Below, piece by piece: positions 1-64,000 of a stretch of DNA of 64,000 nt; within the stretch, counting starts at the first letter, position 1; each line of letters opens with the position of its first letter. The DNA is from Halobacillus litoralis (GTDB taxonomy: Bacteria > Bacillota > Bacilli > Bacillales > Halobacillaceae): positions 1,257,001 to 1,321,000 of the forward strand of contig NZ_CP026118.1 in assembly GCF_004101865.1 (NCBI RefSeq), written 5' to 3'. The notes beneath the pieces were generated by a model that saw only the letters and a program-made list of their open reading frames with translations, was not told the DNA's origin and did not search any database. The translations under genes and the position numbers were made by a program.

Positions 1-1599
1 TAACATCTGCAAGTACTCCTCCAGGTCAAGCGTTTCTCCTAGAGTCTGCTCATATTGGACGATTGAATGCAACAGTTCAGCAAGGTTGTCCAATCGCTGT
101 TGGTCTCCATCTTCTCTTCTGTATGCTTCATAACCTGTCACTTGTAATGCCTCTTGAAGAAGCTCAGAAACTTTCATTGTCTTCCTTTTCTCTCTCAAAG
201 ATTCAATCGCATTGATGAATGATTCAGCACCTGTACGTTGTAACCGTTCGTGATCAGCATATTTCTTCAAGGTCTGATACAGGGATAGGCGATCTTCTTC
301 GGCCTTTTGTCTGATAAAGCTCATTCTTTTTTTCCCGATCTGTCTTTTCGGGACATTGACGATTCTATTAAAAGATAAGTCATCTCCAACTGCAATCAAA
401 CGTAAATGGGCTAGCGCATCTTTGATTTCCATCCGATCGAAAAATTTAAACCCGCCATAAATCGTGTACTCGATATTCTCAGCAATCAATTCCTGTTCGA
501 TAAAACGAGATAAATAATTGGCTCTGTATAAAACGGCAATCTCACTTAATCGAGCTTGATTTTGTTCTACGATCCTTTTCATCTGCTGAACAATCCATTT
601 CGATTCCTGGATCTCATCTTTACCGTGATAATGAATCACCTTCACTCCAGGAGGATTGATCGGTGTCATATCTTTATCAACACGGAAATAATTATTCTGG
701 ATCAAAGCGTTGCCGAGGGATAAGATTTCCGGAGTGGAACGATAATTTTCTTTCAATAAAACCGTTTGAGCTTCTGGAAAGTATTCTTCAAAATCTACCA
801 TATACTTAGGATCTGCTCCCCGCCATTCATAGATCGTCTGGTCAGGATCCCCGACCACGAACAAGTTTCCGTGCTTTTCTGAAAGCATTTTAACTAGTTC
901 AAACTGTTTGAAGCTGCTATCCTGAAACTCATCGACTTGCAGATAGTAAAGACGGTCCTGCCACTTTTCAAGTACTTCTTTATATTGTTCAAATAAAACA
1001 AATACAAAATTAAGTAAATCATCAAAGTCGAGGCCATACACCCGTTTCTGCTTTTTCAAGTAATATTGAATGATCTGACTATCGAGATCTCCAGCTTTTT
1101 CAACAGCCGGCATTTCCCCTCGTAGGATCATTTGCTGGACGTAATGGGTATTCCCTTTCAACATCCCGACTTTGTCCAGTATCCTTTTAAACGTTTTGTC
1201 ATTCATCTTTAAGCCCATATCTTCAAAGATCTCACGTAACAAGACTTTTTGATCCTCAACATCTAAGATCACAAAGTTTTTCGGGTAAAATAACCGGTGG
1301 ATATCTTCGCGAAGAACCCTCACACAAAACCCATGGTATGTTGTAATGAAACCTGTATCTTGTTCACCGCCGATCAATTTCTTCACCCGTCTTCGCATTT
1401 CATGAGCAGCTTTATTCGTAAACGTGACGGACAACATATTTGAAGGATCAATACCCAGCTCATTGACAATAAAAGCATAACGGTGTGTCAATGCACGCGT
1501 CTTACCTGACCCTGCTCCGGCAATAACACGAACATAGCCTTCTGTGGAGACCACTGCTTCTTGTTGAGCGTTGTTCAAACCGTTCAATAGTTCTTCCAT
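1..1599 (-). CDS. UvrD/Rep-type SF1 DNA helicase (partial, C-terminus outside window)
   Basis: ATP-dependent 3'-5' DNA helicase of superfamily 1, acting in DNA repair or replication restart. The reading frame is open from the ATG at 1599 to the left edge, giving 533 residues. Motifs in order: Q-motif LNNAQQEAV near residue 8, Walker A GAGSGKT near 28, motif Ia TFTNKAA, then VDEFQDSS (Walker B, DEFQD), GDPDQTIYEWRG (motif III) and KENYRST (motif IV). The amino end (MEELLNGLNNAQQEA) differs from classical PcrA and looks more like the B. subtilis YjcD group; that subfamily call is from memory. SD GGAAGGTGAG lies directly upstream. An extended -10 (TG-C-TATAAT) and a LexA-like box sit in front of it. 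Confidence 0.93.
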   Translation of the reverse strand, partial: MEELLNGLNNAQQEAVVSTEGYVRVIAGAGSGKTRALTHRYAFIVNELGIDPSNMLSVTFTNKAAHEMRRRVKKLIGGEQDTGFITTYHGFCVRVLREDIHRLFYPKNFVILDVEDQKVLLREIFEDMGLKMNDKTFKRILDKVGMLKGNTHYVQQMILRGEMPAVEKAGDLDSQIIQYYLKKQKRVYGLDFDDLLNFVFVLFEQYKEVLEKWQDRLYYLQVDEFQDSSFKQFELVKMLSEKHGNLFVVGDPDQTIYEWRGADPKYMVDFEEYFPEAQTVLLKENYRSTPEILSLGNALIQNNYFRVDKDMTPINPPGVKVIHYHGKDEIQESKWIVQQMKRIVEQNQARLSEIAVLYRANYLSRFIEQELIAENIEYTIYGGFKFFDRMEIKDALAHLRLIAVGDDLSFNRIVNVPKRQIGKKRMSFIRQKAEEDRLSLYQTLKKYADHERLQRTGAESFINAIESLREKRKTMKVSELLQEALQVTGYEAYRREDGDQQRLDNLAELLHSIVQYEQTLGETLDLEEYLQML

Positions 1600-1614
1600 A
1601 AAACTCACCTTCCA

Positions 1615-1635
1615 AGAACATTTGTTTGTATTATA
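1615..1635 (-). promoter_or_regulatory. Candidate LexA (DinR) box and -10 element of the helicase gene
   Basis: AGAACATTTGTTTG at 1615-1628 matches 12 of 14 positions of the Bacillus LexA consensus CGAACRNRYGTTYG. On the minus strand it lies immediately downstream of TATAAT (1635 to 1630), which carries an upstream TG (extended -10). A repressor there would cover the transcription start. SOS control is inference from the match and from the helicase function. Confidence 0.45.
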
Positions 1636-1719
1636 GCACATCCATGTCCAACGAAACCTGCCTGATCTGTTTATCTGAGCAATAGAACGGTTATGAGAAA
1701 ACAGAAGGAGATGAATGAT

Positions 1720-2838
1720 ATGAATAAAGATTTCAACATACTTTTTGAAGAGAAGAAATTAAAAGATAAGCTATTTAAGAACCGGTATATCGTTGCGCCC
1801 ATGACAAGAGTGAGTGCTGTAAATAATGGATTAGCGAATGAACGAATGAAACAATACTATGAGCGTTATGCCAAGGGTGGATTCAGTGCCATCATCAGTG
1901 AAGGGATCTATCCAGACGAGGAGTATTCACAAGGGTATGATAACCAACCCGGAATGGCCAATGAAAATCATAGGGATGCGTGGAAACCAATCGTCCGAAA
2001 CGTCCAGGCACACGGCGCCCTTTTTCTTGCTCAAATCATGCATGCTGGGGCACAGTCTCAAGGGAATCCGCACCGAAGCCATTCAATCGGACCTTCTGAA
2101 GTAGCTCCAAAGAATGACCAGCTTCCTTTTTATGGCGGCAATGGCCCATTCCCAACTCCAAGAATAATGACTCATGAGGATATGGAGAATGTTAAGAAGT
2201 CCTTCGCCAAATCTGCATTACTTGCAAAAGAAGCAGGATTTGACGGAATCGAAATTCATGGAGCTAATGGATATTTGCTCGACCAATTTCTGACCGATTA
2301 CTTTAACCAAAGAGAAGATGAATACGGTGGAACGACTCAGAATCGCATTCGATATGTATTGGAAGTGATCGAAGAAGTAAGAAAAGCCGTAGGAGAAGAT
2401 TATATTGTCGGTATTCGGATTTCCCAGGGCAAAGCTTCCGATGGGGACCACCGTTGGGCGTTAGGTGAAACAGATGCACGGACGATTTTTGGAGAACTTG
2501 GCAATGCCCCACTCGATTTTATTCACGTTACCGATGAAGATGTTACACAGGCCGGATTTGGCGAAGGATCACTATCTATGGCGACAGCCGCTAAAACTTT
2601 CAGCCATTTACCTGTCATAGCAAATGGAAAACTTGAGTCCCCTGAGAAAGCATCCTCTCTATTAGAGAAAAATGAGGCAGATTTCATCAGTTTGGGTACA
2701 AGTGCTTTGGTGAACCCAGATGCTCCAAATCGGATCCGTGAGGGAAAGCCTTTAGAACCATTTGATTTCAAGTCCATTATGCTCCCGCAAGCTGATATTA
2801 AAAGTCACGAACTGACGAAAGAACTTCTTAGAAAATGA
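1720..2838 (+). CDS. Old Yellow Enzyme family NADH:flavin oxidoreductase
   Basis: FMN-dependent TIM-barrel oxidoreductase reducing activated alkenes, probably cytoplasmic. Visible family motifs are APMTR near the amino end, HAGAQS, EIHGANGYLLDQFL, the YGG turn (EDEYGGT) and the C-terminal phosphate-binding stretch ISLGTSALVNPD. Length 372 aa is normal for the family. An ATG at 1693 is also in frame, but AGAAGGAG at 1703-1710 sits 9 bases before the ATG at 1720, so the shorter start is chosen. It is a single-gene unit, divergent from the helicase, and closed by a strong hairpin at 2910. The physiological substrate cannot be read from sequence. Confidence 0.9.
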   Translation: MNKDFNILFEEKKLKDKLFKNRYIVAPMTRVSAVNNGLANERMKQYYERYAKGGFSAIISEGIYPDEEYSQGYDNQPGMANENHRDAWKPIVRNVQAHGALFLAQIMHAGAQSQGNPHRSHSIGPSEVAPKNDQLPFYGGNGPFPTPRIMTHEDMENVKKSFAKSALLAKEAGFDGIEIHGANGYLLDQFLTDYFNQREDEYGGTTQNRIRYVLEVIEEVRKAVGEDYIVGIRISQGKASDGDHRWALGETDARTIFGELGNAPLDFIHVTDEDVTQAGFGEGSLSMATAAKTFSHLPVIANGKLESPEKASSLLEKNEADFISLGTSALVNPDAPNRIREGKPLEPFDFKSIMLPQADIKSHELTKELLRK

Positions 2839-2909
2839 GTGCTATTTAGTAAAGCGGGGTTATAATCTGAATGACAGAAGCAACTTAAATATACGAATCC
2901 CTTTATTTT

Positions 2910-2946
2910 AAAAGCCCCTGTCCGTATTAAACGGACAGGGGCTTTT
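2910..2946. terminator. Bidirectional rho-independent terminator
   Basis: Perfect 16-bp stem (AAAAGCCCCTGTCCGT and complement) with the loop ATTAA, with A/T runs on both sides, between the convergent oxidoreductase and PAS-STAS genes. Confidence 0.9.
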
Positions 2947-2953
2947 AAAGGAT

Positions 2954-3697
2954 TCACTCAAACCTTGGTTTCAAACCATTATCTAAAAAGTATTTCGTGG
3001 CCTGCTGTATATTCATAAAAGTCCGGACGCCTTCCAACTTGATGTTATTCTGAGTGAACTGCATAACGACTTGTGGACGCATGCCGGCCAGGACAACTTC
3101 AATTCCTAAAAGTTTTAAACTCATCATTAAATTTTTCAATAACACCGCCCACTCTTGATCGATCACTGTAATACCAGAAAATTGGATCGCAAGACGGCTC
3201 ACATTTTGTTCTTGACACAAAACTGGAACTCTCTCTAATAGAATGTGCCTTTGTTCTTCCCTTAGAATCGGTTGCAATGGCAAAAGGGCGTATCCTTTGG
3301 CTATCATTACTACATTTGCTGTCATCTCTTCGATCATATGGACCAGCTGTTTCTCTCTTTGTGCCTGCTCGGTAATATCGAATATTCTCGTCAAAATGAA
3401 TGTTTGCCCTTCATGTGAAAATTGTTTCGTGTACAACTGTAGCACCATGTCTTTGCCTTTCCAATGAAAGTCCATTCCTTCAAAAGTTACTTCGTCTTTC
3501 TCTTCTTTTGATTTTGTAATTACTTTTTTCTCTGGTGCAAGATCCGGATAAATATCATGAAGGTTCTCTCCAACAATGCGTACATCCTGTAATTGAAACA
3601 TTTCCAAATAGGCTGGGTTGACATAAGTGACTGTGAACTCTTCATCACAGATCAATACGCCCTCGTCCAAAAGATCCATTGCATTTCGTAACAGCAT
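2954..3697 (-). CDS. PAS-STAS domain protein, RsbR-like co-antagonist
   Basis: Cytoplasmic sensor-type protein of 247 aa. Residues about 5-115 form a PAS domain (GVLICDEEFTVTYVNPAYLEMF, ending at a PAC-like DITEQAQREKQL); residues about 130-240 form a STAS domain with IQFSGITVIDQEWA and LLGIEVVLAGMRPQVV, the latter being the hallmark of RsbR paralogues (consensus LAGIRPEIA). RsbR proteins build the stressosome that feeds sigma-B. The usual globin-like N-domain is replaced by PAS, as in YtvA, but no Cys-containing LOV motif (NCRFLQ) is present, so it is not expected to bind flavin by that route. Start ATG has GAGGGGA seven bases upstream. Monocistronic; no kinase or phosphatase partner nearby. 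Confidence 0.8.
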   Translation of the reverse strand: MLLRNAMDLLDEGVLICDEEFTVTYVNPAYLEMFQLQDVRIVGENLHDIYPDLAPEKKVITKSKEEKDEVTFEGMDFHWKGKDMVLQLYTKQFSHEGQTFILTRIFDITEQAQREKQLVHMIEEMTANVVMIAKGYALLPLQPILREEQRHILLERVPVLCQEQNVSRLAIQFSGITVIDQEWAVLLKNLMMSLKLLGIEVVLAGMRPQVVMQFTQNNIKLEGVRTFMNIQQATKYFLDNGLKPRFE

Positions 3698-4172
3698 CTT
3701 CGATTCCCCTCGTACTTGTCGAAGCTCATACTATTATTATGAGCCTAATTACTATAAAATCAAGAAGATTCGACACTATTTTCTAAAAATTATGAACATT
3801 TATACTTAAGTTTGAATTATGAAAGAAAATCAAGTATTTCAGTGGTTGGATATTCAACTTTTTGGAGTTTTTTTATTATCGTCGATTTGAAGAGCGGGAA
3901 CCGTTGATCCGACAGATGGCAAAAAAGTAAGAAAACAGCAATTGACAATATGTGAATAGTTAGGCATTCAGTTGCTGTATTAAAAATCATTAAATAATAA
4001 GCATCATCTTCATTTAATTATGTAGTTTTCATTTCGTAAATGTTAAAAAAAATGAGTCTGACCGACCACAAATAAATGGTACATTTTGCTATGAAACGTC
4101 TTAATTATTTGTTATTCAGACTTTAAACGCTCAATTTTCCTAGTCAATTCCACCCCGCTTATCTATCCTTCA
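3698..4172. other. Gene-free AT-rich intergenic region
   Basis: About 475 bases between the divergent PAS-STAS and phoD genes with no supportable ORF. It contains a hairpin at 3935-3978 (ACAGCAATTGA paired with TCAGTTGCTGT, one mismatch, 22-base loop). No recognised riboswitch. Confidence 0.5.
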
Positions 4173-4214
4173 TTTACATCTATTTACAACAAATTAAAAG
4201 AGTCTCTTTATAAT
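4173..4214 (+). promoter_or_regulatory. PhoP-box-like repeats and -10 of the phoD-tatC-phoX-tatA operon
   Basis: TTTACA occurs at 4173-4178 and again at 4183-4188, ten bases apart, as expected for the TT(A/C/T)ACA direct repeats bound by PhoP in Bacillus. A TATAAT sits at 4209-4214, placing the repeats where an activator replaces the -35. Only two clear repeats are visible; phosphate control is inferred from these and from the operon's content. Confidence 0.6.
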
Positions 4215-4259
4215 GGGGGATGTTTCATTTGATAAAGATCCAGAAAGGAGCATCCATCA

Positions 4260-6014
4260 ATGGCAAAAGACAAGACGATGCAAGATTGGATTCAGAATCT
4301 CGATGAAGAAACCTTACATAAAGGTGTGGACCGGAGAGGGTTTCTTCAAGGAGCAGGAAAGATTGCAGGCCTTTCTTTAGGGATGGTCATCGCTCAGTCG
4401 ATGGGCGGAATGGCGGTTCATGCGGATAATGTTGAATTCCAGGAGTATCCGTTTTCACTTGGAGTGGCCTCCGGAGATCCGCTTTCAGACAGTGTTGTTA
4501 TTTGGACACGTCTTGCAACAGACCCACTGAACGGCGGTGGCATGCCGGACCGGAAGATTGCTGTCAAATGGGAAGTAGCCAAAGATCAACATTTCCGTCA
4601 AATCGTCCAGCGCGGAACGGAAAAGGCCAGCCCGTCCCTCGCCCATTCAGTTCATGCAGAAGTTTGGAATCTTGAAGCCAACACTGAGTTTTACTACCGC
4701 TTCAAAGTCGGAAAAGATTTCAGCCCAATTGGGAAAACAAAAACGCTTCCTCATCCAGATGCTGATGTTTCAAGTTTAGCTTTTGCTTTTGCTTCCTGTC
4801 AGCAGTATGAGCATGGATACTATACCGCTTACAAACATATGGCCAAAGAAGACCTTGACCTTGTGTTTCACCTAGGAGATTACATTTATGAATACGGTCC
4901 AGATGAGTATGTCGCTAGTACAGGTAACGTACGGTCGCACAAAGGACCCGAAATCCGAACTCTGGAAGACTACCGCAACCGACACGCCCAATACCGTTCA
5001 GATCACGATTTACAATCGGCCCATGCTGCATTTCCCTGGGTTGTTACATGGGATGACCATGAAGTAGAGAATAATTATGCAGATCGGATCCCTGAAAAAG
5101 GACAATCCATCGAGGAGTTTGTCAAACGCCGAGTTGCCGCTTACCAAGCCTATTATGAACACATGCCTCTAAGGCAATCGTCAATGCCGCACGGAGAAGA
5201 TATGCAGTTGTACCGTCAGTTTTCCTATGGAAATTTAGCTAATTTCTTGGTTTTGGATACACGTCAATATCGTTCGGACCAAGCGAATGAAGATAAGAGC
5301 TCGCCGCAAACGGAAGAATCTCTAAACCCAGAGCGTACTCTATTGGGTAACGAACAAGAAAACTGGGTGTGCGACCATCTCGAACGTTCGAACTCCTCCT
5401 GGAATGTACTCGCCCAGCAAATTTTCTTCGCCAAAAGAAATTATGGACCTAGTCGGGACCAGCCATTGTACAGCATGGACGGCTGGGATGGATACACACC
5501 TGCAAGAGAACGAATTATTGATTTTGCCCGTAAGAAAAACCAGAATAACCTGATCGTATTGACAGGGGATGTGCATGCCAACTGGGCATCCAACCTCCTT
5601 GCAGACTTTGATGAACTGACTTCTCAAATCCTAGGAGCTGAGTTCGTTGGGACGTCGATCACTTCAGGTGGAAACGGATCGGACAAACGAGCCGACACCG
5701 ACCGCATCCTTGCCCAAAATGAACATATAAAATTTTTCAATGATTATAGAGGATACGTCCGATGTCATGTCACTCCCACCCAGTGGAAGACCGATTATCG
5801 GGTGGTCCCTTTTGTGACTCAACCAGGGGCTGATATTTCCACACGAGCGTCTTTTGCCTATGAAAAAGATGCAGATGGCCTGAAAGAAGTAGCGGCAACT
5901 GTTATACCCCAAGGAAAACAAAAATCTTCCGAGGTGGAAGAAGACCGCCATAAAGCTCACTCCCGAGCCCATGAGAAACAAGCCCATAAAGGGAAAAAGA
6001 AACAACTGTACTAG
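4260..6014 (+). CDS. phoD: Alkaline phosphatase D / phosphodiesterase, Tat-exported
   Basis: Secreted PhoD-family metallophosphatase that releases phosphate from phosphodiesters such as teichoic acids. The amino end is a twin-arginine signal: RRGFLQ at residues 25-30, a hydrophobic stretch 35-52 and a VHA cleavage site at 53-55. A PhoD N-terminal domain (FSLGVASGDPLSDSVVIWTRL) precedes the catalytic part with FASCQQYEHGYYTAY, HLGDYIYEYG, WDDHEVENNYAD and LTGDVHANW, which carry the metal ligands. The 584-aa product ends in a Lys/His-rich tail (residues about 555-584) that could bind the anionic wall. SD AGAAAGGAG is 9 bases upstream. It is the first gene of an operon with its own Tat translocase, behind PhoP-like repeats. 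Confidence 0.95.
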   Translation: MAKDKTMQDWIQNLDEETLHKGVDRRGFLQGAGKIAGLSLGMVIAQSMGGMAVHADNVEFQEYPFSLGVASGDPLSDSVVIWTRLATDPLNGGGMPDRKIAVKWEVAKDQHFRQIVQRGTEKASPSLAHSVHAEVWNLEANTEFYYRFKVGKDFSPIGKTKTLPHPDADVSSLAFAFASCQQYEHGYYTAYKHMAKEDLDLVFHLGDYIYEYGPDEYVASTGNVRSHKGPEIRTLEDYRNRHAQYRSDHDLQSAHAAFPWVVTWDDHEVENNYADRIPEKGQSIEEFVKRRVAAYQAYYEHMPLRQSSMPHGEDMQLYRQFSYGNLANFLVLDTRQYRSDQANEDKSSPQTEESLNPERTLLGNEQENWVCDHLERSNSSWNVLAQQIFFAKRNYGPSRDQPLYSMDGWDGYTPARERIIDFARKKNQNNLIVLTGDVHANWASNLLADFDELTSQILGAEFVGTSITSGGNGSDKRADTDRILAQNEHIKFFNDYRGYVRCHVTPTQWKTDYRVVPFVTQPGADISTRASFAYEKDADGLKEVAATVIPQGKQKSSEVEEDRHKAHSRAHEKQAHKGKKKQLY

Positions 6015-6041
6015 CATGAGTCGTCAAAGGAGGCTGATAAA

Positions 6042-6773
6042 ATGGAAGATCGCCATGTGGAGCTCATAGGTCATTTGGAGGAATTGCGGGGAAGAGCCAT
6101 TAAGACGGCCCTCGCCTTTATCAGCTTTCTAATCGCAGGACTCGTCTTTGTCAAACCTATTTACGAGTGGCTCATCAAAGATTTAGAGATGAAGCTTGCG
6201 ATTCTTGGGCCAAGTGATATTCTATGGGTCTATTTGATGATTGCTGCCGTTTTCTCCTTAGCAGCGACCATCCCCGTTGCTGCCTATCAAACCTGGCGCT
6301 TCGTGTCACCAGGCATGAGTCAAAAGGAAAGAACAGTAACGCTGCGTTTTATCCCAGCCTTGTTCTTTTTGTTCATTTTTGGAATTGCATTCGGATATTT
6401 TTTGCTGTTCCCGATTGTCCTTGACTTTTTGACTGCCCTGTCTGAAGGTCAATTCCAAACGATGTTTACAGCGGAAAAATACTTCCGCTTCATGTTAAGT
6501 ATGACCGTGCCTTTCGGACTTTTGTTTGAGATGCCATTGATTCTTGTGTTCTTGACTGTGCTCGGAATCTTGAATCCAACCAATCTGAAAAGATCAAGGA
6601 AGATCTCTTATTTTCTTTTGATTGTGATTTCAGTATTGATCACACCGCCGGATTTCCTTTCCGACGTACTCGTCATTGTCCCTTTACTCGTTTTATATGA
6701 AATCAGTGTCACATGTTCCGTATTGGCGTATAAAAGGCGTCAGACAACGCTGGACTCTGATTCAGTTGCATGA
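6042..6773 (+). CDS. tatC: Sec-independent protein translocase subunit TatC
   Basis: Polytopic membrane protein that recognises twin-arginine signals and, with TatA, moves folded proteins across the membrane. The 243-aa protein shows the N-terminal signature ELIGHLEELRGR, six hydrophobic segments, the conserved FVSPGM loop (residues about 88-93) and ITPPDFLSD before the last segments. It starts 27 bases after phoD with SD AAAGGAGG and lies between two Tat substrates, so its first clients are probably PhoD and the PhoX-like protein of the same operon. B. subtilis places TatCd beside phoD in the same way. Confidence 0.96.
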   Translation: MEDRHVELIGHLEELRGRAIKTALAFISFLIAGLVFVKPIYEWLIKDLEMKLAILGPSDILWVYLMIAAVFSLAATIPVAAYQTWRFVSPGMSQKERTVTLRFIPALFFLFIFGIAFGYFLLFPIVLDFLTALSEGQFQTMFTAEKYFRFMLSMTVPFGLLFEMPLILVFLTVLGILNPTNLKRSRKISYFLLIVISVLITPPDFLSDVLVIVPLLVLYEISVTCSVLAYKRRQTTLDSDSVA

Positions 6774-6808
6774 ACATCATTTTCATAACACCTTAAGGAG
6801 GCTATAAA

Positions 6809-8242
6809 ATGAATAAACACCAGATGGACCGAAGATCTTTTCTTAAAGCAAGCGGGATCAGCACGGCAGCCCTTGCTCTTGGCACTACTGGGTTAATGTC
6901 GTTTAGCGACAGCAAAGTTTTTGCCGGCACCGCTAAAAACAACAAGGCAACAGGAGGCTATGGCCCCCTTATCAAAGATCCAGGTGGAGTGATGGACCTC
7001 CCCCGCGGATTCCAATACCGCATCATTTCAGAAGAAGGAGGGAAACTCTCTGATGGTCGACCGATTCCTGAGAAGTTCGATGGCATGGCTGCCTTTTCAG
7101 GTCCCAACAATTCAACCGTTTTAGTAAGAAACCATGAACTGAGTGGAAACAGCAAATACCCAGTCATCGGAAAAAACCCTTATCGCAAAGAAGAAACGGG
7201 TGGAACAACATCCTTGGTCGTTGGTCCTAATCGTAAAGTTACCAAGGAATATGTCTCTTCATCCGGGACCATCCGAAACTGCGCAGGTGGCGCAACACCT
7301 TGGGGCACCTGGCTCACTTGTGAAGAAACACTGGAAGAAGGGCACGGCTACGTTTTTGAAGTCGATCCAAAAAATCCCGAGAACAAAATTTCCAAGACTC
7401 CGATCCGGGATATGGGCGCCTTTTCACATGAAGCGACAGCGATCGATCCGGCGACAGGCATCGTTTACCTGACAGAAGATGCCGGTCCGAGCTATCTTTA
7501 TCGTTTCCTTCCGAACGATCGCAGTCAAAAAATCGGTGCTTTGCAAAAAGGGGGTACACTTCAAGCAGCTGCCGTCGAAGAGTTGAGTACAGATGAAATG
7601 AGTAAATTCCATACCGGCCAAAAGTTCGGCATCGTTTGGAAAAATGTCGATCCTGAAAAGCCGACATTGGATGCCGGTAACAAAGGATGTATCGCATTCA
7701 GTCGTTTGGAAGGGGCTTATTTCGAAGGCGGCGTTTTCTGGTTTGATGATACATCTGCGGGAGACAAAAACCTTGGCCGAGTCTATCGCTATATTCCGGC
7801 GTCAAATACACTTGAACTATTCTATGAATCTACCTCTCAAAACGATTTAGAAATGCCGGATAACATTTGCATTACTCCTTGGGGAGACTTATGGATTGCA
7901 GAAGATGGCGGTGGTGTCGACCGGGTGATCGGCATGACCCCTGAAGGAGGAACCTACGTGTTTGCTGAAAACAAAGCGAACAGCTCAGAACTTGCAGGAC
8001 CTACGTTTTCTACGGACGGAAAAACATTCTTCATCAACATACAGTCTCCCGGTATGACATTTGCGATCTGGGGGCCATTCCCAAGAAAGAATGCCGCACG
8101 CAGGAGACTGATGGGCCATGCCGCTCCCCCTGCCCCTTATGCACCAAAAGTGTCGGACAAACTATCGGCTTTTGCAGAGGTTCAAGGGATGTCTGATTTA
8201 GAAGCAGCTGCATTCGAACGCCATGGTATGCCTATCTTATAA
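6809..8242 (+). CDS. phoX: PhoX-family alkaline phosphatase (DUF839), Tat-exported
   Basis: Extracellular calcium/iron-dependent phosphomonoesterase of the PhoX family, 477 aa. A twin-arginine signal is present: RRSFLK at residues 8-13, hydrophobic region 17-32, likely cleavage after VFA at 37-39. The mature part has the family pattern of beta-propeller strands with [43 protein letters not shown] and the late [14 protein letters not shown]. It starts 35 bases after tatC behind AAGGAGG. PhoX enzymes do not need zinc and act on monoesters, which complements the diesterase PhoD. B. subtilis 168 lacks this gene in its phoD operon, so the arrangement is distinctive. Confidence 0.9.
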
Positions 8243-8265
8243 AACGAGAAAGAAGAGGTGATGAT

Positions 8266-8499
8266 ATGTTATCGAATATTGGAATTCCAGGTTTGGTACT
8301 CGTACTGGTCATCGCGTTGATCATTTTCGGACCATCCAAATTACCGGAAATCGGCCGCGCGTTCGGAAGTACACTAAAAGAATTCAAGAATGCAACCAAT
8401 GACTTGATGCATAGCAACAACGAGGAAAAAAGTCAGTCTTCTGAGGAAGACCAAAAGCTGAAAGTTGAGGAAGAAGAAAAGCAGAATACAGGAAGTTGA
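8266..8499 (+). CDS. tatA: Sec-independent protein translocase subunit TatA
   Basis: Pore-forming Tat component of 77 aa: one membrane helix ([16 protein letters not shown], residues about 6-21), the hinge [10 protein letters not shown], an amphipathic helix ([18 protein letters not shown]) and an acidic disordered tail. SD GAAGAGGTG precedes the ATG, 23 bases after the phosphatase stop. Together with TatC it makes a minimal TatAC system; no TatB is present, as usual in Gram-positives. Last gene of the operon, followed by a terminator at 8510. Confidence 0.95.
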
Positions 8500-8509
8500 T
8501 ATATTTACA

Positions 8510-8548
8510 ACAAACGTCCAGAGAATCTTCTGGACGTTTGTCCTTTTT
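8510..8548 (+). terminator. Terminator of the phoD-tatA operon
   Basis: Thirteen-bp perfect stem (ACAAACGTCCAGA and complement, 8510-8541) followed by CCTTTTTT. Confidence 0.9.
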
Positions 8549-8561
8549 TAAAAAAGAAAAA

Positions 8562-8607
8562 GTGCGTCAACGGTTCATAACACTGAGCCGTTGACGCACC
8601 TTTTTTT
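8562..8607. terminator. Bidirectional hairpin terminator
   Basis: GTGCGTCAACGGTTCA (8562-8577) pairs with TGAGCCGTTGACGCAC (8584-8599), one G-U pair, followed by seven T; an A-rich run on the other side makes it work for the minus-strand DUF3006 gene as well. Confidence 0.85.
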
Positions 8608-8812
8608 ATGCTTTTTCCATTTTATCCAGTTTAGGGATAATCGCAACATGCTTTAGATTGCCAATCGTATCAAATTGAATTTCCAGGCAGTCACCAGGTT
8701 TTACGAATGCAATCAAACGCTCTTTCAAGACAGAAAGTTCATTGTTATGTTCGGATTCTTCAACCAAAATCGCATAGGCCCCTTCATACCGGTCCAGTCT
8801 ATAATGATTCAC
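8606..8812 (-). CDS. DUF3006-like small protein
   Basis: A 68-aa soluble protein with the pattern MxxYRLDRYEGAYAILVEE followed by VKPGDCLEIQFD, which resembles the DUF3006 family (short beta-barrel proteins of unknown function, often beside metallo-beta-lactamase-like ComEC/nuclease genes). GTG start with AGGGGA nine bases upstream. It stands alone between the Tat operon and a TetR gene, so the context gives no hint of function. The family call rests on remembered pattern similarity. Confidence 0.65.
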   Translation of the reverse strand: MNHYRLDRYEGAYAILVEESEHNNELSVLKERLIAFVKPGDCLEIQFDTIGNLKHVAIIPKLDKMEKA

Positions 8813-8935
8813 CGATTCAATCCCCTTCTGTGTTATTTTAATGAAATACTATTATGCCGCAAATCATTTGAAAACTAAGCTATTTATAACTATTCCCTTA
8901 AGTTTTCTTGGCTAAACATGTCGAAAAATCATTCT

Positions 8936-8982
8936 ATGGACAACAGAAAATGTCCATGATACAATAGACTAACAAACGTTAG
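8936..8982 (+). promoter_or_regulatory. Promoter and candidate operators of the TetR-SMR operon
   Basis: TGGACA (8937-8942), a 17-base spacer and TACAAT (8960-8965) form a good housekeeping promoter. Two inverted repeats overlap it: ATGGACA/TGTCCAT (8936-8942 and 8951-8957) between the -35 and -10, and CTAAC-AAAC-GTTAG (8969-8982) at the transcription start. Either could be the binding site of the TetR protein encoded downstream. Confidence 0.65.
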
Positions 8983-9013
8983 TTAGTTTTTCAGAAAAGA
9001 AGAAGGTGATCAT

Positions 9014-9604
9014 ATGACTAGAGAAACCATTATCGAGGAGAGTTTGAATTTCTTTGCCCATCATGGATACGAAAATACTACTCTTGCAAATATAGCGGAT
9101 GCTGTAGGCATTAAAAAACCCTCCCTTTATAATCATTTTGACAATAAAGAAGCGATCTTTCTGAGTGTGCTTTACCATGTAGCGGATCGCGAAAAAGAGT
9201 ATATGACTTCTCAAGCTCACTTATCCAGCGAGCAATCTGTAGCAGAGCAGTTACGCCATATATATCAAATCTACTTGGACCACATGGCAAACTCTACAGA
9301 AGGAATGTTCTTTAAACGTGTCACTTTCTTTCCGCCTGATGAATTCAGAGATGAGATAAAGAAAGTCTTTTTGATGGTGGAAGATTGTATGACCGAAACA
9401 ATACGTCCTGTTTTTGAAAAAGGGATTTCTGAAAAGATCATCCGCCCTTTATCTACAGATACGTTGACGTCTGCTTTTTATACGTTAATCGACGGATTGT
9501 TCTTAGAAGAAAACTTCTATGATCATGAGGTATTTGAAAAAAGGCAGCAAGCCAGTTGGCATATTTTTTGGCTGGGAATAAAGATTCCAAGTGAGGAGGA
9601 CTAA
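9014..9604 (+). CDS. TetR/AcrR family transcriptional regulator
   Basis: Cytoplasmic repressor, 196 aa. The N-terminal helix-turn-helix is clear (ESLNFFAHHGYENTTLANIA, then VGIKKPSLYNHFDNKEAIF, residues about 10-48); the rest is the variable ligand-binding domain. It is the first gene of a three-gene operon with two SMR subunits (gap of 3 bases), and palindromic sites overlap its promoter, so autorepression relieved by a toxic cation is the likely scheme. The order regulator-SMR-SMR recalls B. subtilis yvdT-yvdS-yvdR. SD GAAGAAGGTG. Confidence 0.88.
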   Translation: MTRETIIEESLNFFAHHGYENTTLANIADAVGIKKPSLYNHFDNKEAIFLSVLYHVADREKEYMTSQAHLSSEQSVAEQLRHIYQIYLDHMANSTEGMFFKRVTFFPPDEFRDEIKKVFLMVEDCMTETIRPVFEKGISEKIIRPLSTDTLTSAFYTLIDGLFLEENFYDHEVFEKRQQASWHIFWLGIKIPSEED

Positions 9605-9607
9605 GAC

Positions 9608-9952
9608 ATGGCATGGATTTATTTGTTTTTTGGTGCTCTTTTTGAAATCGGATGGGCCGTTGGGTTGAAGTTGTCTGAAGGTTTCACCCACCCCTTTTAT
9701 TCAACTTTAACGATTATTTGTATTTTCATCAGCTTTGTTTTTTTCACGAAGGCATTGAGGGGAATTGAGGTTGGCACAGGTTATGCGATTTTCACTGGAA
9801 TCGGAGCGGTTGGCACAGCAATCATCGGGATGACATTTCTTGGCGACGGCGGCGGAGCTGGGAAGGTCTTTTTTATTGTCCTTTTAATTATTGGTATCCT
9901 TGGATTAAAAATGTCTGAAACGACGACGGAAGAAATAGGTCAGGAGGGTTAA
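9608..9952 (+). CDS. SMR-family multidrug/guanidinium efflux subunit (first of pair)
   Basis: Four-helix small multidrug resistance protein, 114 aa. The essential glutamate of helix 1 is present (E13 in FGALFEIGWAVGLKLSEG) and the GTGYAIFTGIGAVGT motif of helix 3 is typical. The short acidic C-terminal extension (TTTEEIGQEG) marks the longer member of paired SMR systems (YvdS/YkkC type), which work as heterodimers. It starts 3 bases after the TetR stop with SD GAGGAGG and ends 2 bases before its partner. No ykkC guanidine riboswitch was seen upstream, so control is probably by the TetR protein. Confidence 0.88.
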   Translation: MAWIYLFFGALFEIGWAVGLKLSEGFTHPFYSTLTIICIFISFVFFTKALRGIEVGTGYAIFTGIGAVGTAIIGMTFLGDGGGAGKVFFIVLLIIGILGLKMSETTTEEIGQEG

Positions 9953-9954
9953 GT

Positions 9955-10269
9955 ATGGCTTGGGTATTTCTATTGTTAGCAGGAGCAGGTGAAATGACAG
10001 CTATGTTTTTCCTGAAGCTATCTGATGGGTTCCGGAAACGGGTCCCCGCTGTATTCGCTATATTAGCAGGCGGGGCCAGCTTTTACTTCTTATCCCTGTC
10101 TTTAAATGAGCTGCCCATCGGTACAGCGTATGCGATATGGACAGGAATCGGATCAGCTGGCACTGTACTACTGGGGATCTTTTTCTTTAAGGAAAAAACG
10201 AACAGAAAGAAGATTGCTTTTATTACGTGCATCATTGCGGGGGTAATTGGACTGAAAATGGTTTCATAA
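9955..10269 (+). CDS. SMR-family multidrug/guanidinium efflux subunit (second of pair)
   Basis: Partner SMR subunit, 104 aa, four hydrophobic helices. E13 (LAGAGEMTAMFFLKLSDGF) is the proton/substrate carboxylate; PIGTAYAIWTGIGSAGT is the helix-3 signature. Two bases separate it from the first subunit, with SD AGGAGG inside that gene's end, indicating translational coupling. The substrate may be quaternary ammonium compounds or guanidinium; sequence cannot decide. Confidence 0.88.
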   Translation: MAWVFLLLAGAGEMTAMFFLKLSDGFRKRVPAVFAILAGGASFYFLSLSLNELPIGTAYAIWTGIGSAGTVLLGIFFFKEKTNRKKIAFITCIIAGVIGLKMVS

Positions 10270-10406
10270 ATACCAGTTTTTTCTTGAATTCTGGACATCG
10301 AATAAGTAAAATGAAATAAGGATAATCTACAATTTTCGACACCAATCGATATGGGTTGGTCCTTAACGATTAAAACGTTTGTTTATATATTGATGGAGGA
10401 AATGAA

Positions 10407-10526
10407 ATGAGAAGAATTCTACTAGTTATTCTTATGTTGATTGTTGTTAGTTTCGGCTATGTCGGTTACACCAATATGGATATGGATGCAAATCCTTCAA
10501 TACCTCAAGAAACAGAGAAATATTAA
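10407..10526 (+). CDS. Small membrane-anchored protein, 39 aa
   Basis: Short ORF with SD TGGAGGA six bases before the ATG. Residues 1-21 (MRRILLVILMLIVVSFGYVG) are a single hydrophobic segment with a positive start, followed by an 18-residue acidic tail (TNMDMDANPS...). It could be a small membrane protein or an uncleaved signal-anchored peptide. No family is recognised. It stands between the SMR operon and msrA in its own 310-base gap. Confidence 0.55.
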   Translation: MRRILLVILMLIVVSFGYVGYTNMDMDANPSIPQETEKY

Positions 10527-10533
10527 TACTATT

Positions 10534-10580
10534 TTCGGAACTGATAAACCTCTTTGCTAAATCCAGTGAAGGGGTTTTAT
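10534..10580 (-). terminator. Weak hairpin downstream of msrA
   Basis: AAACCTCTT pairs with AAGGGGTTT across a 14-base loop just after the msrA stop; the T-run on the minus strand is short. Confidence 0.4.
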
Positions 10581-11273
10581 TCATTTCTGTTTCTTTGGAA
10601 GTTCAAGTTGACGATCGTCTCCCCATGTTTCCTCAAGAAATTCATCTCGCCCTGAATTGCCGCGATAATAGTCGTAACGCCACTCATTTTTCTTATAATA
10701 ATCCTGGTGATATTCTTCAGCACGATAGAATTTTTCAGCTTCATCTATAGGAGTGACGATTTCTTGCTCAAAACGCTCAGAAGAAGCCAATTCCTGCTTT
10801 GATTGTTCAGCGGCCTTCTTTTGTTCTTCTGAATGGTAAAAGATTGCCGTCGTGTACTGAAAACCACGATCTACGAACTGCCCTTCGTCATCTGTTGGAT
10901 TGATCTGCCTCCAGAACACCTCCAGAATTTGCTCATAGCTGATGACGTTCGGATCATAATAAACTTGCACGGCTTCTATGTGCCCCGTTTTTCCTGATGA
11001 CACTTCCTCATACGTTGGATTTTCTGTTTCCCCACCTGTATAACCTGAAACTACTCCCTGGATACCCTTCAACTTCTCAAACGGCGGTTCCATACACCAA
11101 AAGCACCCACCAGCCAAGGTGGCGACTTCATATCCATCAGGGATCTCATCTGGGGTGACTGCTTCACTTTCATAGTTGCGTTTCGTCAAGTATGAATAGG
11201 CTTCAGGAATGACAACAATGCCGACAAAAATGAAAGCAGTAATCACGATCAACCACTTCATACGTTTACTCAC
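10581..11273 (-). CDS. msrA: Peptide methionine-S-sulfoxide reductase MsrA, membrane-anchored
   Basis: Reduces methionine-S-sulfoxide in proteins. The catalytic motif GCFWCME is at residues 56-62 (Cys57), with GYTGGETENPTYEEVSSGKTGHIEAV and EEYHQDYY also conserved. The protein is 230 aa, about 50 longer than cytosolic MsrA because of an N-terminal extension with a hydrophobic helix (residues 7-22) and no lipobox or clear cleavage site, so the enzyme is probably tethered outside the membrane. No MsrB domain is fused. GTG start, SD GAGGTGG five bases upstream. Extracytoplasmic repair of oxidised proteins is an inference from topology. Confidence 0.92.
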   Translation of the reverse strand: MSKRMKWLIVITAFIFVGIVVIPEAYSYLTKRNYESEAVTPDEIPDGYEVATLAGGCFWCMEPPFEKLKGIQGVVSGYTGGETENPTYEEVSSGKTGHIEAVQVYYDPNVISYEQILEVFWRQINPTDDEGQFVDRGFQYTTAIFYHSEEQKKAAEQSKQELASSERFEQEIVTPIDEAEKFYRAEEYHQDYYKKNEWRYDYYRGNSGRDEFLEETWGDDRQLELPKKQK

Positions 11274-11463
11274 TCATTCCACCTCGCTTTCTACCGATTA
11301 ATGATAGCATGCCGATCCATCTTTCCGGTCTGTATTTTCTCTCCCCTTCATTTTAATAGTTGGAGTAAGGTAATAGTTCTGCCTATGTCTCTGCTACTAC
11401 AGGCCAGGGAAAACGAGTTCGTGCAGGCACCCGCATGCACATATTTTTTTAATAACAGACTAG

Positions 11464-11506
11464 CAAAAAAGTCCACAACAAGCTGTTCCAGCCTATTGCG
11501 GACTTT
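11464..11506 (-). terminator. Terminator downstream of the isochorismatase-like gene
   Basis: AAAGTCC / GGACTTT stem extended by CAA/TTG pairing, with six T on the minus strand after the stem. Confidence 0.6.
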
Positions 11507-11568
11507 GAGTCAGATAGTATGAAAGTTCTTCATTTTGTATCTTCCCACCACGAATTGGACACCTCATG

Positions 11569-12126
11569 TTAATGGGAAAATACTTCATTCCGGTCTACCT
11601 CCGTACTTTTCCCTGTTTCTGCAAACAAGGAACGCCTAATGATTTTCAAAGCATTTTCATTATCGTCCTCCTGCTCAGACGCTACGCAATCCTCTGGGAC
11701 CCAAATATCATATTCTCTCATGTAGGCATCATTCGCTGTGAAAAGCACACAGATATCCCCAGCTATGCCTGTCAAAATTAAATTACGGACTTCCAGGTGT
11801 TCCAAAAGTATACTTAATTGTGTGCCGAAAAAGCCGGAGTGTTTTGGCTTTATGATAAAGTAGTCATCTTCATCAGGAAGGATTTGTTCAATGACTGGTT
11901 CACCTCTTCCCTTTTTGCATTCATCAATTAAATCAGAAACATTATCTTGCCATAACTCAAAGTTATCATTTACATAGATGACCGGTAATCCTTCCTCTTT
12001 CAATTCCTTTTTGAAAGAATGAAGTCGTTCTGTCATCGGGAGGGTATGTTCTAATAAATATTCTCCCCCATCGAAATCCATTTTGTTGATCATATCTATG
12101 ATGATCAGCGCTGTATCCTGTTTCAT
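11569..12126 (-). CDS. Isochorismatase-family cysteine hydrolase
   Basis: Soluble hydrolase of 185 aa with the nicotinamidase/isochorismatase fold. The triad is visible: Asp11 (ALIIIDM), Lys95 (KPKHSGF) and Cys126 (GIAGDICV), with the cis-peptide region GIAG. It starts 9 bases after nadE on the same strand, so the pair is probably one operon; a role in nicotinamide salvage would fit the NadE partner, but true PncA metal-binding motifs (DxHxxxH) are not seen, so the substrate is open. Confidence 0.82.
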   Translation of the reverse strand: MKQDTALIIIDMINKMDFDGGEYLLEHTLPMTERLHSFKKELKEEGLPVIYVNDNFELWQDNVSDLIDECKKGRGEPVIEQILPDEDDYFIIKPKHSGFFGTQLSILLEHLEVRNLILTGIAGDICVLFTANDAYMREYDIWVPEDCVASEQEDDNENALKIIRRSLFAETGKSTEVDRNEVFSH

Positions 12127-12135
12127 TCCGATATC

Positions 12136-12885
12136 TCACGCTCCTTTGAACTTGTCTGGCCCTGCCGGTATTTGACGTTTGTGCGCAGTTTTCTCATGAC
12201 GTTCTTTCAAATTTCGTTCATCTTCAGGGTCAATAGTCTCTCCTCTAAGATAGGCATCAATGGTGTCGTAGGACATGCCCAGTTCTTCTTCATCGGTCTG
12301 GCCTTCCCATAACTCCGCACTCGGCTTTTTATGGATGATTGAGTCCGGTACGCCTAATACTTTTGCCATTTCCCTGACTTCTTCTTTCCTCAAATTAATG
12401 AGCGGGACTAAGTCAACGCCACCATCTCCATATTTGGTGAAATACCCTGTGTAATCTTCTGCTGCGTTATCCGTACCCACGACCAGATAGTTATAATTAT
12501 TTCCTACAGCATAAAGGGTACTCATCCTAAGCCTCGCTTGAAGGTTCGCTCCACCGAGTTGAGACTTTTCATCGTTCCAATCTCCTTTTACATTCAAACG
12601 ATTTTTTATAGTAGAATAAGTAGTTTCGTATGCATCCGTAAGCTCTATTCCTACATAATCCAGATCAGCGCCTTCTACAAGTGTCAGAGCGTCCGTTTGA
12701 TCCTCAACCCCCTGATCGATCGGTAGAATCACGCCTAACGATTGATTCGGGAAGGCGCGTTTAATCAAATATGAAACAACAGCTGAATCTATGCCTCCAC
12801 TAATGCCTACAAGTAAGCCATCTGCTCCTGCTTCCTTCGCTTTTACCTGTAACCATTCCGTCAAATATTGAATTCTTTCTTCCAT
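12136..12885 (-). CDS. nadE: Ammonia-dependent NAD+ synthetase
   Basis: Last step of NAD biosynthesis: amidation of nicotinic acid adenine dinucleotide. The N-type ATP pyrophosphatase P-loop SGGIDSA is at residues 29-35; NLQARLRMSTLYA, VGTDNAAEDYTGYFTKYGDGG and KKPSAELWEGQTDEEELG are all typical. 249 aa is short for bacterial NadE (about 250-275) but complete, ending in the HKRQIPAGPDKF motif. No glutaminase domain, so it uses free ammonia. SD AGGGAG. First gene of an operon with the isochorismatase-like hydrolase. Confidence 0.94.
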   Translation of the reverse strand: MEERIQYLTEWLQVKAKEAGADGLLVGISGGIDSAVVSYLIKRAFPNQSLGVILPIDQGVEDQTDALTLVEGADLDYVGIELTDAYETTYSTIKNRLNVKGDWNDEKSQLGGANLQARLRMSTLYAVGNNYNYLVVGTDNAAEDYTGYFTKYGDGGVDLVPLINLRKEEVREMAKVLGVPDSIIHKKPSAELWEGQTDEEELGMSYDTIDAYLRGETIDPEDERNLKERHEKTAHKRQIPAGPDKFKGA

Positions 12886-13017
12886 TTCAATGTACTCCCT
12901 TCCTTTTACAATCTAATGAATACTTTCCTTTTCTTTGGAATAGATAAACATTTTCGTTTACTCCCCACAAATTTCGGTTAATTTACTTAAACAATATCGA
13001 AAGCGAGGCAAACCTCA

Positions 13018-14010
13018 ATGTATCAAAATCATAAAAGGCTTTACCAATTCACTTTAATCTTAATCCTTTTAATACTGATCACAGTCATAGGTTTTATGCA
13101 AATCGAAAAGCTGCCCTTCTTCGATAGTTTGTGGATGACAGTGGTCTCTGTTTTAGCGCTTGGCTATGGGGATTATGTTCCTTCACAAACGATGGGGAAG
13201 GTTTTGGCTATGGTACTGATTCCAATCACGATGGGATTCACCACCTATATTCTGACGTATATTGCTGCATCCATGATTGAGGGACGATTATCAAAGAAAT
13301 GGGAAAGGAAGAAGAGAATGAAACAATTAGAGAAGATGAAAGACCATTACATTATTTGCGGATATGAACGAGTTGGAGAACAAGTCCTCAAAGAACTAAA
13401 TGACCATGGATCTAAAATCGTCATCATCGAAACCGATGATGAATCACTAGAAAGAATACCAGAGGATGTCCCCTACCTGATAGGAGATGCAAAACATAAT
13501 GATGTATTACAAAAAGCCGGAATAGATCGCGCTAAAGGACTCTTAGCAACAACTTCCAACGATGCTACAAACGTTTTCATCACACTTACTGCAAAAGGAT
13601 TAAATGAGGAAGCAGAGGTAATTGCTCGTGCAGAAAATGGAGAAACCATCAATAAACTGAAACGGGCCGGAGCGGACCATGTCGTTAATCCATCAGACCT
13701 CGGCGGACGTAGAATGGCTTTGTCATTAATCAAGCCTGTCAGTATGCACTATGTCGACTCACTCATCCACGCTGAATCCAACCGTTATCAAATTGAGGAA
13801 TATGTCATCAAAACGACCAGTTCACTCTGCAATAAGAAGGTATCCGAACTTTCCTTAAAGCAAGAATACGGGATATCCTTACTAGGCATCCAACGGAATG
13901 GCAGCTTCATGAGCAATCAATCAGAAGATGAAGAGGTTCACAAGAATGATGTTTTTGTCATGTTCGGTGAAACACAAGAATTACAAAGATTCTTCAATGA
14001 AAATGACTGA
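13018..14010 (+). CDS. Two-TM potassium channel with RCK (TrkA-N/TrkA-C) domain
   Basis: Membrane K+ channel of the YugO/MthK kind, 330 aa: helix 1 (residues 9-27), pore loop, helix 2 (60-83), then a Rossmann RCK domain beginning HYIICGYERVGEQVL (about 109) and a TrkA-C domain at the end. The selectivity filter reads ALGYGD at 47-52, whereas the usual motif is T-V-G-Y-G-D; Ala replaces the conserved Thr that lines the inner site. The rest of the pore helix (DSLWMTVVSVL) is intact. SD is weak (GCGAGG). Likely cytosolic-ligand-gated K+ flux, with altered selectivity or conductance possible. Confidence 0.9.
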   Translation: MYQNHKRLYQFTLILILLILITVIGFMQIEKLPFFDSLWMTVVSVLALGYGDYVPSQTMGKVLAMVLIPITMGFTTYILTYIAASMIEGRLSKKWERKKRMKQLEKMKDHYIICGYERVGEQVLKELNDHGSKIVIIETDDESLERIPEDVPYLIGDAKHNDVLQKAGIDRAKGLLATTSNDATNVFITLTAKGLNEEAEVIARAENGETINKLKRAGADHVVNPSDLGGRRMALSLIKPVSMHYVDSLIHAESNRYQIEEYVIKTTSSLCNKKVSELSLKQEYGISLLGIQRNGSFMSNQSEDEEVHKNDVFVMFGETQELQRFFNEND

Positions 14011-14097
14011 ATTTCACTGCCAAACAAATGGCTTTTCATTTGTAAAGATTTACGCAATAATGGAGAAATAAACTTCCTCTTCAAGGAGTGAAATTCA

Positions 14098-14784
14098 ATG
14101 ATCGAAAAAGAAAACCATGTGCTCGTGATATTCCCGCATCCCGATGATGAAGCTTTCGGGGTTTCAGGAACTATTGCATCATATATAAAACAAGGCACCC
14201 CCCTCACATATGCCTGCCTTACTCTCGGTGAAATGGGAAGAAACTTAGGTATGCCGCCTTTTGCAACCCGTGAGTCGCTCCCTGAGATCAGAAAGAAGGA
14301 ATTGGTCAAAGCATCCGAGGCCATGGGGATTGAAGATTTACGAATGATGGGGTTACGGGACAAAACCCTTGAATTTGAAGATGATACCCAAATGAAAAAT
14401 ATGGTTCGTGATTTAATCGACGAATTGAACCCTTCCCTTGTCATCAGCTTTTACCCAGGGTATGCTGTTCATCCGGACCACGAAGCAACTGCCCGGGCAG
14501 TAGTTAGTGCAATCAGGGACATGAAGGAATCTGAGCGACCGAAGTTTCACGCAGTCGCTTTTGCAAATGATACAGAAGAAAACCTGGGGGAACCTGACGT
14601 CATTCATGATATTCGAAAAGTGCAGGAAGAAAAATTGAATGCCATGCGTGCTCATATTTCCCAGACAGCGCGTATGCTAGAAATGTTAGAAGAAGGTATT
14701 AAAGCGAAGGACCCAGAGGCGATGAAATGGGTGACAGCAGAGAGATTTTATACGTATGACTGGGATCGTGACCTTATCACATAG
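14098..14784 (+). CDS. bshB2: Bacillithiol biosynthesis deacetylase BshB2
   Basis: Zinc-dependent LmbE/PIG-L-fold deacetylase of 228 aa that removes the acetyl group of GlcNAc-malate during bacillithiol synthesis. Metal-binding motifs PHPDDE (residues 13-18) and HPDH (125-128) are present, as is the family stretch CLTLGEMGRNLGMPPFATRESL, which is characteristic of BshB2/YojG. In B. subtilis the gene pairs with yojF; no such partner follows here. SD CAAGGAGTG. Closed by a terminator at its stop codon. Confidence 0.9.
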   Translation: MIEKENHVLVIFPHPDDEAFGVSGTIASYIKQGTPLTYACLTLGEMGRNLGMPPFATRESLPEIRKKELVKASEAMGIEDLRMMGLRDKTLEFEDDTQMKNMVRDLIDELNPSLVISFYPGYAVHPDHEATARAVVSAIRDMKESERPKFHAVAFANDTEENLGEPDVIHDIRKVQEEKLNAMRAHISQTARMLEMLEEGIKAKDPEAMKWVTAERFYTYDWDRDLIT

Positions 14785-14817
14785 AGGTGGACTCAAAAGA
14801 GTCTCACCTCTTTTTTA
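14783..14817 (+). terminator. Terminator of bshB2
   Basis: AGAGGTGGACTC - AAAA - GAGTCTCACCTCT hairpin with a G/T mismatch, ending in seven T. It overlaps the stop codon. Confidence 0.88.
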
Positions 14818-14938
14818 TAAACAGAATGTAACAACTGATATGAATAATATTGTCACAAACCTGTCTAAAAAATGGTCTCTCTGTCAAAACTGAACATGTT
14901 ATTCTATAATCAAGATGTTTGTTTTAAGGAGATGAATT

Positions 14939-15706
14939 ATGAAGAATTTAGCAATTTTTATACTTATAATAATATCAATGACACTGGCAGCGTGTGGATC
15001 AGACGATGGGGAGAACAATACGTCAAATGCAGATGAACAGGACACTCAGAATAATGAAGTTCCTGAAACACCGGAAGTAATGGTCAGCTTCGATCACCAG
15101 CCTTTGCCTGTCGGGGAGGAGACCACGATTAAAGCGAAAGTGACCCAAGGGGACGAGCCTGTTCCAGATGCGGAATATGTGAAATTTGAAATCTGGAATA
15201 AAGGTGACTCACAGGATTCCTCCCAGACGATTGAAGCGGAGCATACAGATGATGGTGTTTATGAAATCACCCATACCTTTGATGAAGCAGGCAGCTATCA
15301 GGTCATCGCCCATACACAAGTAGATGATCTTCACACGATGCCTAAGAGTGAAGTTAAGGTCGGAAAAGATAGCGAGGTAAGTGAACATTCTCATTCTGAG
15401 GAAAGCGGGAAGTTCATGGTTCACTTAGAGACAGAACAAAAGTTCAAAGCAGGTGAAAAATCTCCACTAGTCGTTCACATCAACCACATGGAAGATCCAT
15501 TCACTAAAGGATTGGTCAAATTTGAAATCAGCGCTGATCATATGGAGAAACACTTATATGTTGACGCTGAAGAAGTCGAGCCCGGGATGTACAAGACCTC
15601 CCACAATTTCTCTGAGCCAGGCACATACACCATTAATACCCACTACGAAAAACCAGACGAAGAGATTCATGGTCATAAAGAGAAGACTATAGAAGTAACA
15701 GAATAA
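14939..15706 (+). CDS. Lipoprotein with two YtkA/FixH-like domains
   Basis: Lipoprotein of 255 aa with lipobox LAAC (Cys19), an acidic linker to about residue 45, then two repeated beta-rich domains: MVSFDHQPLPVGEETTIKAK... GVYEITHTFDEAGSYQVIAHT and FMVHLETEQKFKAGEKSPLVV... GMYKTSHNFSEPGTYTINTHY. This is the YtkA-like pattern; a His-rich linker (SEHSHSEES) and HGH near the end may bind metal. Function is unknown; family members often sit near copper or cytochrome-oxidase genes, which is not the case here. SD TTTTAAGGAGATG. A TATAAT lies at 14905-14910. Confidence 0.78.
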   Translation: MKNLAIFILIIISMTLAACGSDDGENNTSNADEQDTQNNEVPETPEVMVSFDHQPLPVGEETTIKAKVTQGDEPVPDAEYVKFEIWNKGDSQDSSQTIEAEHTDDGVYEITHTFDEAGSYQVIAHTQVDDLHTMPKSEVKVGKDSEVSEHSHSEESGKFMVHLETEQKFKAGEKSPLVVHINHMEDPFTKGLVKFEISADHMEKHLYVDAEEVEPGMYKTSHNFSEPGTYTINTHYEKPDEEIHGHKEKTIEVTE

Positions 15707-15742
15707 AAAAATGTCCGCTCCTAAATTGGAGCGGACATTTTT
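15707..15742. terminator. Bidirectional terminator
   Basis: AAAAATGTCCGCTCC / GGAGCGGACATTTTT, perfect stem with loop TAAATT, between convergent lipoprotein and typA. Confidence 0.92.
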
Positions 15743-15744
15743 AC

Positions 15745-17586
15745 TTACACATCAGCATTTTGAAGTTTTTGCTTCTTCGCCATTTTTTCGCGTTCATTTT
15801 TATTCAAGTATTTCTTCCGAAGACGGACACTTTCTGGTGTAACTTCACAATACTCATCATCGTCAAGATATTCGATCGCTTGTTCAAGCGTCATTTGACG
15901 TGTCTTCTTGATTGTATTCGTTGTGTCTTTGTTAGCTGAACGAATATTTGTCAGGTGTTTTTCTTTTGTGATGTTTACAGTAAGGTCGTTTTCACGGTTG
16001 TGTTCTCCGACAATCATTCCTTCATACACTTCTGTTCCTGGCTCGACAAAGATTGTACCTCGATCTTCCAGGTTCATGATACCGTATGTGGAAGATTTCC
16101 CTTTATCCAAGGAAACGAGAACCCCTTCACGACGTCCACCGACTTGGCCTTTAGTTAATGGCGCATAACCATCAAACGTGTGATTCAAGATGCCATAACC
16201 TCTTGTTTGAGTCATGAATTCTGTAGAGTACCCGATCAAACCACGAGAAGGTACGATGAATTCAAGGCGTACTTGACCATTTCCATCATTGACCATATCC
16301 TGCATTTCACCTTTACGGTAACCGATGGATTCCATCACAGCTCCCTGATAATCTTCAGGTGTATCGATCTGCACACGTTCTACAGGTTCACACATTTGGC
16401 CATCAATTTCTTTCAAGATGACTTTCGGTTTGGATAGTTGAAGTTCAAACCCTTCACGACGCATGTTCTCCACAAGGATGGATAAGTGCAATTCCCCACG
16501 TCCTGAAACAGTGAAAGCATCAGGAGAATCTGTCGGATCTACACGAAGACTGACATCTGTCTCCAACTGTGTCATCAGACGTTCTTCAATTTGACGGGAA
16601 GTCACATACTTTCCTTCGCGCCCAGCAAATGGACTGTTGTTCACTAAGAAAGTCATTTGAAGTGTCGGCTCATCAATACGCGGAATTTCCATTGCTGCCT
16701 GATGATCCGGAAGACAAACGGTTTCTCCAACATTGATATCTTCCATTCCCGCCAAGGCAATGATATCTCCAGCTTTTGCTTCTTGAATTTCCACACGTTT
16801 CAAGCCAATGAAACCGAACAATTTCGAAACACGGAAGTTTTTAACTGATCCATCCTTCTTCATTAACGATACCTGCTGACCCACTTTAATTGAACCATTG
16901 AATACCCGTCCGACACCGATTCGTCCAAGGTAATCATTATAATCAAGCAATGTTACCTGGAACTGCAGAGGGTCTTCTTTCGTATCTACAGGCGCAGGGA
17001 TGTTGTTCATGATCAATTTAAAGATCGGATCCATCGTATCCTGCTGATCTTCCGGCTCATCTCCTGATGTTCCGTTCAATGCGGAAGCATAAACAACTGG
17101 GAATTCCAATTGCTCATCATCGGCACCTAGTTCAATGAACAGATCCAACACTTCATCCACTACTTCGTTCGGGCGAGCATTCGGACGGTCGATCTTGTTC
17201 AGAACAACGACTGGTGTAAGCTTTTGCTCGAGTGCCTTTTTCAAGACAAAGCGTGTCTGTGGCATACATCCTTCATATGCATCTACGACAAGAAGTACAC
17301 CGTCAACCATTTTCAGAATCCGTTCCACTTCGCCACCAAAGTCAGCGTGACCTGGTGTATCTAAAATATTGATACGCGCATCATTGTAATTGATCGCGGT
17401 ATTTTTAGCCAAAATTGTTATGCCACGTTCTTTTTCCAAATCATTAGAGTCCATAGCGCGCTCATCGACATGCTCATTATCACGGAATGTTCCTGAATAG
17501 TGAAGCATTTGGTCGACCAAGGTTGTTTTCCCGTGGTCAACGTGCGCGATGATCGCTATATTACGAATATCATCTCTGTGTTGCAT
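15745..17586 (-). CDS. typA: Translational GTPase TypA/BipA
   Basis: Ribosome-associated GTPase needed for stress adaptation and 50S assembly. G1 motif HVDHGKTT (residues 15-22), G2 region [11 protein letters not shown]3 [13 protein letters not shown]4 NKIDRP and G5 YASALNG are all visible, then EF-G-like domains and the TypA C-terminus. The frame can start at a GTG (17595), but GAGGTG precedes the ATG at 17586 by 8 bases and that GTG overlaps the SD, so the 613-aa form is chosen. Single gene, convergent with the lipoprotein. Confidence 0.96.
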
Positions 17587-17805
17587 GAAGCACACACCTC
17601 TTTCGTATCACAAATTATTCAACCCTTCTATTATAACATAGTTCTCGTTCTGTCGATACCAGTTTCCATACTCTTCTTCTCATTGCGTACCTGAGGGCAT
17701 TGAGAGTACAATAAGTGACAGAATAAGTGACAGTTCATATCTGGTAACAATATGGCCTTTTATTGGACCGGATATTCAGTAATTTAATGGAAGTTAGGTG
17801 TAGAG

Positions 17806-18750
17806 ATGAAAACAAAACGTACCGGAGATTGGCTGGAAGTCCAAATTCCTGAAAAATGGGATGGTTACACCATTGAAAAAATACTAAAAAAGGAATGGAA
17901 CGTCCCCCGGAAATTGATGCACAGTTTCCGTTCAAATCGGGAAGTTACACTTAATAATGAAAACCCTCATTGGAAGACAGCAAAAGTGAAAGAGGGAGAC
18001 ACACTGCGTATCCGTTTATTCCGTCCGCAAGCCTTAGAGGTAACTCCGACCTATATGGACATTGATGTCATATATGAAGATGACCACCTTCTTGTCGTCA
18101 ATAAACCTGCCGGCATTTTCACTCACCCGAATACTCCAGATGATCATGATACTCTAGTCAACGGCGTCGCCTTCTATTTTCAGATGAATGGAATCGAATC
18201 GACACCTAAATATGTCCACAGACTGGACCGTGATACATCTGGGGCGATTCTATTTGCTAAACACGATTTGGCGATTGCGATGCTTGGCAAAGAATTACAA
18301 GAAAGAAAAATAAAACGCACTTATATCGCTTTGGCACAAGGGAAAGTAAAACCAAGACGTGGTGAAATCGACCAACCGATCGGAAAAGACCGTCACCACC
18401 CCGTTCGCAGACGTGTTTCTGAAGGAGGTCAGCCTGCTGTCACTCATTATGAGATGATCACTTATGACCCTGCCCATAAGGTTTCTCTCATAAAACTGCA
18501 ATTACAAACAGGGAGAACCCATCAGATTCGCGTCCATTTAAGTCATATTGGGCATCCTTTAGTCGGTGATAAGATGTATGGGGGTAAAGGCAGTTTTGAT
18601 TACAATCAAGCTCTACATGCAGCAAAATTGACATTGATTCACCCTTTCACAGAAAAAGAAATCAAATGTTTGGCGAAGCCTTCATCAGATTCACCCTTCT
18701 TCACAAGTGAACAAGTAGAAGGATTGGGAGATGAGAATACAGGAATTTAA
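17806..18750 (+). CDS. RluA-family 23S rRNA pseudouridine synthase
   Basis: Pseudouridine synthase of 314 aa. An N-terminal S4-like part (DGYTIEKILKKEWNVPRKLMHSF) precedes the catalytic domain with HRLDRDTSG at residues 138-146 (catalytic Asp141), the LVVNKPAGIFTHP strand, LLTGRTHQIRVHLSHIGHP-type motif (QTGRTHQIRVHLSHIGHPLVGD) and YGG. It resembles B. subtilis YhcT. Which uridine is modified cannot be told. SD AGGTG. No clear terminator follows; the next 370 bases hold repeats. Confidence 0.9.
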   Translation: MKTKRTGDWLEVQIPEKWDGYTIEKILKKEWNVPRKLMHSFRSNREVTLNNENPHWKTAKVKEGDTLRIRLFRPQALEVTPTYMDIDVIYEDDHLLVVNKPAGIFTHPNTPDDHDTLVNGVAFYFQMNGIESTPKYVHRLDRDTSGAILFAKHDLAIAMLGKELQERKIKRTYIALAQGKVKPRRGEIDQPIGKDRHHPVRRRVSEGGQPAVTHYEMITYDPAHKVSLIKLQLQTGRTHQIRVHLSHIGHPLVGDKMYGGKGSFDYNQALHAAKLTLIHPFTEKEIKCLAKPSSDSPFFTSEQVEGLGDENTGI

Positions 18751-18786
18751 GTACAATGGACAGAGAATGTGTGGAGTGGTCGTTCT

Positions 18787-18857
18787 AAAGTCCACTTCAC
18801 AATAAGATTGTTCTTAAGCTTGTCAAGGCTTTCGAGGCACTTACGCATTCGACTCCT
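18787..18857. repeat. 71-bp direct repeat, copy 1
   Basis: Begins AAAGTCCACTTCACAATAAG and ends ATTCGACTCCT. Two single-base differences from copy 2 (G/T in the AATAA(G/T)ATTG part; A/G in TGTC(A/G)AGGC). Followed by CCAGCTTCAGTGCCTAG..CTCGAGGTC, a module of the dispersed Bacillaceae repeat also recognisable at 44.3 kb. Confidence 0.92.
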
Positions 18858-18910
18858 TCCAGCTTCAGTGCCTAGCCTCTCGAGGTCTTAAGTCCATTCT
18901 TTTTGTGAAG

Positions 18911-18981
18911 AAAGTCCACTTCACAATAATATTGTTCTTAAGCTTGTCGAGGCTTTCGAGGCACTTACGCATTCGACTCCT
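18911..18981. repeat. 71-bp direct repeat, copy 2
   Basis: Second copy, start-to-start distance 124 bases, 53 bases between copies. The high identity implies a recent duplication or active homogenisation. Confidence 0.92.
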
Positions 18982-18990
18982 ATAATAGCG

Positions 18991-19110
18991 GGCTGGGACA
19001 ACACTAACTGCCACTGGAAAAGACGAACAATAGGGTGGAATAGATCAAAAGAAAACCCGAACGAATTTTCGTTCGGGTTTTCTAACGGAAAAAATCCTTT
19101 TGTCACAGCC
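18991..19110. repeat. 120-bp dispersed repeat element (short form) with internal terminator
   Basis: Bounded by imperfect inverted ends GGCTGGGACAA and TTGTCACAGCC (10 of 11 pair). Its 19007-19034 segment is identical over 28 bases to 50796-50823, and its 3' hairpin (AGAAAACCCGAACG..CGTTCGGGTTTTCT) recurs at 50992-51026. It lacks the central module found in the 51-kb copy. Confidence 0.85.
19050..19083. terminator. Bidirectional terminator inside the repeat element
   Basis: AGAAAACCCGAACGAA / TTCGTTCGGGTTTTCT, 16-bp perfect stem. It ends the plus-strand pseudouridine-synthase unit and the minus-strand pterin-dehydratase unit. Confidence 0.85.
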
Positions 19111-19119
19111 TCGTTTGTA

Positions 19120-19425
19120 TTACGTTTCTTTTAAGGAATGGTAAAGATCATCGTATTTTTCTGCACATTGAAGATCCAGTTCAGTCAGCCCTTTGGCATT
19201 CCAGGAAGTCAGCTTCAATGTGACCATTTTGTAATCAACGCTTATAAATGGATGGTGTTGAATGTCCTCAGAGTATTCAGCGATTGAATTGACAAATTGA
19301 ATGCCCGTCAGGAACTTACGAAACCTGTAGCGCTTCACGATGAATTTTTCTTCTGTCAACTTCCACCCATCCAATTGTGAGACCTTCTCCTGCTTCACCT
19401 CTTCTGGAATACGTTCTTCTTCCAC
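19120..19425 (-). CDS. 4a-hydroxytetrahydrobiopterin dehydratase (PCD/PhhB family)
   Basis: Small cytoplasmic enzyme, 101 aa, that dehydrates 4a-carbinolamine pterin. Active-site pattern HHPFISVDYKMVTLKLTSW with the two adjacent histidines, and GLTELDLQCA, is characteristic. No aromatic amino-acid hydroxylase gene is nearby, so it may serve another pterin role. GTG start with AAGGAGTG eight bases upstream. It lies 41 bases after pepF on the same strand, a possible two-gene operon. Confidence 0.88.
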   Translation of the reverse strand: MEEERIPEEVKQEKVSQLDGWKLTEEKFIVKRYRFRKFLTGIQFVNSIAEYSEDIQHHPFISVDYKMVTLKLTSWNAKGLTELDLQCAEKYDDLYHSLKET

Positions 19426-19466
19426 CTTCAGTCACTCCTTTACCAGACTATATTTTAATCTGTTGT

Positions 19467-21242
19467 CTATTCGCTTAACTCCATAAATTCATTAAGGTCA
19501 GCTAAACAAAGCTTCAGGGCATGCTCCCAAAAATCCGTTTTCTTAAGATCGACACCCAAATGTTTTTCTGCCAGCTCTTCCACAGACATCCTGCCAGTAT
19601 CCTGAAGTAAGGCAATATATTGATTTTCGAAATCGGCTCCCACTTCCAAAGCTTTTGCGTAAATACCCATACTGAATAAGTAACCGAACGTGTAAGGGAA
19701 GTTATAAAAAGGTACATCCGTAATATGAAAATGGAGTTTTGAAGCCCAGAAAGTAGGGTCGTACTCATCTAACGTTTCTACATAGGCCTCTTTTTGAGCC
19801 TCTATCATTAATTCATTAAGCCGCTCCGCAGAAACCACACTCTCCTCACGTTCTTCATAAAAGCGAGATTCAAACAAGAAGCGGGCATGTATATTCATAA
19901 AGAAAGCTACACTTCGCTGTACTTTATCTTCCAGTAAGCTCATTTTTTCCGCCTCATTTGCTGCATGTTTGACTGCTGCATCAGCAACAATCATTTCTGC
20001 AAAAGTGGAGGCTGTTTCCGCCACATTCATTGCATACCCCTGATTCAGAACAGGAAGATCAGTCATCACGTGCTGATGATAAGCATGTCCCAGTTCATGT
20101 GCTAGAGTAGCAACACTAGAAGGGCTTCCGGAATAAGTCATGAAAATACGAGTTTCTCCACTATCCGGAAAGCTTGTACAGAAACCACCTGGCTGTTTTC
20201 CCGGCCGGTCTTCAGCTTCAATCCAACTCTTTTCAAATGCCATTTCTGCAAAATCGGCCATTTTAGGACTGAACTGTCGGAACTGTTTAATGATGAATTC
20301 TGCACCCTCCTGGAAGCTCATCGTATTTTCTGTGTCTCCCAAAGGTGCTTCTACATCATAAAAGCTTAATTGATTCAAACCAAGCTTCTGAGCTTTCTTC
20401 TTCATATAAGGAATGTAATGTTTTTTGTAATCTGTAATCGTGTCCCACATGGCATTCAATGTCTGTTCACTCATACGATTGTAGTCGAGTGGCTCTTTCA
20501 ATATATTCTCCCAATTTCGATGCTTATACGTTTGAAGACGGAAGCCGGATAAATGATTCAACGTTTCACTGAAAAGATCCGCTTCTCCTGCCCATGTATT
20601 TTGCAGCTTTTGAAAAGCTTCTTTTCTAACCCGACGATCAGAAGAATGCAATTTATTTGATGCCTGCCCGACAGATAATGTTTCCCCATCCATCGTAATA
20701 GAAAGCTTGGCAACAAGACTGTCATACATCTGGCCCCATGCGTGGTAGCCATCAACACTCAGATCATTGATCAAAGACTCCCGCTTCACTTCCAATTTAT
20801 CCTTTGCCAGTTGGCGACGTTCATTAAGTATGAAAGATACTTCTATAAATTGAACCTGGTTCATTAATGATTTCCATACGTCATCATCTACTTGTACAAG
20901 TGTTTGGTCCAATTGTGTCAATTGGTTATCCAACCTGGCACCTAATTCGCTTCTCTTAGATTGCAAAGCACCAGCTTTTACATCGTGAACATCTTGTGCA
21001 TTCAAACAACTGACGTAAGCACCGAACTCTCCTAATTTTTTAATCACTAATTGAACGTTTTCCAGAATGGTAGATAAATCTTTTGTCTGGTCTGTGTTGC
21101 GTGGAGGTGTAAATGATCTAAGAAGAGTTTCCAACTCACTTAGATGACGTTCTGTCTGTTTGATATAATCTCTTAATTGTTGTGAGTCACTGCCCCCTTC
21201 AAAAATGCTATCTAAATCCCAAGTTATATTATATTCCGCCAT
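19467..21242 (-). CDS. pepF: Oligoendopeptidase F-type M3 metallopeptidase
   Basis: Cytoplasmic zinc oligopeptidase, 591 aa. The M3 zinc-binding motif HELGH is at residues 382-386 (AHELGHAYHQH), with the downstream glutamate in NVAETASTFAEM and the substrate-loop FHITDVPFYNFPYTFGYLFS. The N-terminal helical part is normal for the PepF/M3 clade. It degrades peptides of about 6-17 residues in characterised relatives. SD AAGGAAGGGA. Codon use looks like its neighbours. Confidence 0.93.
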   Translation of the reverse strand: MAEYNITWDLDSIFEGGSDSQQLRDYIKQTERHLSELETLLRSFTPPRNTDQTKDLSTILENVQLVIKKLGEFGAYVSCLNAQDVHDVKAGALQSKRSELGARLDNQLTQLDQTLVQVDDDVWKSLMNQVQFIEVSFILNERRQLAKDKLEVKRESLINDLSVDGYHAWGQMYDSLVAKLSITMDGETLSVGQASNKLHSSDRRVRKEAFQKLQNTWAGEADLFSETLNHLSGFRLQTYKHRNWENILKEPLDYNRMSEQTLNAMWDTITDYKKHYIPYMKKKAQKLGLNQLSFYDVEAPLGDTENTMSFQEGAEFIIKQFRQFSPKMADFAEMAFEKSWIEAEDRPGKQPGGFCTSFPDSGETRIFMTYSGSPSSVATLAHELGHAYHQHVMTDLPVLNQGYAMNVAETASTFAEMIVADAAVKHAANEAEKMSLLEDKVQRSVAFFMNIHARFLFESRFYEEREESVVSAERLNELMIEAQKEAYVETLDEYDPTFWASKLHFHITDVPFYNFPYTFGYLFSMGIYAKALEVGADFENQYIALLQDTGRMSVEELAEKHLGVDLKKTDFWEHALKLCLADLNEFMELSE

Positions 21243-21460
21243 GAATAAGTCCCTTCCTTTCTATGTAAACACCATGTTCCTAATACTAGCTTCTTTCATT
21301 ATATCAGAATTTTCACACGCTCCGATAACCTTGAGAGTGGAAATAACACAAGGAAGAAGCAATTGGAGCGATTCATGCAGTTTTGCGAAAAGGAAGTAGA
21401 CTACTTGCTAGTTCTTGTTGAAAACCAAAGAAATAAAAATGATATATTTTTGTAACATAA

Positions 21461-21487
21461 ATGAAACCTTTCTGACTATTCAATCGT
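21461..21487 (+). promoter_or_regulatory. ECF-sigma-type promoter (sigma M/W/X-like)
   Basis: TGAAAC (21461-21466), 17-base spacer, CGTC (21484-21487), matching the TGAAAC-N16/17-CGTC form recognised by sigma-M and relatives in B. subtilis. It lies 70 bases before the small ORF at 21557 and no other gene is in range. Confidence 0.55.
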
Positions 21488-21556
21488 CTAATAAGTAGAC
21501 TGTAAAAAATTGCATGCATGACTTTTGAATTCAAATAACAGAAAGGGGCTTTCAGC

Positions 21557-21658
21557 ATGAAAAAACGTATCGAATATGATGCAACAGAAATTGCAAGTGT
21601 TGCAGGAGGTTCCGCCTTCTTGACCACGGTCCTTTATTTAGCCATCTATGTTCTATAA
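21557..21658 (+). CDS. Small single-span membrane protein, 33 aa
   Basis: Short ORF, ATG with GAAAGGGG 7-8 bases upstream. The protein starts MKKRIEYDATEIASVAGG and ends with a hydrophobic stretch (SAFLTTVLYLAIYVL), so it probably sits in the membrane by its C-terminus. It has its own promoter-like sequence of the ECF type and its own strong terminator, so it forms a complete tiny transcription unit. No family is recognised. A cell-envelope-stress role is inference. Confidence 0.65.
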   Translation: MKKRIEYDATEIASVAGGSAFLTTVLYLAIYVL

Positions 21659-21665
21659 ATATCAT

Positions 21666-21709
21666 AAGGAAAGGCCTCGTCCTCTGGAAGGGCGGGGTCT
21701 TTCCTTTTC
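21666..21709 (+). terminator. Terminator of the 33-aa gene
   Basis: AAGGAAAGGCCTCGTCCT / AGGGCGGGGTCTTTCCTT, near-perfect 18-bp stem with CTGG loop region, followed by TTTTCT. Confidence 0.85.
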
Positions 21710-21788
21710 TCCAACCTTTTTGGTTAGAACTTCTATACCATCCTCATTATAATAGGAGTTAATCTATTCCAAAAAAGGAGGAGTCCTA

Positions 21789-22739
21789 TTGTTTCAAAAC
21801 CATCAAGGATATCAAACCATGTTACAAGATAACCACATTAGCTTCGGACTCACTATTCCATTAGAAAATTATGACAAGACTCCCCCTTCAATGACTGACC
21901 AAATTGAAATGGCGCAATTAGCTGAAACGATGGGCTTCCACTGTCTATGGCTTCAAGACGTATTACTGGAAGACCCGACTTTTGAAGATCCGGCCACTGG
22001 ACAGATTTTCGACAGTCTTATCTACTTGACTTATTTAGCTTCACATACAAACTCCATAAACCTGGGAACAGCAGCCCTTGTGATGTCTTTACGTCACCCT
22101 TTGCGTACAGCTAAAGAAGTAGCAAGCATTGAAAAGCTCTTCCCAGAACGTATGATTTTCGGTATTTCTTCAGGCGACCGCAGGAAAGATTTTGAAGGTC
22201 TAAACATTCCGATCATGGAAAGAGGAGAGTGGTTCAAAGAGGCTTTTCATTTTTTTAATAAAGCTATATATGAAGAGTTTCCAGAACTGCAATCACCATA
22301 TGGAGCGTTGAAAAAATCCAACGTGGTACCTAAACCGACGAAACGCATTCCTACACTAATGACCGGTTATTGTCAGCAGACATTAGATTGGATTGCTGAA
22401 CATGGAGACGGATGGATGTTTTACCCCCAGCGGCCCGAGCAGCAGAAACAGACCATCGAACAGTATCGGAAAAGAGTGAAACATTATCATGGTGATGTCT
22501 TCCGCCCTTTCCTCATGCCGCTCCCTTTAGAGTTATCTGACGACCCCTCTCATCCCGCTGAAAAAATACCAGCCGGATATCGGGTGGGGCGTGAAAATCT
22601 TATAAATTTAATTGAAGAATACCGTTCCATAGGAGTCAATCACCTCATGTTCGGACTGTCAAAGAATAAGCGCCCTATAAGTGAAGTGATGCAGGAACTC
22701 GGTGAAGACGTTCTTCCATTATTCCGCCAATCACCATGA
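21789..22739 (+). CDS. LLM-class (luciferase-like) oxidoreductase
   Basis: Flavin-dependent TIM-barrel oxidoreductase of 316 aa. Family motifs: LAETMGFHCLWLQDV, SINLGTAALVMSLRHPLRTAKEVASIEKL and FGISSGDRRKDF, of the subfamily annotated TIGR03571. TTG start supported by AAAGGAGG eight bases upstream; an internal ATG at residue 11 is less well served. It stands alone. Substrate unknown. Confidence 0.85.
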   Translation: MFQNHQGYQTMLQDNHISFGLTIPLENYDKTPPSMTDQIEMAQLAETMGFHCLWLQDVLLEDPTFEDPATGQIFDSLIYLTYLASHTNSINLGTAALVMSLRHPLRTAKEVASIEKLFPERMIFGISSGDRRKDFEGLNIPIMERGEWFKEAFHFFNKAIYEEFPELQSPYGALKKSNVVPKPTKRIPTLMTGYCQQTLDWIAEHGDGWMFYPQRPEQQKQTIEQYRKRVKHYHGDVFRPFLMPLPLELSDDPSHPAEKIPAGYRVGRENLINLIEEYRSIGVNHLMFGLSKNKRPISEVMQELGEDVLPLFRQSP

Positions 22740-23078
22740 CCAACATCAAACGCTCATCGTAGAATCAATGCTGTCCATCTAAAAAGAATATTTTTTTGAT
22801 TTATAAGCGAAATCCACTTTGCATGTACAAGGGCCGGTGGCGATATTCAAAGTCAATATAAAGGGAATACTAAAGCTCATGGAGTGGTAAGAACCCGAAT
22901 GTCTCATCGAAGTAATAGAAGCCGAGTTGAATTGTAAAATTGTCCTGCTCAGCTTTTCTCATTGATGCATAACTCTGAAAGATGCAGTTCTTCCGTAGCA
23001 AAGAATTTATGATATTCCTTAGAAATGAAGCTGAGCTCCTGAGTATATAAGTATCTTACGAGAAAGGGGAGACTGGAA
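22740..23078. other. Gene-free intergenic region
   Basis: No supportable ORF or recognised RNA. A 9-bp inverted repeat, GCTCAGCTT near 22949 and AAGCTGAGC near 23028, brackets its second half. A good SD (GAAAGGGGAG) for the next gene lies at its end. Confidence 0.5.
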
Positions 23079-23780
23079 ATGAACAAGCCTGAAATAATGT
23101 TGGTCGGCACCTTTCATATGGCTATGGACCCACAGAAAGTAAATGATCAGCAAAAACAAATCCAAGATATTGTCCATTCACTAAAAAAATTCCGCCCTAC
23201 GAAAATCGCTGTTGAAAAATCATTCTTAATTGAAGAAGAGTTGATGCGTAAATATCGTGAGTTTCTGAACGGGGATCTGGCGCCTGCGTATGACGAAGTT
23301 GAACAGTTCGCTTTTCGAATCGCCCATGAATTAAATCTCCCGCAACTTCACCCTGTCGATGAAATCGTCGATATGGACTCCCCTTCTTTGAATCAAGTTT
23401 TTGAATGGGCTAAAGAGCATCAGCCAGAACTTTTCAAAGAAATCCTCCAAGTTCAGTCACATTTAAAAAAGATGGAAAAAGGTGAGACAGTGCTGGACGT
23501 ACTGCGTTATATCAACGATCCTGATTATATAAAGGAACTTCAAAGAATTTATATAAAGCTCGCTCGAGTCGGAGATCGTCAACATCAGATCGGTGTACAA
23601 TGGTTAAAACAGTGGCACCACAGAGATTTAGCTATTGCCGCTAATATTGCCAGAATCGCCCGGCCAAATGATCGCATCCTTGTGTTAATCGGCAGTGATC
23701 ATCTTCATCTTCTCCAAGGATTCATTAAGGATAGCGGGGATTTTCACCTTCCCTCCGTCACCTCTTATCTGGATACATAA
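23079..23780 (+). CDS. DUF5694-family protein
   Basis: A 233-aa soluble protein with the pattern MLVGTFHMAMDP near the start, VEKSFLIEEELMRKYREF in the middle and VLIGSDHLHLLQGFI near the end. The paired G-T-F-H and G-S-D-H-L motifs resemble the TraB/EreA-like (Tiki-type) hydrolase fold, and the family is annotated DUF5694. Function is unknown; a metal-dependent hydrolase is a guess from the conserved histidines. SD GAAAGGGGAG. Closed by a large hairpin. Confidence 0.75.
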   Translation: MNKPEIMLVGTFHMAMDPQKVNDQQKQIQDIVHSLKKFRPTKIAVEKSFLIEEELMRKYREFLNGDLAPAYDEVEQFAFRIAHELNLPQLHPVDEIVDMDSPSLNQVFEWAKEHQPELFKEILQVQSHLKKMEKGETVLDVLRYINDPDYIKELQRIYIKLARVGDRQHQIGVQWLKQWHHRDLAIAANIARIARPNDRILVLIGSDHLHLLQGFIKDSGDFHLPSVTSYLDT

Positions 23781-23790
23781 TTTTATAAAA

Positions 23791-23843
23791 AAACCAAAAA
23801 CCCACCTCAAGCCATCCAGATTCTGGATGGCTTGAGGTGGGTT
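23791..23843. terminator. Large hairpin terminator
   Basis: Perfect 22-bp arms at 23799-23820 and 23822-23843 (begin AACCCACCTCAAGCC). On the minus strand the stem is followed by TTTGGTTTTTTT, so it can end minus-strand transcripts; on plus it follows the DUF5694 gene. Confidence 0.85.
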
Positions 23844-23862
23844 AATATCGTAATTAGATCCG

Positions 23863-23902
23863 AAAAGCAAACCTCTATCAGTAAGTGGAGAGGTTTGCTT
23901 TT
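23863..23902 (-). terminator. Terminator of the BCCT transporter gene
   Basis: AAAAGCAAACCTCT / AGAGGTTTGCTTTT, 14-bp perfect stem directly after the transporter stop codon. Confidence 0.85.
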
Positions 23903-23908
23903 AAATCT

Positions 23909-25537
23909 TTAATCTTCATTTTCAGGCTTGTCTTCAAGTGCTTCAAGTGCCGAACGTTTTTTCTTTTTCTTTCTGTTCTTCCAACGTTTAATATGGATAG
24001 TACTCGGTTCATAATCATCCGATTCCCGGATATCTGTATTAGAAGCTTTCATAAATGACCATGCAAGTAAGAACATGATGAAAATCAGTGGAAAACCACC
24101 GACAATACTTGCTGTCTGCAAAGTATCCAAACCACCGAGAAACATGAGAGCCAGAGGCATGATACACAAAGCAAATGCCCAGAAAAGACGGTTCCAGCGC
24201 AGCGGCTCTCCCTCTACACTCTTTTGAACTACAGAAGCCAGAATGTAAGAGGAAGAATCAAACGTCGTGGCAAGGAAAATAATCGCCAATACCGTAAAGA
24301 CCAGAACCATGAATTTCGCCAATGGCAACTGATTAATAATCTCAATAATCGTGGCTGGAGCTCCATATTGATCCATGAATGCAATCGCATCAAAACTTCC
24401 TGTCAATTGCATATACAAACCGAAATTACCCATGATTCCAAAGAAAAGCACACAACCTATCGTCCCATAAACCATTGTGCCAAGAACCATTTGACGAATT
24501 GTGCGCCCTCTGGAAATTCTGGCAACGAACAAACCTACGAATGGTGCATACACTAGCCACCATGCCCAGTAGAAGATCGTCCAACTCTCGGGGAAGCTGG
24601 TCAGTTCAAATTGACCCAAGTTTCCGAATGGCTCCATCCACGTGGCCATTTTAAAGAAGTTATCAGCTAGAATTCCTAAAGAGTTGAACGTCGTTTCACT
24701 AATAAAGCGCGTAGGCCCAAAAATGAAGATAAAGGCAAGCAGGAATAAAGAAAGCCAAAGGTTCACATCACTCAGAACCTTAATACCACGCTTCAAACCA
24801 GAATATGAGCTGACGGCAAAAATAATGGTACACAAAAGCATGATGGCGGCTTTCATGCCAAGAGTTACCGGAATACCGGTCAAACTGTTGATTCCCTGTG
24901 CTATCATAGGTGTTCCAAGAGCTAATGTTGTTCCGGCTCCACCTAGTAACCCAAACATGAATAAAATGTCTATGAGATTTCCCAATGGACCATCAACCGT
25001 TTTGCCTAAAACCGGGCGGACAGCTTCACTTACTTTAAGTACTGGTTTCTTCCGCACATAATAGAAATATGCTATCGGGAGGGCGGGTAATGTATAAATC
25101 GCCCATGCAATAGGTCCCCAATGAAATATACCGTATGCAGAAGCCCATTGGATCGCTTCTTTGGATCCCGGCTCTACCCCAAACGGAGGGCCCTGGTAAT
25201 AATAAGCCCATTCAATTACAGCCCAATACAAAATACTGGAACCGATTCCTGCAGCGAACAGCATAGCTGCCCATGAGAAAGTACTGAACTCAGGCTTTTC
25301 CCCTTCATCGCCAAGTTTAATCGACCCATTCTTACTAAAAGCTACAAAAATAAGAAAAGCAAAGATAACAAAACCCATGATCATATAAAGAACACCGAAG
25401 TTCTCAGTCATGAATGCATTTGCTTCGGAAACGAACACTTTCCCAGCTTCAGGGAAAACAATCAGTGGAATCGTCACACCGAATAGTAAAATCAATGCGC
25501 CAATAAAAGTAGGCCAATCAATCAACTTCGTTTTCAA
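23909..25537 (-). CDS. BCCT-family osmolyte transporter (glycine betaine/choline/carnitine type)
   Basis: Twelve-helix membrane transporter, 542 aa, for quaternary ammonium osmolytes. The BCCT core GIGSSILYWAVIEWAYYY (residues about 98-116) and IFYWAWWLVYAPFVGLFVARISRGRT (about 315-340) carry the aromatic box and signature. Members with the first motif in this form (GSS-LYW rather than GMGIGLLFW) are often carnitine/choline-type exchangers or carriers, so substrate is uncertain. The C-terminal cytosolic tail is strongly basic then acidic (KRWKNRKKKKKRSALEALED), as in osmosensing carriers. TTG start with AAAGGATG nine bases upstream. Its promoter is seen at 25646-25674. Confidence 0.9.
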   Translation of the reverse strand: MKTKLIDWPTFIGALILLFGVTIPLIVFPEAGKVFVSEANAFMTENFGVLYMIMGFVIFAFLIFVAFSKNGSIKLGDEGEKPEFSTFSWAAMLFAAGIGSSILYWAVIEWAYYYQGPPFGVEPGSKEAIQWASAYGIFHWGPIAWAIYTLPALPIAYFYYVRKKPVLKVSEAVRPVLGKTVDGPLGNLIDILFMFGLLGGAGTTLALGTPMIAQGINSLTGIPVTLGMKAAIMLLCTIIFAVSSYSGLKRGIKVLSDVNLWLSLFLLAFIFIFGPTRFISETTFNSLGILADNFFKMATWMEPFGNLGQFELTSFPESWTIFYWAWWLVYAPFVGLFVARISRGRTIRQMVLGTMVYGTIGCVLFFGIMGNFGLYMQLTGSFDAIAFMDQYGAPATIIEIINQLPLAKFMVLVFTVLAIIFLATTFDSSSYILASVVQKSVEGEPLRWNRLFWAFALCIMPLALMFLGGLDTLQTASIVGGFPLIFIMFLLAWSFMKASNTDIRESDDYEPSTIHIKRWKNRKKKKKRSALEALEDKPENED

Positions 25538-25645
25538 GTGACATACATCCTTTCATCTTCATTGTAATTTAGTTTGTTCTTTAAAGGGTTGAAACATGCA
25601 GGGGAGGGGTGGAATCTTGAAACATCTTTTAAATACACAAGCATC

Positions 25646-25674
25646 ATTGTAACAATTGTATAGACAGGGGACAA
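25646..25674 (-). promoter_or_regulatory. Promoter of the BCCT transporter
   Basis: On the minus strand TTGTCC (25674-25669), 17 bases and TACAAT (25651-25646). The -10 lies in a palindrome ATTGTAACAAT (25646-25656), a possible operator. The leader to the TTG start is about 100 bases. The remaining sequence up to 25977 has no supportable gene. Confidence 0.55.
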
Positions 25675-25977
25675 ATGTGGTCTGTATAGTTTATACCCTA
25701 TTCTGAAAGACATAAGCGCAGGAAGCGGGGATAATCTTTCAATTACGACAATATGCGACATCCAGGAGAAAATAAAGGGGGAATGAAGCAGCCCATTTAG
25801 CTTATTATTGAATCCGAAAGTGTTATTAATCCTATATGTTAAAACGCATAGGGAGTTAACTGTCATGTAAGTGGAAAATGCGAGCATGACAGCCGTCCAC
25901 ATTTATGAAGATGATTTTTATTTTTTCGTTAGATCAATTGTGAAATTACTATAGAATACATGAAGGAGGGGTTGAGG

Positions 25978-26247
25978 TTGGCTGAAGGAAAATCGTGGAG
26001 AGATCGGTGTAATCCGTTATACCTTCCATTGGTGACTGTATTCCCCCTGGATGGATGGCTTTTGGTCAAATCCCATCCGTTTTCAGGAGTGGAAATAAGT
26101 TTATATATAGTCGGCATCTTTTTTCCTGTTTTTGCAGGTGCTGTTGAAATAGATGACGAAGCAAGGAAGCACCAAGTCTACGGGTATATTTACCTGGCCT
26201 CGGCACTCATTTTTGCTAGTCTCGGGCTATCCATGTGGCTATTGTAA
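25978..26247 (+). CDS. Small membrane protein, two to three hydrophobic segments
   Basis: About 89 aa. GAAGGAGGGG at 25962-25971 makes the TTG at 25978 the best start (MAEGKSWRDRCNPLYLP...); an in-frame ATG at 25960 overlaps the SD. Hydrophobic stretches lie at about 16-28, 37-55 and 68-88. No family is recognised. It converges with another small membrane protein gene with one base between the stop codons. Confidence 0.65.
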   Translation: MAEGKSWRDRCNPLYLPLVTVFPLDGWLLVKSHPFSGVEISLYIVGIFFPVFAGAVEIDDEARKHQVYGYIYLASALIFASLGLSMWLL

Positions 26248-26267
26248 GTCAGATGAAAAATAGCCAC
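26235..26267. terminator. Hairpin shared by two convergent gene ends
   Basis: GTGGCTATT (26235-26243) pairs with AATAGCCAC (26259-26267). One arm lies in each coding end; no T-run follows, so function as a terminator is uncertain. Confidence 0.4.
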
Positions 26268-26503
26268 GGTAAAATCATTGGAATCATAATGATGATGGTT
26301 AAAATCAACCAAGCACTCTGGTTATCACTAGTCAGCTGTTTCCGATATGACATCGCCCATGCCAATAGAAGCAGCACCGTCATAATCATACTTCTAATAT
26401 GAAGTTCCCCATCCTTATTATTCATGAATATATAAACAGTACCTTCTGCAATAATCAACAAACCGACGAGTATATTGAAAATATGAGTAAACCACTTACT
26501 CAT
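26249..26503 (-). CDS. Small membrane protein, 84 aa
   Basis: Three hydrophobic segments (FNILVGLLIIAEGTVYIF, SMIMTVLLLLAWAM, AWLILTIIIMIPMILPWLFF) and little else. SD GAGGAGG is 7 bases before the ATG, which makes it a credible gene. No family is recognised and it is monocistronic. Confidence 0.65.
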   Translation of the reverse strand: MSKWFTHIFNILVGLLIIAEGTVYIFMNNKDGELHIRSMIMTVLLLLAWAMSYRKQLTSDNQSAWLILTIIIMIPMILPWLFFI

Positions 26504-26600
26504 TCGGCATCCTCCTCAAATGATTGTTCAGTTTATATCCTTCCCAAGTATATTACACCCTATTTTTTTAAGAAAGAAAAGTATCTTTTTTAAACAACAA

Positions 26601-26635
26601 AGCCAGCAAGGTCCACTTTCAGAACCTCGCTGGCT
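26601..26635 (-). terminator. Terminator of the 141-aa membrane-anchored gene
   Basis: AGCCAGCAAGGT / ACCTCGCTGGCT, one mismatch, overlapping the stop codon; on the minus strand followed by TTGTTGTTT. Confidence 0.7.
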
Positions 26636-27059
26636 ATAATTTATCGATTAATCTTTTTAATGCTTGTGTCACTTGGTATATTGACCTATCTTGTTTAAGA
26701 ACGTGCCAGTAATCAGAATAAAAATATACTTCAAGCAGAGTGTCATTATTACTCTTCAATTTCAGTGCGCCATTAATCTCGGTCGTTTCTTCTGTTTCTT
26801 GCGCTTGAGGGGAATTTTTCATCGCCTTTAGGAATTGACGGATATCCCCTTCCTGCTCAACCCTGTATGACGTCCGTTCTTCCCCATCCAAACTGTAATA
26901 GGTAAGCGTCAAAGGGCGTTCATAATCACTCCAGCTATGGGGAGTGATGGCATCTTTACTGAAAACGACAGGATTAAAAAAGTACCTTTGGTCAATATAG
27001 ACGACACAACTGGCAATCAATGTCACGATTCCAATCAACACTAAAAGTTTTCTCCCCAT
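26634..27059 (-). CDS. Signal-anchored extracytoplasmic protein of unknown function
   Basis: 141 aa. Residues 4-22 (KLLVLIGIVTLIASCVVYI) form an N-terminal membrane anchor; the Cys at about 18 lacks a proper lipobox, so lipidation is doubtful. The rest is a soluble domain with several beta strands (LTLTYYSLDGEERTSYRVEQEGDIRQFLKAMKN, LLEVYFYSDYWHVL). No known domain is recognised. SD AGAGGTGAGAGG. Confidence 0.65.
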   Translation of the reverse strand: MGRKLLVLIGIVTLIASCVVYIDQRYFFNPVVFSKDAITPHSWSDYERPLTLTYYSLDGEERTSYRVEQEGDIRQFLKAMKNSPQAQETEETTEINGALKLKSNNDTLLEVYFYSDYWHVLKQDRSIYQVTQALKRLIDKL

Positions 27060-27228
27060 CCTCTCACCTCTTTACCATGTCCATCATAACATAAAATAGG
27101 TATTTTATTCCATTTTATATGTATGTAAATTCAATAAAATATGATTGTATACTATATACTACGGTGAAAAATGGAGATAGTTTCTTATAATTATAAGAAG
27201 TTCCTATATAAATACAAAAAAAGATAAA

Positions 27229-27257
27229 AAAACAGGAGTGATGCCCACTCCTGTTTC
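27229..27257 (-). terminator. Terminator of the aldehyde dehydrogenase gene
   Basis: AAACAGGAGTG / CACTCCTGTTT with ATGCC loop, T7 on the minus strand. Confidence 0.88.
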
Positions 27258-27263
27258 TTATCT

Positions 27264-28688
27264 TTATTCAGGGAAGCCTAAAATTGTTTTCGTTTCCAAA
27301 TACTCTTCAATTCCGTAATCTCCCCACTCTCTTCCGATGCCTGACCGTTTATAGCCACCGAATGGAGCAGCAAAATCAGCTTCAGCGTCATTCACTTTTA
27401 CACGCCCAGCCCTGATTCCTGAAGCTACCTTTCTTAGGTTCTCTGGATTTTCACCTACCACGTAGCCCGCTAAACCATAATACGTATCATTAGCTATCTC
27501 TATCGCTTCATCAATGGAATCATAGGTAATGATGGACATGACCGGTCCGAAAATTTCTTCCTGAGCAATTACCATGTCATTTTTCACATCTGTGAAGACA
27601 GTCGGTTTTGCATAATAACCTTTATCCAATCCTTCAGGTTTACCTGTTCCACCGACAAGAAGAGTAGCTCCTTCTTCCTGCCCTTTTTCAATATATGATT
27701 GGACAGTATCCCACTGTTTCTTCGCAACCAAGGGACCAGTACGATTGTCTTCTCGTGGATCTCCAACCGGAAATTCAGGAAGAACATTTTTAACAGCCTT
27801 TTCAAATGATTCCTTCATGGAAGATGGAACAAGAACACGAGTTGCTGCGGAACAAACTTGACCGGTGTTTGTAGCAATATGGCCAACCGCTGTTCTGGCA
27901 GCTTGCTCAACATCTGCATCATCAAGGACGACAAGTGGGGATTTCCCACCTAACTCAAGGGCAAAGTTTTTGATTGTTTCAGATGCATTTTCCATAATTT
28001 TTTGACCGACAGCTCCTGAACCTGTAAACGATACAAAATCGATATCCGGATGAGAGCTGATTCCATTACCGATCACTGAGCCAGAACCATTCACTAAATT
28101 AAATACACCCTTCGGTACGCCAGCCGCTTCAAATATTTCTGTTAAAATGACAGCAGCGAACGGCGTAAGCTCTGCAGGCTTCAATATGACAGGACTACCG
28201 GCAGCAAAAGCACTTGCAATCTTAGTGGACGTCTGATTTGTCGGGAAGTTCCAAGGTGTAATAAGACCACTGATACCGATCGTATCTTTCATGACGGTAT
28301 GCCCGCCTCGGTTTTCAATGAAAGAAAATTCCTTCAGTGATTCTGCCGCTTGGGCAAAATGATTATAACCCATCATATAATGTACATTTTCTGATACCGA
28401 CAAGGGAGAACCCAATTCATCTGTAATCGTTTCGATTATATCGTCTTTTCTTTTTTCATATTCCTGGGCAATTCTTTCCAGTAATTCAATTCTTTCCTGT
28501 TTTGAAGTTTGAGAAAAAGAAGGAAAGGCAGCACGGGCTGCTTTTACAGCTTTATCAAGATCTTCTTTCGTACCTAGACTGATGGTACCGATGACTTCTT
28601 CAGTAGCGGGATTGATGACATCTTCTGTCTCATCCCCTGTTGAGTCTATCCATTCTCCATTTATATAGTGCTTCAAGTAGTTACGCAT
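27264..28688 (-). CDS. NAD(P)-dependent aldehyde dehydrogenase
   Basis: Cytoplasmic oxidoreductase of 474 aa converting aldehydes to acids. Catalytic Cys279 ([12 protein letters not shown]) and general base Glu245 (ALELGGKSP) are present, with [11 protein letters not shown] (144-152), FTGSGAVGQ and QEEIFGPV. The length and motifs fit the broad-substrate ALDH family rather than betaine aldehyde dehydrogenase specifically; an osmoprotectant role is not supported by the neighbours. SD AAAGGAGACG. It is divergent from purU. Confidence 0.92.
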
Positions 28689-28842
28689 TTTACACGTCTC
28701 CTTTAGTAAACGAATTTTTTATCGTTCTGAAAGACTGTAACCGTTTTTTTCCACTTTCAAACATTACCTGTTCTTTGCTCCACTTCTCAAAAGCACTTCA
28801 CTCATCTATAATTGGTACAACAATAAGGAAAGGTGGGGGATC

Positions 28843-29739
28843 ATGTCTTCGACTAATCAACAAATCCAACAATATCTGACTAAAAACGAGGACAAGACTC
28901 GATTACTTGTCAGTTGTCCCGATCAACCCGGGATCGTATCAAGCATTTCCAAATTTTTATATGAACATGAAGCCAACATTGTAGAATCAAGCCAGTATAC
29001 AACAGACCATGTTGAGGGGACTTTTTTTCTCCGCATCGTTTTTGCATCGAATAATATAAAAGATAAAGAAACAATGTTGAAAAGAGACTTCCAATCCATT
29101 GCTGACCAATTTGACATGAATTGGCGAATGAGCTTTTTACACAATTTAAAAAAGACAGCCATTTTCGCCTCCAAGGAACTTCACTGTCTAAGGGAATTAT
29201 TATATGAATGGGAAAGCGGAGATCTCATGACAGATATCTCGCTTGTAATCAGTAACCATGAAACAGGACGAGAGCTGGTCGAATCCTTCGGTATACCTTT
29301 TCATTACATCCCAGCAAACAAAGATATCCGGAATGAGGTGGAAGCAAAACAACTTGAATTACTTGAGGAGTATAAAATCGACTTGATCGTTTTGGCCCGA
29401 TATATGCAAATCCTAACACCAAAGTTTGTAGCGACTCATCCTTCAAGCATTATTAATATCCACCATTCGTTCTTGCCGGCATTCATTGGAGCGAGCCCTC
29501 ATAAACGGGCCTATCAACGTGGAGTCAAACTGATCGGCGCAACCTCCCACTATGTCACAGATGATTTGGACGAAGGACCTATCATTGAGCAAGATGTCAT
29601 TCGAGTAGACCATCGCAATAGCGTCAATGATTTGAAGAAAAAGGGAAGGCTGATTGAACGCAGTGTATTAGCACGAGCTGTGAAATGGGAAATCGAAGAT
29701 CGCGTCCTCGTTCACGAAAATAAGACAATCGTTTTTTAA
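28843..29739 (+). CDS. purU: Formyltetrahydrofolate deformylase
   Basis: Hydrolyses 10-formyl-THF to THF and formate, balancing the one-carbon pool. N-terminal ACT-like domain (LVSCPDQPGIVSSISKFLYE, residues about 22-42) and a formyltransferase domain with LARYMQILTPKFV, INIHHSFLPAFIGASPHKRAYQRGVKLIGATSHYV (active-site His and Asn region) and DEGPIIEQ. 298 aa is normal. SD AAGGTGGGGG. No glycine riboswitch is evident in the 150-base leader region. Monocistronic. Confidence 0.93.
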   Translation: MSSTNQQIQQYLTKNEDKTRLLVSCPDQPGIVSSISKFLYEHEANIVESSQYTTDHVEGTFFLRIVFASNNIKDKETMLKRDFQSIADQFDMNWRMSFLHNLKKTAIFASKELHCLRELLYEWESGDLMTDISLVISNHETGRELVESFGIPFHYIPANKDIRNEVEAKQLELLEEYKIDLIVLARYMQILTPKFVATHPSSIINIHHSFLPAFIGASPHKRAYQRGVKLIGATSHYVTDDLDEGPIIEQDVIRVDHRNSVNDLKKKGRLIERSVLARAVKWEIEDRVLVHENKTIVF

Positions 29740-29786
29740 GCGAATGAGTAAAGGACAATGGCTTTTGGTCACGTGTCTGTCTATAT

Positions 29787-29819
29787 AAAAAAACCTGGTT
29801 CCCTTCCAGGTTTTTTTTT
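29787..29819 (+). terminator. Terminator of purU
   Basis: AAAACCTGG - TTCCCTT - CCAGGTTT with nine T at the end. Confidence 0.9.
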
Positions 29820-29886
29820 ATGAAATTCTCCTTAACCTGCACATAAAATGTTCATAGAGAGAAATCTTTCTGTGGAGGCGATCTAC

Positions 29887-30381
29887 ATGATCCATACAGT
29901 TAAACCCGGGGAAACTTTAACGCAAATCTCAAGAGACTACCGTACTCCTCTTGGAGAAATACTGTCTGTAAACCAAATCCCAAATCCTAATTTGATTTAT
30001 CCTGGCCAAAGACTCGAAATCCCTGGTTTTCCCCCGATAGAAACCATCACTTATAGGATCGATATATCTGTTAACAATCGTCAATTACGCTTATATAAAA
30101 ATGGGATATTACAAAAGCAATATCCCATCGCTGTTGGCAGAATGCTGTCCAACACTCCCACCGGAAATTTCATCATCATAAATAAAGCACCCGATCCGGG
30201 CGGCCCATTCGGGACGATGTGGATGAGCTTGTCCAAAGAACACTACGGCATACACGGTACAAATAATCCAAGTTCTATTGGTAAAGCAGTATCCAAAGGC
30301 TGCATCAGGATGTTCAACGAAGATGTTGAAGAACTAGCCAGGACCATTCCAATCGGTACGCCTGTCACCATTCATCTTTAG
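29887..30381 (+). CDS. ykuD: LysM-YkuD L,D-transpeptidase
   Basis: Spore or cell-wall enzyme of 164 aa making 3-3 peptidoglycan crosslinks. A LysM domain (residues 1-46, [16 protein letters not shown]) precedes the YkuD domain with [12 protein letters not shown] and SKGCIRM; catalytic Cys139 and His123. There is no classical signal peptide, as in B. subtilis YkuD (also 164 aa). An upstream in-frame ATG at 29848 exists but GGAGG at 29874-29878 favours the ATG at 29887. Confidence 0.9.
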
Positions 30382-30471
30382 CTCATAAAGAATCAACCGA
30401 ATTATTCTATGTTCGTCTGCACCGGATACAGAAAGGGGATGAGGGACAAGAGCTGAGCGGGGTTAGGTTCA

Positions 30472-30693
30472 GTGATTTCCCCCAAAAAAACGAGCTCCCC
30501 CTTTCCTTCCCAACAGCAAATAGAAGCCTCCGAAAACTTTACATTAAAAGAGCCTGACAAAGCCCATCACCTTTGTAATTATGTGGCTACTGGAGAACTG
30601 CGACTTTCTGAGTTATACATCAAAGAAAAAGCCGAGTTGGACGATTTTATCGTTCAACTCGGATCCTCTAGATTGAAAAGGTTTTTTCAGTAG
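30472..30693 (+). CDS. Hypothetical protein, 73 aa
   Basis: GTG-started ORF with only a weak SD (GCGGGG about 10 bases upstream). The hydrophilic product (LHNYVATGELRLSELYIKE-like middle, KAELDDFIVQLGSSRLKRFFQ-like end) has no recognised domain. It converges with the RNase H-like gene with only 8 bases between ends. Could be a spurious ORF. Confidence 0.35.
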   Translation: MISPKKTSSPFPSQQQIEASENFTLKEPDKAHHLCNYVATGELRLSELYIKEKAELDDFIVQLGSSRLKRFFQ

Positions 30694-30701
30694 CCTCGTA
30701 A

Positions 30702-31373
30702 TTACTGCCCTCTTTTTTCATGTCGATCAATCGTACTCGTAACTTCTACGCCATTCAATGCTTGAGTGGCCAGACGATCTGCTTCCCGGTTATCTTTGCG
30801 GGTGATAAGTTCAAAACTCGGAGTAATACCCATTTGCTCCAACTTTTCATCAATTCGCTCCGCCCAATTCAATAAAACGTCATCCATAGTCGGCCATTCT
30901 TCATTCAATTGCTTAATGACCACTTGTGAGTCCCCTGAAAAAGTTACCGGAAGATTTTTCACGTCAAGCATTTCCAGTTCTTGGATGGCCAAATACAGTG
31001 CTGCATACTCCGCCTCATTGTTAGTAGCAAGTTCCTCCACTTTTGCATTTTTCCTTAATCTCATGGATTTACCATTTTGCTCATAATAGATGGCACATCC
31101 TAACCCTGACTTGCGGTTTTCGATTTCAAATCCTCCATCAAAATAAACGGTCAGATTATGAGGCTCTTTTTCTAAACCTGTCAGATACTTTCTCAAATCC
31201 TTCATCTTCCATGTCGTATCATAGTTATCTACAAAAGTTATATGATGTGCTCTGCCCGACCGCTCTAAATCCTCAGCAATGAGAAGTGCCTCCCCCACTG
31301 CCATTTCTTCAGATTTGAAAAAGGCCTCTGTTTTCTTCGGGGTCTTATATGTAAGTTCGATTGTGATTTTCAT
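30702..31373 (-). CDS. RNase H-like family protein (YpeP-like)
   Basis: A 223-aa protein. Residues about 72-205 form an RNase HI fold with acidic residues in order: FDGG (D), NNEAEYAAL (E), FSGDSQVVI (D) and NREADRLA (D), the usual DEDD set. The N-terminal 70 residues (KITIELTYKTPKKTEAFFKS...) are an extra domain found in B. subtilis YpeP-type proteins. Cytoplasmic; possible RNA:DNA-hybrid nuclease. SD AAGGAGGG. Monocistronic. Confidence 0.82.
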   Translation of the reverse strand: MKITIELTYKTPKKTEAFFKSEEMAVGEALLIAEDLERSGRAHHITFVDNYDTTWKMKDLRKYLTGLEKEPHNLTVYFDGGFEIENRKSGLGCAIYYEQNGKSMRLRKNAKVEELATNNEAEYAALYLAIQELEMLDVKNLPVTFSGDSQVVIKQLNEEWPTMDDVLLNWAERIDEKLEQMGITPSFELITRKDNREADRLATQALNGVEVTSTIDRHEKRGQ

Positions 31374-31454
31374 TTCATTCCCTCCTTTTCCGTTTAATTA
31401 CCTCTTCCTTTAATTGTACCCTCCTATCTGCCTCATTATTTAAATACTCCTTTA

Positions 31455-31880
31455 CTAGATGTGTTTGTAAAAGCCTGTCGCTGTACCTTCAAATCCATAA
31501 TGACGATAAATTTCATGGGTAGCCTCTCTTTCTTTCCTGTTGCCACTGTTCAGCATCACTGTAGTCGCATCATTCGCTTTCCCCCATTGCTCTGCTGCTT
31601 TCATAAGCTTCCCTCCAATACCCTTGCCCTGACTATCTTCATTTACAGCAAAGGCAATGACTCTAACATGAGGTTCATCCGTATGATATGCGTAACTCAA
31701 TCTCATCCCTATCATACCTGATAGTTTCTCATTTTCCTCCCATACAAATGTTTGGTACTCTTCCTTAGAAAAGATCCTTTCCATTCTGGTTCTCATCTTT
31801 TCTGCTGTTGTTGGATATCCTAAAGTTTTCATCAATGGCACAAGAGCATCTGCATCTCTGGTATTTGCTTCCCGTAACAT
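31455..31880 (-). CDS. GNAT-family N-acetyltransferase
   Basis: 141 aa with the acetyl-CoA loop in VNEDSQGKGIGGKLMKAAEQWGKA (Q/R-x-x-G-x-G/A pattern) and the terminal EIYRHYGFEGTATGFYK. The first part (MLREANTRDADALVPLMKTLGYP) is typical of GCN5-type enzymes. Substrate unknown. SD AGAGGTG. Confidence 0.85.
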   Translation of the reverse strand: MLREANTRDADALVPLMKTLGYPTTAEKMRTRMERIFSKEEYQTFVWEENEKLSGMIGMRLSYAYHTDEPHVRVIAFAVNEDSQGKGIGGKLMKAAEQWGKANDATTVMLNSGNRKEREATHEIYRHYGFEGTATGFYKHI

Positions 31881-31925
31881 GACAAGTACACCTCTTTCCT
31901 TTTAATTTTCACCTTAATATTCGCA

Positions 31926-31962
31926 GTAAAAAACCTGAAGATCATAGTCGACCTTCAGGTTT
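31926..31962 (-). terminator. Terminator of the acyl-CoA synthetase gene
   Basis: AAACCTGAAG / CTTCAGGTTT with six T on the minus strand, 11 bases after the stop codon. Confidence 0.85.
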
Positions 31963-31972
31963 GTCGTCATTT

Positions 31973-33541
31973 CTAGACGTTTTCTTTTTGGCGGAGTTCT
32001 ACACGTCTGATTTTCCCTGATGTTGTCTTAGGCAATTCTTTAATGAATTCTACTTTTCTTGGATATTTATAAGGAGCGGTCAAGTCTTTAACATGGCTCT
32101 GTAATTCTTTGGTTAAATCATCGTTTGCTTCATATCCATCCTGCAAGACGATATAGGCCTTGACGACGTTCCCGCGAACTTCATCCGGGCTCGCTACAAC
32201 CGCGCACTCTTGGACAGCCGAATGTTTGACGAGTGCATCTTCAACTTCAAAAGGTCCGATGGTATATCCGGAACTGATGATAATATCATCACTCCGACCT
32301 TCAAACCAAAAGTATCCATCTTCATCTTTTGCTGCTTGGTCCCCAGTTACATAATAATTTCCGCGCCTTGACATTTTTGTTCGTTCTGGATCTTTGAAAT
32401 ATTCTTTGAAAAGCGCCGGGGTATCCAGATGAACGGCGATATCTCCCACCTCCCCCGGCCCTACTGGAGCTCCCATTTCATCAATGATCTCCACTTGATT
32501 TCCCGGGGTTGGCCGTCCCATTGAGCCTGGGCGCACCTCCATATCTTTCATAATACCGACAAGCAGTGTATTTTCTGTTTGACCATAGCCATCCCTGACC
32601 GTAACATTAAAATGGTTTGTGAACGTATCAATGACTTCTCTGTTTAATGGTTCACCGGCGGAAACAGCACTGTGCAATCCTGATAACCTATAATCTGATA
32701 AATTATCGACTTTCGCCATCAAACGGTATTCTGTCGGTGTACAGCACAGCACATTCACCTCGTGCTCGTCCATCAAGCTCAAGTATTTCTTCGGGTCGAA
32801 TTTACCTTGAAAAATCAGGCCTTGGGCTCCTGTACCTAACACCGACAAGAACGGACTCCAAATCCACTTTTGCCAGCCTGGACCAGCTGTAGCCCACACG
32901 GTATCACCATCTTTGATTGCGAGCCATTTATCTGCAGCGGTCTTCAAATGAGCATATCCCCACCCATGTGTGTGGACGACCCCTTTAGGATTCCCAGTGG
33001 TTCCTGAAGTGTATGATAGAAATGCAATATCATCTCTTGAAGTATCAGCAAGCGCCATCTCATCACTGTAATCTTCCATCAACTCATCAAGAGCGAGCCA
33101 GCCTTCCTTAGACCCGCCTACAGAAAAAGTGATAAGTCGTTCGAATTCTTTCACATCATGAAATTGATCTGTGAAGGGATGATAGCTCACCACAGCGCTG
33201 ACTTCACCATGGGATACACGATATTGTAAATCTTTTGTCCGCAACATTTCAGAACTCGGGATAACTACAAGCCCTGCTTTAAGAGCAGCAATATAGACTT
33301 GATACGCCTCAATCAGCCTTGGAATCATCACGAGCACTTTATCCCCTGGTGTAAGACCTTGCCCAAGGAAAGCGTTTCCAATTTTGTTTGCATTCTTCAT
33401 CAATTGATCATATGTAACTTCTCTTTTTTCTCCTTGTTCGTTCAACCATAACAATGCTTTGCGACCAGCTTCATCCGCAAACTTTTCCATTTCTGAGACA
33501 ACATTGTACCTTTCAGGAGCAATCAATTCTTCTCTGTTCAT
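31973..33541 (-). CDS. Acyl-CoA synthetase of the MbcS / medium-chain type
   Basis: AMP-forming ligase activating a short or branched carboxylic acid to its CoA thioester. The ANL motifs are present: SYTSGTTGNPKGVVHTHG (A3, residues about 172), YGQTEN (A5), TGDQAAKDEDGYFWFEGRSDDII (A7-A8) and the C-terminal catalytic lysine in TTSGKIRR. 522 aa and TAADKWLAIKDGDTVWATAGPGWQKW match the B. subtilis YtcI/MbcS (methylbutanoyl-CoA synthetase) group. SD GGGGAGGAA. Not near a fatty-acid or branched-chain gene cluster. Confidence 0.86.
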   Translation of the reverse strand: MNREELIAPERYNVVSEMEKFADEAGRKALLWLNEQGEKREVTYDQLMKNANKIGNAFLGQGLTPGDKVLVMIPRLIEAYQVYIAALKAGLVVIPSSEMLRTKDLQYRVSHGEVSAVVSYHPFTDQFHDVKEFERLITFSVGGSKEGWLALDELMEDYSDEMALADTSRDDIAFLSYTSGTTGNPKGVVHTHGWGYAHLKTAADKWLAIKDGDTVWATAGPGWQKWIWSPFLSVLGTGAQGLIFQGKFDPKKYLSLMDEHEVNVLCCTPTEYRLMAKVDNLSDYRLSGLHSAVSAGEPLNREVIDTFTNHFNVTVRDGYGQTENTLLVGIMKDMEVRPGSMGRPTPGNQVEIIDEMGAPVGPGEVGDIAVHLDTPALFKEYFKDPERTKMSRRGNYYVTGDQAAKDEDGYFWFEGRSDDIIISSGYTIGPFEVEDALVKHSAVQECAVVASPDEVRGNVVKAYIVLQDGYEANDDLTKELQSHVKDLTAPYKYPRKVEFIKELPKTTSGKIRRVELRQKENV

Positions 33542-33661
33542 TTTCTATTCCTCCCCTTTTAATGAGCGACTGTTCAGTTTGGTTCATTTCCATTATATCA
33601 AGTTTTCTAAATCTTTCAAATACTATATTTGACCATAGGAAACAGAATTGCCCTTATTAAA

Positions 33662-33691
33662 TTGACAGATAATTAAACCTTCTCCTATAAT
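33662..33691 (+). promoter_or_regulatory. Housekeeping promoter of the 67-aa gene
   Basis: TTGACA (33662-33667), 18-base spacer, TATAAT (33686-33691). Confidence 0.75.
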
Positions 33692-33723
33692 GAGATATAA
33701 GAAAAAGAAAGGAACGTGGCTGA

Positions 33724-33927
33724 ATGGAAACACGTCCAATGAAGATACATACGCTGACACCAAAGCTCGCTCTCTTCATATCGACCTTTATGCTCATCCC
33801 TTTTCTTTTTATTTCAATTATGACTAATAATTTCAACTATACGATTGCGTCGGTCATTACGCTCTTACTCATAAACCTTACAGCTTACATTAAGATTTTA
33901 CGCCTCAAAAAGAAAAAGAGCCTTTGA
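33724..33927 (+). CDS. Small membrane protein, 67 aa
   Basis: Two hydrophobic segments (about 15-32 and 38-58) and a basic end (KILRLKKKKSL). SD GAAAGGAA, about 12 bases upstream, is a little far; a consensus promoter (TTGACA-18-TATAAT) just upstream supports expression. Its end overlaps the terminator shared with the GntR gene. No family is recognised. Confidence 0.6.
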   Translation: METRPMKIHTLTPKLALFISTFMLIPFLFISIMTNNFNYTIASVITLLLINLTAYIKILRLKKKKSL

Positions 33928-33959
33928 GTTGTATTTCACACAACCTAAAGGCTCTTTTT
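33913..33959. terminator. Bidirectional terminator overlapping two coding ends
   Basis: AAAAAGAGCCTTTGAGTTGT pairs with ACAACCTAAAGGCTCTTTTT (small internal mismatch). The arms lie in the end of the 67-aa gene and of the convergent GntR gene. Confidence 0.85.
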
Positions 33960-34658
33960 CTTATCTATATACTCGAACCGATCTCTTTCCTCTAAAGACA
34001 TATAACGAAGACTCTCTTCCATATGTTGATCGATTAAATGGAGTAACCGTCCGAGGTTTTTCCCTCTGAAAGCTTCCAATATTAATTCATGTTCTTTAAA
34101 ACGTTTCTTTTCATCAAGATTTTCATCGAAAAAGACATCATATAACATTAAATAGACATTTATTTGATCAAGAATCCGCTCCGTAAAATCGATGAGGAAG
34201 GAGTTTTTAGTCTTTAAAGCCAACGACATATGAAACTGTTTATTGACTTCTAAATATTGCAGGATATCTTTTGTCTCGTAGGTCTTTTTTTCATGCTCTA
34301 TCCACTCACTCATTTGGAGAAGATCATCTTCTGAGATCGTTTCATGAATTAATTCGGCTGTCATTTTCTCTAAGTGGCGTCTCATATCAAATGCCTGGCG
34401 TATCTCATCTCTCGTGGGCTGGACCACAAAAGCACCACGATTGGAAACGATTTTGACCAGCCCTTCATTTTCAAGTCTGTTCATAGCATTGCGAATCGGC
34501 GTTCTAGACACTTTAAGTTCTTTTCCAATCGCTTTCTCGACAAGTTGAGTACCCGGTGCAATTTTTCGGAATAAAATAAATTCCTTCAAATATTCATATA
34601 CATCCTCTGTCCGTGATTGTCTCTCTTTTACGGTTTCAGTAAATGTTTGTCTTCGGAT
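33945..34658 (-). CDS. GntR (FadR/FCD) family regulator with unusual start
   Basis: DNA-binding regulator: wHTH (APGTQLVEKAIGKELKVSRTPIRNAMNRLENEGLV) and an FCD ligand/metal domain (EVNKQFHMSLA, EHELILEA). The first standard start, TTG at 34589, would cut off helix 1 of the wHTH. The same frame continues upstream as ATC CGA AGA CAA ACA ... to 34658 without ATG, GTG or TTG, and AAAAGGTGGG is 6 bases before the ATC, 13 bases after the YitT stop. Homologues as I recall begin MIRRQTF. Hence either a non-canonical ATC start, a mutated start, or a truncated protein. An operator-like site ATTGTAGTACAAT precedes the operon. Confidence 0.7.
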   Translation of the reverse strand: MRRQTFTETVKERQSRTEDVYEYLKEFILFRKIAPGTQLVEKAIGKELKVSRTPIRNAMNRLENEGLVKIVSNRGAFVVQPTRDEIRQAFDMRRHLEKMTAELIHETISEDDLLQMSEWIEHEKKTYETKDILQYLEVNKQFHMSLALKTKNSFLIDFTERILDQINVYLMLYDVFFDENLDEKKRFKEHELILEAFRGKNLGRLLHLIDQHMEESLRYMSLEERDRFEYIDKKKSL

Positions 34659-34671
34659 GATATCCCACCTT

Positions 34672-35520
34672 TTATGCTAAACGTTTGAAGTTTTCACCAA
34701 GAATTTCATTCATTGAATGGACGGTGATAAAAGCTTGCTCGTCCACAGATGTCATATATTTTTTCAAGCGAGTATAATCTTTCCGACTTAATATCGTCGT
34801 AATCACTTCTTTGTTTTCTTGCCTGAACGCACCTTTAGCCTGGTGAATGGTCGCTCCTCGTTTCAATTTATTTACGATGAAGTGGCGTACCAGCTCACTT
34901 TCACGACTGATAATGACGATTTCTTTATTATCTTCAAACTGTTGCAACATATAGTCGATGACGAGTCCGTTTAAAATCACTCCGAAGAAGGCGTACATCC
35001 CCACCGTAGGACCAAATAGGAAAATCGATGATGTAGCTATAGCGATGTCTGAGAATAGAACACCTTTCCCGACTTCGATAGAAAAGAATTTGTTCAAGAT
35101 CATAGCAAGGATATCTGTTCCGCCTGTAGAAGCTCCCTGATGAAAAACTAATGCCATACCAGAAGCAGCGATAATTTGACCGATGATCAACTGGATCAAT
35201 AAGTCATTGCTCAATGCTTCCTGCATTGGAAAATAGGCTTCTAGCCCCCATACCATGAAGGACAAAGCAAAACTTGCATAAATCGTTTTGAGTCCAAACT
35301 GAAATCCTAAAAAGATAAAACCGACAATGAATAATATGACATTCAATATAATCATAATAAGACCAAGTGACAGATCTGGGAACACTTTATTCAAAACGAT
35401 TGAAAGACCACTGACTCCTCCTGTAGCTAAATCATTCGGTGACAGGAAGAAATGAACATTTATTGCTACTCCTAGTGAACCTAAATTCATTAAAAGAAAT
35501 GACCACACTTTATTAAACAT
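34672..35520 (-). CDS. YitT-family membrane protein (DUF161 + DUF2179)
   Basis: 282 aa with five to six membrane helices (residues 5-175) and a C-terminal cytosolic DUF2179 domain (about 210-282, REVITTILSRKDYTRLKKYM-like). The pattern LSPNDLATGGVSGLSIVLNK and FHQGASTGGTDILAMILNK, repeated TGG-motifs, is typical of YitT/YpjC/YvjA proteins, whose function is unsettled. First gene of an operon with the GntR regulator (13-base gap). SD AAAAGGAGG. Confidence 0.88.
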   Translation of the reverse strand: MFNKVWSFLLMNLGSLGVAINVHFFLSPNDLATGGVSGLSIVLNKVFPDLSLGLIMIILNVILFIVGFIFLGFQFGLKTIYASFALSFMVWGLEAYFPMQEALSNDLLIQLIIGQIIAASGMALVFHQGASTGGTDILAMILNKFFSIEVGKGVLFSDIAIATSSIFLFGPTVGMYAFFGVILNGLVIDYMLQQFEDNKEIVIISRESELVRHFIVNKLKRGATIHQAKGAFRQENKEVITTILSRKDYTRLKKYMTSVDEQAFITVHSMNEILGENFKRLA

Positions 35521-35567
35521 CAGAAAGCCTCCTTTTCTGCGGTGTATGAAAAATTTGTCGAACGAAA

Positions 35568-35580
35568 ATTGTAGTACAAT
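35568..35580. promoter_or_regulatory. Candidate GntR operator
   Basis: ATTGTAGTACAAT is a 13-bp perfect palindrome (6-1-6) fitting the FadR-subfamily pattern TNGTNNNACNA. On the minus strand its TACAAT overlaps the -10 region upstream of YitT, so the regulator encoded second in the operon could control it. Confidence 0.5.
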
Positions 35581-35995
35581 CGGGATTATAGAGCCCTTAT
35601 AACCGTTTGTAAACAGCTTTGTTCAGAAAAAAATATTTTATTTTTTGTAAGCGATTGAAGGCTAAATTTTCAAAAGATTAAGTGTTGTGAAACCATTTTC
35701 TTTGGAAAGAATATTTATAATTTATCAAAAAATGCCGATATTTATAATATGCAGTCAATTTGTGAGGATAAGGTTTTCGTTAGTTATCCAAAATATATTC
35801 CAGTCTATTCCATTACTATTCACCCATGCTTTTAGTGTTATGGATTAACTAATAAGCGAATGGGAGATAGACCAGGAATTGCACATTAAACCGAGTGACG
35901 CGATTCATTGCATTAGAATAGAACATAAAACCATATACTTGGCAACCGCCTGGCAAGCCCTCCATAGCTGTGGAAATACTAAATTCCCAGACAGC
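35581..35995. other. Gene-free intergenic region
   Basis: AT-rich sequence between the YitT promoter region and the kinase terminator. Short overlapping ORFs on both strands lack ribosome sites. TGGCAA occurs twice near 35939-35955. No recognised RNA. Confidence 0.5.
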
Positions 35996-36028
35996 AAAAA
36001 AGCATCACCACTTCGAAGTGATGATGCT
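35996..36028 (-). terminator. Terminator of the histidine kinase gene
   Basis: AGCATCACCACTTCG / CGAAGTGATGATGCT pairing with six T on the minus strand, 13 bases after the stop codon. Confidence 0.85.
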
Positions 36029-36040
36029 CCCCTACTATAT

Positions 36041-37912
36041 TTATTTTGGCAAGCGTACAGTAACAGTCGTCCCTGCTCCTTTTTGACTCTCATATGAAAT
36101 AATTCCGTTCAAATCAGCAACGATTTTCTTCGTTACCATGACACCCAAACCCGTTCCTTTCTCTTTGGTAGTAAAGAAAGGCTCACCGATTTTAGTAAGT
36201 TCTTGGGATGTCAGTCCTGGACCATTATCTCTAACGGAAAGCGTTAGCTCTTCGCTTGACATTTCAATACTCACCCGGACTTCTCCACCTGAATCTACAG
36301 CATCAATCGCGTTTTTGACAAGATTGATCAAAATCTGATTCATACGTTTCGGCTCTGTTTCAAATGTACCCTGAGTCGTTTCACAATCAAACAAGAGAAG
36401 AATCTGCTTTTCGTTCGCTTCAGGCTCCAACAGCCTTAATACATAAGAGACCAGTTGCTCAGGATCGACTTGTTCAAGCTGGAGGGAGGACTTCGGCTTA
36501 GACAACATCATGAAGTCCTGGACAATCGCTTCAATCCGATTGACTTCATCCAAAATGATCTCTTGGTAATTATCTCTCAATTCAGGGTTTGCTGCCCCAA
36601 TCTGTAAGAATCCTTTGATAGCTGTGAGAGGGTTTTTAATTTCATGAGCAATGCCGGCAGACATTTGAGTAATCGTAGAAAGCTGTTGAGATTTCTCCTT
36701 GAATTCCAGCATCTCTTTATATTCCGTCACATCTTCATGGATACCAAGAACGTAGGATTTACCATTGTAGTCAACGGGGAATCCTTTTGTTTTAACCCAT
36801 TTAGACACTCCATCAATACTTTCCACCCGATAATCGATTTCACGCTTTTGCTCGGCCATCTGGTGAAATGCGGCCGTTACTTTCTCCCGATCAGCCTCAT
36901 GAATACATTTCATGATGATAGTTGGATCTGCAAAAACATCACGCCTGGAAATTCCGAACAGGCTTTGAAAAGCTGGGCTGATATAGTGAAGCTCATCATA
37001 ATCCGGCTGACTGATCCAAAAGACATCTTTCATATTATCAGCGAGTAAAGCGAATCTTTCCTCTGAGTTTCTCAATGCTTCTAAATGTCTTTTATACTGC
37101 GTGACATCCTGAACGAAAACTGTTATTCCCAATGCTGTCGGATGGACAGTGACTTGGACAGCGAGATCCGTCTTTTTCAAAAATCCTTCAAATTCTATCG
37201 TTTCCTGTGTTTCCATTGCTCTTAAGTAGTTCTGAAAAAAATAATAGTATTCATCAATCGGGAAGATGTCCCATAACTTCCTTTCATAATTATCAAAGAA
37301 AGATACACCTGTCAAATCCTCCATTTTTGGATTCGCATAGGTAACTTCCCAATTATGATTGATAATCGCTAAGCCATGGGGGAACTTGTCTACCAATTGA
37401 GTCATACGATGATTCGACCGGGCGTGATTAGTGTCGGAAAAATGAATGGTTTGTCTCTTCCCTTGCTTTCCGATGAATTGATTCAAGGGGGGACACTTCT
37501 CTTCATTCTCCTTAGAAGAGAGAGTCAATGGCTCTGGAGTTATCGGTTGTTGTTCAACTGACCTTCTCAATGTAAATGTAATTTGTCCATTTGTAAGATG
37601 AACCATTTTACAGTGATACTCCTGTAGATTATTTTTGTCCGTCAACTGGACAGACGTTTCCCGTAAACCTTCAGTCAAAAGCTCATGCAACACTTGCTGC
37701 AAGCGGTGTTGAGCAGTATGACGGAAGCTGCGGATCCATTGAGAGAACGACATGTCTGTTTTTTCCAGTTGAAGAGTTCCCTGCATTTCCTGATTGAGCG
37801 TTACTGTCTGTAAGCGCAAATCCAGTAAGCATGCCGGTGTACCATTCAAACTTAAAACATCCAATATTTCCCCACTATGAACTTGGTCAGAATACCTCTC
37901 TCTTATTACCAA
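36041..37912 (-). CDS. Soluble multi-PAS sensor histidine kinase (KinA/KinE-like)
   Basis: 623 aa, no membrane helices. Two to three PAS domains (about 172-275 with WEVTYANPKMEDLTG, 285-400 with RVESIDGVSKWVKTKGFPVD) follow an unusual N-terminal region (1-165). The kinase core has the H-box AGIAHEIKNPLTAIKGF (His423), N-box LINLVKNAIDAV, DNGPGL (G1), FFTTKEKGTGLG (G2). The H-box and core resemble sporulation phosphorelay kinases of Bacillus. No response regulator is adjacent, so it is an orphan, as KinA-E are. TTG start with GAAAGAGGT about 10 bases before. Confidence 0.88.
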   Translation of the reverse strand: MVIRERYSDQVHSGEILDVLSLNGTPACLLDLRLQTVTLNQEMQGTLQLEKTDMSFSQWIRSFRHTAQHRLQQVLHELLTEGLRETSVQLTDKNNLQEYHCKMVHLTNGQITFTLRRSVEQQPITPEPLTLSSKENEEKCPPLNQFIGKQGKRQTIHFSDTNHARSNHRMTQLVDKFPHGLAIINHNWEVTYANPKMEDLTGVSFFDNYERKLWDIFPIDEYYYFFQNYLRAMETQETIEFEGFLKKTDLAVQVTVHPTALGITVFVQDVTQYKRHLEALRNSEERFALLADNMKDVFWISQPDYDELHYISPAFQSLFGISRRDVFADPTIIMKCIHEADREKVTAAFHQMAEQKREIDYRVESIDGVSKWVKTKGFPVDYNGKSYVLGIHEDVTEYKEMLEFKEKSQQLSTITQMSAGIAHEIKNPLTAIKGFLQIGAANPELRDNYQEIILDEVNRIEAIVQDFMMLSKPKSSLQLEQVDPEQLVSYVLRLLEPEANEKQILLLFDCETTQGTFETEPKRMNQILINLVKNAIDAVDSGGEVRVSIEMSSEELTLSVRDNGPGLTSQELTKIGEPFFTTKEKGTGLGVMVTKKIVADLNGIISYESQKGAGTTVTVRLPK

Positions 37913-38070
37913 TATTAAGACCTCTTTCCTTTTAGCCGTTCAATATTTTCCAGTACAGTTTTTATTATAACGTAATCAAGTGAAATTTTGAATATTTCCA
38001 AATGAATTAACCTTTATTTTTCTTAATATTACATAATATGGTATCGTTTGCAAAAATATGACTGTTTTCT

Positions 38071-38940
38071 TCATCCTTCTATACTGCGCCACAAAGTTAA
38101 GGAAGCATAACTCAAGTAAGGCTCCCAATTTTCACTCCAGGATTTCATTTGTTGGATCGTCGGCTTTTTGTCCATGCCAAAATAAAATTTAAGCGCATTC
38201 TGAATTCCAATATCAGCTTTTGGAAACAGATTCTCCCGTCCTACTCCAAACATAAGCCAGTTCTCAGCCGTCCAAGGACCAATACCTCTAATTTTCACTA
38301 ACGCCTTCATGATATCTTCATTAGACTCTTCAGAAAGTTCCTGTAAGTCCAACTCACCATCAGCAATCAAACGTGAAGTATCAATTACATATTCTGCTTT
38401 CCGTTGACTGAATTGAAGCTCCCTCAATGTATCATAAGATGTTTCTGCCACTGTTTCAGGAGAGGGATAAAACCAGACACCATCTTTTTTACTACCTAGT
38501 TTTTCAACAAATCGTGTACTCAAAGTATAAGCGAATTTCATATTCAGCTGTTGGTGTATGATGACTTTCATCAAACAGTCATATAAATGAAAATCTTTGA
38601 CGATCGGTGTCCCTGGGTGTGCTGAAAACAATTGTTCTAGATTGGTTCCTAAGAAATGACGGTGGACCTTTTCTATGTCTTTGTCCCACTGGAACAAATC
38701 CTTAATATGGTCCAGAATAGCTTCTTTTTCTTCTTCACTTTCACTCGAAACCTCAAAACCAGGTTCAACTGTCGTCCCTAGCCCCTGGACACGGGCAATG
38801 TGAAAACCGCCTTCTAACTTGACGGGAATATCAACCCAACGTTCCTCCTTATTCAAGTGAGTCAATGGATCAAGTTGCCAACGAAGGAGAGTGTAATCAA
38901 AATCATAAAAACTAGTTGCTTTAAATCTTTCTTTCCACAA
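38071..38940 (-). CDS. AlkA-like DNA-3-methyladenine glycosylase (YfjP type)
   Basis: Base-excision repair glycosylase removing alkylated purines. 289 aa: N-terminal AlkA-N-like domain (about 1-90), then helix-hairpin-helix GPD domain: QQLNMKFAYTLSTRFVEKLG, ALVKIRGIGPWTAENWLMF and PKADIGIQNAL with the catalytic Asp. TTG start with AAAGGAGG nine bases upstream. Resembles B. subtilis YfjP, whose neighbours there are also yfj-yfk genes. Confidence 0.88.
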   Translation of the reverse strand: MWKERFKATSFYDFDYTLLRWQLDPLTHLNKEERWVDIPVKLEGGFHIARVQGLGTTVEPGFEVSSESEEEKEAILDHIKDLFQWDKDIEKVHRHFLGTNLEQLFSAHPGTPIVKDFHLYDCLMKVIIHQQLNMKFAYTLSTRFVEKLGSKKDGVWFYPSPETVAETSYDTLRELQFSQRKAEYVIDTSRLIADGELDLQELSEESNEDIMKALVKIRGIGPWTAENWLMFGVGRENLFPKADIGIQNALKFYFGMDKKPTIQQMKSWSENWEPYLSYASLTLWRSIEG

Positions 38941-39136
38941 GTGAAATTTCCTCCTTTTTCCTATCTTTTTTTATCAAAAACCTGATATTAGGCAAATTGA
39001 ACCACCCTTCATTCCGCTCTGTTGCCTATATTATCGGTTTTGAAACTTATTTCTACATATAATAACACTTGTAGACAAGATGAACTCCTTTTGCCTTGAT
39101 TTTTTTATCACTGAAATCTTTCTGGACAACTCAAAA

Positions 39137-39158
39137 ACGCCATGCATATGCATGGCGT
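39137..39158 (-). terminator. Terminator of pdaA
   Basis: A 22-bp perfect palindrome (starts ACGCCATGCAT) followed by TTTTTG on the minus strand, 5 bases after the stop. Confidence 0.8.
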
Positions 39159-39162
39159 CAGA

Positions 39163-39942
39163 TTAAAGTCCCCAGACTGGAGAAGGAACCATCTGTTTGA
39201 TCATCAAGTCGTTCAAGCTTCCAAATTGATACCCTCTTTTTCTCAATTCATCAATAAGTTGCGATAAAGCTTCGGCATTGTCTTGAGAAACAGTATGAAG
39301 AAGTACGACCGCCCCAGGATGAATTTGCTCGATGACACTATTATAAGCATACTCCCATCCTTTTTGGTTATTTGTTTCCCAATCCTTGAAGGCAAGTGAC
39401 CAGAAAGCATGAGTGTACCCAAATTCTTCAGCCCACTTTAGCGTTTGTGAATTAAAGGTACCTCGCGGCGGCCTTACGTATGTCATTACTTGTTGACCAG
39501 TCAACTTCTTTACAGCCTCTTCAACACGGGAAAGTTCTGTCTTCATTTTTTCTTTAGAAACTTTAGTGAAATCCGGGTGACTCCATGAATGGTTCCCTAT
39601 CAAGTGTCCTTCTTCAGCCATTCGCTTCAATAGATCAGGAGCGCTCTCAATATAGTGGCCGGTAACAAAAAAGGCGGCAGGTACTTGCTTCTCCTTTAAG
39701 ATATCGAGCACTTGTCCTGTGTAACCTTGCTCATATCCATTATCAAATGTCAAATATATTACAGGGTCTCCGGAGGGGTCGACATAAAACCCATTATATT
39801 TTTCAAGCATTGCTCCGTACCGTCCTACATCAGGTGCAGATCCGTCCATGTTTTTCTTATATCCCCATCCTTCCGCAGAAACATAGCTGGGTAAAAACAA
39901 GATGGTGATGGACATAAGAGCCACAAAAATTTTCTTCCACAT
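39163..39942 (-). CDS. pdaA: Polysaccharide deacetylase PdaA (spore cortex muramic-delta-lactam)
   Basis: Secreted enzyme deacetylating N-acetylmuramate for muramic-delta-lactam in spore cortex. Signal peptide MWKKIFVALMSITILFLPSYVSA (residues 1-23). NodB-type motifs: LTFDNGYEQGYT (Asp-Asp variant, as in PdaA), GNHSWSHPD (His-x3-His), RPPRGTFN and HTVSQDN. The GW-rich start SAEGWGYKKNMDGSAPDVG is characteristic. The GTG at 39951 is possible too; the ATG at 39942 is chosen with GTGAG upstream. Presence implies a spore former. Confidence 0.9.
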   Translation of the reverse strand: MWKKIFVALMSITILFLPSYVSAEGWGYKKNMDGSAPDVGRYGAMLEKYNGFYVDPSGDPVIYLTFDNGYEQGYTGQVLDILKEKQVPAAFFVTGHYIESAPDLLKRMAEEGHLIGNHSWSHPDFTKVSKEKMKTELSRVEEAVKKLTGQQVMTYVRPPRGTFNSQTLKWAEEFGYTHAFWSLAFKDWETNNQKGWEYAYNSVIEQIHPGAVVLLHTVSQDNAEALSQLIDELRKRGYQFGSLNDLMIKQMVPSPVWGL

Positions 39943-39990
39943 AACAACCACTCACTTTTTTCTTAGTATGTGTGAAGGTGGAAAGAATAT

Positions 39991-40022
39991 AAAAAAAGAC
40001 AAGTGGGAAAATTCCCCACTTG
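39991..40022 (-). terminator. Terminator of the NhaC-like antiporter gene
   Basis: CAAGTGGGGAATT-TTCCCACTTG hairpin with seven T on the minus strand, 6 bases after the stop codon. Confidence 0.85.
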
Positions 40023-40027
40023 CTTGG

Positions 40028-41335
40028 TTATAATAATAATGAAGCTGCCCAGCCAAATAAGAACAGAGGAATATTGTAGTGTAAAAATGTCGGTACACAC
40101 GTATCCCAAATGTGATTGTGTCTTCCGTCTGCATTTAACCCCGAAGTCGGCCCAAGTGTACTATCTGATGCAGGCGAACCAGCATCACCTAACGCACCTG
40201 CTGTGCCAATCAAAGCTGCTGTAGCCATAGGAGAGAACCCTGCAGTTAAGCAAATAGGAACAAACAAAGCGGCTAATATCGGGATGGTAGCAAACGATGA
40301 ACCAATTCCCATTGTGACAACAAGACCTACTGATAATAGGATGAATGCGATGAAAGGTTGGTTATTACCAAGGTACTCGGAGCTGATTTCAACGAGGGCT
40401 GAGACCGACTTTGTTTCTGTAAGAACATTCGCATACCCTGCAGCAACTAACATGACAAAAGCAATGAAACCCATCATTCCAATCCCATCATTTACGACTC
40501 TGTCGCCTTTCGCATACGGGACAATCCGAAAGACAAACATCAAGATAAGTCCAGCCAGAGCGGCAAGTATAAGGTTCGACCAAACCGCTTGAATCAGCAG
40601 CGTTACGAAGATAGCAACAACGGTAAGTCCATGTTTAAGAGTGAATTTCGTTTCAAAAATCGTCTCTTTCATCTCATCTTTTTCTTCAAAAGAATGGGCG
40701 GCAGGCTCACGCTTTTTACGATAAGTGATGAATACAGCAATGAATAAACCGACAATCATCCCTGAACCCGGGATGATTAATGACTGTGCAATCGATCCAA
40801 TACCAAGTTCCATTCCATTTGATTTCATAGAAGTTTGGATGGTTTCGTGGAAAATATAGCCGAAACCGATCGGAATCATTACATAAGGGGCTTTCAAGCC
40901 GAAAGTCAATGCTGCCGCTACAGCCCGACGGTCAACTTTCATTTCATCAAATAACTTCAACAAAGGTGGAATTAAAATAGGTATAAATGCGATATGAACA
41001 GGAATTACGTTCTGGGATAAACTTGCTACAGCAGCAATGACAAATACAATCATCGTCCGCTTATCTTTCAGCACCCGCAATAGATAACCGACTAATAAGG
41101 AGGTAATTCCTGAATAACTGATAGCAACGGCAAATGCACCTAATAATATATAACTTAAAGCAACACTTGCCTGATCCCCCATACCGCCGACAAGGATATC
41201 CAAAGAACTCTTTAATGATTCCCCGTTCATAAATCCTGCTGTCAAACCAGCGGCAAGAATGGCAATGATGACGTTCACACGTAATAAACTTAACACGGTC
41301 ATTACGAGGACAGATATGACGACTGCCCAAGCCAT
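40028..41335 (-). CDS. Na+/H+ antiporter family protein (NhaC-like)
   Basis: Polytopic membrane transporter, 435 aa, with about 11-12 helices. The features QNVIPVHIAFIPILIPPLL, GIGSSFATIPILAALFVPIC and GALGDAGSPASDSTLGPTSGLNADG match the family often annotated Na+/H+ antiporter (YuiF-like). A role in sodium or amino-acid exchange cannot be chosen from sequence; in a halotolerant host Na+ extrusion is plausible. The ATG at 41335 has GAGGAGAA about 8 bases before; a TTG 18 bases upstream overlaps that SD. Confidence 0.83.
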   Translation of the reverse strand: MAWAVVISVLVMTVLSLLRVNVIIAILAAGLTAGFMNGESLKSSLDILVGGMGDQASVALSYILLGAFAVAISYSGITSLLVGYLLRVLKDKRTMIVFVIAAVASLSQNVIPVHIAFIPILIPPLLKLFDEMKVDRRAVAAALTFGLKAPYVMIPIGFGYIFHETIQTSMKSNGMELGIGSIAQSLIIPGSGMIVGLFIAVFITYRKKREPAAHSFEEKDEMKETIFETKFTLKHGLTVVAIFVTLLIQAVWSNLILAALAGLILMFVFRIVPYAKGDRVVNDGIGMMGFIAFVMLVAAGYANVLTETKSVSALVEISSEYLGNNQPFIAFILLSVGLVVTMGIGSSFATIPILAALFVPICLTAGFSPMATAALIGTAGALGDAGSPASDSTLGPTSGLNADGRHNHIWDTCVPTFLHYNIPLFLFGWAASLLL

Positions 41336-41450
41336 AACACATTCTCCTCTCAAACATTTTCATACATTAGCGATTTATCATGTTAAAGCATGTTTTTAAA
41401 AAAATCAACCCTCAAATGAAAAGAGAGCCAATTCAGAAAATGAGTTTTCA

Positions 41451-41600
41451 CTACTCCATATTGCTTTCTAACTCTTCTAACATGGAGATTAAACGATCTA
41501 TATCTTCGACGGAAGTTTCTTCAGGATCCAGACGTTCGATACGACCCATGAATTCCGCTAATCTCAATTTCAAGTCCTGGATTTTTTCCTGTTGTGTCAT
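41451..41600 (-). CDS. SE1561-type small protein, 49 aa
   Basis: Short helical protein (MTQQEKIQDLKLRLAEFMGR... DIDRLISMLEELESNME) with SD AAAGGAG 8 bases before the ATG. It matches the SE1561 family of Firmicutes (about 50 aa, function unknown), probably coiled-coil. Placed between the antiporter and mscS, as the YfjT-like gene is in related genomes (from memory). Confidence 0.72.
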   Translation of the reverse strand: MTQQEKIQDLKLRLAEFMGRIERLDPEETSVEDIDRLISMLEELESNME

Positions 41601-41737
41601 CTTTCATGCTCCTTTATATTCACACTCGATTTTTTTCCATGTCCATCATAGTACAAGTTTACTTACCTGTCCATGCGGGACATAATAACTGATAAACATG
41701 CTATAATATTCTCCGTACATGAACAGGAGGTACGATT

Positions 41738-42625
41738 ATGACACTTTCGGATCTATTTGATTATATAGATAAAACGATTACTTTGAAGCTTATCCTCAGC
41801 GGCGTGATTCTTTTTTTCGCTGTCATCATTTTGCGAAAAATCATTCACTCTTTTTTCAAGAAAACAGATTTCATTGAAGAGCGCAAAGAGAAAACACTGG
41901 AATCCATGTTGAATTCGATCATCAGTTATGCCGCGATTATCAGCTTCATACTCATTGTCCTCAATGAATTCATACCAATACGTAACATTTTAGCAGGTGC
42001 GGGTGTAATAGGGATTATTGTCGGTTTCGGAGCCCAGAGCCTTATCAAGGACTTTTTTGCCGGTTTGTTTCTTTTATACGAAAAACAGCTTCATAAAGGG
42101 GACTTCATCACCCTGAACAATACCTTTCACGGGACTGTCGAAGATATTGGGTTACGGTTTTTGAAGTTGCGTGAATGGAGCGGCAAACTGTTAACAATCA
42201 GCAATGGACAAATCAAAACAATAGAGAACTACAATTTCGAACATATGCGCGTCATAGAAACAATTACAACAAGCTTCCATGAAGATCCACGTCGAATGTT
42301 CCGTGTTTTAGAGGAAGCATGTGATCGACTTAATGAAGAACTGGGCGATTATATAAAAATGGATCTTGCCGATAAACCGCTTGAACCTTTCCAAGTTTAT
42401 GGCATGTCCTCTTTGAACGACCAGCATCGTGGTTATGAATATACGATCACCGGGCTAGTCCATGACCTCGTTTATTGGACAGCAGCAAAAAAAACGCGCC
42501 GTATTCTTGCCGAAACGATGTATGATCACAACATCCTCATGGCAGAACAGCGCGTAGAAATCAATTCTTCACAGAACAGTGAGGAAAATGATCGTTACTT
42601 CAATTCAAACGAAAAGCTTACGTGA
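41738..42625 (+). CDS. MscS-family small-conductance mechanosensitive channel (YfkC-like)
   Basis: 295 aa. Three membrane helices (about 20-38, 60-80, 84-110), the pore helix with GAGVIGIIVGFGAQSLIKDFFAGLFLLYE, and a beta domain beginning FITLNNTFHGTVEDIGLR. Releases solutes upon hypo-osmotic shock, which fits a halotolerant lifestyle with osmolyte import elsewhere in the window. SD AACAGGAGGT. Its end overlaps the convergent yfkD gene by 31 bases. Confidence 0.9.
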   Translation: MTLSDLFDYIDKTITLKLILSGVILFFAVIILRKIIHSFFKKTDFIEERKEKTLESMLNSIISYAAIISFILIVLNEFIPIRNILAGAGVIGIIVGFGAQSLIKDFFAGLFLLYEKQLHKGDFITLNNTFHGTVEDIGLRFLKLREWSGKLLTISNGQIKTIENYNFEHMRVIETITTSFHEDPRRMFRVLEEACDRLNEELGDYIKMDLADKPLEPFQVYGMSSLNDQHRGYEYTITGLVHDLVYWTAAKKTRRILAETMYDHNILMAEQRVEINSSQNSEENDRYFNSNEKLT

Positions 42626-43389
42626 TCCTGGATAGGAATCCACGCTCCTATTCCTTGTCGGGTCACATTCTTGATATTCAGTGTTTTCTTCGAACCTTTC
42701 AATTGGATGTACACATCACCGAAAGCTACATCCCCTTTTTCGTTGACAGCAGGGGCATAAGCATGAAGAATACCTACTTTGTTCGTCGGGACAGCATACG
42801 TATTATTTTGTTTAGTCCCTTTACCGATGACTGTATTGAAGGACAACGGGAGCTTTGTGTTCTTCTGGGCCTCAAGTAAAATCAATTTCATCATTTGTTC
42901 ACTGTGACTGATTCTTGAGGTCAGACCCCCTTTGATCTGTTTCTCTTCCTGCTGTACATAACTGATTTCCTCTGTCTGTTTACCACCATGATTACTCAAT
43001 TCATTCTTATTGATATCTTGATATTCCCAATTGATATTGGTTTCTTTCGATTCATAGGCCAATGGCCATCTCCCTAAAAAGATTTCACCTCGATATCCAA
43101 TAGCGAACGGGGAGGGTTTCAAGGAGGTTTCATTCAACATTTCAATCAGTTGAGGATTCGTAATACGAACCTCCGTGTTTTCCATCAATTCTTTCGTGAT
43201 TTCCTCAGCTTCCAGTAATTCCTGGTCATCCGTTGAATTCGGATACGTATTGTCTTTAGATATATTTAATACATGATTCGGGATCTCGTTCTCTTTGTCC
43301 GCCTTTTTATTTTCAGCTGAAATGGAACCAGCACTGACTAAAGTAATAATCCCAATAAATACGATCAGTCCTAACCATTTTCTTTTCAC
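42595..43389 (-). CDS. yfkD: YfkD-family secreted protein
   Basis: 264 aa, the length of B. subtilis YfkD. Signal peptide with hydrophobic core LGLIVFIGIITLVSAG and cleavage near SAENKK. The conserved region LKPSPFAIGYRGEIFLGRWPLAYESKETNINWEYQDINKNE is a family landmark. Function unknown. The GTG at 43389 has GGTGG eight bases before; a GTG at 43401 is less likely. Its end overlaps mscS tail to tail. Confidence 0.85.
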   Translation of the reverse strand: MKRKWLGLIVFIGIITLVSAGSISAENKKADKENEIPNHVLNISKDNTYPNSTDDQELLEAEEITKELMENTEVRITNPQLIEMLNETSLKPSPFAIGYRGEIFLGRWPLAYESKETNINWEYQDINKNELSNHGGKQTEEISYVQQEEKQIKGGLTSRISHSEQMMKLILLEAQKNTKLPLSFNTVIGKGTKQNNTYAVPTNKVGILHAYAPAVNEKGDVAFGDVYIQLKGSKKTLNIKNVTRQGIGAWIPIQDHVSFSFELK

Positions 43390-43451
43390 ATCATGGGCCA
43401 CCTTTCATTTTTTCTTATCTTGCGAAAAACGGCCCAGACTATACATGTTTT

Positions 43452-44063
43452 CTAGGAAAGCATTTTATTCATAACATGATTCGCTTTCCCATCAAAAAAT
43501 TGAATGAACGGTCCGATCAAGACCAGAATAATAACCGTACCAATCCCAATCGGCCCTCCGAGAGCTATGGCCAGAACAAGTGCGAAAGCTTCTGTCAAAG
43601 TCTTTGCTTTCGTCAAACTGAGACCGAATCTTTTTTGTAAAGCGACCATAAAGCCATCAACAGGATTCAATGAAAACTTCGGTTGTAAATATAATGAAAC
43701 ACCAAATGCTATAATAATGATGCCACCAACGAGCACAGAAAGCTGGGTCCACACTGTATTCAGTTGCAAAGTATCAAACACAGTAAGCATCCAGAAGTCA
43801 ATGAACTTTCCAATGATTAAAATAGTCATCACAGCCAGTAAATCCGGCTTTTCTTTTGCAATGACAGCGTTTGTAAAAATAAGTAAAGCACCGATAATGA
43901 TGACCCACGATCCTACCGTCAAACCGACGTGTTCTGTGAGACCGACATTTACAGCGTCCCACGCACCTGCTCCTAAATCCGATTTGATTGTAAGTGTTAT
44001 GCCAAGGGAAATGACAATCAAACCCACCATGTAAAAAAATGCTTTAATCATTATGTTTTTCAT
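43452..44063 (-). CDS. YczE/YitT-type integral membrane protein
   Basis: 203 aa, five hydrophobic segments. Motifs: GLIVISLGITLTIKSDLGAGAWDAVNVGLTEHVGLTVGSW (residues about 13-52) and FSLNPVDGFMVALQKRFGLSL, characteristic of the YczE/YyaS family of unknown function (some members are linked to antibiotic production control). SD AGAGGAG 4-5 bases before the ATG. Monocistronic, divergent from the repeat field. Confidence 0.82.
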   Translation of the reverse strand: MKNIMIKAFFYMVGLIVISLGITLTIKSDLGAGAWDAVNVGLTEHVGLTVGSWVIIIGALLIFTNAVIAKEKPDLLAVMTILIIGKFIDFWMLTVFDTLQLNTVWTQLSVLVGGIIIIAFGVSLYLQPKFSLNPVDGFMVALQKRFGLSLTKAKTLTEAFALVLAIALGGPIGIGTVIILVLIGPFIQFFDGKANHVMNKMLS

Positions 44064-44154
44064 CGTACTCCTCTTTTCTCTTTATGTGTTGTAATTAATA
44101 GAAATAAATTCATTCAACAATCGTGCAGGATACTCGGAGACTTGATGTTGAGAT

Positions 44155-44270
44155 GTTTGGAGGAAGTTAAGGACGTCAGGGAAGGAGTCGCTTTCCTGCG
44201 AGCGTCCTCAGTCGTGGACATCCCTGTGAGGTCTCGCCTAGCTCCTTCTCCCGCTTATTAGCCGATATTT
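44155..44270. repeat. Possible degenerate copy of the GC-rich Bacillaceae repeat (reverse)
   Basis: GGAAGGAGTCGCTTTCCTGC at 44174-44194 and CTCCTTCTCCC near 44252 form a broken inverted pair; the reverse complement contains GGAAAGCGA, a core word of the elements at 44.6 and 50.9 kb. The match is weak. Confidence 0.4.
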
Positions 44271-44309
44271 GACATCTCCTATAGAGAGTAATTTTGCTAC
44301 ACATGTGCT

Positions 44310-44456
44310 ATCCAGCTCCAGTACCTAATGGCTAGTGAGACTTCCCTCGCTTCTGTACGATAAGTCAACATCGAATCACTCTGTTCTTCGTGTTTCCTTT
44401 ATCTCATCCAGCTCAGTCCCGTCCATACGCCGTTGAACAAGGTACTTCCGCTTTTA
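44310..44456. repeat. Dispersed repeat module (CCAGCTCCAGTACCTA type)
   Basis: Begins ATCCAGCTCCAGTACCTAAT and ends GGTACTTCCGCTTTT. The start matches CCAGCTTCAGTGCCTAG at 18859-18875, and the end matches known Bacillaceae dispersed repeats that close with CTTCCGCTTTT (from memory). No ORF inside. Confidence 0.65.
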
Positions 44457-44472
44457 AGTTAGGAGTCTCCCC

Positions 44473-44522
44473 CTCCCTCAACGCCACTTGCGATATACGT
44501 TTCTCAAAATTACTTGAGGGAG
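44473..44522. repeat. Inverted repeat in the repeat field
   Basis: CTCCCTCAA (44473-44481) and TTGAGGGAG (44514-44522), perfect 9-bp arms around a 32-base loop. Confidence 0.6.
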
Positions 44523-44630
44523 AAGCGGCCCCTTAATGAGATGAATAAATCATACTTTAGTGCTGTGAAAATAGTATTTCCCATAAAGCTTCCATATAAA
44601 TGAGGATAGTTTCGATCATCTTTCAATCGT

Positions 44631-44752
44631 ATGGTGGCTGGGGAAACGGTGAGACTCCTGCGGGATGAACATGATCGGTGAGATCCCGGAAGGCGAAGCC
44701 TGAGGAAGCTCACCACATGCCCGTGGAAAGCGATCCGTATCCCAGCCACCAT
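44631..44752. repeat. 122-bp structured repeat with 12-bp terminal inverted arms
   Basis: ATGGTGGCTGGG (44631-44642) pairs with CCCAGCCACCAT (44741-44752); inside, GGTGAG pairs with CTCACC. The core contains CTCCTGCGGGA, GGCGAAGCC, TGAGGAAGCT and GGAAAGCG, all shared with 50858-50951, while the outer arms differ. Such preservation of pairing with different bases suggests a selected fold. Confidence 0.8.
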
Positions 44753-44813
44753 CACTGCATACAAAAGCCTCGAAACTGAGTTTTCCTGATAAGGGGAATC
44801 AGGAAGACTGACA

Positions 44814-44860
44814 CAAAAAAAGAGCGCTCATCCATGAAAAATCTGGATAAGGCTCTCTTT
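44814..44860 (-). terminator. Terminator of the OsmC-family gene
   Basis: AAAGAGAGC...GCTCTTTTTTT with internal ATCCA/TGGAT pairing, followed by a T7 run on the minus strand. Confidence 0.8.
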
Positions 44861-44863
44861 ATC

Positions 44864-45256
44864 TTACTTGCTTAGTTGAATACACTCAAGCGTTTCTTCG
44901 ACATCTATACTATTTTGGACCGATTGTACCATCGAGCAATTGTTTCGTGATATATCTAAATTCTTCAGCAGCTTGTCTTGATTTAAATGATATCCTTTTA
45001 TGACATAATGAAGATGGACTTTTTCAATTCGGTTTGATTCCTCTGGATTCCTCGTGACCTCTGCAGTCACTTTAATATCTTCATAATCCACTCTTTGCTT
45101 GTCGAGAATTTTCCGGAATACGCCGATACTACAGCCAGCAATAGAAGCGACCATCAGTTGATAGGGGCGAAAGCCGAATAATTCATCTCCCGATATGTTC
45201 AATTGTCCATAATCAAACGATGTGCGTACACCATTCTCTTTCAAATAAAAGTCCAT
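44864..45256 (-). CDS. OsmC/Ohr-family peroxiredoxin-like protein
   Basis: 130 aa. The two redox cysteines are present in context: IAGCSIGVFRKIL (about residue 42) and NNCSMVQSVQNSI (about 106). OsmC/Ohr enzymes reduce organic hydroperoxides with a dihydrolipoyl or thiol partner. The GFRPYQLMVASIAGCS pattern fits the YhfA-like OsmC subgroup. SD AAAGGGTG. No OhrR-type regulator is adjacent. Confidence 0.85.
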   Translation of the reverse strand: MDFYLKENGVRTSFDYGQLNISGDELFGFRPYQLMVASIAGCSIGVFRKILDKQRVDYEDIKVTAEVTRNPEESNRIEKVHLHYVIKGYHLNQDKLLKNLDISRNNCSMVQSVQNSIDVEETLECIQLSK

Positions 45257-45404
45257 TACTTACACACCCTTTCACAGTTTACTGCATCATACATATATAA
45301 TAACCGTTTTTGCTATGGAAATAACATTTTGTAGTAAGAAAGACTTGTTCCCAATACAGTTTTTCCTATACGATTAGAAAGTATGACAGACAGGAGGTCA
45401 TTCT

Positions 45405-46574
45405 ATGGTATCCACAAAAACACGTTTTTGGATTCTGATCGGACTTGTGACCATTTCTGGATTTTCTCAAGGGATGCTTCTGCCTTTGATCGCTGTCATT
45501 CTTGAACAGAATGGCGTATCTTCATCCATCAATGGATTACATGCGACCGGTTTATACATAGGGATTTTGCTTTCTTCCCCTTTCATGGAAAAACCACTTC
45601 AAAGGATTGGTTATAAACCTGTGATAATGATCGGCGGTGCATTAGTCTTCATATCATTGGCTCTTTTTCCATTTTGGCAAGCCCTCTGGTTTTGGTTCAT
45701 TTTGAGAGTCACCATCGGAATCGGAGATCAAATCCTTCACTTCGGTACACAAACCTGGATTACTGCCACTGCCGAGAAAAGCTCTCGGGGAAGAAGTATC
45801 GCCTATTATGGATTGTTTTTCAGTGTCGGATTCACGATCGGGCCTTTGATGACCAATTTGCTTGAATACGGGGTGTATGTACCCTTTCTGATTTCTTCTC
45901 TTTTAAGCATGTGCGTATGGTTATTTATGCTCCGGGTTAGGAACGAAACTCCTGAAAAAGACCATACCACCGCTTATGGGACAAGTTCAATCAAAAGGTT
46001 CATACGGGCCATTCAAATTGCGTGGGTTGCATTTTTGCCCCCTCTTGCCTACGGGTTTCTAGAAGCGACATTGCATGGCATCTTCCCTGTATATGGCATG
46101 CGGATAGGGCATGAGGTCAATGTTCTATCCCTTATTATCCCAAGCTTTGCTGCAGCCAGTTTATTCTCCCAAATACCACTTGGATCATTGAGTGATAGAA
46201 TAGGCAGAAAAAAAGTGATCCTCACCGTTGTTTCTGGAGGCATTCTTGCATTTTTGCTAGCGGCATTCCTTGAACATTCCATTGCAGCATTATTTGCCAC
46301 TTTCGCTTTAGGTGGGTTATTTGTCGGTTCACTATTTTCTCTTGGCATATCGTTTATGACAGATTTACTTCCAAGGGAGCTTTTACCGGCTGGAAACATA
46401 CTCTGTGGAATGTCTTTCAGTATAGGAAGTATATTGGGCCCGTTTTTATCAGGATTCTTCCTGGACATTTTCCCGGATCTGTCGTTTTTTTACGTTATCG
46501 TCGCCCTGCTCATCATTGTTTTCTTTGCTACTGCTTATAAAAAAGAGCCCATTTCTACGCCTTCACAGGCATGA
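45405..46574 (+). CDS. Major facilitator superfamily transporter (YfkF-like)
   Basis: 389 aa, about 12 membrane helices. MFS landmarks: GLHATGLYIGILLSSPFMEK between TM2 and TM3 regions, and loop 8-9 motif PLGSLSDRIGRKKVIL. Probably a drug or sugar exporter; substrate unknown. SD CAGGAGGT. The gene's place downstream of YfkD/MscS-like genes echoes B. subtilis yfkF. Ended by a strong terminator at 46629. Confidence 0.87.
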   Translation: MVSTKTRFWILIGLVTISGFSQGMLLPLIAVILEQNGVSSSINGLHATGLYIGILLSSPFMEKPLQRIGYKPVIMIGGALVFISLALFPFWQALWFWFILRVTIGIGDQILHFGTQTWITATAEKSSRGRSIAYYGLFFSVGFTIGPLMTNLLEYGVYVPFLISSLLSMCVWLFMLRVRNETPEKDHTTAYGTSSIKRFIRAIQIAWVAFLPPLAYGFLEATLHGIFPVYGMRIGHEVNVLSLIIPSFAAASLFSQIPLGSLSDRIGRKKVILTVVSGGILAFLLAAFLEHSIAALFATFALGGLFVGSLFSLGISFMTDLLPRELLPAGNILCGMSFSIGSILGPFLSGFFLDIFPDLSFFYVIVALLIIVFFATAYKKEPISTPSQA

Positions 46575-46628
46575 TCAGGAGTCTAAGCTAACGCCTACTA
46601 ATGTGGTTAATGGTTAATCTAATAAACG

Positions 46629-46664
46629 AATGAAAGCTGCGGATGTCTGTCCGCAGCTTTCATT
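46629..46664 (+). terminator. Terminator of the MFS gene
   Basis: AATGAAAGCTGCGGA / TCCGCAGCTTTCATT, perfect 15-bp stem, loop TGTCTG. Confidence 0.88.
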
Positions 46665-46693
46665 TATTCTGATAACGTTTAAGTCAGCACATT

Positions 46694-46801
46694 TTACATT
46701 TGTTCCATAATTGAATAGTAGTTTTCTTCATTCTCAATATCTTTCATGAGGACCTTTTCGACCAAGAGCATGAATCTCGTTGTGATGCCTCTTTGTGACA
46801 T
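46694..46801 (-). CDS. Putative small protein, 35 aa
   Basis: ORF MSQRGITTRFMLLVEKVLMK... ending YSIMEQM, with AGGGGAGAGGT only 2-3 bases before ATG (close spacing). A mixed amphipathic helix is likely. No family recognised; it lies in the 378-base gap between the MFS gene and the ABC permease. Expression is unproven. Confidence 0.35.
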   Translation of the reverse strand: MSQRGITTRFMLLVEKVLMKDIENEENYYSIMEQM

Positions 46802-46916
46802 AGACCTCTCCCCTTTAAATGCATGTTCCTTCGGGTTCAATAAACTTTGCAATATTCTCTACATAGCCTTCAACCCCAGTCCATTAGCAGTTTTTATCAT
46901 TTTGGCAGACAATTTC

Positions 46917-46946
46917 AAAAGCCAGAGCGATGGATGCTCTGGCTTT
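46917..46946 (-). terminator. Terminator of the amino-acid ABC operon
   Basis: AAAAGCCAGAGC / GCTCTGGCTTTT with GATGGAT loop, 7 bases after the permease stop. Confidence 0.88.
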
Positions 46947-46952
46947 TGATCA

Positions 46953-47645
46953 TTAAAGATAACGGTTGGATCTTTTTTCCAGATAATCCTGCAATGCGGA
47001 AAAAACCATCGTAAGCGGCCAGTATATCAGCGCCGCCGTAATATACATTGTCATCGAATCCACTGTTCGACCCGCTGCGATTTGTGCTTTGTTCAGAATC
47101 TCAGGCACAGAAATCATAGCCGCGAGCGAGGTGGCTTTCAATAGGTCGAGAAATACGTTTCCCAGCGGAGGGATCGCAATTCTCGTCGCTTGGGGCATAA
47201 TGATTCTTCTTATCGTTTTCCAATAAGTAAAACCAAGAGCACGTGCTGACTCCCACTGACCGTAAGAAACACTGTTGAGTGAAGCACGATTGATCTCTGC
47301 AATGTAAGCAGCACTATTTGTTCCAAAACCGATGATGGCAGCCAGGGTAGCCGGCATTTTAACGCCGACGACTGGGAGGCCGAAATACAAAACGAATAAG
47401 TAAACAAGAATCGGTGTCCCTCGCATGAAAGAAATATAAAATCGTGCCGGCCATCTGAGCCAAATATGATCCGATCCTCGGGCAAGAGCCAAGAAGAAAC
47501 CTAGTACAAGCCCGATTGCCATTCCAATAACGGCCACAAAGAGCGTTAAAGGAACTCCTTCCAGGATGAAAGGCAGGTTAGACCAGGCACGCTCAGCATT
47601 GAAAAGCTTCTCGATTTGGATTTCGTTCACTTCTATTCCAAACAT
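46953..47645 (-). CDS. Polar amino-acid ABC transporter permease (TcyB/GlnP-like)
   Basis: 230 aa, five membrane helices. The ABC contact EAA loop ESARALGFTYWKTIRRIIMPQA (about 135-156) and the opening FILEGVPLTLFVAVIGMAIGLVLGF are typical of HisM/GlnP permeases; the FMRGTPILVYLFVLYFGLP segment resembles cystine permease TcyB. It follows its binding protein by 10 bases. No ATPase gene adjoins. Confidence 0.88.
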   Translation of the reverse strand: MFGIEVNEIQIEKLFNAERAWSNLPFILEGVPLTLFVAVIGMAIGLVLGFFLALARGSDHIWLRWPARFYISFMRGTPILVYLFVLYFGLPVVGVKMPATLAAIIGFGTNSAAYIAEINRASLNSVSYGQWESARALGFTYWKTIRRIIMPQATRIAIPPLGNVFLDLLKATSLAAMISVPEILNKAQIAAGRTVDSMTMYITAALIYWPLTMVFSALQDYLEKRSNRYL

Positions 47646-47655
47646 AATAAGCCCC

Positions 47656-48540
47656 TTACAGGTCTAGTCCTTCAAGTTCACGGATATCTGTTTCAGGTCT
47701 TTCTGAAGCATCCTTCCCTCCGAAGAATTCCTCAGAAATTTTTGTCAATGTACCGTCTTCTCTCATTTCTTTAAGTACAGCATCAATTTCTTCTTTCATC
47801 TTATCTGCCTCTTTCGGCATAACGATTGCAGAATTTGTAGGATGGAATTTCAAATCAGGATGAAGTTTAACTTCAAGTTCTGGCAATGCCTTCAACGCTA
47901 AAGACTGCAAGTAGTAGTCATTTATTATGAAGTCTGTATTTCCATTCTCCACATCACGCAAATATACATCATTTGTTACATTTCCGTATGTTTTCGTTTC
48001 AGCACCGAAATGTTCAGCAATCCGGGAAAAGACTGTCGTGGCTCCCCCTCCATGAGTTTTTCCTTCTAGATCTTCCAATTTCTCAATCCCTGAAAGATCA
48101 GACTCACGGACAATCATCGTTGAATATGAATACTTATATGGTTCACTGAACGTAAATTGTTCCTGACGATCTTTTGTAACTTCCATATCATTGATCACTG
48201 CATCAATACGACCACTTTTGATTGCTGACAGGAGCCCATCAACACCATATTCTTCAAACTTTAATTCCAGATTCAGCCGGTCAGCGACTTCTCTCATGAT
48301 TTCTACATCGTAACCGGTCATTTGGTCTGAGTCTTCCGGGTAGTAAGAGGCAGGAAAAAGTGTTCCAGAAGTACCGACGACGATTTCCCCTGATTCTTGA
48401 ATTTCACTCCACTTTGAATCGGAAGCCTCTTCTCCACCGTTATTATCAGAAGCACTTTCATCGCTGCTTTCACTTGATCCGCAAGCAACAAGAAATGCTG
48501 AGAGCATAAGCATAAATATAAATAAAAGACCTTTGCGCAT
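47656..48540 (-). CDS. Amino-acid ABC transporter substrate-binding lipoprotein (TcyA-like)
   Basis: 294 aa lipoprotein: lipobox LVACGSS (Cys20), Ser/Asp-rich linker, then a type II solute-binding fold with IVVGTSGTLFPASYYPED, GYDVEIMREVADRLNLELKFEE, IDAVINDMEVTKDRQEQFTFSEPY and NTDFIINDYYLQ. The sequence is closest to L-cystine/polar amino-acid binders. First gene of a two-gene operon with the permease; the ATPase must be encoded elsewhere. Confidence 0.88.
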   Translation of the reverse strand: MRKGLLFIFMLMLSAFLVACGSSESSDESASDNNGGEEASDSKWSEIQESGEIVVGTSGTLFPASYYPEDSDQMTGYDVEIMREVADRLNLELKFEEYGVDGLLSAIKSGRIDAVINDMEVTKDRQEQFTFSEPYKYSYSTMIVRESDLSGIEKLEDLEGKTHGGGATTVFSRIAEHFGAETKTYGNVTNDVYLRDVENGNTDFIINDYYLQSLALKALPELEVKLHPDLKFHPTNSAIVMPKEADKMKEEIDAVLKEMREDGTLTKISEEFFGGKDASERPETDIRELEGLDL

Positions 48541-48732
48541 TGGTTATGTCCACCTTCCTAATGTTTTTTGCACTTGTCTAATATAGCAACTTAACACATG
48601 TATTATCAACTGCCTTGCTCTTATTTTTTCAAGGTTAAAGATTCCATTGATTATTCATGATAGTGTGATAATATAATAATGTATATAACATTAAAATTAT
48701 TATAATCTGAAATTACCTGTACTTAATAAAAG

Positions 48733-48747
48733 TGATTTTCATTATCA
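48733..48747 (+). promoter_or_regulatory. Fur-family box upstream of the P1B4 ATPase
   Basis: TGATTTTCATTATCA agrees with the Fur consensus TGATAATNATTATCA at 12 of the 14 defined positions. It ends 27 bases before the ATG at 48774. Fur or PerR binding is inferred. Confidence 0.55.
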
Positions 48748-48773
48748 ATTACGCGAAGGAGTTGAGAATAAAT

Positions 48774-50690
48774 ATGGATAACTCAAGTACTTCACCCAGA
48801 GAAGAATGGTTCAAATTACCAGGTTTTCTTCTTACTTACAAACAAAACACTGAGTTAATAGCTGCTCTGATTAGTGGAGTTTTGATTTTGCTTGCGTGGA
48901 TAGGTGAGAATTATGGGCCGCCTTCTGTTTTTGTCCCCCTTTACCTCTCCGCTTTCATTATTGGAGGGTTCGCAAAAGCTAAAGAAGGTATAGAAGAAAC
49001 GATTAAAGACAAGTCACTCAATGTAGAAATGCTTATGATTCTTGCCGCCATCGGTTCAGCGTCCATCGGTTACTGGACGGAAGGTTCTATTTTGATTTTC
49101 ATCTTTGCTCTAAGCGGTGCTTTAGAAACTTATACAATGAATAAAAGTCACAAAGAAATTTCTGGTCTGATGAGTTTACAGCCTGAAGAAGCGTTTCGCA
49201 TTGTAAATGGGAGTTACGAATGGACCCCGGTAAACCATTTAGTAGTCGGTGATTGCATCCTCATTAAACCAGGGGAGCGAGTCCCTGTGGATGGAATCAT
49301 TGAGAAGGGAACCTCTTCCATTGATGAGAGCACCATTACTGGTGAATCCATTCCCGTAACAAAAGAAAAGCAGGGGAACGTTTTTGCAGGTACGATGAAT
49401 ATTGATGGAAGTCTCATTGTAACTGTCACAAAAGATGCTTCTGACACCCTTTTCCAAAAGATTATTACTTTGGTTCAGAACGCACAAAGTAAAAAATCTC
49501 CTTCTCAGCTTTTCATCGAACGTTTTGAAAGTACTTACGTAAAAGTTGTGTTGTTTATCGTCGGAAGCATGCTCATTCTTCCCCACTTTGTATTTGGATG
49601 GAGCTGGATGGAGACGATTTACCGGGCCATGATCCTTCTTGTAGTCGCCTCCCCTTGTGCACTCGTCGCCTCAATCATGCCGGCTACATTATCTGCCATT
49701 ACAAATGGGGCACGGCAAGGAATCCTTTTTAAAGGTGGTGTTCACCTCGAGCATTTGTCTCACCTGGAAGCAATCGCGTTTGATAAGACAGGGACATTAA
49801 CCAAAGGTCAGCCGAAATTGACGGATTATATGACAAGTGAAAATGTCTCCCCCGACTTCGTATTATCAATCGTAGCTTCGATTGAACAACAGTCGAATCA
49901 TCCTTTAGCTCAGGCAATTGTCCAATATGCCAAACAAAAAGAGATCGAGACCGTGGAAGTCACTAATGTAAAAAACAGCAGTGGGAACGGTGTGACAGGA
50001 ACTTATCTAAATGAACAATGGAAAATCGGAAAAGCAGACTTTGTAGGAAAAGAAGCGGCCGATTCATTTCAAAATGGACAGTTTGAACAATTAGCCTCTG
50101 AAGGGAAAACGATTATATTCGTGAAACAAAATGACGATGTGGTTGGTCTTTTCGCGTTGAAAGATACGGTAAGAGAAGAAACGAAACAAGCAATTAAGTC
50201 ACTCAAGAGCCAGGGGATTTATACCATCATGTTGACAGGCGATACTACCTCAACAGCAAAAGCCATAGCTGAAGAAGCTGAGTTAGACCAATATATTAGT
50301 GAATGTATGCCTGATCAAAAACTAAAGGAAATAAAACTGTTGCAAAAACATTTTTCCCATGTAGGAATGGTGGGAGACGGGATTAACGACGCTCCTGCAC
50401 TCGCTGAATCTGATATTGGTATCGCAATGGGGGAAGGAACAGATGTCGCCCTGGAAACGGCTGATGTCGTTTTGATGAAGAACGATCTTCCCAGAATAGC
50501 CAATGCCCTTTCCCTCTCGAAACGAATGAATCGCATAATTAAACAAAACATTATTTTTTCCATTATTGTGATCATGCTTTTAATCGTCAGTAACTTTCTG
50601 CAGATTCTCGACCTTCCTTTAGGAGTCATCGGACATGAAGGAAGTACGATACTGGTCATTTTAAATGGGTTGCGTTTATTAAAAGGATAA
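48774..50690 (+). CDS. pfeT: P1B4-type metal-transporting ATPase (PfeT/ZosA-like)
   Basis: 638 aa, no N-terminal HMA domain. P-type signatures: TGES loop (ESTITGESIPVTK), DKTGTLTKGQP with the phosphorylated Asp337, TGDTTSTAKAI, and VGDGINDAPALAESDIG. The SPC motif (293-295) in TM4 and HEGST in the last helix (His621) are diagnostic for P1B4 pumps (Fe2+, Co2+ or Zn2+). B. subtilis PfeT (YkvW/ZosA) is 637 aa, Fe2+ effluxing and Fur/PerR-controlled; a Fur-like box upstream fits that. The ATG at 48774 has GAAGGAG about 12 bases before. Confidence 0.87.
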   Translation: MDNSSTSPREEWFKLPGFLLTYKQNTELIAALISGVLILLAWIGENYGPPSVFVPLYLSAFIIGGFAKAKEGIEETIKDKSLNVEMLMILAAIGSASIGYWTEGSILIFIFALSGALETYTMNKSHKEISGLMSLQPEEAFRIVNGSYEWTPVNHLVVGDCILIKPGERVPVDGIIEKGTSSIDESTITGESIPVTKEKQGNVFAGTMNIDGSLIVTVTKDASDTLFQKIITLVQNAQSKKSPSQLFIERFESTYVKVVLFIVGSMLILPHFVFGWSWMETIYRAMILLVVASPCALVASIMPATLSAITNGARQGILFKGGVHLEHLSHLEAIAFDKTGTLTKGQPKLTDYMTSENVSPDFVLSIVASIEQQSNHPLAQAIVQYAKQKEIETVEVTNVKNSSGNGVTGTYLNEQWKIGKADFVGKEAADSFQNGQFEQLASEGKTIIFVKQNDDVVGLFALKDTVREETKQAIKSLKSQGIYTIMLTGDTTSTAKAIAEEAELDQYISECMPDQKLKEIKLLQKHFSHVGMVGDGINDAPALAESDIGIAMGEGTDVALETADVVLMKNDLPRIANALSLSKRMNRIIKQNIIFSIIVIMLLIVSNFLQILDLPLGVIGHEGSTILVILNGLRLLKG

Positions 50691-50778
50691 TCGTGTAATA
50701 AAGGTTTTTAATCCAATAATCAGTATTCTTTTTGAATTTCTATAAACAAAGTGCTGTTCCCAATCCATAAAAAATAAA

Positions 50779-51052
50779 GTTGGGACACAACGATTACTGC
50801 CACTGGAAAAGACGAACAATAGGATAGAATCGATCAAATGGAGCGTAGGCAACATACGTAGCCTCCTGCGGGAAGAGCACGAGGCGAAGCCCCCGGAAGG
50901 AAGCGATCTTTGCTTGCTGAGGAAGCTGAGGCAGTGTCCGCTGAAAGCGAAGTATGTTGCCAGAGTGGCGTATACATTTATTGCTTCAAAAAGAAAACCC
51001 GAACGTTTTTTTCGTTCGGGTTTTCTAGTGGGAAAATTCTTTTATCCCAGAC
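50779..51052. repeat. Composite dispersed repeat (long form)
   Basis: Outer part matches the 19-kb element (start GTTGGGACA, identical 28 bases at 50796-50823, terminal hairpin 50992-51026, end ATCCCAGACT). Between them lies a GC-rich module: GGCAACATAC (50848-50857) pairs with GTATGTTGCC (50952-50961) around CTCCTGCGGGA..GGCGAAGCC..GCTGAGGAAGCT..GAAAGCG, the core shared with 44.6 kb. Confidence 0.85.
50992..51026. terminator. Bidirectional terminator inside the repeat
   Basis: AGAAAACCCGAACG / CGTTCGGGTTTTCT, 14-bp perfect stem, T7 loop. Ends the ATPase transcript or the YfkH operon on the other strand. Confidence 0.85.
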
Positions 51053-51063
51053 TCTTTTTTTAT

Positions 51064-51894
51064 TTATCCCCATGTTTTTTTAGTACGGCGATGATGAATC
51101 ATTGCATTGATTTCTCCTCCCAGGATAATGACAACCCCAGATAGATAAAACCAAATCATCAACACAATCACACCACCTAAACTTCCATACGTAGCTGAAA
51201 AATTACCCAAACTGCTCACATAAAAAGAGAACATCAACGAAACCAACTGCCACCCGAAAGTTGCAAATACTGCACCGGCCACAGTATCTTTGTATTTCAA
51301 GCGTTTGTTTGGAGCTGTCACATATAGAAACGATAAGACAATATAAAAAATAATCGACGAAATTACCCAGCGTATAGCGTTCCATAAGGATATGAAACTT
51401 TCCGAAAGCCCAAAAAAGGAGAACAAATGGACGCCGATTGTATGGCCAAGAACAGGTAACAAAAAGGCAATCCCTATCACCAGAACCATTGCAACTGTCA
51501 AAATGATTGCAATAAAACGATTAATAAGGAAAGGGCGATTCTCTTCCACATTATGCGCACGGTTAAATGCACGCATAATGGCATTCACCCCATTAGAAGC
51601 AGCCCATAAAGTCCCGATGAGACCTATGGACAATAAGCTGCCATTTTCACTGCGTAATAATGAGGAAACATTTTCTGTAATCATATCGAATGTATCCGGA
51701 GGAGCATACGTACTAACGAAAGCCAATACCCTTTCTTCATCGATATGTAAATAGCCAAGCAGTGTCAGCAGGAATATCATAAACGGAAACAAAGATAGTA
51801 AAAAAAAGTAGGCAAGTTGAGCTGCCATCCCTCCTACATCATCTTCACCAAAACGGGAGAACAGCTCTTTGCCGAAATTCATGATGGACTTCAC
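51064..51894 (-). CDS. yfkH: YihY/BrkB-family membrane protein (YfkH-like)
   Basis: 276 aa with six to seven helices. Family landmarks: GGMAAQLAYFFLLSLFPFMIFLLTL near the start, LWAASNGVNAIMRAFNRAHNVEENRPFLINR, WQLVSLMFSFYVSSLGNFSATYGSLGGVIVLMIWFYLSGVVIILGGEINA (the second half of the UPF0761 fold). Function unclear (once called RNase BN wrongly). GTG start, AAGGA 6 bases before. Third gene of a yfkJ-yfkI-yfkH-like operon. Confidence 0.87.
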   Translation of the reverse strand: MKSIMNFGKELFSRFGEDDVGGMAAQLAYFFLLSLFPFMIFLLTLLGYLHIDEERVLAFVSTYAPPDTFDMITENVSSLLRSENGSLLSIGLIGTLWAASNGVNAIMRAFNRAHNVEENRPFLINRFIAIILTVAMVLVIGIAFLLPVLGHTIGVHLFSFFGLSESFISLWNAIRWVISSIIFYIVLSFLYVTAPNKRLKYKDTVAGAVFATFGWQLVSLMFSFYVSSLGNFSATYGSLGGVIVLMIWFYLSGVVIILGGEINAMIHHRRTKKTWG

Positions 51895-51916
51895 GATATT
51901 CCTTCACCTCTTGATA

Positions 51917-52246
51917 TCAAGAAGCCTCTTTTGGATCATCGACAGCTTCTAGCTGCTGCTTCACTTCTTGATTGATTTCTCCTACCTTATTAAGCATACT
52001 CTCAGCCTTCTGTAATAATTCAAGAAGATCTTCAACTCCTTTATTAAGTTGAGTGGAAAAAGAGTCGTAGCATACCCTTAAGCTGTGAATCGCTTCTGAT
52101 GGATGTTTGACATAACCTTGGCATGTCGCTCCTGCGTTCCTGGACTTCTCCCCTACATAACGCCGCGTATCTTGATCAATGAGCGCAATGGCTCCTCCGA
52201 TTGCTGCCCCTAATAAAACACCCTTCCACAAATTTTGCTGTCCCAT
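51917..52246 (-). CDS. yfkI: YtxH-like small stress protein (YfkI position)
   Basis: 109 aa. A glycine-rich hydrophobic start (WKGVLLGAAIGGAIALIDQDTR, residues about 7-28), typical of YtxH-domain proteins, then a long helical region. AGGAGG lies six bases before the ATG at 52246 (an ATG six bases upstream is too close). Middle gene between the YfkJ phosphatase and YfkH, as in B. subtilis where the region is stress-inducible (from memory). Function unknown. Confidence 0.75.
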   Translation of the reverse strand: MGQQNLWKGVLLGAAIGGAIALIDQDTRRYVGEKSRNAGATCQGYVKHPSEAIHSLRVCYDSFSTQLNKGVEDLLELLQKAESMLNKVGEINQEVKQQLEAVDDPKEAS

Positions 52247-52258
52247 AAACATCCTCCT

Positions 52259-52726
52259 TCATAGATTGTGATCTTGTATAATTTTTTCTAGTAATCGCTG
52301 ACAACCCTCTTCCACCAATTCGAACACATAATCAAAGTTTCCAGTGAAATACGGATCGGGTACTTCCACTTCTTTTGTGTATGGTACGTAGTCCATCAAT
52401 TTGCCGACCACTACATCATTCTTTTCCCGTATGCCTTTCAAGTCTTGGATATTTTTATCATCCATAGCTATCAGGTAATTGAAGTCATCCCAATCCGCTT
52501 CTTTCACTTGTCTTGCGGAAATTCCTTCATAAGAAATCCCTTTTGCCTCAAGCACTTTCCGGGTCCCTTCATGAGGATAAGACCCTGTATGCCAATGGCC
52601 GATTCCCGCAGAGTCTGCCGAAATTCGATCATCAAGTTGAGATTGTTTAACTAAATCCTTGAAAATTGCCTCCGCCATTGGAGAACGGCAAATATTTCCT
52701 AGACAAACAAATAAAACACGTATCAT
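52259..52726 (-). CDS. yfkJ: Low-molecular-weight protein tyrosine phosphatase (YfkJ)
   Basis: 155 aa phosphatase. The CX5R(S) P-loop CLGNICRS occupies residues 8-15 (Cys8, Arg14, Ser15), and the general acid aspartate is in VPDPYFTGNFD (about 121-125). These enzymes dephosphorylate protein phosphotyrosine or phosphoarginine; YfkJ is the B. subtilis relative. SD TGGAGG. First gene of the yfkJ-yfkI-yfkH-like operon. A region resembling sigma-B (GGTTGA then GGGAAG, 14 apart) lies about 90 bases before the start but is a poor match. Confidence 0.9.
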   Translation of the reverse strand: MIRVLFVCLGNICRSPMAEAIFKDLVKQSQLDDRISADSAGIGHWHTGSYPHEGTRKVLEAKGISYEGISARQVKEADWDDFNYLIAMDDKNIQDLKGIREKNDVVVGKLMDYVPYTKEVEVPDPYFTGNFDYVFELVEEGCQRLLEKIIQDHNL

Positions 52727-52951
52727 GCTTCTGCCTCCACTTATAGTATTTCTAACTCTTTAATTTCTATGAAAACTATAAAAATCCTGCTGAACCAGCT
52801 AGTTCATAGTGAATATCTTCCCAATTCATGTCGAAATCAACCGTATTTTTAATGTTTGTACGAAATAACCTTGACATTTGTTTGAAATTTTCGGAATATT
52901 TTATACATGGACGATTTTAAAAACATAATACTAAAAAGGGGGATGACGATC

Positions 52952-54325
52952 ATGCACGATTTTCTCAGTTATTTAAGCGGGATTGTCTGGGGACCTGTCT
53001 TACTTATACTGTTAGTAGGTACAGGAGTGTATTTAACACTTAGACTTGGATTTCTTCAATTTAAGACATTGCCTTATGCACTTAAGCTTGCTTTTAAACC
53101 AGGAAAAGAGAAGAAGAAAGAAGAAAAAGGAGACATTTCACACTACCAGGCACTCACCACTGCTCTTGCCGCTACCATTGGAACAGGTAATATAGCCGGG
53201 GTAGCAACCGCAGTAGTTTTAGGTGGGCCTGGAGCCGTTTTCTGGATGTGGATCACTGCAGTTTTCGGTATGGCTACTAAATACGCTGAAGCTGTTCTTG
53301 CAGTGAAATACCGTATTCAAGGCAAAAATGGTGAAATGTCGGGTGGACCGATGTATTATCTATCACGAGGTCTGAAGACAAGATGGCTGGGGCAGCCACT
53401 GGGTATGCTCTTTGCAATCTTCGGTGCTGTAGCTGCTTTCGGAATCGGGAACATGGTTCAATCGAATTCTGTCTCAGACGTCATGGAAGGAACCTTCAAT
53501 GTCCCGGCTTGGGTGACAGGCATTATCTTGACAGCACTAGCTGGTCTTGTTTTGTTAGGCGGTATTAAGAGCATTGGAAGAGTGACTGCTTTCTTTGTAC
53601 CAATCATGGCTATTTTTTATGTGATAGGTGCTCTTATTATTCTTATACTTAACTACAATATGGTTCTACCCGCATTTGGAACGATTTTCAATGATGCCTT
53701 TACTGCAAGCGCTCTCGGAGGCGGTTTATTGGGTACAGTAATCCGGTACGGCGTCGCTCGAGGAGTCTTCTCCAATGAAGCTGGTTTGGGGTCAGCGCCA
53801 ATTGCTGCAGCGGCAGCTAGGACGGATTATGCCGGTCGTCAAGCATTGGTATCTATGACGCAAGTTTTCATTGATACGATTATCGTTTGTACAATGACTG
53901 GACTGACCATTGTTATGGCTGGACAATATAAAGGTGGATTGGATGGAGCGGATCTTACATCCACTTCCTTTCAAATTTTCTTAGGTGATATCGGTTCGTA
54001 TATTGTAACCATCGGTTTGGTTTTCTTCGCTTTCTCTACTATCGTCGGGTGGTCTTACTATGGAGAGAAGTGTTTCGGTTACATAACGAAACAGCGAGGT
54101 ATCGGGATTTACAAAATCGTTTTCGTTGCATTCATTCTGATCGGAGCCATTGCACAGCTTGATACAGTATGGGTTTTCGCTGATGTTATGAACGGTCTCA
54201 TGGCCTTCCCTAACTTGATTGGACTATTACTCTTATCAGGCGTAGTGGCTTCTGAAACCAATAAATTTTTAAAAGTAGCCAAAAAAGAACGACAACAGGA
54301 AAAAGAACAGCGACAGACAGGGTGA
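52952..54325 (+). CDS. Sodium:alanine/glycine symporter family protein (AlsT-like)
   Basis: AgcS/DAACS-type membrane carrier of 457 aa with about 10 helices. Motifs: TALAATIGTGNIAGVATAVVLGGPGAVFWMW (residues about 65-95), GGPMYYL, GVARGVFSNEAGLGSAPIAAAAA and FFAFSTIVGWSYYGEK. AAAAAGGGGG at 52933-52942 supports the ATG at 52952 rather than the upstream in-frame ATG (52907). TTGACA lies at 52871-52876 with an AT-rich -10 region. In a halotolerant host Na+-coupled amino-acid uptake is expected. Confidence 0.9.
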   Translation: MHDFLSYLSGIVWGPVLLILLVGTGVYLTLRLGFLQFKTLPYALKLAFKPGKEKKKEEKGDISHYQALTTALAATIGTGNIAGVATAVVLGGPGAVFWMWITAVFGMATKYAEAVLAVKYRIQGKNGEMSGGPMYYLSRGLKTRWLGQPLGMLFAIFGAVAAFGIGNMVQSNSVSDVMEGTFNVPAWVTGIILTALAGLVLLGGIKSIGRVTAFFVPIMAIFYVIGALIILILNYNMVLPAFGTIFNDAFTASALGGGLLGTVIRYGVARGVFSNEAGLGSAPIAAAAARTDYAGRQALVSMTQVFIDTIIVCTMTGLTIVMAGQYKGGLDGADLTSTSFQIFLGDIGSYIVTIGLVFFAFSTIVGWSYYGEKCFGYITKQRGIGIYKIVFVAFILIGAIAQLDTVWVFADVMNGLMAFPNLIGLLLLSGVVASETNKFLKVAKKERQQEKEQRQTG

Positions 54326-54396
54326 ATTTCAAATGGATGTGAATTGTGCTTCTCGATGAGTAACGCACAATGCCCGTGAAACTCAATATGGAATAA

Positions 54397-54433
54397 AACC
54401 CACGGGGCTGGATATAGCCTACCGTGGGTTTTT
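54397..54433 (+). terminator. Terminator of the symporter gene
   Basis: AAACCCACGG / CCGTGGGTTT with GGCT/AGCC inside, ending TTTTT. Confidence 0.82.
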
Positions 54434-54607
54434 CTCATTCATCTCAAAAACGTTCACTCTTTGAAGCAACTGTCGATAATTATGTAAATGGGAAGCGCAT
54501 AAGTTATTCACTGCTCCCCATACTTTCTCCAATTGACTGGTGCTGGTTTCTAGATTTTCTAATAAAACCTTCCAGTCTTTAAAATGTAACAGGGTGTTTG
54601 TATCCAT
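54419..54607 (-). CDS. Hypothetical protein, 62 aa
   Basis: ATG-started ORF with a weak SD (CTGGAA). Product begins MDTNTLLHFKDWKVLLENLE, hydrophilic and helical. Its end overlaps the symporter terminator. No family recognised; could be non-coding. Confidence 0.4.
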   Translation of the reverse strand: MDTNTLLHFKDWKVLLENLETSTSQLEKVWGAVNNLCASHLHNYRQLLQRVNVFEMNEKNPR

Positions 54608-54695
54608 TTCCAGTGTTAGACTCCTCGCTTTGAATCATATTAACAATATTATGAAGGACTGAAGACCCGAATGAAAATCTACATAATACAGTTCA

Positions 54696-55361
54696 TCAGG
54701 TTATTGGCTTTATGCATTCTTCCCCTTCATTTTTAGCTGAACTTACATACTCGCTCACTTCATATCCCTCTAAATCCTGCGTGGATAGCTGCTGAATAAA
54801 TCCACTTGCTTCATCAGGGGACCATTTCACCGGTTCAATCCAATGATCTTGACTCTGTTCAGTTAAAATGACCGGCATGCGATCATGGATCGGCTGCATA
54901 AAGTCATTTGCTTCCTGAGTCAATATCGTACATGTAAAGAGATCTTCACCCTCTTTTTCCCACCGGTCCCAAAGGCCTGCAAATGCGAATAACGATTTAC
55001 CTTTCGGAGATATCCGTACGGGTTGTTTGCCGCTTTTGGTTTTTTTCCACTCATAAAAACTATCAGCAATGACTAAGCATCTCTTTCTTGACATTAATGT
55101 TTTAAAGCTTGGCTTCTCATGGGCTGTTTCACTTCGAGCATTAATCATTTTATAACCGATTTTCGGATCGTCGGCCCACCGCGGTACGAGCCCCCATTTC
55201 ATATAACCCGCTCTTTTTTGCTGCCCGTCATGAATGACAGACAAAACCTTCTGACCTGGTGCAATGTTATATCTTGGCTCATAACCTTTGATCGGCTGTC
55301 CTATTCCGAATTCTCTCAATATCTCTGCTTCTTCTGCAAGCAATGTATAACGTCCACACAT
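54696..55361 (-). CDS. SRAP / HMCES-family abasic-site protein (YoqW/YedK-like)
   Basis: 221 aa. Starts MCGRYTLL: Cys2 becomes the N-terminal residue that crosslinks abasic sites in single-stranded DNA. Other motifs: RYNIAPGQ, MKWGLVPRWADD, NARSETAHEKPSFK (Asn, Glu), CLVIADSFYEWKK and the final HDRMPVIL. SD AAGGAGGGG. Shields ssDNA abasic lesions; an SOS box was not found. Confidence 0.9.
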   Translation of the reverse strand: MCGRYTLLAEEAEILREFGIGQPIKGYEPRYNIAPGQKVLSVIHDGQQKRAGYMKWGLVPRWADDPKIGYKMINARSETAHEKPSFKTLMSRKRCLVIADSFYEWKKTKSGKQPVRISPKGKSLFAFAGLWDRWEKEGEDLFTCTILTQEANDFMQPIHDRMPVILTEQSQDHWIEPVKWSPDEASGFIQQLSTQDLEGYEVSEYVSSAKNEGEECIKPIT

Positions 55362-55563
55362 TTATTACCCCTCCTTAATCTTTACTATATTATCCATTCC
55401 CTCTATATTCTGCTTTACCCTGCAAAAAGCCTATAAACCTGGACTCGCTTCTGAATAATAAGGCTTTATAAAGAGAAATAACGCTTCCGTCACTCTTTTT
55501 CTTCAAATAAAAAACACAGTTTCAACTGTGCTTTGAAAACGTACCTAATCAATGATGTATTAG

Positions 55564-55935
55564 TCAGAAACCGAAACGACGGTGAATTTTATTTTCATAC
55601 TGACGATAGGCTCCTGACTCACTTATTTTTCTCTTTTCCATCATCATATCGTATCTCAGCTTCTTTTCTTTGAGTTCTTTTTTGTAGTACATCGATAAAT
55701 GTGGATCTTTCACCTCGTGAAGGAGTTCTTCCAATTCTAGGATTTCTTTTTTAACCACCATTTCTTCTGGTAGCATATTAGCGTTCTTTAAGATCCGGTA
55801 ACTGTTCCGAAGTTCTTGAGGAAGATAGGCAAACTCATCTTTAGGCAGGGGACCCCCTTTTCCAGGTAAGTCATCGAACTCTCCCCGTTGTATTGACTTT
55901 TTGATTTTTTCCTCGATTAGATGGCCGTACTCCAT
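55564..55935 (-). CDS. DUF1992 (DnaJ-homologue subfamily C member 28-like) protein
   Basis: 123 aa. Conserved start IEEKIKKSIQRGEFDDLPGKGGPLP followed by NSYRILKNANMLPEEM, the DUF1992 signature. The domain is found in DNAJC28-like proteins; it has no J domain here and its role is unknown. SD AAGGAGCGG. Monocistronic, though it could be cotranscribed with the genes upstream on the minus strand. Confidence 0.82.
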   Translation of the reverse strand: MEYGHLIEEKIKKSIQRGEFDDLPGKGGPLPKDEFAYLPQELRNSYRILKNANMLPEEMVVKKEILELEELLHEVKDPHLSMYYKKELKEKKLRYDMMMEKRKISESGAYRQYENKIHRRFGF

Positions 55936-55991
55936 AAATACCGCTCCTTATTTATGTTTATTTTCATACACCACCGGCAATAAACCCATCT

Positions 55992-56627
55992 TTATAAAAG
56001 CTTTAATAATGCTTGCTTCAGGCTTTCGGATAGAGGATCTACAGAGGTTATCTCTTTGATTTTCCGTTTATTATTGCGATCGTGATAGCGCACCTCGTTG
56101 ACATCTTCAACAGTCACTCCGTCCGGATGTTGTTCAATTAATGTCATATAGGCACCAGGGGGTACATTTCCTTCTCTCAAAACGCGTAAATAAAATCCAG
56201 TGTAGCCCTTTTCTGTCACTCTTGCCGGAAAGTCGTCGATTCCATGCGTCCTTGCAATGATATAGCATGGTTTCCTTGGTTCTGAAACTTGCAGCACAGC
56301 ATCTCCCAGTGAATAAATATCTCCAATCCTTACGTTCTCCTCTTTGATCCCTTCCACTGTGATATTCTCTCCAAAAGAAGGAAAAGAGAAACTTTTGCCA
56401 TAATGCTCTTCCCAATGGCGATAATGTTGGGCAGGATACAAACAAACCGCCTTATCCTTTCCCCCATGATGCTTTTTATCGGCCTGCTCATCACCCTCGA
56501 AGTTCAAGTGTGTCAAGTAAGTGGTATCACCGACTGGAGTTTTCCTATAAGCACTTTGCAGCTCACCTTTATCTGTTTCGTACGTTTCTGGACGTCCAAC
56601 ATTCAAAGATAATAGTTTATACTTCAC
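55992..56627 (-). CDS. MOSC-domain protein (YflK/YiiM-like)
   Basis: 211 aa molybdenum-cofactor sulfurase C-terminal-like protein. Landmarks: HHGGKDKAVCLYPAQHYRHWEEHYG, SFGENITVEGI and the conserved Cys in VSEPRKPCY. YiiM-type members reduce N-hydroxylated compounds with Moco. GTG start, SD GGGGA. Overlaps the upstream YkgJ-like gene by 11 bases, so they are cotranscribed. Confidence 0.85.
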   Translation of the reverse strand: MKYKLLSLNVGRPETYETDKGELQSAYRKTPVGDTTYLTHLNFEGDEQADKKHHGGKDKAVCLYPAQHYRHWEEHYGKSFSFPSFGENITVEGIKEENVRIGDIYSLGDAVLQVSEPRKPCYIIARTHGIDDFPARVTEKGYTGFYLRVLREGNVPPGAYMTLIEQHPDGVTVEDVNEVRYHDRNNKRKIKEITSVDPLSESLKQALLKLL

Positions 56628-57360
56628 TTAACGTCCCCTCTCTCCATTTTTTCACCCATGAAGGAAGATAGTCATAGGTCCATGCATCCATCGGATAATC
56701 TACGAATACCTCTTCACCGTTTTCATAAAGAGCCTGAACCAATTCATTGATTGCACCAAAGTAAAAAGTGTAAAGGAACTCATAACTGAACGGTTCAGCC
56801 GGCATATGGTTTTCTGCACAAACTTGAGGATCACTGTAGTTCAAATACGTCCGACAAGGAATAGGACGCACCTCATAAACCATACAAAGCTGAGTCTCAG
56901 GATCAAGCATGGGGCAGGGTAAATTCAGTTTTTTATATTCCAATTTAGTTTCTGGCGCTTCATGGTCCATCGCAAAAGCTTTCGTCAATTTTTCCTCTTG
57001 CTGAACGTAATACTGCTCCCAGTGATTAAAAATAGCCGTTTTCCGTTCATCCGAAAACTTTTCAATGGATTGGAACATCATTTTCGCTTCCATCTTAGTC
57101 ATGACAATAGGAAAATAACAACAAAAAGCACATCCCATAAAACAATTCGGCTTCATAGAACTGAAATCCTCCATACGCTCAATTTCATGGTCGACTTCTG
57201 CCAATAATTTTTCGAACCCTTGCAGGATAACCGTCTCAGTGTCCATTTCACTATCTAAAAGATCATCAACGATACCATCAAAGAATTGCTCGTCAATTTC
57301 GTAGGATTGATTGATTTTTTCACATCTATTCAATATTTCTTTATGTTTTAAAAAATTCAT
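56617..57360 (-). CDS. YkgJ-family cysteine cluster protein
   Basis: 247 aa. Eight-cysteine pattern: NCFMGCAFCCYFP near residue 75, NLPCPMLDPETQLCMVYEVRPIPCRTY near 155-180 and a further Cys in PQVCAEN. The YkgJ domain binds Zn or an Fe-S cluster. GGAGGAG in the leader supports the ATG at 57360 rather than the upstream in-frame ATG. It starts an operon with the MOSC gene; both may act on metals or cofactors, which is inference. Confidence 0.82.
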   Translation of the reverse strand: MNFLKHKEILNRCEKINQSYEIDEQFFDGIVDDLLDSEMDTETVILQGFEKLLAEVDHEIERMEDFSSMKPNCFMGCAFCCYFPIVMTKMEAKMMFQSIEKFSDERKTAIFNHWEQYYVQQEEKLTKAFAMDHEAPETKLEYKKLNLPCPMLDPETQLCMVYEVRPIPCRTYLNYSDPQVCAENHMPAEPFSYEFLYTFYFGAINELVQALYENGEEVFVDYPMDAWTYDYLPSWVKKWREGTLSEV

Positions 57361-57457
57361 AAGGAAAAACTCCTCCATCTATCATTATTTATATTATACA
57401 TGGGTCACAAGCCTTAAGACCACCTTAATACATCCCCACGAATTTCCTCTTGTTTAA

Positions 57458-57484
57458 CCCCCATAAAACTCCTATCATATGAGA
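57458..57484 (+). promoter_or_regulatory. mreBH: Candidate sigma-I-like promoter of mreBH
   Basis: ACCCCC (57458-57463) is the -35 consensus of sigma-I, which drives mreBH in B. subtilis. At 17 bases the -10 position shows TGAG where CGAA is expected, so the match is half. Confidence 0.4.
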
Positions 57485-57525
57485 AGATATATAAGAGAAT
57501 TTGTCATCTTTGGAGGTACGCCTAA

Positions 57526-58533
57526 ATGTTATCTAATGCAGAAATCGGTATCGATCTTGGTACTGCAAATATATTAATCTATTCAAAATCTAAGGGAATC
57601 CTTTTGAACGAACCATCCGTTGTAGCTTATAACACAGAAACTAAAAGTGTAGTGGCTGTAGGAAAAGAAGCAAAAGAAATGGTCGGAAAGACTCCTCGTA
57701 ATATCATCCCTGTCCGCCCGTTACGTGATGGAGTCATCGCAGATTATGACATGACTGCCCAAATGTTAAAAGAATTGTTGAAGAAGGTCTCCAAAAAATC
57801 CGGAATTTCTATGCGCAAACCGACCGTTGTGATTTGCACTCCTTCAGGTTCTACTTCAGTCGAACGCCGCGCCATTCACAATGCTGTGAAAAGTTATGGT
57901 GCTAAAGATGTCCACTTGATTGAAGAACCGATCGCCGCGGCTATAGGAGCTGACCTACCTGTTGATGAACCGATCGCCAACGTTGTCGTCGATGTCGGAG
58001 GAGGTACAAGTGAGGTTGCTATTATTTCCTTCGGCGGTGTTGTATCCTGTAAATCCATCCGTACTGGTGGTGATGTGATGGATGAAGAAATCATTCAATA
58101 TGTCCGAAAAGCGTACAACGTATTGATTGGTGAGCGTACAGCCGAACTCATTAAAATGGAAATCGGGTATGCCTTGATCGAGCACCCTGAAGCCACTATG
58201 GAAGTTCGTGGTCGTGATATGGTGACAGGACTCCCGAAAACCATCGAATTGAAATCAACAGAGGTTCAAGGAGCTCTTAAAGAATCATTAGAACAATTAC
58301 TTGAAACTATCCGGGCGACTCTTGAGGAATGCCCACCGGAATTAAGTGGAGACATTGTCGACCATGGTGTTATTTTAACCGGAGGTGGCGCTCTCTTGAA
58401 TGGCATGCAGGATTGGTTAGCTAATGAAATTTCCGTGCCCGTCCACATGGCGCCGAGCCCATTAGAATCCGTTGCCATCGGTACAGGACGGTCATTGAAA
58501 ATGATTCAAAAACTGCAAAAAGCAAGTAAGTAA
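57526..58533 (+). CDS. mreBH: MreBH rod-shape actin homologue
   Basis: 335-aa bacterial actin. Phosphate 1 motif IGIDLGTAN (8-16), NEPSVVA, phosphate 2 [18 protein letters not shown] (about 150-167), connect motif [15 protein letters not shown] and adenosine motif [14 protein letters not shown]. The first and last residues and 335 aa match B. subtilis MreBH more than MreB or Mbl. It directs cell-wall synthesis (LytE partner) and cell width. SD TTTGGAGG. No mreC/mreD nearby, as usual for mreBH. An ACCCCC motif upstream hints at sigma-I. Confidence 0.92.
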
Positions 58534-58598
58534 GAAATCCAAACCGGGAGGCTCGCAAAACAGTTGATGTATGCGAGTACCCTTCAACCATTAACCTG

Positions 58599-58634
58599 AC
58601 CCCTTTATGAGTATCTTTCATGAAGGGGTTTTTC
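58599..58634 (+). terminator. Terminator of mreBH
   Basis: ACCCCTTTATGA / TCATGAAGGGGT stem with TTTTTC tail. Confidence 0.8.
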
Positions 58635-58800
58635 ATTTTTTTTTTCAAGTCTTTTCACTATTTTAAAGGGTTTGTGTTTCTTTCTGTCGAATTGAAGCAT
58701 GTAACGTAGATAATGTACAACACTTACTGATAAAATGTTTCACCACATCTCTTAGAGTGAAATACATTCAAGAGAGACTGGAAATAAGGAGTCGTTTCAT

Positions 58801-59106
58801 ATGAAATTTTCTACAATCTTAAAATGGTTGACTGGAGGCTGTGAAGCTTTCTTAGCCATTCCTTTAGCTGGAGGATTATTTATATTCAGCAGCGGATGGT
58901 CCGCTCTGTTGTTTATGTTCGTCTTCCACCTCATAACATTGGTGGTATCTGTAAAAGATAAGCGCACATACGTTGGGAGTGTGCTTGGTATGATTACGAG
59001 CGCCATTGGAGCGATTCCCGTTGTGGGTTGGATCATGCACACAATTACGGCAATCATCCTCCTCATTGATGCTGGGCGCTCCACAAGAGTGGAAAAAAAA
59101 GCATAA
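58801..59106 (+). CDS. Small membrane protein, 101 aa
   Basis: Three hydrophobic stretches (FLAIPLAGGLFIFSSGWSALLFMFVFHLITLVV; VGSVLGMITSAIGAIPVVGWIMHTITAIILL) with a GG-rich loop. SD TAAGGAGTC is good. No family is recognised; it is followed after 47 bases by a gene for a small soluble protein. Confidence 0.72.
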   Translation: MKFSTILKWLTGGCEAFLAIPLAGGLFIFSSGWSALLFMFVFHLITLVVSVKDKRTYVGSVLGMITSAIGAIPVVGWIMHTITAIILLIDAGRSTRVEKKA

Positions 59107-59153
59107 GAAGCACGAACATCTATCGCATCATCAAGTATCAGGGGAGGGAAAAG

Positions 59154-59522
59154 ATGTATACAATCATTTGCATATTCAGAGTTAATCAAAGGAATTTAGA
59201 AGAATTCATAAAAGTGACATCAAAATCCGGCGAGGTTTTGATGTCACATGGCGCTGTAGATCATAACATTCTCTATTCGAAAGAGCTGACTGGAAAACAG
59301 GGGTCCATGGGCATCTTGAATTTGATTGAAATGGAAGAAAGTGAAGAGTTATTACTTGGTCAATCTGTCTTCAATGATGAATCCCACTATTACAAAGTTA
59401 TGAAGTCTGTAGGTTCCGATGATATCATCCATTACTTAGATGGGAGTATCAAAGAGCTGGTAGAAATGAATCGCGTTGTTACTTCAAGCTTTACTACCGA
59501 ACGTACGCCACAGCCGAGTTGA
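59154..59522 (+). CDS. Dimeric alpha/beta-barrel (ABM-like) protein
   Basis: 122 aa. The start YTIICIFRVNQRNLEEFIKVTSKSGEVLMSHGAVDHNILYSK has the strand-helix-strand pattern of ferredoxin-like ABM/DUF1428-type proteins. Function is unknown. It precedes panE, with its stop 25 bases upstream of the panE start, and may be in the same transcript. SD GGGGAGGG. Confidence 0.6.
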   Translation: MYTIICIFRVNQRNLEEFIKVTSKSGEVLMSHGAVDHNILYSKELTGKQGSMGILNLIEMEESEELLLGQSVFNDESHYYKVMKSVGSDDIIHYLDGSIKELVEMNRVVTSSFTTERTPQPS

Positions 59523-59547
59523 TCAATCTTTTTTGGAGGTGCATCGA

Positions 59548-60468
59548 ATGAAAATCGTAGTATTAGGAGCAGGGGCATTAGGGGCTTATTTTGGGTCCCG
59601 CTGGGAAGAAGCCGGCCATGAAGTCATTAACCTGGTCCGTGAAGGACGAGCGAAGCAAATCGAAAAGAACGGTCTAACCCTACATAGTGAGATGGGCGAC
59701 TACAAAGTGTCTGAACCTAAAATAGCCCAAAGTCCTGAGGAAATTGACAATCCTGATCTCGTTTTCCTTGCTGTTAAAGGCTACCATCTTCCCGGAACAC
59801 TGGAATGGCTTAAGACACTAGTCAAGAAAGGGGCAAAAGTTTACCCTGTATTGAACGGAATGGAGCACATCAATATCTTGCAACAAGAGCTTGGTGAAGA
59901 AGCTGTGCTCGGCGGTCTTTCCTATATTATTGCTACATTGGATGATGTAGGACATGTCCTCCATACAAGTTCTTTCCACGACCTTGTTTTCGGCCCTCTC
60001 CACCCTTCCCAACAAGCGATTTGCGAAGAACTCGCACTTGCTTGTAATCAAGCGAACCTAAATGGAACGCTCAGCCCGAACATTTTAGAAGATATGTGGA
60101 AAAAGTACATGTTCATCACAGCCTTTTCCGGAATTACGACAGCTGTTAATCAAACGATCGGTGAAGTCAGGAGTTATCCGCAAACATTCCGAATTGCAGA
60201 ACGTATGCTTGAAGAGATGAAGGACTTAGCAAACGCTCATAAAATTGATCTGACAGATGAACACGTACAAAATGCCTTCGAAAAACTCCGTGGATTAGAT
60301 GATGGGATGACGTCTTCCATGCATCAGGATCGTACCAAGGGGATGCCTCTTGAAGTCGAGCACCTTCATGGAGGAGCATTGAGACTAGGCAGTGAAGTAG
60401 ACCTCTCTATGCCGTACATCGAAACAATATTCGGGATTATCAAACCTTTTGAAGCTTACGAACATTAA
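59548..60468 (+). CDS. panE: 2-dehydropantoate 2-reductase (ApbA/PanE family)
   Basis: NADPH-dependent ketopantoate reductase of 306 aa in pantothenate synthesis (or a related keto-acid reductase). Rossmann motif LGAGALGAYFG (5-15), Lys in AVKGYHLPGTL, the catalytic lysine region EDMWKKYMFITAFSGITTAV and the C-terminal S-x-x-D..R-x-x-G-x-x-x-E pattern (SSMHQDRTKGMPLEVEHLHG). GGAGGTG just before the ATG fixes the start. The family has several paralogues per genome, so the pantothenate role is likely but not certain. Confidence 0.88.
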   Translation: MKIVVLGAGALGAYFGSRWEEAGHEVINLVREGRAKQIEKNGLTLHSEMGDYKVSEPKIAQSPEEIDNPDLVFLAVKGYHLPGTLEWLKTLVKKGAKVYPVLNGMEHINILQQELGEEAVLGGLSYIIATLDDVGHVLHTSSFHDLVFGPLHPSQQAICEELALACNQANLNGTLSPNILEDMWKKYMFITAFSGITTAVNQTIGEVRSYPQTFRIAERMLEEMKDLANAHKIDLTDEHVQNAFEKLRGLDDGMTSSMHQDRTKGMPLEVEHLHGGALRLGSEVDLSMPYIETIFGIIKPFEAYEH

Positions 60469-60501
60469 GAAGGTGCTTCCATTTTGGAAGCACCTTCTTA
60501 A
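60465..60501. terminator. Bidirectional terminator
   Basis: TTAAGAAGGTGCTTCCA - TTT - TGGAAGCACCTTCTTAA, 17-bp perfect stem overlapping the panE stop; it serves convergent panE and cwlK. Confidence 0.92.
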
Positions 60502-60505
60502 TTAT

Positions 60506-61084
60506 TTATTCATCAGCGTAATCATCCACATTCGGGCGCTTGCCAAACTTCAGTTCACGGATCGACAAGCCAAAATCCATTTGTAAGTGAGGATAGTCTT
60601 TAAAGTTCTCCCAATCCCCGCCCCAATCAAACCCTAACTCTTTTGCAACATCTACAATTTCCATCCAATCGGAACGGCCATTTCCATTATCGTCACGTCC
60701 TGTATCCCATACGACCTCCCCATCATCTGTCTTAAGGGCAAAATCAATTGCCAGCCCGTAATTATGATAAGACTCTCCGCCTTTCGCATGAGTGACAATA
60801 CTCCCCTCTTTGGAACGTCCTTGTTCATAAAGGTTATTTTGCCTTTCCTTTGTCCGATGGCCTTCAGTGATGATAATATCGATTCCTTGTTCTTGAGCTC
60901 TCGCTACCAACTCGTCTTTTTTCTGTGCTACTTCAGGGTGCAAACGGCTCGGAAGAGGTACTTCTTCTTTATAAAAAAGGCCTTGAGGCATTTCCTGTTT
61001 CATTTGAGGCAGCAAAAATAAAAATAAAACAAGGATAATACCGAAACAAAAAAACAAAGCCATTAGACTGTTTAGGATTCTCAC
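60506..61084 (-). CDS. cwlK: M15 peptidoglycan peptidase (CwlK-like)
   Basis: Signal-anchored peptidase, 192 aa: N-terminal hydrophobic helix 7-27, then an M15 domain with ITEGHRTKERQNNLYEQG, the zinc motif SYHNYGLAIDFAL (SxHxxGxAxD) and DYPHLQMDF (HxH-type third ligand). B. subtilis CwlK cleaves the L-Ala-D-Glu bond of peptidoglycan. GTG start, SD AAAGGG. Single gene. Confidence 0.88.
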   Translation of the reverse strand: MRILNSLMALFFCFGIILVLFLFLLPQMKQEMPQGLFYKEEVPLPSRLHPEVAQKKDELVARAQEQGIDIIITEGHRTKERQNNLYEQGRSKEGSIVTHAKGGESYHNYGLAIDFALKTDDGEVVWDTGRDDNGNGRSDWMEIVDVAKELGFDWGGDWENFKDYPHLQMDFGLSIRELKFGKRPNVDDYADE

Positions 61085-61389
61085 AAAGACAACCCTTTCT
61101 TGAAGTGATTAATTTGAGAATATCACAGCTCGTCCCATATCTAAATAATTTAATTCATTCAATACGCTTATTTAATGTTTTCGAGATAATTTCATCGACT
61201 GATCGTGCGTTAATTCAGGGTATAAATTGTTTACTTTCACTAAGACACTATTAAATTGAATTAAATAAAGCCACGCCACTTCAAGATTCAGGCTACTTTG
61301 TTTACAGTTGGATTGAGACGCCGTGCCCTTTACTAGTTCGAATGATATAATAAGGTGAATTCGACAAATTCAGAGGAAGGAGAAAAATC
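61085..61389. other. Gene-free intergenic region between cwlK and the ion channel
   Basis: AT-rich, no ORF with ribosome site. A TATAAT at 61346-61351 lacks a matching -35. Nothing else is seen. Confidence 0.45.
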
Positions 61390-62028
61390 ATGAAATTATT
61401 AAATAGAAAACCCGGGAGAACATTCTATGAAATAATCATGATTTTTCTCGCCGCCTTATCTGTAGCTACCATTTGGCAGCAGACAGGATACAATAGTGTC
61501 ATCGTCTGGACAACGTGGAGCATTTTTTTCTTGGACTTTCTTTACCGTCTTTTCAAAAGTGAGAGCAAATGGGGATTCATTAAAAAGCATCCATTCATCG
61601 TGATCGCAGCCATCCCCCTTGATGCGATCTTCCAGTTTGCAAGGTTTGCTCGCATCCTTCATCTGCTAAGATTGAAATCCATCACCAAATATTACACCAT
61701 GCCTTTTATCCGTTTTCTAAAAAGACAACACCTTACTATGGTAACTGGTGTGACGTTCATTCTCATATTCTTATTGATTATCCCGTTGAATCTCATTGAA
61801 AACGAACTGGATTCATATAGTGATGCTTGGTGGAGTGCTGTACTTTCTCTCACCTTTTTCGGACGTTCAGGGTTTGAGCCTGAAACCTTCATGGGCCATA
61901 TAATCATCGTCATTTTTACAATTTTAGGGGTTATTATTCATGGTTTGATCATCAGCACAGTCTTTGACTATCTTATCCATTCTTCATTAGTTAAATCCTT
62001 TAAAAACAGATTCATAGATAATAAGTAA
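61390..62028 (+). CDS. Ion-transport/potassium-channel-like protein with atypical filter
   Basis: 212 aa, voltage-sensor-type layout: hydrophobic S1-S4 (15-105, including ARFARILHLLRLKSITKYY as a basic S4-like helix), then two helices around a pore loop. The loop reads WWSAVLSLTFFGRSGFEPET (residues about 145-164) where K+ channels have T-V-G-Y-G-D: the Tyr-Gly pair is lost (FFGRSG). A sodium, nonselective or inactive channel is possible. SD GAGGAAGGAG. The region before and after shows no partner. Confidence 0.72.
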   Translation: MKLLNRKPGRTFYEIIMIFLAALSVATIWQQTGYNSVIVWTTWSIFFLDFLYRLFKSESKWGFIKKHPFIVIAAIPLDAIFQFARFARILHLLRLKSITKYYTMPFIRFLKRQHLTMVTGVTFILIFLLIIPLNLIENELDSYSDAWWSAVLSLTFFGRSGFEPETFMGHIIIVIFTILGVIIHGLIISTVFDYLIHSSLVKSFKNRFIDNK

Positions 62029-62155
62029 TCATCCGTCCGTATCCATATGGCGGATGATTATATTTATATTTACTTCATTTACCACTCCCTACGTTTAAAT
62101 TCATAGAAAAAAAGGAAATGTACTCAAGAAACTTTATTCGTTGGAGGTGAAAGAG

Positions 62156-62347
62156 TTGGCTGATAAAAAACGAAACAAAGTAGCGGAAAATGACCAAAGC
62201 TTCCAAGAAAAATTGAAGAAAGAACAATTGACAGATGAAATTCCAGATGAAGATGTTAAAAAAGAAGAGCGCGAACAAAAAAAAGGAAGGAAATCAAAGA
62301 ACGATTCCTCTTCTGAAGAAAAATATAACGAAGATTTAAGACCTTAA
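62156..62347 (+). CDS. Small highly charged protein, 63 aa
   Basis: Almost all residues are Lys, Glu, Asp or Gln (DKKRNKVAENDQSFQEK..., EDVKKEEREQKKGRKSK), predicted disordered. TTG start with GGAGGTG six to seven bases upstream; a TTG at 62141 overlaps the SD. Similar short acidic-basic proteins occur in Bacillaceae genomes, but no family is recognised. It precedes the YhfP-like gene by 15 bases, likely one transcript. Confidence 0.6.
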   Translation: MADKKRNKVAENDQSFQEKLKKEQLTDEIPDEDVKKEEREQKKGRKSKNDSSSEEKYNEDLRP

Positions 62348-62362
62348 TTGTGAGGTGGAATG

Positions 62363-63358
62363 ATGACAAAATTTCAAGCATTTAAAATCGAACAAACCGA
62401 TGGAGGGGTCCAAGGAGAGATTCAGACGCTCTCCTTAAGTGACCTTCCTTCCAGCGAAGTATTGATTCGTGTCCATTTTTCCAGCATTAATTTCAAAGAT
62501 GGTATAGTCTCCCAACCAGACAATGCATTGGTTAAAGACTATCCGATTATCCCGGGTATCGACCTTGCTGGGGAAGTCGTTAAATCCTCCGATCAACGAT
62601 TCAAAGAAGGTGATCGGGTTATTGCTACCAGTTATGAAATCGGCGTTAATCATCATGGTGGATTCAGTGAATATGCAAATATTCCCGCCGATTGGATTGT
62701 CCCATTACCCGAAGGAATCACGTTGGAAGAAGCGATGATTTACGGTACGGCAGGATTCACTGCAGCCCTGTCCGTCCACCGTTTAGAACAAAATGGCTTA
62801 TCCACTGATGACGGGCCTGTCTTGGTCACAGGTGCTACAGGTGGTGTAGGCAGCATGGCAGTCGCTATGTTAGCTAAACGCGGTTATGAAGTAGAAGCAA
62901 GTACAGGCAGCTTCGAGCACAAAGAATACTTAAAAGATTTGGGCGCATCAAAAGTGATCTCACGTGAAGAGGTTTATGATGGAAAACTCAAACCCATTGG
63001 CAGCCAGCGCTGGGCAGCCGCTGTCGATCCAGTCGGCGGTGAACAGCTAGCTTCTTTGCTTGGCCAACTGAAATATAATGGAGGAGCAGCAGTCAGCGGA
63101 TTGACTGGAGGAACAGAAATTCCTACTCAAGTTTACCCTTTCATTTTACGGGGTATCAGTCTCTTAGGTATCGACTCTGTTTACTGTCCAATGGATACGA
63201 GAAAGAAAGTTTGGCACCGGATGGCTAATGATCTGAAAGTCAAAGAATCTTTCAACCGTATTAAAGTCGTCCATTCACTTTCCGATGTACAGGACACACT
63301 TGAACAGATTCTACAAGGGAACACTCGCGGACGTTCAATTGTAAAAATGGATCATTGA
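62363..63358 (+). CDS. Zinc-independent quinone-oxidoreductase / acrylyl-CoA reductase (YhfP-like)
   Basis: 331 aa medium-chain dehydrogenase. Motifs: SSINFKDGIVSQPDNALVKDYPIIPGIDLAGEV, GFSEYANIPADWIVPLPEG, LVTGATGGVGSMAVAMLAKRGYEV (NADPH Rossmann) and AAAVDPVGGEQLASLLGQLKYNG, all typical of the YhdH/YhfP family (TIGR02823). No zinc-cysteine ligands, so it acts as NADPH:quinone or acryloyl-CoA reductase. GAGGTGG favours the second ATG (62363). Confidence 0.9.
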   Translation: MTKFQAFKIEQTDGGVQGEIQTLSLSDLPSSEVLIRVHFSSINFKDGIVSQPDNALVKDYPIIPGIDLAGEVVKSSDQRFKEGDRVIATSYEIGVNHHGGFSEYANIPADWIVPLPEGITLEEAMIYGTAGFTAALSVHRLEQNGLSTDDGPVLVTGATGGVGSMAVAMLAKRGYEVEASTGSFEHKEYLKDLGASKVISREEVYDGKLKPIGSQRWAAAVDPVGGEQLASLLGQLKYNGGAAVSGLTGGTEIPTQVYPFILRGISLLGIDSVYCPMDTRKKVWHRMANDLKVKESFNRIKVVHSLSDVQDTLEQILQGNTRGRSIVKMDH

Positions 63359-63387
63359 TAGTGATAGTCTTTATAAGAGGCCATATG

Positions 63388-63416
63388 TTGACATACAAGA
63401 ATATTTAAATTATACT
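63388..63416 (+). promoter_or_regulatory. Strong promoter of the leader/ncRNA
   Basis: TTGACA (63388-63393), exactly 17 bases, TATACT (63411-63416). Confidence 0.8.
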
Positions 63417-63421
63417 ATTAG

Positions 63422-63715
63422 ATAGTGCCTTCAGAAGAAGGTAACTCGGAAAAGAAAAGAGTGATTTGTATGAGACTGGCATTCTGCTACGTTTTGATAC
63501 AACTTAATCACACTGGATCAGCTTCGGAGCTGTAAGGATGCGATAGAGGTAGGGATTGCGTCGTTTAAGTTGACAAAAACTACCATGTAGAATTAATGAA
63601 CCGCGGCACATGGATTTTTAATTCAAATGAACTTGTAGATAACAAGAAAAAAATAACTTGATATTTTCCGAAACATATACAAAAGCGAGTGAGACGACGG
63701 TCTGACTCGCTTTTT
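63422..63715 (+). ncRNA. Structured untranslated transcript or leader, class unknown
   Basis: A near-consensus promoter initiates near 63422 and a T-tailed hairpin ends at 63715. The 5' end folds CCTTC-AGAA-GAAGG (63428-63441) flanked by AGT/ACT. A hairpin CAGCT-TCGG-AGCTG follows (63519-63532), then GATGCG..TGCGTC (63538-63562). CCATGT (63583-63588), GAATTAA (63590-63596), ACATGG (63608-63613) and TTAATTC (63618-63624) are interleaved complementary words, so either a pseudoknot or two alternative helices. A 21-aa ORF (63470-63535, MRLAFCYVLIQLN...) with weak SD may be a leader peptide. It may be cis-acting on the next gene or a free small RNA. No match to a known riboswitch or T-box. Confidence 0.6.
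63681..63715 (+). terminator. Terminator of the leader/ncRNA
   Basis: AAAGCGAGT - G - AGAC - GACG - GTCT - G - ACTCGCTTT, one G-G mismatch, followed by TTTTT. Confidence 0.85.
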
Positions 63716-63788
63716 CCAATTCTTATAGGTTTAAGACGCTTGCTTTCATGGTAATATAACCTTTAGAAGCTATGAAGGAGGTCATTTC

Positions 63789-64000
63789 ATGTCACAATAC
63801 ATAGGACGTATTGACCCGGAGGATGTCCGCTTTCTCATGGATCTCTCTGAGTTCAAGGAGTTTGTCACTGATATGCTCGGAGGAGCTCGGGGCCTTGTAA
63901 ATGTAGAGATTGATTACGAGATCATAGAAGAACAAGCTGGAGATACTCTCATACGGCCAATGGTCCTACTCAATGAGATTAGCCGTTTTACTGAAGAAGA
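63789..64000 (+). CDS. Partial gene of unknown function (C-terminus outside window)
   Basis: ATG with AAGGAGG seven bases before; 70 codons visible. The visible part (MSQYIGRIDPEDVRFLMDL, then VTDMLGGARGLVNVEIDYEI) is mixed acidic; no domain is recognised. The upstream structured transcript may be its leader. Confidence 0.6.
   Translation, partial: MSQYIGRIDPEDVRFLMDLSEFKEFVTDMLGGARGLVNVEIDYEIIEEQAGDTLIRPMVLLNEISRFTEE

Follow-up and report, generated by a model that had tools for sequence, protein, structure and literature searches.

A Predicted Transcription Unit and Its Features

The window, by which we mean the whole 64,000-nucleotide stretch of Halobacillus litoralis DNA that was analysed, carries close to its end a small predicted transcription unit, with a gene for a zinc-type dehydrogenase and one lacking a Pfam family as its neighbours. 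The features of this unit, numbered from the first letter of the window, are as follows.

63388-63416, plus strand: promoter TTGACA-17-TATACT, matching the consensus at 11 of 12 positions
63424-63715, plus strand: predicted RNA of about 290 nt, LONG form, from the fold and from a measured homologous Paenibacillus transcript
63426-63443, plus strand: 5' hairpin, from the predicted fold of the window's RNA
63476-63480, plus strand: LONG motif inside CUGGCA, consensus UGGCR, present together with the 3' motif in 42 of 53 first-survey loci
63481-63593, plus strand: helix P0, pairing 63481-63487 with 63587-63593, its arms outperforming 300 permutations in two tests
63488-63574, minus strand: match (64.4 bits, cut-off 38) to Rfam BsrC (RF01410), a model of the core's complement
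63500-63572, plus strand: core three-way junction closed by P1 (63500-63507/63565-63572), from covariation in 38 distinct cores
63519-63532, plus strand: P2 hairpin (63519-63523/63528-63532), from the core alignments
63537-63562, plus strand: P3 hairpin (63537-63544/63555-63562), with 97.4% of cells paired in 38 cores
63545-63554, plus strand: P3 loop AGAGGUAGGG, exposed, purine-rich, and conserved, with variants in distant families
63600-63607, plus strand: LONG motif ACCGCGGC, consensus AYCGCGGY, present as YCGCGGC in 45 of 53 first-survey loci
63681-63715, plus strand: intrinsic terminator of 14 pairs with TTTTT at its end, from the predicted fold and a strand comparison over 104 loci

The initial annotation, made from the letters of the DNA, had described a structured transcript with a near-ideal promoter, a 5' hairpin, and a strong terminator. 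The promoter is indeed present, and both hairpins appear in the predicted fold of 63424-63717. On the strand chosen by that annotation, a structured transcript that has a promoter and a terminator of its own is supported. The start of the RNA at 63424 is an assumed one, placed 8 nt 3' of the -10 hexamer. Taken alone, the promoter match is weak evidence, since shuffles of the same 2 kb yield a mean of 4.4 promoter-like sites that match at least 9 of 12 positions. A consensus scan for terminators listed none, presumably because the stem of the predicted terminator has a mismatch. Compared with shuffled sequences, the folding energy of 63424-63717 corresponds to z -5.6 on the plus strand and z -3.1 on the minus strand.

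A Conserved Core, Probably on the Strand Opposite to the Rfam BsrC Model

The center of this RNA is a three-way junction. In an alignment of 38 distinct cores as plus-strand RNA, changes on both sides were present in 18 of the 22 core pairs, and all five measures of core covariation lay above all 500 shuffles (0/500) as well as above six slid controls. The initial annotation had regarded an absence of covariation, or a lack of conservation even in sister species, as grounds for discarding the element; both were tested and neither was found, as the core pairs covary and the Rfam BsrC model is above its cut-off in 51 of 61 relatives (the window's genome included) and in 24 of 30 genera. The same annotation held that no known RNA class fits, a statement that stands for the plus strand only and fails overall, since RF01410 matches the minus strand. 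The window's RNA is thus homologous to BsrC, but it is no member of RF01410 as Rfam orients this family.

The strand on which RF01410 describes BsrC appears to be the wrong one. Where the true strand forms a G-U pair, the opposite strand has A-C. Read as plus-strand RNA, the 38 cores contain 77 G-U vs 21 A-C cells, and of the latter, 12 fall on a single apical pair and 7 on the outermost two pairs of P1; in a set of 130 cores, which includes two false ones (L012 and L022), the corresponding numbers are 313 vs 99, with 68 of the 99 A-C cells at one apical pair. Promoters and terminators were compared between the strands at 104 distinct loci: the best promoter was superior on the plus strand in 76 and on the minus strand in 15, and the best terminator in 63 and 11, respectively.

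A published transcript also bears on the strand. RNA-seq of Paenibacillus riograndensis SBR5 yielded a “BsrC sRNA” of 322 nt at 688067-687745 on the minus strand, and the same paper places the SRP RNA at 130367-130639 on the plus strand and RNase P at 6001625-6002090 on the minus strand (passages of PMC5670726). In our genome G876, SRP lies at 130370-130638 (plus), RNase P at 6001666-6002081 (minus), and the core at 687843-687920 (minus). We equated G876 with P. riograndensis by these three RNA coordinates, because its 7,919,576 bp differ from the published 7,893,056 bp. On this footing, the core falls inside the published “BsrC” transcript on the minus strand, the Rfam BsrC match lies on the plus strand, and the published 5' end is located 6 nt past a TATAAT. 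As given in those passages, the Paenibacillus “BsrC” transcript therefore runs on the strand of the window's RNA, opposite to the Rfam model.

It could be argued that the functional RNA is nevertheless the minus-strand RNA modelled by Rfam, antisense to the unit described here. This strand was curated by Rfam, and it folds better than its own shuffles; the 51 Rfam matches among the relatives, however, do not decide the strand, because homology gives them on either one. Given that the G-U vs A-C counts, the promoters, the terminators, and the strand of the published transcript all oppose it, we consider this reading highly improbable. Transcription of both strands may still occur.

Distribution in Bacilli

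To describe its extent, we used a core model, R1, which was built from the 61-genome set of relatives, a set that partly overlaps the genomes later searched with it. Of the 398 class genomes searched, 213 match R1, weakly so in three cases (G205, G221, and G305), and matches occur in 80 of 146 genera. One Paenibacillus-like genus has the core in 98 of its 100 genomes and a Bacillus-like genus in all 44, and a match was also identified in Vagococcus bubulae. In a phylum-wide sample, 16 of 398 genomes match, including 14 within the class and two weak matches outside it. Some genomes contain two or three R1 matches. A second copy in the window's genome was considered and rejected, as the next-best R1 hit (22.8 bits) lies inside a 448-codon open frame. 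Among phages and plasmids, no blastn match to the RNA was found, and of five pattern hits on viral contigs, one holds a true core (L173:6962-7039), perhaps in the host flank of a provirus.

The small RNA BsrC itself is already known; the LONG form, the class-wide extent, and the corrected strand are new. Neither the opposite strand nor the LONG form was found described in the open-licence literature searched, a set that does not extend to the first BsrC publication (Saito et al., 2009), or in passages of PMC2784878, PMC3574147, PMC5670726, PMC4634765, PMC8208703, PMC11109978, PMC8632094, and PMC6429828. A structured RNA with strong covariation that more than half of the sampled Bacilli genomes contain would count as one of the more widespread orphan RNAs in this class. 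Should the Rfam entry indeed model the wrong strand, annotation and target prediction that rely on Rfam start from the complement.

The LONG Form and Competing Folds

By its sequence motifs, the window's RNA belongs to what we refer to as the LONG form. In the first survey, YCGCGGC was located 38-62 nt past the start of the P3 loop motif in 45 of 53 loci, and 42 of these 45 also carry the upstream UGGCR; across more families the two motifs become UGGCR and AYCGCGGY, with exceptions. Helix P0 accompanies them. Real P0 arm pairs were more stable than re-dealt arms in 300 of 300 permutations, both in a 39-locus test, which omitted L009, L012, L025, L051, L070, and L076, and in a test of 46 distinct LONG loci, from which the window's own row was dropped as a duplicate of another.

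The initial annotation had proposed different pairings in this region, namely two overlapping pairs of complementary words that could form alternative helices. All four words are present (CCATGT at 63583-63588, ACATGG at 63608-63613, GAATTAA at 63590-63596, and TTAATTC at 63618-63624). Their pairing is not conserved: CCATGT and ACATGG occur together in 5 of the 46 LONG loci and GAATTAA and TTAATTC in none, and 201 of 300 permutations were as good as these pairings, whereas the competing P0 beats all 300.

The energy model prefers yet another fold for the window's RNA, with a competing 5' hairpin at 63461-63512 that excludes both P0 and P1. The predicted energies are -84.6 kcal/mol with this hairpin, -80.2 with the core, and -75.1 with the core and P0, so that the competing fold is favoured by 4.4 kcal/mol over the core and by 9.5 over the core with P0. 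Across 16 loci of the window's family the hairpin is weakly supported, with 8 of 400 permutations equally good; across 28 loci outside the family it is unsupported, with 313 of 400 equally good. Either the energy model misses contacts within the junction, or the window's family really switches. We also considered a pseudoknot between CUACC, which is present in 25 of 46 LONG loci, and GGUAG of the P3 loop; by eye, no compensating change accompanies it where the loop has GGCAG, and this candidate was rejected.

A further divergent copy was seen at three loci (L127, L128, and L131), close upstream of a same-strand gene. By eye, it has a P0-like helix and is without CCGCGGC.

A Candidate Pairing with the 16S rRNA 530 Loop

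The motifs that flank P0 in the LONG form might conceivably act as an antisense clamp for the 530 loop in the decoding center of 16S rRNA, an idea that was formed post hoc from sequence complementarity and that we regard as a long shot. The pairing would presumably join UGGCR to U516-A520 and AYCGCGGY to G524-U531 (E. coli numbering). Opposite each R and Y of the motifs stands an invariant U or G, with which either letter can pair. If this were true, the effect of the base pairing would be to silence 30S subunits or to chaperone their assembly.

In the 16S rRNA of this organism, GCCGCGGU is found with UGCCA within 12 nt, as it is in 1 of 1000 dinucleotide shuffles; GCCGCGGU alone is found in 43 of 1000 shuffles and has a second site in the 16S rRNA. 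Among 25 loci read in one Paenibacillus group, 14 (L063, L064, L067, L069, L070, L137, L148-L153, L155, and L157) have a conserved CGGCUGCUGG on the 3' side of the core, complementary to the 530 loop. Of 83 loci that lack the CGCGG motif, 78 also have antisense matches to 16S rRNA of at least 8 nt, and some of these matches are 10-11 nt long and lie elsewhere in the 16S rRNA. The palindromic nature of CCGCGG and the existence of non-LONG forms without the UGGCR and AYCGCGGY motifs were both counted against the pairing. Covariation cannot serve as a test here, because the target is invariant.

Neighbouring Genes and the 21-Codon Reading Frame

Of the 155 loci in the neighbourhood survey, 148 could be located, with L012 and L022 placed on false cores; most surveyed loci are about 3 kb, which sets the reach of the neighbour-gene counts. 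The gene at 63789-64000, which the initial annotation had suggested as the target, encodes a 132-residue product (read on in L053) without a Pfam family. A homolog of this gene adjoins the RNA in 24 of the 148 loci (the window's own included); these all belong to the window's family, and the other 41 families have no such locus.

A role for the RNA as a riboswitch or attenuator in the leader of this gene, switching between alternative pairings, might be suggested by its position 73 bases upstream on the same strand, by the joint occurrence of RNA and gene in 24 of 32 family loci, and by the competing 5' hairpin within the family. The RNA also resembles riboswitch leaders in its architecture, a junction with conserved unpaired loops followed by a terminator; it differs from them in having no conserved downstream gene. 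The terminator stands between the RNA and the 63789 gene, which is absent beside the RNA in the other families, and the word pairings on which the switch was to depend are not conserved. No riboswitch family is among the Rfam matches to the window up to an E-value of 5. Since these pairings are not conserved, and both the reading frame and the gene accompany the RNA only within the family, a riboswitch for 63789 is very improbable.

The 21-codon reading frame is present at 63470-63535. It is open in 26 of 32 family loci, and the first half of its 21 residues is hydrophobic, as might be expected if the transcript were a messenger for a small peptide, such as a type I toxin, with the RNA structure being secondary. 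Outside the family, however, a start codon is at this place in only 4 of 28 LONG loci, the frames are unrelated and 7-19 residues long, and a conserved small hydrophobic toxin frame, as in type I toxin-antitoxin systems, was not found; within the family, the variable residues fall mostly between P0 and P1. A peptide-coding function is, in our judgement, very improbable.

Overall, we think it likely that 63388-63715 is the gene of a free-standing, non-coding plus-strand RNA of about 290 nt, a LONG-form homolog of BsrC that would act in trans.

B. subtilis Copies, Cold-Shock Genes, and a Possible Mode of Action

In genome G953, which we take to be B. subtilis 168, a core lies at 474425-474502 on the plus strand; ydaG precedes it in the same orientation, and the Rfam match is on the minus strand. 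A second copy is located between a CarD-domain gene and a cold-shock protein (csp) gene, and RF01410 is above its cut-off at both core loci. Correspondingly, BSGatlas has an Rfam BsrC hit between cspC and ydeB (passages of PMC8208703).

The window's RNA thus shares with BsrC a homologous core that exceeds the RF01410 cut-off in the window and at both B. subtilis loci. It differs from RF01410, which comprises the complement and only a hairpin, and it differs from the B. subtilis copies in being of the LONG form (P0, UGGCR, and AYCGCGGY), of which none was seen in those copies by eye. Its neighbour genes are different as well, and the placement of BsrC between ydaG and ydaH was not found at the window's locus.

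An Hfq co-purification study in B. subtilis recorded a 53.6-fold enriched peak at 474265-474410 in ydaG-ydaH and lost strand information. On the coordinates of G953, this peak begins 6 nt past a TATTAT on the plus strand and ends 15 nt before the core. In passages of a B. amyloliquefaciens study, BsrC was undetected (PMC4634765).

A csp gene, as identified by a short sequence pattern, lies within 1 kb of the RNA in 22 of 148 loci and 15 of 42 families, both as raw counts. Such genes accompany 21 of 90 non-LONG vs 1 of 58 LONG loci and lie before, behind, or facing the RNA; there is none within 1 kb of the window's RNA. Consistent with this division, 7 of the 8 first-survey loci without YCGCGGC are within about 610 bp of a cold-shock-protein gene.

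These neighbours raise the question of whether the RNA was ancestrally a leader or attenuator of csp genes that still acts in cis where it precedes them. In 9 of the 22 csp-linked loci, a same-strand csp gene begins about 130-330 nt downstream, and three of those nine (L126, L129, and L130) have, by eye, a hairpin-like stretch before csp. In the other 13, by contrast, csp is upstream on the same strand (6), facing the RNA (5), pointing away (1), or further downstream (1), and within 1 kb of the RNA no csp was seen in 126 of 148 loci. We therefore consider such a leader unlikely, and the free-standing, trans-acting RNA remains the reading that we prefer.

Acting in trans, this RNA would be a stable scaffold that may offer its purine-rich loops to a protein or RNA partner, and the LONG form might additionally offer the two motifs flanking P0. 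The partner would probably belong to the RNA-chaperone and cold-shock network, which is the first place to look because copies recur beside csp genes and because of the co-purification with Hfq; we infer this functional step from the gene neighbourhood and the one strand-blind Hfq study. With a class-wide model in the corrected orientation, its forms described and its csp association noted, the function can be tested directly in B. subtilis.

Other candidate partners were rejected. There is no indication of a target that is fully complementary to the P3 loop, as perfect sites were rarer than those of the reversed control in 6 of 6 genomes, and one of the perfect sites in each genome (two in G953) was the RNA gene itself. 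Readings of the purine-rich loops as CsrA sites, Shine-Dalgarno (SD) decoys, or G-quadruplexes were dropped by judgement, because the motifs vary between families.

The cspA thermoregulator (RF01766), an RNA element of cold-shock genes, matches just above its cut-off at the csp locus that adjoins the second copy in B. subtilis. The window differs in having no RF01766 match and no csp gene within 1 kb of its RNA. Inspection by eye of six loci (L126, L129, L130, L007, L015, and L023) indicated a long hairpin-like stretch, rich in A+U and with T runs behind it, before the downstream csp, and it is possible that this stretch between the RNA and csp is a conditional terminator for csp.
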